Assembly (NCBI GenBank): GCA_945866505.1
Contig: CAMBHH010000086.1
Location: 1-13,782 of the forward strand
Origin: Flavobacterium psychrophilum
GTDB lineage: Bacteria; Bacteroidota; Bacteroidia; Flavobacteriales; Flavobacteriaceae
DNA length: 13,782 nucleotides
Direction: 5' to 3'
How positions within the stretch are numbered: the stretch's first letter is position 1; each line of letters opens with the position of its first letter. Shown piece by piece: positions 1-13,782 of the stretch. The notes beneath the pieces were generated by a model, which was given only the letters and a program-made list of their open reading frames with translations, was not told the DNA's origin and did no database searches. The position numbers were made by a program, and so were the translations under genes.

Positions 1-1553
1 AAATCGATTTGTGGACGAGTGAACACTTTAAACATTTTATCCCCTTGGGTAATTAATGCGGTATCTTTTGATTCCAAAATTGGATTCGTTTCAGCAACGG
101 TTACACTTGTTTCTTTGAAGAACGCAACCATTTTTTCAGATTCATTCAATTTGTGCTCCATTCTTCGTAAACGCTTTTCAGAAGCTAAACCAATTTCATA
201 AGACATCGGCGTTAATCTAAAATCAGCATTATCCTGACGCAATAAGGTTCTGAATTCGGCACGAGAAGTAAACATTCTGTATGGTTCTTCCGTTCCTTTG
301 GTGATTAAATCATCAATAAGAACCCCAATATACGCCTCATCTCTTTTTAAAATTAACGGAGCTTTTTCCTGAACTTTTAAAGCTGCATTAATCCCAGCCA
401 TCAATCCTTGTGAAGCTGCTTCTTCATATCCGGTTGTTCCATTTATTTGTCCAGCAAAATACAATCCTTCAACTAATTTAGTTTCAAGTGTATGTTTCAA
501 TTGCGTTGGCGGAAAATAATCGTATTCAATAGCATATCCTGGACGGAAAAATTTCACTTTTTCAAATCCAACAACAGAACTCAAAGCTTTAAATTGAATA
601 TCTTCTGGCAGCGAAGTGGAAAAACCATTAACATACACCTCACAAGTATTCCACCCTTCAGGCTCCACAAATAATTGGTGTCTTTCTTTATCGGCGAAAC
701 GATTAATCTTGTCTTCAATAGACGGACAATATCTTGGACCTAGTGATTGGATTCTGCCGTTAAACATTGGAGATCGGTCAAAACCCTCCCTTAAAATATT
801 GTGAACTTCAAGCGAAGTATACGTCATATGACAAGACCTTTGATGAATCAATGGCGAAGTTATATCCGAATAGGAGAATTTATCTGGTTTGGAATCCCCT
901 TTTTCTTCGTTCATTTTAGAAAAATCCAAAGAACGGCCATCTACTCTAGGAGGTGTTCCAGTCTTCATTCTTCCGGCTTGAAATCCTGCATTCACCAAAT
1001 CTTCGGTAATTCCATAAGCGGCACTCTCGCCTGCTCTTCCTCCACCAAATTGTTTTTCTCCGATATGAATCAATCCATTCAAAAAAGTTCCATTAGTCAA
1101 AACAACCGATTTCGATTTAATTTCGATTCCGAGTGAAGTTCTAATTCCTTTTGCTTTTCCGTTTTCAATAATCAATCCTTTGACCATTTCTTGGTAAAAA
1201 TCAAGATTTGGAGTTCCTTCCAACATCAATCTCCATTCTTCTGAAAAACGCATTCTGTCACTTTGAACTCTTGGCGACCACATTGCAGGTCCTTTGGATT
1301 TGTTCAACATCTTGAATTGAATAGCGGTTTTGTCTGAAACAATTCCAGAGTATCCACCAAGCGCATCAATTTCGCGAACGATTTGTCCCTTAGCAATTCC
1401 TCCCATTGCCGGATTACAGGACATTTGCGCAATGTTTTGCAAACTCATTGTTACCAATAAAGTTTGCGATCCCAAATTGGCAGCAGCTGCAGCGGCTTCA
1501 CAACCAGCGTGACCAGCGCCTACTACAATTACATCATATTCTTCTAGAAACAT
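1..1553 (-). CDS. mnmG: MnmG (GidA), tRNA uridine-5-carboxymethylaminomethyl modification enzyme, C-terminus cut by window edge
   Basis: With MnmE, MnmG installs the carboxymethylaminomethyl group at C5 of wobble uridine 34 in several tRNAs; it uses FAD, NADH and a folate one-carbon donor in the cytoplasm. I translated the minus strand from the ATG at 1551-1553. It stays open for 517 codons to the left edge; the family is usually about 620 residues, so roughly 100 C-terminal residues are missing. Seen directly: the N-terminal FAD dinucleotide-binding motif GAGHAG (residues 12-17), the family signature CNPAMGG (46-52), KGPAMWSPRVQSDR (from about 87), and a later GGGRAGESAAYG motif. No frameshift or internal stop was found in the parts checked. 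It lies 117 bp downstream of ybeY on the same strand and may be co-transcribed with it. Two parS-like sites and a heptamer array lie just upstream. The family assignment is secure. Confidence 0.97.
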   Translation of the reverse strand, partial: MFLEEYDVIVVGAGHAGCEAAAAAANLGSQTLLVTMSLQNIAQMSCNPAMGGIAKGQIVREIDALGGYSGIVSDKTAIQFKMLNKSKGPAMWSPRVQSDRMRFSEEWRLMLEGTPNLDFYQEMVKGLIIENGKAKGIRTSLGIEIKSKSVVLTNGTFLNGLIHIGEKQFGGGRAGESAAYGITEDLVNAGFQAGRMKTGTPPRVDGRSLDFSKMNEEKGDSKPDKFSYSDITSPLIHQRSCHMTYTSLEVHNILREGFDRSPMFNGRIQSLGPRYCPSIEDKINRFADKERHQLFVEPEGWNTCEVYVNGFSTSLPEDIQFKALSSVVGFEKVKFFRPGYAIEYDYFPPTQLKHTLETKLVEGLYFAGQINGTTGYEEAASQGLMAGINAALKVQEKAPLILKRDEAYIGVLIDDLITKGTEEPYRMFTSRAEFRTLLRQDNADFRLTPMSYEIGLASEKRLRRMEHKLNESEKMVAFFKETSVTVAETNPILESKDTALITQGDKMFKVFTRPQID

Positions 1554-1594
1554 TTGATTTCAGATTGTTGATTAGCGGTTTTTGATTTCAGATT
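1553..1594 (-). repeat. Tandem 7-bp repeat in the mnmG leader (6 units)
   Basis: Read on the minus strand, six consecutive 7-mers run directly into the mnmG start codon: AATCTGA, AATCAAA, AACCGCT, AATCAAC, AATCTGA, AATCAAA. The last A is the A of ATG. The consensus is AAYCNNN. The first two units reappear exactly as the last two, giving a 14-bp direct repeat 28 bp apart. The role is unknown; compare the arrays before gltX, glnS, tRNA-Cys and folB. Confidence 0.75.
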
Positions 1595-1629
1595 CTCTTA
1601 CTAAAATCAAAACCTTTGTTTAAACGGTT

Positions 1630-1645
1630 TGTTCCACGTGAAACA
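1630..1645. promoter_or_regulatory. parS-like ParB binding site (intergenic)
   Basis: The 16-mer TGTTCCACGTGAAACA matches the bacterial parS consensus TGTTNCACGTGAAACA at every position. parS sites nucleate ParB (Spo0J) and SMC loading and are usually clustered near the replication origin. This copy lies between ybeY and mnmG, 45 bp from a second identical copy. No parA or parB gene is in the window, so binding is inferred from sequence alone. Confidence 0.88.
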
Positions 1646-1670
1646 AAATTTTACAATTATAAAGTAGAGA

Positions 1671-2090
1671 CTATTGTTCCACGTGAAACATAGCGAGCTT
1701 TTCATCCTCTTTACTTCTCATCATAAGCTCGTCAGCTTCTGATTTGTCATTATATCCACAGTAATGTAAAACACCGTGAACCAATACGCGCATCAATTCC
1801 TCCTCAAAAGACACATTAAATTCGACTGCGTTGTCTTTAACCCGGTCTACTGAAATAAACATATCGCCGCCAATTTCGTTACCAATTGTATAATCAAAAC
1901 TAATAATGTCTGTATAATAATCGTGCTGCAAATGCTCTTGATTTATATGCAACAAATACTCGTCATCGCAAAAGATGTAATTAATTTCGCCTTCTTTTTT
2001 TCCTTCAGATTTAATCACGTTAGAAATCCAGTTTCTAATGGAATCTTCGTTATCTAGCGTAAACTCGGTTTCGTAATTGTAGTCTATCAT
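1671..2090 (-). CDS. ybeY: YbeY, rRNA maturation endoribonuclease
   Basis: YbeY is a metal-dependent endoribonuclease needed for 16S rRNA 3' end maturation and ribosome quality control. The product is 139 residues, normal for the family. Seen: a SFDY segment near residue 64, GDMFIS (75-80), and the metal-binding motif HGVLHYCGYND (105-115). The two first ligands are His105 and His109. The third position, His in E. coli-type proteins, is Asp115 here; as far as I recall this is common in Bacteroidetes YbeY, so I do not treat it as inactivation. The start codon overlaps the stop of the upstream DUF4175 gene by 4 bases (ATGA), indicating translational coupling. The last residues, FHVEQ, are encoded by a parS-like site and lie beyond the conserved domain. 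Confidence 0.94.
   Translation of the reverse strand: MIDYNYETEFTLDNEDSIRNWISNVIKSEGKKEGEINYIFCDDEYLLHINQEHLQHDYYTDIISFDYTIGNEIGGDMFISVDRVKDNAVEFNVSFEEELMRVLVHGVLHYCGYNDKSEADELMMRSKEDEKLAMFHVEQ
1675..1690. promoter_or_regulatory. parS-like ParB binding site inside the 3' end of ybeY
   Basis: This is a second exact copy of TGTTCCACGTGAAACA. It lies within the last codons of ybeY, where the minus strand reads MFHVEQ followed by the stop. The C-terminal tail of YbeY is therefore dictated by the parS sequence. It pairs with the copy at 1630-1645. Confidence 0.88.
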
Positions 2091-5000
2091 TTATTATTAA
2101 AATATTCTTGAACTTTTTGATTAAAATTGGAGCGCAAAGGTAAGGATTGTCTATTTAATATTTCTATACTGTTTAAATAATCCAAAAATGCAGGCGGCAA
2201 TGGTTTAGATTGATTCGAAAACTCTTTTCTATTCGTTTCCGATTGGCGCTTATTTTCTTGTCCTTGTTGTTGAATAGCTGTGTTTAATTTCAGTAATTCT
2301 TGCTTTACATTCAATATTCTTTGTAAGGTTTCATTCTTGAAACCTTTATTCAATAATTGCTTTTCTATCTCCTTCATTTGGTCCAAAGCATTCTGTCCGC
2401 TTCCACCAATTCCTTGCTTGTTCAATTCGTTTTGCAAAGATTCGCGTAGTTTCTTTTGCTCTTTGTAAATTTCCATAATTGCTTTTGCGTCTCCTTCCCC
2501 ATTTTCCCCTTCGGAACTTCCTCCTTGCGTTTTGCCTTTTCCGTCTATTCCCTGTTCCCCATCTTTTCCCGGTTTGTTTCCTTGTCCTGGTTTCTGCCCT
2601 GGTTTTTGACCTTTATTCATTCCATCTTTGATCTTATCCGATACACCCTCTTGTTTTTTGATAATATCAGGCAACTGCATTCCATCTCCTGAACCCGGTT
2701 TTGGCTTTCCAGCCCCTTCTCCGGACATAGACATTTGCATATTACCCAGGATATCACTTAAAAAATCAGCTAATTTATTGGCCGATGAAACTGTGTATTG
2801 CTGGTGAGAAACTCCTTTTGCAATTTGAGCATCAACCAGTGTCTCCAATGATTTATCTAAATTATACTGTGCACTTCCAATTTCCTTGGTAATATTTTCA
2901 CCTATTTTAGGATTACGTAAAGACATGGCAAACAAGCTGTCGTCGATGTGTTTGAATTGCAATTTTAAGTCCTGCTGGTTTTTTAAAGCTTTATTAAACG
3001 CAGGTGAACCTATTTTATATCCTTTAAATTTAACCATTAAGTCCTCCTGGGAAAAGGAAAACGCTAGAAGGTTATCTAAAACTTGACGAAGCATCGCCAC
3101 ATCTTCCTCTAGTTGCTCCATTTCGGCGTCTTGCATTTCTTGTTCCATTTTCTGCGCCATCTGTTTCATCTTTTTGGCGGCGCTTTTTTGCTTTGATTTG
3201 GCAGATGCTTTTTTATCTTTCTGCAATTCATCGGAAGCTTTTTTCAAATCTTCCTCAATGCTTTTTTCTTGTTCTTTGTCATTTGGAATATCCAAAGGCT
3301 TTTTTAGCTCCTTGTTTTCTTTATTTAAATCTCTTAAATCTTCTTGAATTTTGTCAAACTCTTTGTTAATTTCCTCTTGATTATCTTTAGTATTTTCTTT
3401 TTCAGAATTTGATAAATTTTCTTGTTTTTCAGAAAGTTTATCTAATTTGTCTTTTAGTTGTTCAGCCTTTTTCTGAACATAATATTTCTTGGTTAGCTCG
3501 ACTAATTGTTCCAAACTCTTCGATTGATTTTTAGCATTTTGTTTGAACTTGTCCATTTTCTCCATCAGGTCTTCTTGCTTGATTTTGTCATTGAGTTCTT
3601 TGAGTTCTTCCAATAATTTTTTGTTTTTCTCCAAATCCTTGTCAACATTCTCCAAGCGTTTTTGTAACTCTTCCTTGAATACGTCCTTTTTATCTGCTTT
3701 TGCTTTGTCAAGGTTATCCTTCATTTTCTCAGCAAAATCTTTCATCATTTTATCCTGCTGATTTTGACGTTTAATGAAATCATTTATTTTTTGCTGGTCT
3801 TTAAATTCAAGATTGTCTTTTTCTTTACCAGATTTCTGCAACTTATCCATTTCGGAGATTTGCTTGTCCTGATTCTGTAATGACTTTTCTAGCCCGCTGA
3901 TACTTTCATTCTGCTGCTGAAATTGACGATCCTCCTTTTCTTCATCGGTTGCAATACGACTAGAAAAAACTGAAGACTTGGTACTTTTAAAATTATGCAG
4001 AGCATCATTGTCAAAAACTTCGAAATAATATTCATATGATACACCTTGCTCAACAGGAAGCGAACTTGGAAACACAAAAATAAACTGATCATAAAGATTT
4101 GACTTAACTACAATTGTTCCGCGCTTAATATATTCAGGTTTGTTTCTAGGATAATAAACAATTTGAAGTTTCGACAATCCGTAATCGTCGGAAATTTGGC
4201 CTAAAACATAATTTTTATCGATTTTAAGACTATCTGGAGCATTGTTTACATTGATAGTTGGATACTGATCTTTGATGACCGAAATCTGGTAATTTAATTT
4301 CTCATAGTTCTGGACTCTAGCATTCGAAGTCAGAATTTGATACTCTGTGTTCTGGGAAATAAATTTCGATATCGCAAAATTATTATCAACTTTAGAGAAT
4401 GCCAAACTAGAATTCACATCTTTCCAAACTACATTTTGAGTTGCCAAAGTATTAATTCGCCAAGTAACACGAGTTCCTTCAGGAAGAATTGCGTTACCAT
4501 TTCCATTGATGATTTCGGGTTTCTTTTTCAAATAGGACGGAAAATTCAAAAGCATTTCAAAATTAGCAATCGACGGAACTGTAACCACAATCAACTCAAA
4601 ATCGGACGAAGAAACTGAGTTGGCCTCCACGTGAAACAAAACGTTTGATGAAGGTTTCTCAATTGTATATTGAAATTCCCCCGCTTTTGTGGATTCCATA
4701 AAATAACTTTCGTCACCAATAAAAATTTTTGCGTTTTCAGGAACAACTTTTCCTTCAGTTTTGATGCGGATGATGAAATCCTTGTTTTGCTCCGTTTGAA
4801 GATTATTACTCAACATTATAAACTCAAATGGAGCTGGAGGCAAAAACTGATCATGAAAATGCACTACCCTATTCAAACTTTGGGAAAGCATTTTGCTATT
4901 TCCCGAAACATAAAAGAAAGCGAAAAGTAAAATAGGCAAGACTGCTAAAGGCAAATATTTTCGATTCGCTTTAAAATTAATTGCATTTCCAAAAGGTATC

Positions 5001-5419
5001 GGTTGTAGTGAATTGGCTTTTTGTTCTATAGAAGCCAATAACAATTCCGATTTAGTCTGATGCAAATCAGAATCGGACAATTGCAGGAAATTCGTCAGTT
5101 TATCGCTTACTTCAGTAAAATGATTCCCAATAATAGTAGAGGCGTCTTTGTAATCAATTCCTCCTTGAAGTTTAAATAACTTGAAAATGGGAAACAAAAT
5201 AAAGCGGAACAACAGGAAAAGTTCCACACCAATGAAGGTCCAAAACAATAGCGTTCTTCCCACTGGCTTGAGCCAAAGAAAATACTCTACAAAAATTGTG
5301 AACAAGAAATACAACAATCCCAAACCGACGAAGAAAATCATTCCCCGAATCAGTTCGTTAGTATAAAACTTCTTGATGAAAAGTTCCAGCTTTTGATAAA
5401 TAAAATTTGACTGATCCAC
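2087..5419 (-). CDS. DUF4175-like large membrane protein with coiled coils
   Basis: This is an inner-membrane protein of 1110 residues with no established function that I know. Two membrane segments are visible near residues 27-47 and 56-76, and a third near 155-171. A Bacteroidetes DUF4175-type region with beta-rich, probably periplasmic segments follows (about 190-490). Next comes a very long Lys/Glu/Gln-rich coiled coil (about 495-770), a helical part (770-895), a Gly/Lys/Pro/Gln-rich low-complexity linker (about 899-977) and a helical C-terminus. The start is a GTG (5417-5419); I see no better upstream start. The stop overlaps the ybeY start by 4 bases, so the two genes are coupled. The order DUF4175-ybeY-mnmG is, from memory, typical of Flavobacterium relatives. 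The DUF assignment rests on overall architecture and context. Confidence 0.85.
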   Translation of the reverse strand: MDQSNFIYQKLELFIKKFYTNELIRGMIFFVGLGLLYFLFTIFVEYFLWLKPVGRTLLFWTFIGVELFLLFRFILFPIFKLFKLQGGIDYKDASTIIGNHFTEVSDKLTNFLQLSDSDLHQTKSELLLASIEQKANSLQPIPFGNAINFKANRKYLPLAVLPILLFAFFYVSGNSKMLSQSLNRVVHFHDQFLPPAPFEFIMLSNNLQTEQNKDFIIRIKTEGKVVPENAKIFIGDESYFMESTKAGEFQYTIEKPSSNVLFHVEANSVSSSDFELIVVTVPSIANFEMLLNFPSYLKKKPEIINGNGNAILPEGTRVTWRINTLATQNVVWKDVNSSLAFSKVDNNFAISKFISQNTEYQILTSNARVQNYEKLNYQISVIKDQYPTINVNNAPDSLKIDKNYVLGQISDDYGLSKLQIVYYPRNKPEYIKRGTIVVKSNLYDQFIFVFPSSLPVEQGVSYEYYFEVFDNDALHNFKSTKSSVFSSRIATDEEKEDRQFQQQNESISGLEKSLQNQDKQISEMDKLQKSGKEKDNLEFKDQQKINDFIKRQNQQDKMMKDFAEKMKDNLDKAKADKKDVFKEELQKRLENVDKDLEKNKKLLEELKELNDKIKQEDLMEKMDKFKQNAKNQSKSLEQLVELTKKYYVQKKAEQLKDKLDKLSEKQENLSNSEKENTKDNQEEINKEFDKIQEDLRDLNKENKELKKPLDIPNDKEQEKSIEEDLKKASDELQKDKKASAKSKQKSAAKKMKQMAQKMEQEMQDAEMEQLEEDVAMLRQVLDNLLAFSFSQEDLMVKFKGYKIGSPAFNKALKNQQDLKLQFKHIDDSLFAMSLRNPKIGENITKEIGSAQYNLDKSLETLVDAQIAKGVSHQQYTVSSANKLADFLSDILGNMQMSMSGEGAGKPKPGSGDGMQLPDIIKKQEGVSDKIKDGMNKGQKPGQKPGQGNKPGKDGEQGIDGKGKTQGGSSEGENGEGDAKAIMEIYKEQKKLRESLQNELNKQGIGGSGQNALDQMKEIEKQLLNKGFKNETLQRILNVKQELLKLNTAIQQQGQENKRQSETNRKEFSNQSKPLPPAFLDYLNSIEILNRQSLPLRSNFNQKVQEYFNNK
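4623..4638. promoter_or_regulatory. Degenerate parS-like sequence inside the DUF4175 gene
   Basis: The 16-mer ending at 4638 matches the parS consensus at 13 of 16 positions, including the intact CCACGTGAAACA part, but its first three bases differ. On the minus strand it encodes FHVEA (residues 262-266 of the DUF4175 protein), close to the FHVEQ tail of YbeY. It could be a weak site or a coincidence of codons. Confidence 0.35.
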
Positions 5420-5445
5420 AATTAATAAAGTTTGTTTATAACCGC

Positions 5446-5474
5446 TAAATGTAACTATTTTTAGATTTAGTCAA
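5446..5474 (-). promoter_or_regulatory. Candidate promoter for the DUF4175-ybeY(-mnmG) operon
   Basis: On the minus strand, TTG (5472-5474) is followed by an 18-bp spacer and TACATTTA (5446-5453). The last element matches the Bacteroidetes -7 consensus TAnnTTTG at 5 of its 6 fixed positions. The expected transcript start leaves a leader of roughly 20 bases before the GTG start. This is pattern-based only. Confidence 0.4.
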
Positions 5475-5519
5475 TGTTAAAAATTGATTAAAGGTAAATT
5501 CATAGACTAATTCTCTAAA

Positions 5520-5554
5520 AACTTCGTACTTCTAACTTCCGACTTCTAACTTCT
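5520..5554 (+). repeat. Tandem 7-bp repeat upstream of gltX (5 units)
   Basis: Five consecutive heptamers of form NACTTCN (AACTTCG, TACTTCT, AACTTCC, GACTTCT, AACTTCT) occupy 35 bp. They end 3 bp before the -7 box of gltX, so they fill the region where a -33 element would lie. Compare the five-unit array in front of glnS. Confidence 0.85.
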
Positions 5555-5557
5555 AAT

Positions 5558-5565
5558 TATCTTTG
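5558..5565 (+). promoter_or_regulatory. gltX promoter -7 element TATCTTTG
   Basis: TATCTTTG is a perfect match to the Bacteroidetes -7 consensus TAnnTTTG. It sits 17 bp before the gltX ATG, implying a very short 5' leader. No clear TTG -33 element is present; the heptamer array covers that position. Confidence 0.65.
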
Positions 5566-5582
5566 CACCAAAATTCATAAAA

Positions 5583-7097
5583 ATGTCTAAGCAAGTTAGA
5601 GTGCGTTTTGCACCAAGTCCAACGGGACCTTTACATATTGGCGGCGTTCGTACTGCCCTATTCAACTATTTGTTTGCCAAGAAAAACAATGGCGTTTTCT
5701 TTCTTCGAATTGAAGACACAGATCAAAATCGTTTTGTTCCTGGTGCCGAAGAATACATTATGGAAGCCTTAGAATGGTTGGGAATTTCACCAGATGAAAC
5801 CATTGGAAAAAATGAAAAATTTGGTCCATACAAACAATCCGACAGAAAACATTTGTACAAGCAATATGCCGATGAATTAATCAATTCCGGAAATGCGTAT
5901 TATGCTTTTGATACTGCCGAAGCTTTAGATTTTCACAGGAAACAACACGAAGAACAAGGAAAAACTTTTATTTACAATTGGCATAATCGAGAAAAATTAG
6001 ATACTTCATTAGTAATTTCTACTGAAGATACCGAAAAAAGAATTTCCGCTGGCGAAGATTATGTAATCCGTTTTAAAACTCCAGTTGATGAAACTTTGCA
6101 TTTAAAAGATATCATTCGTGGCGATGTAAAGTTTGAAACCAATCTTTTGGATGACAAAGTGTTGTTCAAAAGCGACGGAATGCCCACGTATCATTTGGCG
6201 AATATTGTAGATGATCATTTAATGGAAACATCCCACGTAATTCGGGGCGAAGAATGGTTGCCATCAATGCCGTTGCACGTTTTATTATACCGTGCCTTTG
6301 GTTGGGAAGCGCCAGAATTTGCTCATTTGCCGTTGATTATGAAACCAGTTGGAAACGGAAAATTATCCAAACGGGATGGTGATAAAATGGGATTTCCAGT
6401 TTTCCCGTTAGATTGGCAAACTGCTGAAGGGGTTTCATCTGGCTATAGAGAAAAAGGTTTTTTTCCAGAAGCTGTTGTTAATTTTTTAGCTTTATTGGGA
6501 TGGAATGACGGAACGGAACAAGAACTATTTTCATTGGAAGAATTAGTTCAAAAATTTGATTTGAGCAGGGTTCACAAAGCTGGAGCTAAATTTGATCCAG
6601 AAAAAAACAAATGGTTCAACCATCAATATTTGGTGAAACAAAACGATCGCGATTTAGCGAAAAGCTTCGCTCCTATTGTCGCTGAAAAAGGAGATTCCTA
6701 CGGAATGACAAGTGATGAAAAATTGGAAAAAATAGTTTCGTTAATAAAAGAACGAGCCAATTTCGTTTCAGAATTTTGGGAATTAAGTGATTTCTTTTTT
6801 CTAGCTCCAACATCTTATGATGAAAAAGCACGAAAAAATTGGAAAGAAGAGACACCAGCCTTACTGCAAGAATTGATTTCAGTTCTTAGCGAAATAACGG
6901 ATTTCACATCATTGAGCATTGAAACCATCGTGAAAGATTGGATGACCAAAAACGAGATTGGAATGGGAAAGGTAATGCAGCCGTTTCGCTTGTGTTTGGT
7001 TGGAGCTTTGAAAGGACCACATTTATTTGACATCGTGGAACTCATTGGAAAAGAAGAAACCATTATTAGAATTGAGAAAGCAATAGCTACTTTATAG
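5583..7097 (+). CDS. gltX: Glutamyl-tRNA synthetase (GluRS, class I)
   Basis: GluRS charges tRNA-Glu with glutamate using ATP in the cytoplasm. The product has 504 residues, normal for bacterial GluRS. Seen: the class I start RFAPSPTGPLHIGGVRTALF (residues 8-27, HIGH-type motif HIGG at 18-21), RIEDTDQNR (42-50), IRGEEWLPSMP (220-230) and the KMSKS-type motif KLSKR (260-264). A helical anticodon-binding domain follows. The ATG at 5583 places the first motif at the usual distance. It is the first gene of the plus strand, divergent from the DUF4175 operon. With a true GlnRS also encoded (9474-11600), this enzyme is expected to be discriminating, charging only tRNA-Glu; that is inference. A weak hairpin lies just after the stop, but no clear terminator was seen. 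Confidence 0.97.
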   Translation: MSKQVRVRFAPSPTGPLHIGGVRTALFNYLFAKKNNGVFFLRIEDTDQNRFVPGAEEYIMEALEWLGISPDETIGKNEKFGPYKQSDRKHLYKQYADELINSGNAYYAFDTAEALDFHRKQHEEQGKTFIYNWHNREKLDTSLVISTEDTEKRISAGEDYVIRFKTPVDETLHLKDIIRGDVKFETNLLDDKVLFKSDGMPTYHLANIVDDHLMETSHVIRGEEWLPSMPLHVLLYRAFGWEAPEFAHLPLIMKPVGNGKLSKRDGDKMGFPVFPLDWQTAEGVSSGYREKGFFPEAVVNFLALLGWNDGTEQELFSLEELVQKFDLSRVHKAGAKFDPEKNKWFNHQYLVKQNDRDLAKSFAPIVAEKGDSYGMTSDEKLEKIVSLIKERANFVSEFWELSDFFFLAPTSYDEKARKNWKEETPALLQELISVLSEITDFTSLSIETIVKDWMTKNEIGMGKVMQPFRLCLVGALKGPHLFDIVELIGKEETIIRIEKAIATL

Positions 7098-7216
7098 TTG
7101 TTTGGCTTTGCAAAAAGCAGAAAATTATAATAATTTCATAAATTAATTTTGAAAAAATTTTAAATCTAAAAATCATTTGTAATTTAACACTAATTTTTAA
7201 CTTAAATTATATTGAT

Positions 7217-8188
7217 ATGAATCCATTCTTAATTGTTATTATAGTTTTCGGACTATTTATTTTTCTTTCCTCCTTTTTTACTGTCAAACAACAAACCGCC
7301 GTTATCATTGAGCGTTTTGGTAAGTTTTTAAGCATCAGACAATCTGGATTGCAACTCAAAATACCTTTGATTGATAGAATTGCCGGCCGTGTCAATCTTA
7401 AAATCCAACAATTGGACGTTATTATCGAAACCAAAACTAAAGATAACGTTTTTGTAAAACTAAAAGTATCGGTCCAATTTATGGTGGTAAAAGAAACTGT
7501 TTATGACGCTTTCTACAAATTAGAATATCCTCACGATCAAATCACTTCTTATGTATTTGATGTGGTTCGTGCCGAAGTTCCAAAATTGAAATTAGATGAT
7601 GTTTTTGAAAGAAAAGATGACATTGCTATTGCTGTAAAACGAGAGTTGAACGAAGCAATGACAACTTATGGCTACACGATCATCAATACGTTGGTTACTG
7701 ATATTGACCCAGATATTCAAGTAAAAAATGCGATGAACAGAATCAATGCTGCCGATAGAGAAAAAACTGTAGCCGAATTTGAAGCAGAAGCCTCGCGAAT
7801 TAGAATTGTGGCTAAAGCCCAAGCGGAAGCCGAAAGTAAAAAACTACAAGGTCAAGGAATCGCCGATCAAAGACGCGAAATTGCTCGCGGATTGGTAGAA
7901 AGTGTCGACGTTTTGAACAAAGTGGGCATCAATTCGCAAGAAGCTTCAGCATTGATTGTGGTGACGCAACATTATGATACTTTGCAAGCCATTGGCGCAG
8001 ACACCAATTCTAATTTGATATTATTGCCCAATTCTCCGCAAGCCGGCAGTGATATGTTGAACAATATGGTTGCTTCGTTTTCGGCTTCGAATCAAGTGGG
8101 CGAAATGATGAAAAAAACCAAAAGAATAAAACCGGCAGTTCATCCTACAGAATATGTAGAACCTGAGGAACCTGAAACTGAGGTTTAG
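7217..8188 (+). CDS. SPFH/band-7 (stomatin-like) membrane protein
   Basis: This 323-residue protein has one N-terminal membrane segment (about 4-22). The SPFH/band-7 domain follows (about 23-190), with typical words: VKQQTAVIIERFGKF, LQLKIPLIDRI, and VRAEVPKLKLDDVFERKDDIA (118-138). Then come an Ala/Glu/Arg-rich coiled coil (181-225, AEFEAEASRIRIVAKAQAEAESKK) and an acidic Pro/Glu tail (about 303-323). SPFH proteins oligomerise at the membrane and organise microdomains or partner proteases; this one resembles the QmcA/HIR/stomatin type. No NfeD-type partner gene is adjacent. It follows gltX by 119 bp of AT-rich DNA, so I treat it as separately transcribed although no convincing promoter was seen. 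It ends just before a strong hairpin terminator. Confidence 0.9.
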   Translation: MNPFLIVIIVFGLFIFLSSFFTVKQQTAVIIERFGKFLSIRQSGLQLKIPLIDRIAGRVNLKIQQLDVIIETKTKDNVFVKLKVSVQFMVVKETVYDAFYKLEYPHDQITSYVFDVVRAEVPKLKLDDVFERKDDIAIAVKRELNEAMTTYGYTIINTLVTDIDPDIQVKNAMNRINAADREKTVAEFEAEASRIRIVAKAQAEAESKKLQGQGIADQRREIARGLVESVDVLNKVGINSQEASALIVVTQHYDTLQAIGADTNSNLILLPNSPQAGSDMLNNMVASFSASNQVGEMMKKTKRIKPAVHPTEYVEPEEPETEV

Positions 8189-8197
8189 TTATATGAA

Positions 8198-8223
8198 AAA
8201 AAGAGGCTTAATTGCCTCTTTTT
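8198..8223. terminator. Bidirectional Rho-independent terminator
   Basis: The stem is 10 bp (8198-8207 with 8214-8223), with core GAGGC/GCCTC, flanking A and T tracts and a 6-base loop. The tracts lie on both sides, so it can stop the SPFH transcript (plus) and the small membrane-protein operon (minus). The stop codon of the minus-strand gene (8208-8210) lies in the loop. Confidence 0.85.
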
Positions 8224-8462
8224 GTTTTTAAAATCCAATTGATTAGAATTGGAATTGCTATGTTGAGTATCGAACCGGAATATTTAGTTAAAATTGATTT
8301 ATAATCACCAACAAATCCTTTTATTAAATTTATTGGCATAAAACTTTCCTTTGTCTTTTGAACATTTAAAACGATACGCTTAAGGTTGAGTTCCCTTTCC
8401 ACTTTTAGGATTTCTAATTCCAACTCAATTTGTGCGTAGGATGAATATTTTTTGGATTCCAT
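8208..8462 (-). CDS. Small membrane protein, DUF6327-like
   Basis: The product has 84 residues. It has a charged amphipathic N-terminal helix (about 8-40, with the word SSYAQIELELEILKVERELN) and one membrane segment near the C-terminus (about 60-78), followed by a basic end (KTKRGN). I recognise the pattern as similar to the DUF6327 family found next to holin-like and YtxH proteins in Flavobacteria, from memory and not checked. The gene starts 3 bp after the stop of the holin-like gene, so the three genes 9189-8208 are almost certainly one operon. Its function is unknown; membrane or envelope association is inferred from the sequence. Confidence 0.7.
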   Translation of the reverse strand: MESKKYSSYAQIELELEILKVERELNLKRIVLNVQKTKESFMPINLIKGFVGDYKSILTKYSGSILNIAIPILINWILKTKRGN

Positions 8463-8465
8463 ACT

Positions 8466-8816
8466 TTAGTCGTTAAAAAAGATTTCTGAAAATTTCTCTA
8501 AAATTGGTCCTTCAACGATTTTATCTTTAATTAAAAATAAAAGCCCTGTAAAAACTAAATAAATTCCTCCAACAATTAGAAATCCTAAAGTATAGCTATC
8601 TAAAGCTTTACTGATGGCGAAAGCTCCTGCCACAGAACAAAAGAACAAAACCATCGCCAACGACATTGCAATTAACGCAAATTTTAAAATCATTGTGGTC
8701 GATTTCATCGCCACTTTAAAACCCCATAATTTATAATAAGCTACGCTGTTTTCGATATAAGATTGCGCTTGATGCTGAATGTCTTCAGCGTGTCCTTTTA
8801 GTTCTTCAAAAGCCAT
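8466..8816 (-). CDS. Holin-like (phage holin family / Holin-X type) membrane protein
   Basis: The product has 116 residues. An amphipathic N-terminus (1-40, MAFEELKGHAEDIQHQAQSYIE) is followed by two adjacent membrane segments (about 41-67 and 75-97) and a short soluble tail. The arrangement matches proteins annotated as phage holin family/superfamily III in Bacteroidetes. These are chromosomal housekeeping proteins with no lysis genes nearby, and nothing else here looks like phage, so a lytic role is not supported. It is the middle gene of the operon, 19 bp after the YtxH gene and 3 bp before the DUF6327-like gene. The family name is fairly likely; the function is unknown, probably envelope stress or membrane structure. 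Confidence 0.75.
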   Translation of the reverse strand: MAFEELKGHAEDIQHQAQSYIENSVAYYKLWGFKVAMKSTTMILKFALIAMSLAMVLFFCSVAGAFAISKALDSYTLGFLIVGGIYLVFTGLLFLIKDKIVEGPILEKFSEIFFND

Positions 8817-8835
8817 AGATTAGTATTTAGAAAAT

Positions 8836-9189
8836 TTAATTTTCGTGATTAGCCATTTGCTTTTTTTGCAGTTTGGCATTTTGTTCTTTCAAATCGGCCA
8901 ATTTAGTTTCTAAAAAAGAAATAACGTCTTCGGTTTTATAACTCACATTAGAAACCATTTCTTCATAGGTCCTTTCTAAATCGTGTTTTGATCCATCAAA
9001 CTTTTCTCTCAACTGATGCGTGACATCTTCAAACTTATGTTTTAAGTTGTCTTTGGCATCATCAAAACCATCTTTAATTTTTTCTCTGGTTTTTGAGCCC
9101 TTGTCCGGAGCAAATAATATTCCTACTCCTGCTCCAATCGCTGCACCTATCAAAAGTGCTAATACCGAATTCCCTGAATTATTTGACAT
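8836..9189 (-). CDS. YtxH domain protein (gas-vesicle-like stress protein)
   Basis: The product has 117 residues. A Gly/Ala-rich membrane segment (about 8-27, LALLIGAAIGAGVGILFAPDKGSKTREKI) carries the YtxH hallmark: a membrane anchor followed by FAPxKGxxTR. A long charged helix follows (about 35-110). YtxH proteins are small membrane-anchored proteins linked to general stress in Bacillus; the role in Bacteroidetes is not established. This is the first gene of the three-gene operon. The start ATG (9187-9189) gives the expected N-terminal length. No strong TAnnTTTG box was seen directly upstream; TAACTTTA is the closest candidate. Confidence 0.88.
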   Translation of the reverse strand: MSNNSGNSVLALLIGAAIGAGVGILFAPDKGSKTREKIKDGFDDAKDNLKHKFEDVTHQLREKFDGSKHDLERTYEEMVSNVSYKTEDVISFLETKLADLKEQNAKLQKKQMANHEN

Positions 9190-9473
9190 CGTTTCTAAAA
9201 TTTAAATTAATATCAACTAAAGTTACAAACTTTATTAACAACTCAATGTTAATATGTCGTTAAAGTGGATTAATTTGGATTGAAACTTAAAATAAGCTAT
9301 CGTAAAAGATTAATTTTTTTGAATAACACTAAAGTTGTAAAAAACAAAATAACGTCTTAAAACTAATTTATAGAGGTCGTTTTTAATTGCTAAATACTAT
9401 GAAAATTGAAAAACTATAGTTTTTTCTAATAATCATAAAATCGAATTGCTATCTCGATTTATATTAGCAAAAT
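9190..9473. other. AT-rich intergenic region between the YtxH operon and glnS
   Basis: No gene was seen on either strand in these 284 bp. It should contain the promoter of the YtxH operon and the 3' end of the glnS transcript. A perfect 16-bp palindrome of form AAAAACTATAGTTTTT lies at 9409-9424. A 7-bp inverted repeat (AAATCGA at 9438-9444, TCGATTT at 9454-9460) lies just past the glnS stop. Neither is followed by a clear T-run, so I do not call a terminator. Confidence 0.6.
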
Positions 9474-11600
9474 CTATACTCGTAATCGAATTAGTAATTC
9501 CAAAACATTTTCATTCTTTTCTTTAATTTTCAAATCGGAAAGCTGTGTTTTAAAATCACTAAAATTATCCAAATCGTTTTCCAAATTTTGAATAGCAAAA
9601 AAACGAACTGATGCTAATTGACTTTTTAATGACATCGAATATAATTTCGTTAAAGGCTCTTGTTCGATGTCTTTTGCTAAAGCTTTATCCGAATATTTCA
9701 AAATCAAATTCGAGAACAATAACGCATTGTTGTCATTTTTGATGTTTTTTATAATAGTCTGTGTTATCAAACTGAAACTATCAATGCTTTTAATGTTTTC
9801 AATAATAGGTTTCAGAAGGGTTTCTGCAGTATCTTGGTGTTTTTCTTTGACATATTTATTGATTTCTTTTTGAGTATTCATCAACAAATTTTCCTCTTTT
9901 TTGCCTTTTTCTTCCCAAGCATCTTTGAGTCCAACGGTTTTGTTAAACACTAATTTTTCAGCAGTTGAATCTTTATCTACATTGAAATATCCAATACGTT
10001 GGAACTGAAATTTATCTCCAGATTTCACTGTCGACAGACTTGGTTCCACGAATCCTTTAATAATTTGCAAAGAATTGTCATTCATAAAATCAAGGAAGTT
10101 TTTCTCCTTGTGACTGTCTGGCGCTTCGTCTATAAAAAGTCTATCATACAATCGAACTTCGGCTTCAATAGCGTGTTTGATGGAAACCCAATGCAAGGTT
10201 CCAGCCACTTTTCTTTTCGAGGCTTCACTCCCACTTCCGCTCAAAGAATCCGTATCATAAGTTACGTGAATTTCAGTGATATTTCCTTCTGAATCTTTCA
10301 CAACACTTTCTCCTTTAATGATATAAGCATTTTTTAAACGTACTTCACTTCCTAAAGACAATCGGAAAAATTTAGCTGGAGCCACTTCCAAAAAGTCTTC
10401 TCTTTCGATGTATAATTCTCTCGAAAAAGGTACTTTTCTAAAACCTGCCGCTTCATCTTCTTGATTGTTTTCGGCATCCAAAAGTTCTTCATTTCCTTCT
10501 GGATAATTCGTAATTACCACTTTTATTGGGTCTAAAACTGCCATAACTCTTGGTGCAGTTTTGTTCAAATCTTCTCTTAAACAAAATTCCAAAAGCGAAA
10601 CATCAATAATATTTTCACGTTTAGCAACACCAATAACATCACAAAATTTACGAATGGAATTGGCAGTATAACCTCTTCTTCTCAAACCTGAAATCGTTGG
10701 CATTCTTGGATCATCCCAACCATTAACTATATTTTCCTGAACCAATTGCAACAATTTTCTCTTACTCATTACAGTGTAATTCAAGTTCAAACGCGCAAAT
10801 TCGTATTGGTTAGGTCTAACGTATTTTAAATCATTAGACCCTGAACTTGATTCAGGGTAAATTTGGTCTAAAAACCAATTGTATAATTCCCGGTGCATCA
10901 CAAATTCCAAGGTACAAATAGAATGCGAAATTTGCTCGATATAATCGCTTTCGCCGTGTGCATAATCATACATTGGGTAGATTTTCCAATCGTTTCCTGT
11001 TCGGTGATGATGACGGTGTAAAACTCTGTACATCAATGGATCGCGCATCAACATATTCGTCGAAGCCATATCAATTTTGGCACGCAGAACGTGACTTCCT
11101 TCGGGGAAATCTCCATTTTTCATACCTTCAAATAAAGTCAAATTCTCTTCAACCGAACGATTTCTGTGCGGACCATCAACACCTGGTTGCGTTGGTGTTC
11201 CTTTTTGAGCTGCCATTTCTTCAGAAGATTGACTATCAACATAAGCTTTACCTTTTTTGATCATCAAAATGGCCCAATCGTACAACTGTTGAAAATAATC
11301 GGAAGCATAACGCTCTTCGGCCCAACTGAAGCCCAACCAAAGTAAATCTTCTTTGATGGCATCTACATATTCCTGCTCCTCTTTGGCGGGATTAGTGTCA
11401 TCAAAACGCAAGTTCACTGGCGCATTGTACTTTAAACCCAAACCAAAATTCAAACAAATGGATTTGGCGTGGCCAATGTGTAAATAACCATTAGGTTCTG
11501 GTGGAAAACGGAAACGTAATTTATCTTGGGGAAAACCACTTTCTAAAGTGTCTTCTATGATTTGTTCTATAAAATGAAGCGATTTCTCTTCGGTTGACAT
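9474..11600 (-). CDS. glnS: Glutaminyl-tRNA synthetase (GlnRS) with long C-terminal extension
   Basis: GlnRS charges tRNA-Gln directly with glutamine. The product has 708 residues against about 554 in E. coli. Seen: RFPPEPNGYLHIGHAKSICL (31-50, HIGH at 41-44), NLRFDDTNP (63-71), the KMSKS-type VMSKRKL (277-283), DDPRMPTISGLRRRGYT (296-312), then the beta-barrel anticodon-binding domains to about 565. Residues about 566-708 form a helical Lys/Glu/Leu-rich extension. Related Bacteroidetes enzymes are, from memory, annotated as GlnRS/YqeY-domain fusions and this occupies that position, but I see no clear YqeY motif and the stretch LASVRFFAIQNLENDL looks rather HEAT-like. A short palindrome (10838-10858) lies in frame in residues about 247-256. 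The gene is divergent from folB. Confidence 0.97.
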   Translation of the reverse strand: MSTEEKSLHFIEQIIEDTLESGFPQDKLRFRFPPEPNGYLHIGHAKSICLNFGLGLKYNAPVNLRFDDTNPAKEEQEYVDAIKEDLLWLGFSWAEERYASDYFQQLYDWAILMIKKGKAYVDSQSSEEMAAQKGTPTQPGVDGPHRNRSVEENLTLFEGMKNGDFPEGSHVLRAKIDMASTNMLMRDPLMYRVLHRHHHRTGNDWKIYPMYDYAHGESDYIEQISHSICTLEFVMHRELYNWFLDQIYPESSSGSNDLKYVRPNQYEFARLNLNYTVMSKRKLLQLVQENIVNGWDDPRMPTISGLRRRGYTANSIRKFCDVIGVAKRENIIDVSLLEFCLREDLNKTAPRVMAVLDPIKVVITNYPEGNEELLDAENNQEDEAAGFRKVPFSRELYIEREDFLEVAPAKFFRLSLGSEVRLKNAYIIKGESVVKDSEGNITEIHVTYDTDSLSGSGSEASKRKVAGTLHWVSIKHAIEAEVRLYDRLFIDEAPDSHKEKNFLDFMNDNSLQIIKGFVEPSLSTVKSGDKFQFQRIGYFNVDKDSTAEKLVFNKTVGLKDAWEEKGKKEENLLMNTQKEINKYVKEKHQDTAETLLKPIIENIKSIDSFSLITQTIIKNIKNDNNALLFSNLILKYSDKALAKDIEQEPLTKLYSMSLKSQLASVRFFAIQNLENDLDNFSDFKTQLSDLKIKEKNENVLELLIRLRV
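10838..10858. repeat. Short palindrome inserted in frame within glnS
   Basis: ACCCTGAA (10838-10845) and TTCAGGGT (10851-10858) form a perfect 8-bp stem around a 5-base loop. In the glnS frame it encodes part of YPESSSGSND (248-257), a Ser/Gly-rich stretch just before the conserved VRPNQYEFARLNL. The sequence resembles the CCTGAA/TTCAGG palindromes dispersed in many bacterial genomes. Confidence 0.6.
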
Positions 11601-11617
11601 AATTTTTGTAATTTTAG

Positions 11618-11625
11618 CAAAGATA
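11618..11625 (-). promoter_or_regulatory. glnS promoter -7 element TATCTTTG
   Basis: On the minus strand TATCTTTG is a perfect TAnnTTTG match, identical to the gltX box. It lies 17 bp before the glnS ATG, so the leader is very short, as in gltX. No clear TTG -33 element was seen; a heptamer array occupies that space. Confidence 0.65.
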
Positions 11626-11627
11626 TA

Positions 11628-11662
11628 AAAAGTTTAGAGTTCGTGGTTTATGGTTTGTCGTT
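11628..11662 (-). repeat. Tandem 7-bp repeat upstream of glnS (5 units)
   Basis: On the minus strand there are five consecutive heptamers of form AACNNNN: AACGACA, AACCATA, AACCACG, AACTCTA, AACTTTT. They occupy 35 bp and end 2 bp before the -7 box. Size and register are almost the same as in the gltX array, but the variable bases differ. Confidence 0.8.
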
Positions 11663-11681
11663 AGATTCGCCATAAGCACCA

Positions 11682-11702
11682 AACTTTAAACAATAAACTC
11701 TT
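11682..11702 (+). repeat. Tandem 7-bp repeat in the folB leader (3 units)
   Basis: Three plus-strand heptamers (AACTTTA, AACAATA, AACTCTT) end 4 bp before the folB ATG. No TAnnTTTG box follows them, so their position relative to a promoter is unclear. Together with the glnS array, nearly the whole 106-bp glnS-folB spacer is heptameric. Confidence 0.55.
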
Positions 11703-11706
11703 AAAA

Positions 11707-12066
11707 ATGGGAATTATAAAACTAAAAAACATCCGTACTTACTCTTACCACGGTTGTTTAATCGAAGAAGGAAAAATTGGTTCTGATTATTCGGTTGACT
11801 TGGAAGTAAAAACCGATTTACGTAAATCATCTCTTTCCGACAATCTCATAGATACAGTAGATTATGTACTTTTGAACCACATTGTCGAGGAAGAAATGGC
11901 AATAAGATCAAACCTTTTGGAACACGTTGCCCACCGAATTATTAAAAGAATTTTCGACGAAGTAGCAGCTATTTCGAGAATTACGTTGGCAGTTTCTAAA
12001 CTAAATCCTCCTATTGGCGGTGATGTTGAAGCCGTTACAATAGAAATGGAAGAATATCGAAATTAA
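11707..12066 (+). CDS. folB: Dihydroneopterin aldolase
   Basis: FolB cleaves 7,8-dihydroneopterin to 6-hydroxymethyl-7,8-dihydropterin and glycolaldehyde in folate synthesis; it is a cytoplasmic octamer of the tunnelling-fold type. The product has 119 residues, the usual length. Seen: KLKNIRTYSYHGCLIEEGKIG (5-25, with the family's HG and Glu20/Glu21), DYSVDLEV (27-34), SDNLIDTVDYVLL (44-56), NLLEHVAHRI (69-78, Glu72 as the expected pterin-binding Glu) and VSKLNPPIGGDV (96-107, Lys98 as the expected catalytic Lys). It is divergent from glnS and followed by a large AT-rich inverted repeat and tRNA-Cys. No clear -7 box was found upstream; the leader contains heptamers. Confidence 0.93.
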   Translation: MGIIKLKNIRTYSYHGCLIEEGKIGSDYSVDLEVKTDLRKSSLSDNLIDTVDYVLLNHIVEEEMAIRSNLLEHVAHRIIKRIFDEVAAISRITLAVSKLNPPIGGDVEAVTIEMEEYRN

Positions 12067-12150
12067 ATTCCAAATTAAAAAAATTCCAAATTCCAATAGA
12101 AAGCTATTATGCGATTTATTTGGAATTTGAAATTTGCATTTTGGAATTTT
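12065..12150. repeat. Large AT-rich inverted repeat between folB and tRNA-Cys
   Basis: The left arm (12065-12097) is built of AAATTCC words and the right arm (12114-12150) of TTGGAAT words; they are largely complementary and could form a long imperfect hairpin. It may end the folB transcript. The right arm holds four perfect-period heptamers, TTGGAAT, TTGAAAT, TTGCATT and TTGGAAT (12120-12147), directly upstream of the tRNA-Cys promoter box. Confidence 0.7.
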
Positions 12151-12163
12151 TATAGTACATTTG
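12134..12163 (+). promoter_or_regulatory. tRNA-Cys promoter (TTG, 19 bp, TACATTTG)
   Basis: TACATTTG (12156-12163) is a perfect TAnnTTTG -7 match. A TTG (12134-12136) lies 19 bp upstream, in the range expected for Bacteroidetes -33 elements, and is itself part of the heptamer array. The tRNA begins 18 bp after the box. Confidence 0.7.
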
Positions 12164-12180
12164 CAGTCCAATAAATAATT

Positions 12181-12251
12181 GGCGTCGTGGCCGAGCGGCT
12201 AGGCTGGGCTCTGCAAAAGCTCCTACTCCGGTTCGAATCCGGACGATGCCT
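12181..12251 (+). tRNA. tRNA-Cys (anticodon GCA)
   Basis: All four helices fold: acceptor GGCGTCG with CGATGCC (one G-U pair); a 3-bp D stem GCC/GGC; an anticodon stem around loop CTGCAAA with anticodon GCA at 12213-12215; and a T stem TCCGG/CCGGA with loop TTCGAAT. The discriminator is T (U73), typical of Cys tRNAs. The 3' CCA is not encoded. The last part of this gene is repeated three times downstream. Confidence 0.97.
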
Positions 12252-12258
12252 CTGAATT

Positions 12259-12284
12259 AACCTCTCTTTTCGAGAGGTTTTTTT
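12259..12284 (+). terminator. tRNA-Cys Rho-independent terminator
   Basis: AACCTCTC (12259-12266) and GAGAGGTT (12272-12279) form a perfect 8-bp stem with a 5-base loop, followed by a run of T. It lies 7 bp past the tRNA end. Confidence 0.88.
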
Positions 12285-12319
12285 ATGTTTAATTTTTAGG
12301 AAAAATTAGGTAAAGTTAT

Positions 12320-12346
12320 GGTTCGAATCCGGACGATGCCTCTGAA
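12320..12346 (+). repeat. tRNA-Cys 3'-end copy 2 (exact)
   Basis: This copy is identical over all 27 positions to 12230-12256, running from GGTTCGAATCC through ATGCC to TCTGAA. It starts exactly 90 bp downstream of the corresponding tRNA base. The upstream base pattern (TTAT) does not continue the tRNA sequence. Confidence 0.93.
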
Positions 12347-12374
12347 ACCTTCAAGGAAACTTGAGGGTTTTTTT
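12345..12374 (+). terminator. Terminator-like hairpin after copy 2
   Basis: An 11-bp stem (12345-12355 with 12360-12370, one G-U pair) is closed by a GAAA tetraloop and followed by seven T. It is structurally a strong Rho-independent terminator, although no gene precedes it. A decayed relative follows copy 4. Confidence 0.8.
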
Positions 12375-12409
12375 GTAGTTAATTTTTAGAAAAAATTAAG
12401 TAAAGTTAT

Positions 12410-12436
12410 GGTTCTAATCCGGAAGATGCCTCAAGA
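12410..12436 (+). repeat. tRNA-Cys 3'-end copy 3 (degenerate)
   Basis: Five of 27 positions differ from the tRNA segment: two inside the T loop/acceptor part and three in the flanking bases. It lies 90 bp after copy 2. Confidence 0.88.
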
Positions 12437-12465
12437 AGAGATACAGAAATGTGTCTCTTTTTTTT
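12436..12465 (+). terminator. Terminator-like hairpin after copy 3
   Basis: A 9-bp stem (12436-12444 with 12451-12459, one T-G pair) with a 6-base loop leads into a run of eight T. Its sequence is unrelated to the hairpins after copies 1 and 2. Confidence 0.75.
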
Positions 12466-12497
12466 ATGACATTCTTAGAAAAAATGAATTAAAGCTA

Positions 12498-12524
12498 TGT
12501 TCGAATCCGGAGAATGTTACTGAA
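12498..12524 (+). repeat. tRNA-Cys 3'-end copy 4 (degenerate)
   Basis: The core TTCGAATCCGGA is kept, but about six of 27 positions differ. It is followed by a hairpin (12523-12548) that matches the one after copy 2 at about 23 of 26 positions, with two stem mismatches and an interrupted T-run. Confidence 0.8.
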
Positions 12525-12575
12525 ACCATCAAGGAAACTTCAGGGTTATTTTATGTTTTATAGTAAAATTATAGT

Positions 12576-12709
12576 TTGATCTTAGAATGTAGCTAGACTA
12601 TGCACAAGGATACGAAAACCTGATTAATTTGCTCTAAACGAAAATGTTTTGCGAAAATATAATTCCACAAAAGTCTTGTCTAATGTGTAACCACTTTTAC
12701 TAGTAGCAA
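12576..12709. other. Intergenic stretch between the repeat array and the lipoprotein gene
   Basis: No gene is supported on either strand. A 19-codon plus-strand frame beginning at 12644 (ending CLMCNHFY) is too short and lacks context. TACTAGTA at 12698-12705 recurs upstream of the neighbouring lipoprotein gene. Confidence 0.5.
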
Positions 12710-13294
12710 CTATGGTATAATGAATTTTATTTTATCCCTATTAGGTTTTGGTACAGCTATTTCGAGTGTGTCCTTATTAATACAAAAATTGGCATAATTT
12801 TTTCTTTTCATTTGAATTTCCGACGATTTTTTTGTAAAGTAATTTTTATCTTTCGACTTTCTAATTAATTCGTTAAATAGTATAATTGAAGCTGAATATT
12901 TCTTAGATTTTTCTATTTCCGTAAAATAGAAAGATAATATTTTTCCATTTTTATATTCAATTTTAATTCTTATTGTAGCAGAATCATCTATAGAAATTTT
13001 TGTTGTATCTAGTTTAAAATATTGTTCATCAAAATTTTTTGTCTGATTCGATAATTGTTTTAGATAATCAGTTTCTATTTTCGTTTTATAATAAGTAAAT
13101 ATTTGTTTTCGTTTTTCAATAAGAACATTTCCATTTTGGTCTATTTTCGCATATAATAATGGATATACTTTTATGTAAGGTTTTTTATCAATGGGCCAAT
13201 AGTGATAAGACATTATTTCGACATTCTTAATTTCATCTTGCTTCGGAGAACAACCAAAAAATATAAAAGTCACTATTATAATAAATTGCTTCAT
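12710..13294 (-). CDS. Predicted lipoprotein of unknown function
   Basis: I do not recognise the family. The product has 194 residues. The N-terminus, MKQFIIIVTFIFFGCS, is a typical lipoprotein signal peptide: a Lys, a hydrophobic stretch, then lipobox FFGC with Cys15 as the lipidation site. The mature protein is rich in Lys, Ile, Tyr and Asn. It has short alternating segments suggesting beta strands (about 22-60 and 100-125) and a basic Lys-rich region (about 142-168). No catalytic motif is visible. The DNA is more AT-rich, with more poly-A and poly-T, than the housekeeping genes here. The gene is convergent with the tRNA-Cys array and 66 bp from the LysE-type gene on the same strand. Near-identical TTACTAGTANC words flank it on both sides. 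Confidence 0.75.
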   Translation of the reverse strand: MKQFIIIVTFIFFGCSPKQDEIKNVEIMSYHYWPIDKKPYIKVYPLLYAKIDQNGNVLIEKRKQIFTYYKTKIETDYLKQLSNQTKNFDEQYFKLDTTKISIDDSATIRIKIEYKNGKILSFYFTEIEKSKKYSASIILFNELIRKSKDKNYFTKKSSEIQMKRKNYANFCINKDTLEIAVPKPNRDKIKFIIP

Positions 13295-13308
13295 CTCCTA
13301 TTTTTTTT

Positions 13309-13320
13309 GTTACTAGTAAC
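13309..13320. repeat. 12-bp perfect palindrome upstream of the lipoprotein gene
   Basis: GTTACTAGTAAC is its own reverse complement. It lies 15 bp before the lipoprotein start codon (minus strand), where an operator could sit. A related copy (TTACTAGTAGC) lies at 12697-12707, just past the stop of the same gene. Confidence 0.5.
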
Positions 13321-13360
13321 CCATAAAAATATACTCAAGCTATTGATATATTATAAAAAC

Positions 13361-13782
13361 CTACTCATCAATCCTCTCCAAAGCATCTTTCAACTTTTCT
13401 TTTTCTTCTGGAAACCAACCCTGAACAATTAAAACGATCCCAAAAATCATTAAAACAATACTGATTCCTTTTTTGATTTTAAGAATATTAACTGGTGTTA
13501 AGCTAGATTTCAATTGTTTGGCTAAAGAAATTTTGATGCAATCTATCAGTAAATAAGAGAGAATTACGGTTGTGAAGAAAGTCAACATTCTTGAAGTTTC
13601 CATATTCAATTTCGGTCCAACAGAGATAATTACAGCCAACCAAAATCCCAAAACTCCTACATTGATGATATTCAAGAAAAACCCTTTGATAAACAAGCCT
13701 AGATAATCTTTTCGGATAATTTCATTGTCAATTTTTTGTAAATCTTGTTTCTCTTCTTTTTGTAAACCAATGAAAGATATTA
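13361..13782 (-). CDS. LysE-family amino acid exporter-like membrane protein, N-terminus cut by window edge
   Basis: The minus-strand frame stays open from the stop at 13361 to the right edge, giving 139 residues. A TTG at 13694-13696 could be taken as a start, but coding clearly continues upstream (LQKEEKQDLQKIDNEIIRKDYLGL), so the gene is a fragment. Seen: a charged cytoplasmic loop, then FIKGFFLNIINVGVLGFWLAVIISVGP. This matches the LysE/RhtB pattern of a membrane helix containing an N-P/V-G-x-x-x-FW word. Two more membrane segments follow (around TFFTTVILSYLLIDCIKISL and GISIVLMIFGIVLIVQGWF), and an acidic tail. The family is usually about 200-230 residues, so about 80 are missing. Its substrate cannot be told. 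Confidence 0.78.
   Translation of the reverse strand, partial: ISFIGLQKEEKQDLQKIDNEIIRKDYLGLFIKGFFLNIINVGVLGFWLAVIISVGPKLNMETSRMLTFFTTVILSYLLIDCIKISLAKQLKSSLTPVNILKIKKGISIVLMIFGIVLIVQGWFPEEKEKLKDALERIDE

Follow-up and report, generated by a model that had tools for sequence, protein, structure and literature searches.

The window, meaning here the entire stretch of 13,782 nucleotides of Flavobacterium psychrophilum DNA that was analysed, encodes a glutaminyl-tRNA synthetase (GlnS) that shares 90% identity with its F. soyangense counterpart, and towards its end carries a tRNA-Cys gene (anticodon GCA; 12181..12252, plus strand) that is recognized by ARAGORN and by Rfam family RF00005 (50.6 bits) and that does not encode its CCA end. 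This gene anchors a tandem array, on the same strand, of units of approximately 90 bp, each of which consists, in order, of a tRNA 3' end, a terminator hairpin with a T run, an AT-rich hairpin and a short junction. Unit 1 (90 bp; 12231..12320) opens with the 3' end of the real tRNA and continues through a terminator of type AACCTCTC/GAGAGGTT, its T run and the AT hairpin to the junction TAAAGTTATG; within it lie the intrinsic terminator of tRNA-Cys (12259..12286, the stem occupying 12259-12279 ahead of the T run), assigned by a terminator rule, and an AT-rich inverted repeat around TTAATTTTTAGGAAAAATTA (12288..12310), found by repeat analysis. Unit 2 (90 bp; 12321..12410) carries a hairpin of type CCTTCAAGG/CTTGAGGG, and its terminator-like hairpin (12344..12374, stem 12344-12371) is accepted by the same rule. 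Unit 3 (88 bp; 12411..12498) carries type AGAGATACA/TGTGTCTCT, and unit 4 (12499..12575), the last, is decaying and retains a weak hairpin. The predicted folding energies of the four hairpins are -13.8, -15.7, -15.1 and -4.9 kcal/mol, respectively, and the terminator rule accepts units 1 and 2 only. Among units 1, 2 and 3 the hairpin sequence differs while the remainder of the unit stays similar. A convergent LysE-type gene (13361..13780, minus strand) is cut by the end of the window, and its partial frame matches Pfam LysE at E 7e-5 and 22.8 bits, below the 25.6-bit cut-off; a 194-amino-acid frame without a Pfam match (12710-13294, minus strand) lies between it and the array.

The 27-mer at 12230-12256, which contains the tRNA 3' end, recurs three times on its 3' side, at +90, +180 and +268 bp (spacings of 90, 90 and 88 bp): at 12320..12346 without mismatch, at 12410..12436 with 5 mismatches in 27 and at 12498..12524 with 6. 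When the 1.5 kb downstream was modelled by 1000 order-1 Markov sequences, none matched the 27-mer with fewer than 9 mismatches, and the repetition described in an earlier reading of the sequence alone (hereafter the sequence-only reading) is thereby confirmed. That reading held that only the segment from the T loop to the 3' end is repeated. As a statement about the tRNA part this describes most relatives, with the exception of three loci in which a longer piece was copied, starting (as judged by eye) at the anticodon region in L003 and L145 and just past the anticodon in L012; as a statement about the array it fails, as the whole unit of approximately 90 bp repeats, including the terminator-like and AT hairpins. 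The option of a DNA-level repetition of such a unit, whether ‘mini-cassette’ or tandem duplication, is supported.

The comparison drew on 80 loci of relatives, mostly Flavobacterium by title, collected by a scan for GlnS; tRNA-Cys is present in 78 of them. A working set of 75 loci, the window included, was formed by requiring at least 200 bp of downstream sequence, after loci where tRNA-Cys was not found (L014, L018) or where less downstream sequence was available (L010, L013, L033, L042) had been left out. A strict unit profile, trained on units of the same loci that it scanned, finds at least two units in 47 of the 75, with a maximum of 17 in L034 (F. fryxellicola). A looser rule, which admits chance hits, finds at least one extra core (that is, one further tRNA 3' end) in 57 and none in 18, with a median core spacing of 90 bp (n=118); in L034 it ended early, at 4 cores as against 17 profile units. 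By local alignment at p <=0.01, a significant copy of the tRNA is present in 52 of 72 glnS loci and absent from 20. The unit is approximately 90 bp long, or approximately 104 bp where a GC palindrome interrupts the displaced tRNA piece. The comparison places the same kind of unit at the same locus in relatives, in variable number, with turnover judged between species and not between strains. In L017, L035 and L050 the tRNA-Cys gene is inverted relative to glnS/folB, and in L050 the array is inverted along with it.

Five of 60 tRNA-Cys loci in a family-wide sample (of unstated kinship) pass the local alignment at p <=0.01, as against the 52 of 72 glnS loci; one of these (L208, in genome G248) has a second tRNA-Cys gene slightly more than 100 bp downstream, and two (L210 and L215) may be chance. 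At least two near-perfect tRNA-Cys 3' ends were counted by eye in 50 of 199 genomes of the genus, of which at least G067 and G200 have scattered copies and not arrays. Selection by the AT hairpin gave eight places in the family (L141-L148), of which six are at tRNA-Cys, with additional tRNA-Cys pieces downstream in L141, L145 and L147 and a remnant in L143.

The components of the unit are nearly confined to this one gene. Two hairpin alleles searched in eight genomes lie at tRNA-Cys in every case save one match with two mismatches (G005:C6), and 14 of 15 exact matches to the AT repeat in six genomes do so as well, the remaining one (L159, G001:C87) being at a place without a predicted tRNA; with one mismatch allowed, 13 AT-repeat matches also occur elsewhere in the same six-genome search, as counted by eye. 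Around the 34 tRNA genes of the genome of L001 (700 bp each), the only extra 3' ends are those of neighbouring tRNA genes. A dispersed mobile repeat (REP or MITE) was rejected as a description of the unit on the ground of this near-confinement.

Several observations indicate that the array grows and changes as a tandem repeat. Derived bases are common to the non-first cores of one array 138 times, as against a mean of 46 and a maximum of 76 in 2000 shuffles. Complete units are nearest to a unit of their own array in 48 of 90 cases, with 2 ties and 40 nearest to another array, while the shuffled maximum in 200 runs is 6; many first units are nearest to the first units of other species. Higher-order repeats are found in L012 and L026, mosaic units in L034, three identical 92-bp units in L155, and perfect cores deep inside the arrays of L001 and L034. 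Taken at the level of sequence comparison, these data indicate an array that is nearly restricted to one locus, changes its copy number rapidly, grows by duplication of single units or blocks, and has units that recombine with one another.

The exchange appears to extend to the terminator of the tRNA gene itself. A quick tree was made from GlnS for 72 loci, three loci with the hairpin type ‘other’ being left out. It requires no fewer than 29 switches in the type of first hairpin, only slightly below the shuffled mean of 31.5, and no fewer than 39 in the number of cores, against 43.0 when shuffled. One close group (L047, L048, L051, L052 and L058) contains three types of first hairpin, and L056 and L077 have hairpins that appear by eye to be chimeric, joining the left arm of one type to the right arm of a second. 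Such turnover fits a process in which the real tRNA 3' end would recombine with displaced ends, leaving the tRNA intact and its terminator swapped. In L048 an acceptor-stem change of the tRNA-Cys (GATGACTC) is common to the next two units of its array, as if tRNA gene and array exchange sequence.

Among units of 80-96 bp, to which the fold counts were restricted, mean hairpin energies are -14.2 kcal/mol for first units, -9.3 for internal units and -7.5 for last units, with -3.5 for the control. The T run is kept in 70/70 first, 53/53 internal and 40/56 last units, and 44 of 53 internal units have a hairpin at -5 kcal/mol or better. Selection appears to be clearest and strongest on the first terminator; because the T runs and most of the hairpins of internal units are also kept, some selection on those is possible.

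A second class of tRNA-anchored repeat became apparent at other tRNA genes. In the genome of L034, where 33 tRNAs were checked, both tRNA-Arg and tRNA-Pro have behind them, in tandem, a terminator, a small frame, a GC palindrome and the tRNA 3' end copied exactly; five such small frames from several genomes are GIY-YIG proteins by Pfam. A profile search for single-domain GIY-YIG frames in 28 genomes (sets of 5 and 25, with two in common) yielded 81 loci in 74 distinct clusters, a number smaller than that of all matches, as weaker or longer ones (approximately 165 amino acids or more, with few exceptions) were left out. A tRNA or tRNA piece lies within 400 bp of 28 of these clusters and is lacking at the other 46. 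The tRNAs concerned are those for Pro, Val, Ala, Met, Asn, Arg, Phe and Asp. An intact tRNA together with a displaced piece of its 3' part is found at 17 of the 28, in a different order in L257, and at L232, L294 and L305 the link is by short pieces alone. In most cases the displaced piece starts at position 45-48 and extends to the tRNA 3' end. At 14 control loci with longer GIY-YIG frames no tRNA piece lies near the match, and a 17-nucleotide match at L249 lies farther off.

Where the cassettes are themselves in tandem (L317:696-2521 and L251:1129-3294, as well as L255, L254, L288, L301 and L296), each comprises a tRNA 3' end, a terminator, a single-domain GIY-YIG frame and a displaced tRNA copy; the periods are approximately 350-390 bp (L317, L251, L288, L301 and L296), with one of 514 bp in L255, and the adjoining genes are tRNA-Pro, tRNA-Arg, tRNA-Met and tRNA-Val. 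A ‘5'-side’ version of the cassette is possible at four loci (L252, in G001:C23, and L236, L287 and L304): they comprise a GIY-YIG frame located 5' of a tRNA-Arg(TCG) whose 5' end is copied there, and tRNA-Ala loci that show a 5' piece (t1-26 or t1-27) upstream. No GIY-YIG frame was found by profile at tRNA-Cys in the window, in L001-L080 or in L141-L220, tRNA-Cys is not among the tRNAs that carry nuclease cassettes in the 74 clusters, and no counterpart of the AT hairpin was recognised in the nuclease cassettes that were read. Among the best matches in the open-access literature, nothing on point was found for bacterial GIY-YIG cassettes at tRNA genes.

The GC palindrome may connect the two classes. 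In 14 displaced copies at GIY-YIG cassettes that were inspected by eye, it stands in place of the anticodon arm (for example in L299 and L315) or, at tRNA-Asn, in the T loop (L311 and L313). Of the 28 tRNA-linked clusters, 22 have a strict form of it no more than 200 bp from the frame, as against 30 of 4000 random windows of 700 bp; it accompanies one of the other 46 clusters, of which L221-L223 are examples. The same palindrome interrupts the displaced tRNA-Cys copies of five relatives (L002, L003, L012, L028 and L034). The glnS loci, 1008 kb in all, contain 15 strict palindromes, and 8 of these are in tRNA-Cys array DNA, which makes up 23 kb. Strict palindromes occur in 5 of 79 tRNA-Cys loci, and the window is free of them. 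The form CCCGAAGCTTCGGGA is also dispersed, in seven of eight genomes, with approximately 15 sites in G004 and none at the tRNA-Cys array of that genome.

From this material the best explanation is probably that of a tandem array anchored at tRNA-Cys, which would change by recombination between the real and the displaced tRNA ends with swapping of the terminator, and which, at lower confidence, may be a relative of the cassettes that lacks the nuclease. The behaviour of the array itself is well supported. The real tRNA 3' end counts among the repeats, so that units would be lost or gained when it recombines unequally with a displaced end, and the same event would bring the terminator of another unit behind an intact tRNA-Cys. 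The link to the GIY-YIG cassettes is drawn from the palindrome and from a shared plan (an intact tRNA, a terminator and a displaced tRNA 3' end, in tandem), and it suggests, with less assurance, that the tRNA-Cys array may belong to the tRNA-anchored cassette class as a member without nuclease. Weighing against the explanation are the T runs that internal units retain, the lack of a nuclease frame at the tRNA-Cys loci examined, the small share of those loci with the strict palindrome, its dispersal in the genomes and the 46 clusters that have no tRNA piece. More broadly, and tentatively, with a degree of belief that stops somewhat short of even, Flavobacterium chromosomes may harbour undescribed homing cassettes at tRNA 3' ends, of which the tRNA-Cys array would be a relative devoid of nuclease. 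Such a homing cassette would consist of an intact tRNA, a terminator, a nuclease with a single GIY-YIG domain, and a displaced copy that has the palindrome in place of one arm, an exchange that could protect this copy from the nuclease; recombination alone, or nucleases that act in trans, might keep the tRNA-Cys array in motion.

A precedent for such activity exists in phages T4 and T6. Their SegB, a homing endonuclease of the GIY-YIG family that is free-standing and has its gene linked to those of tRNAs, drives tandem amplification of a tRNA segment, for which both its nuclease activity and homologous recombination are required (PMC13096335). The Flavobacterium cassettes likewise place a GIY-YIG protein beside tRNA genes, but differ in copying mainly the 3' part of the tRNA and in having a palindrome in the displaced copy, and the tRNA-Cys array differs further in having no nuclease gene. 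By analogy, the Flavobacterium cassettes may work similarly to SegB: tandem amplification would result when the nuclease cuts at the tRNA and the break undergoes homologous repair.

One competing account is that of a plain minisatellite, in which the tRNA 3' end was duplicated once by chance along with its terminator, and replication slippage and unequal crossing-over then sustained the repeat, with no kinship to GIY-YIG cassettes. All of the evidence for tandem growth fits such a history, as do the lack of a nuclease gene at the tRNA-Cys loci, the 20 of 72 loci without a significant tRNA copy and the dispersal of the palindrome to other places in the genomes. Against it stand both the presence of the palindrome in the displaced copies of five tRNA-Cys loci and near most tRNA-linked nuclease genes, at a frequency far above that of random windows, and the plan of tRNA end, terminator and displaced end that is common to the arrays and the nuclease cassettes. 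We consider this account unlikely, while giving it more weight than either of those that follow.

A functional role for the array, either as a stack of terminators maintained by selection ahead of the convergent gene or as a source of tRNA-end RNAs that act as decoys, has in its favour that the frame next downstream has convergent orientation in 68 of 71 loci and that the internal hairpins are stronger than the control and retain the T run throughout. Against it, the internal hairpins are weaker than the first, some hairpins are chimeric or broken as judged by eye (in L056 and L077, and also in L021), 18 of 75 loci are without any extra core, and the tRNA is the sole match of the window to Rfam at gathering scores. 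This interpretation is improbable.

The sequence-only reading had raised serial site-specific integration at tRNA-Cys, each event restoring the gene and moving the old 3' end outward. The copied piece is indeed the stretch used as an att core, and in a few relatives (L003 and L145) it reaches the anticodon region. Against integration, 67 of 75 loci have a LysE-family gene no more than 4 kb beyond the array, and in 50 it is the first frame. The other 17 of these loci have 19 frames in between, with Pfam matches that are GldM-like, thioredoxin-like, methyltransferase-like or FUR-like, or with none; these frames differ among the 17 loci, several being GldM-like, and no recombinase was found among them by Pfam. 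Among the matches listed, those to PF00589 lie at least approximately 45 kb from tRNA-Cys in the 14 genomes that could be compared by eye, and in G001 two tRNA genes that do have such matches at approximately 1 kb, tRNA-Asn and tRNA-Asp, are both without an array. The exact 21-bp core has no match in viral contigs, and phage and plasmid collections returned only tRNA-Cys-like and short weak matches (E >=0.009), apart from one tRNA match of a Pedobacter plasmid.

Nor does the age structure of the array agree with successive integrations. Decay that grows with distance from the tRNA, as the sequence-only reading had noticed, holds for the window; in general there is no steady rise, the mean number of mismatches being 2.61 in second cores (n=33), 2.82 in third (n=17), 2.71 in fourth (n=7) and 3.91 in last cores (n=57). 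The view of the copies as att scars that are mutually independent and older outward was rejected on the excess of shared derived bases and on a gradient confined to the last cores. Given, in addition, the higher-order repeats, and with neither islands nor insertions found behind the gene or at the copies in relatives (whose copy number is variable and not fixed), serial integration is largely refuted and very improbable as an account of the array; an ancient founding integration behind it is possible.

Tandem repeats on the 3' side of a tRNA gene, each opening with a piece of the tRNA 3' end, are known from E. coli as the repeats of the tyrT locus (rtT RNA); their 178-bp unit takes in 19 bp of the tRNA as well as a small reading frame. 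The tRNA-Cys array resembles them in that its tandem units, each opening with the tRNA 3' end, stand directly behind the gene. Unlike them, it has a unit of approximately 90 bp with approximately 20-27 bp of tRNA and a terminator hairpin inside, it exchanges its terminator rapidly, and Rfam RtT is absent among the matches of the window up to E 10. Islands inserted at tRNA genes by tyrosine integrases, as catalogued by Islander, have a regenerated tRNA gene and a displaced 3' fragment, and an intact gene with a displaced fragment is also what is seen at tRNA-Cys; the differences are that neither integrase nor island was found at this locus, that the period is a tandem one of approximately 90 bp and that derived changes are shared between copies. 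REP palindromes, associated with RAYT transposases, are short, GC-rich and dispersed in the genome. The Flavobacterium GC palindrome is likewise short and also dispersed, and is set apart from them by lying inside a displaced copy of a tRNA, close to a GIY-YIG gene. Nothing on point was found among the best open-access literature matches for tyrT repeats, Flavobacterium VNTR typing or tRNA fragment arrays.

If the favoured explanation is correct, tRNA-Cys in these bacteria would be tied to a recombining array through which its terminator is exchanged almost without phylogenetic memory, and the nuclease cassettes at the tRNA genes for Pro, Val, Ala, Met, Asn and Arg would represent a bacterial counterpart of the amplification driven by SegB. 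Displaced tRNA ends in Flavobacterium genomes should accordingly not be scored automatically as scars of integration.
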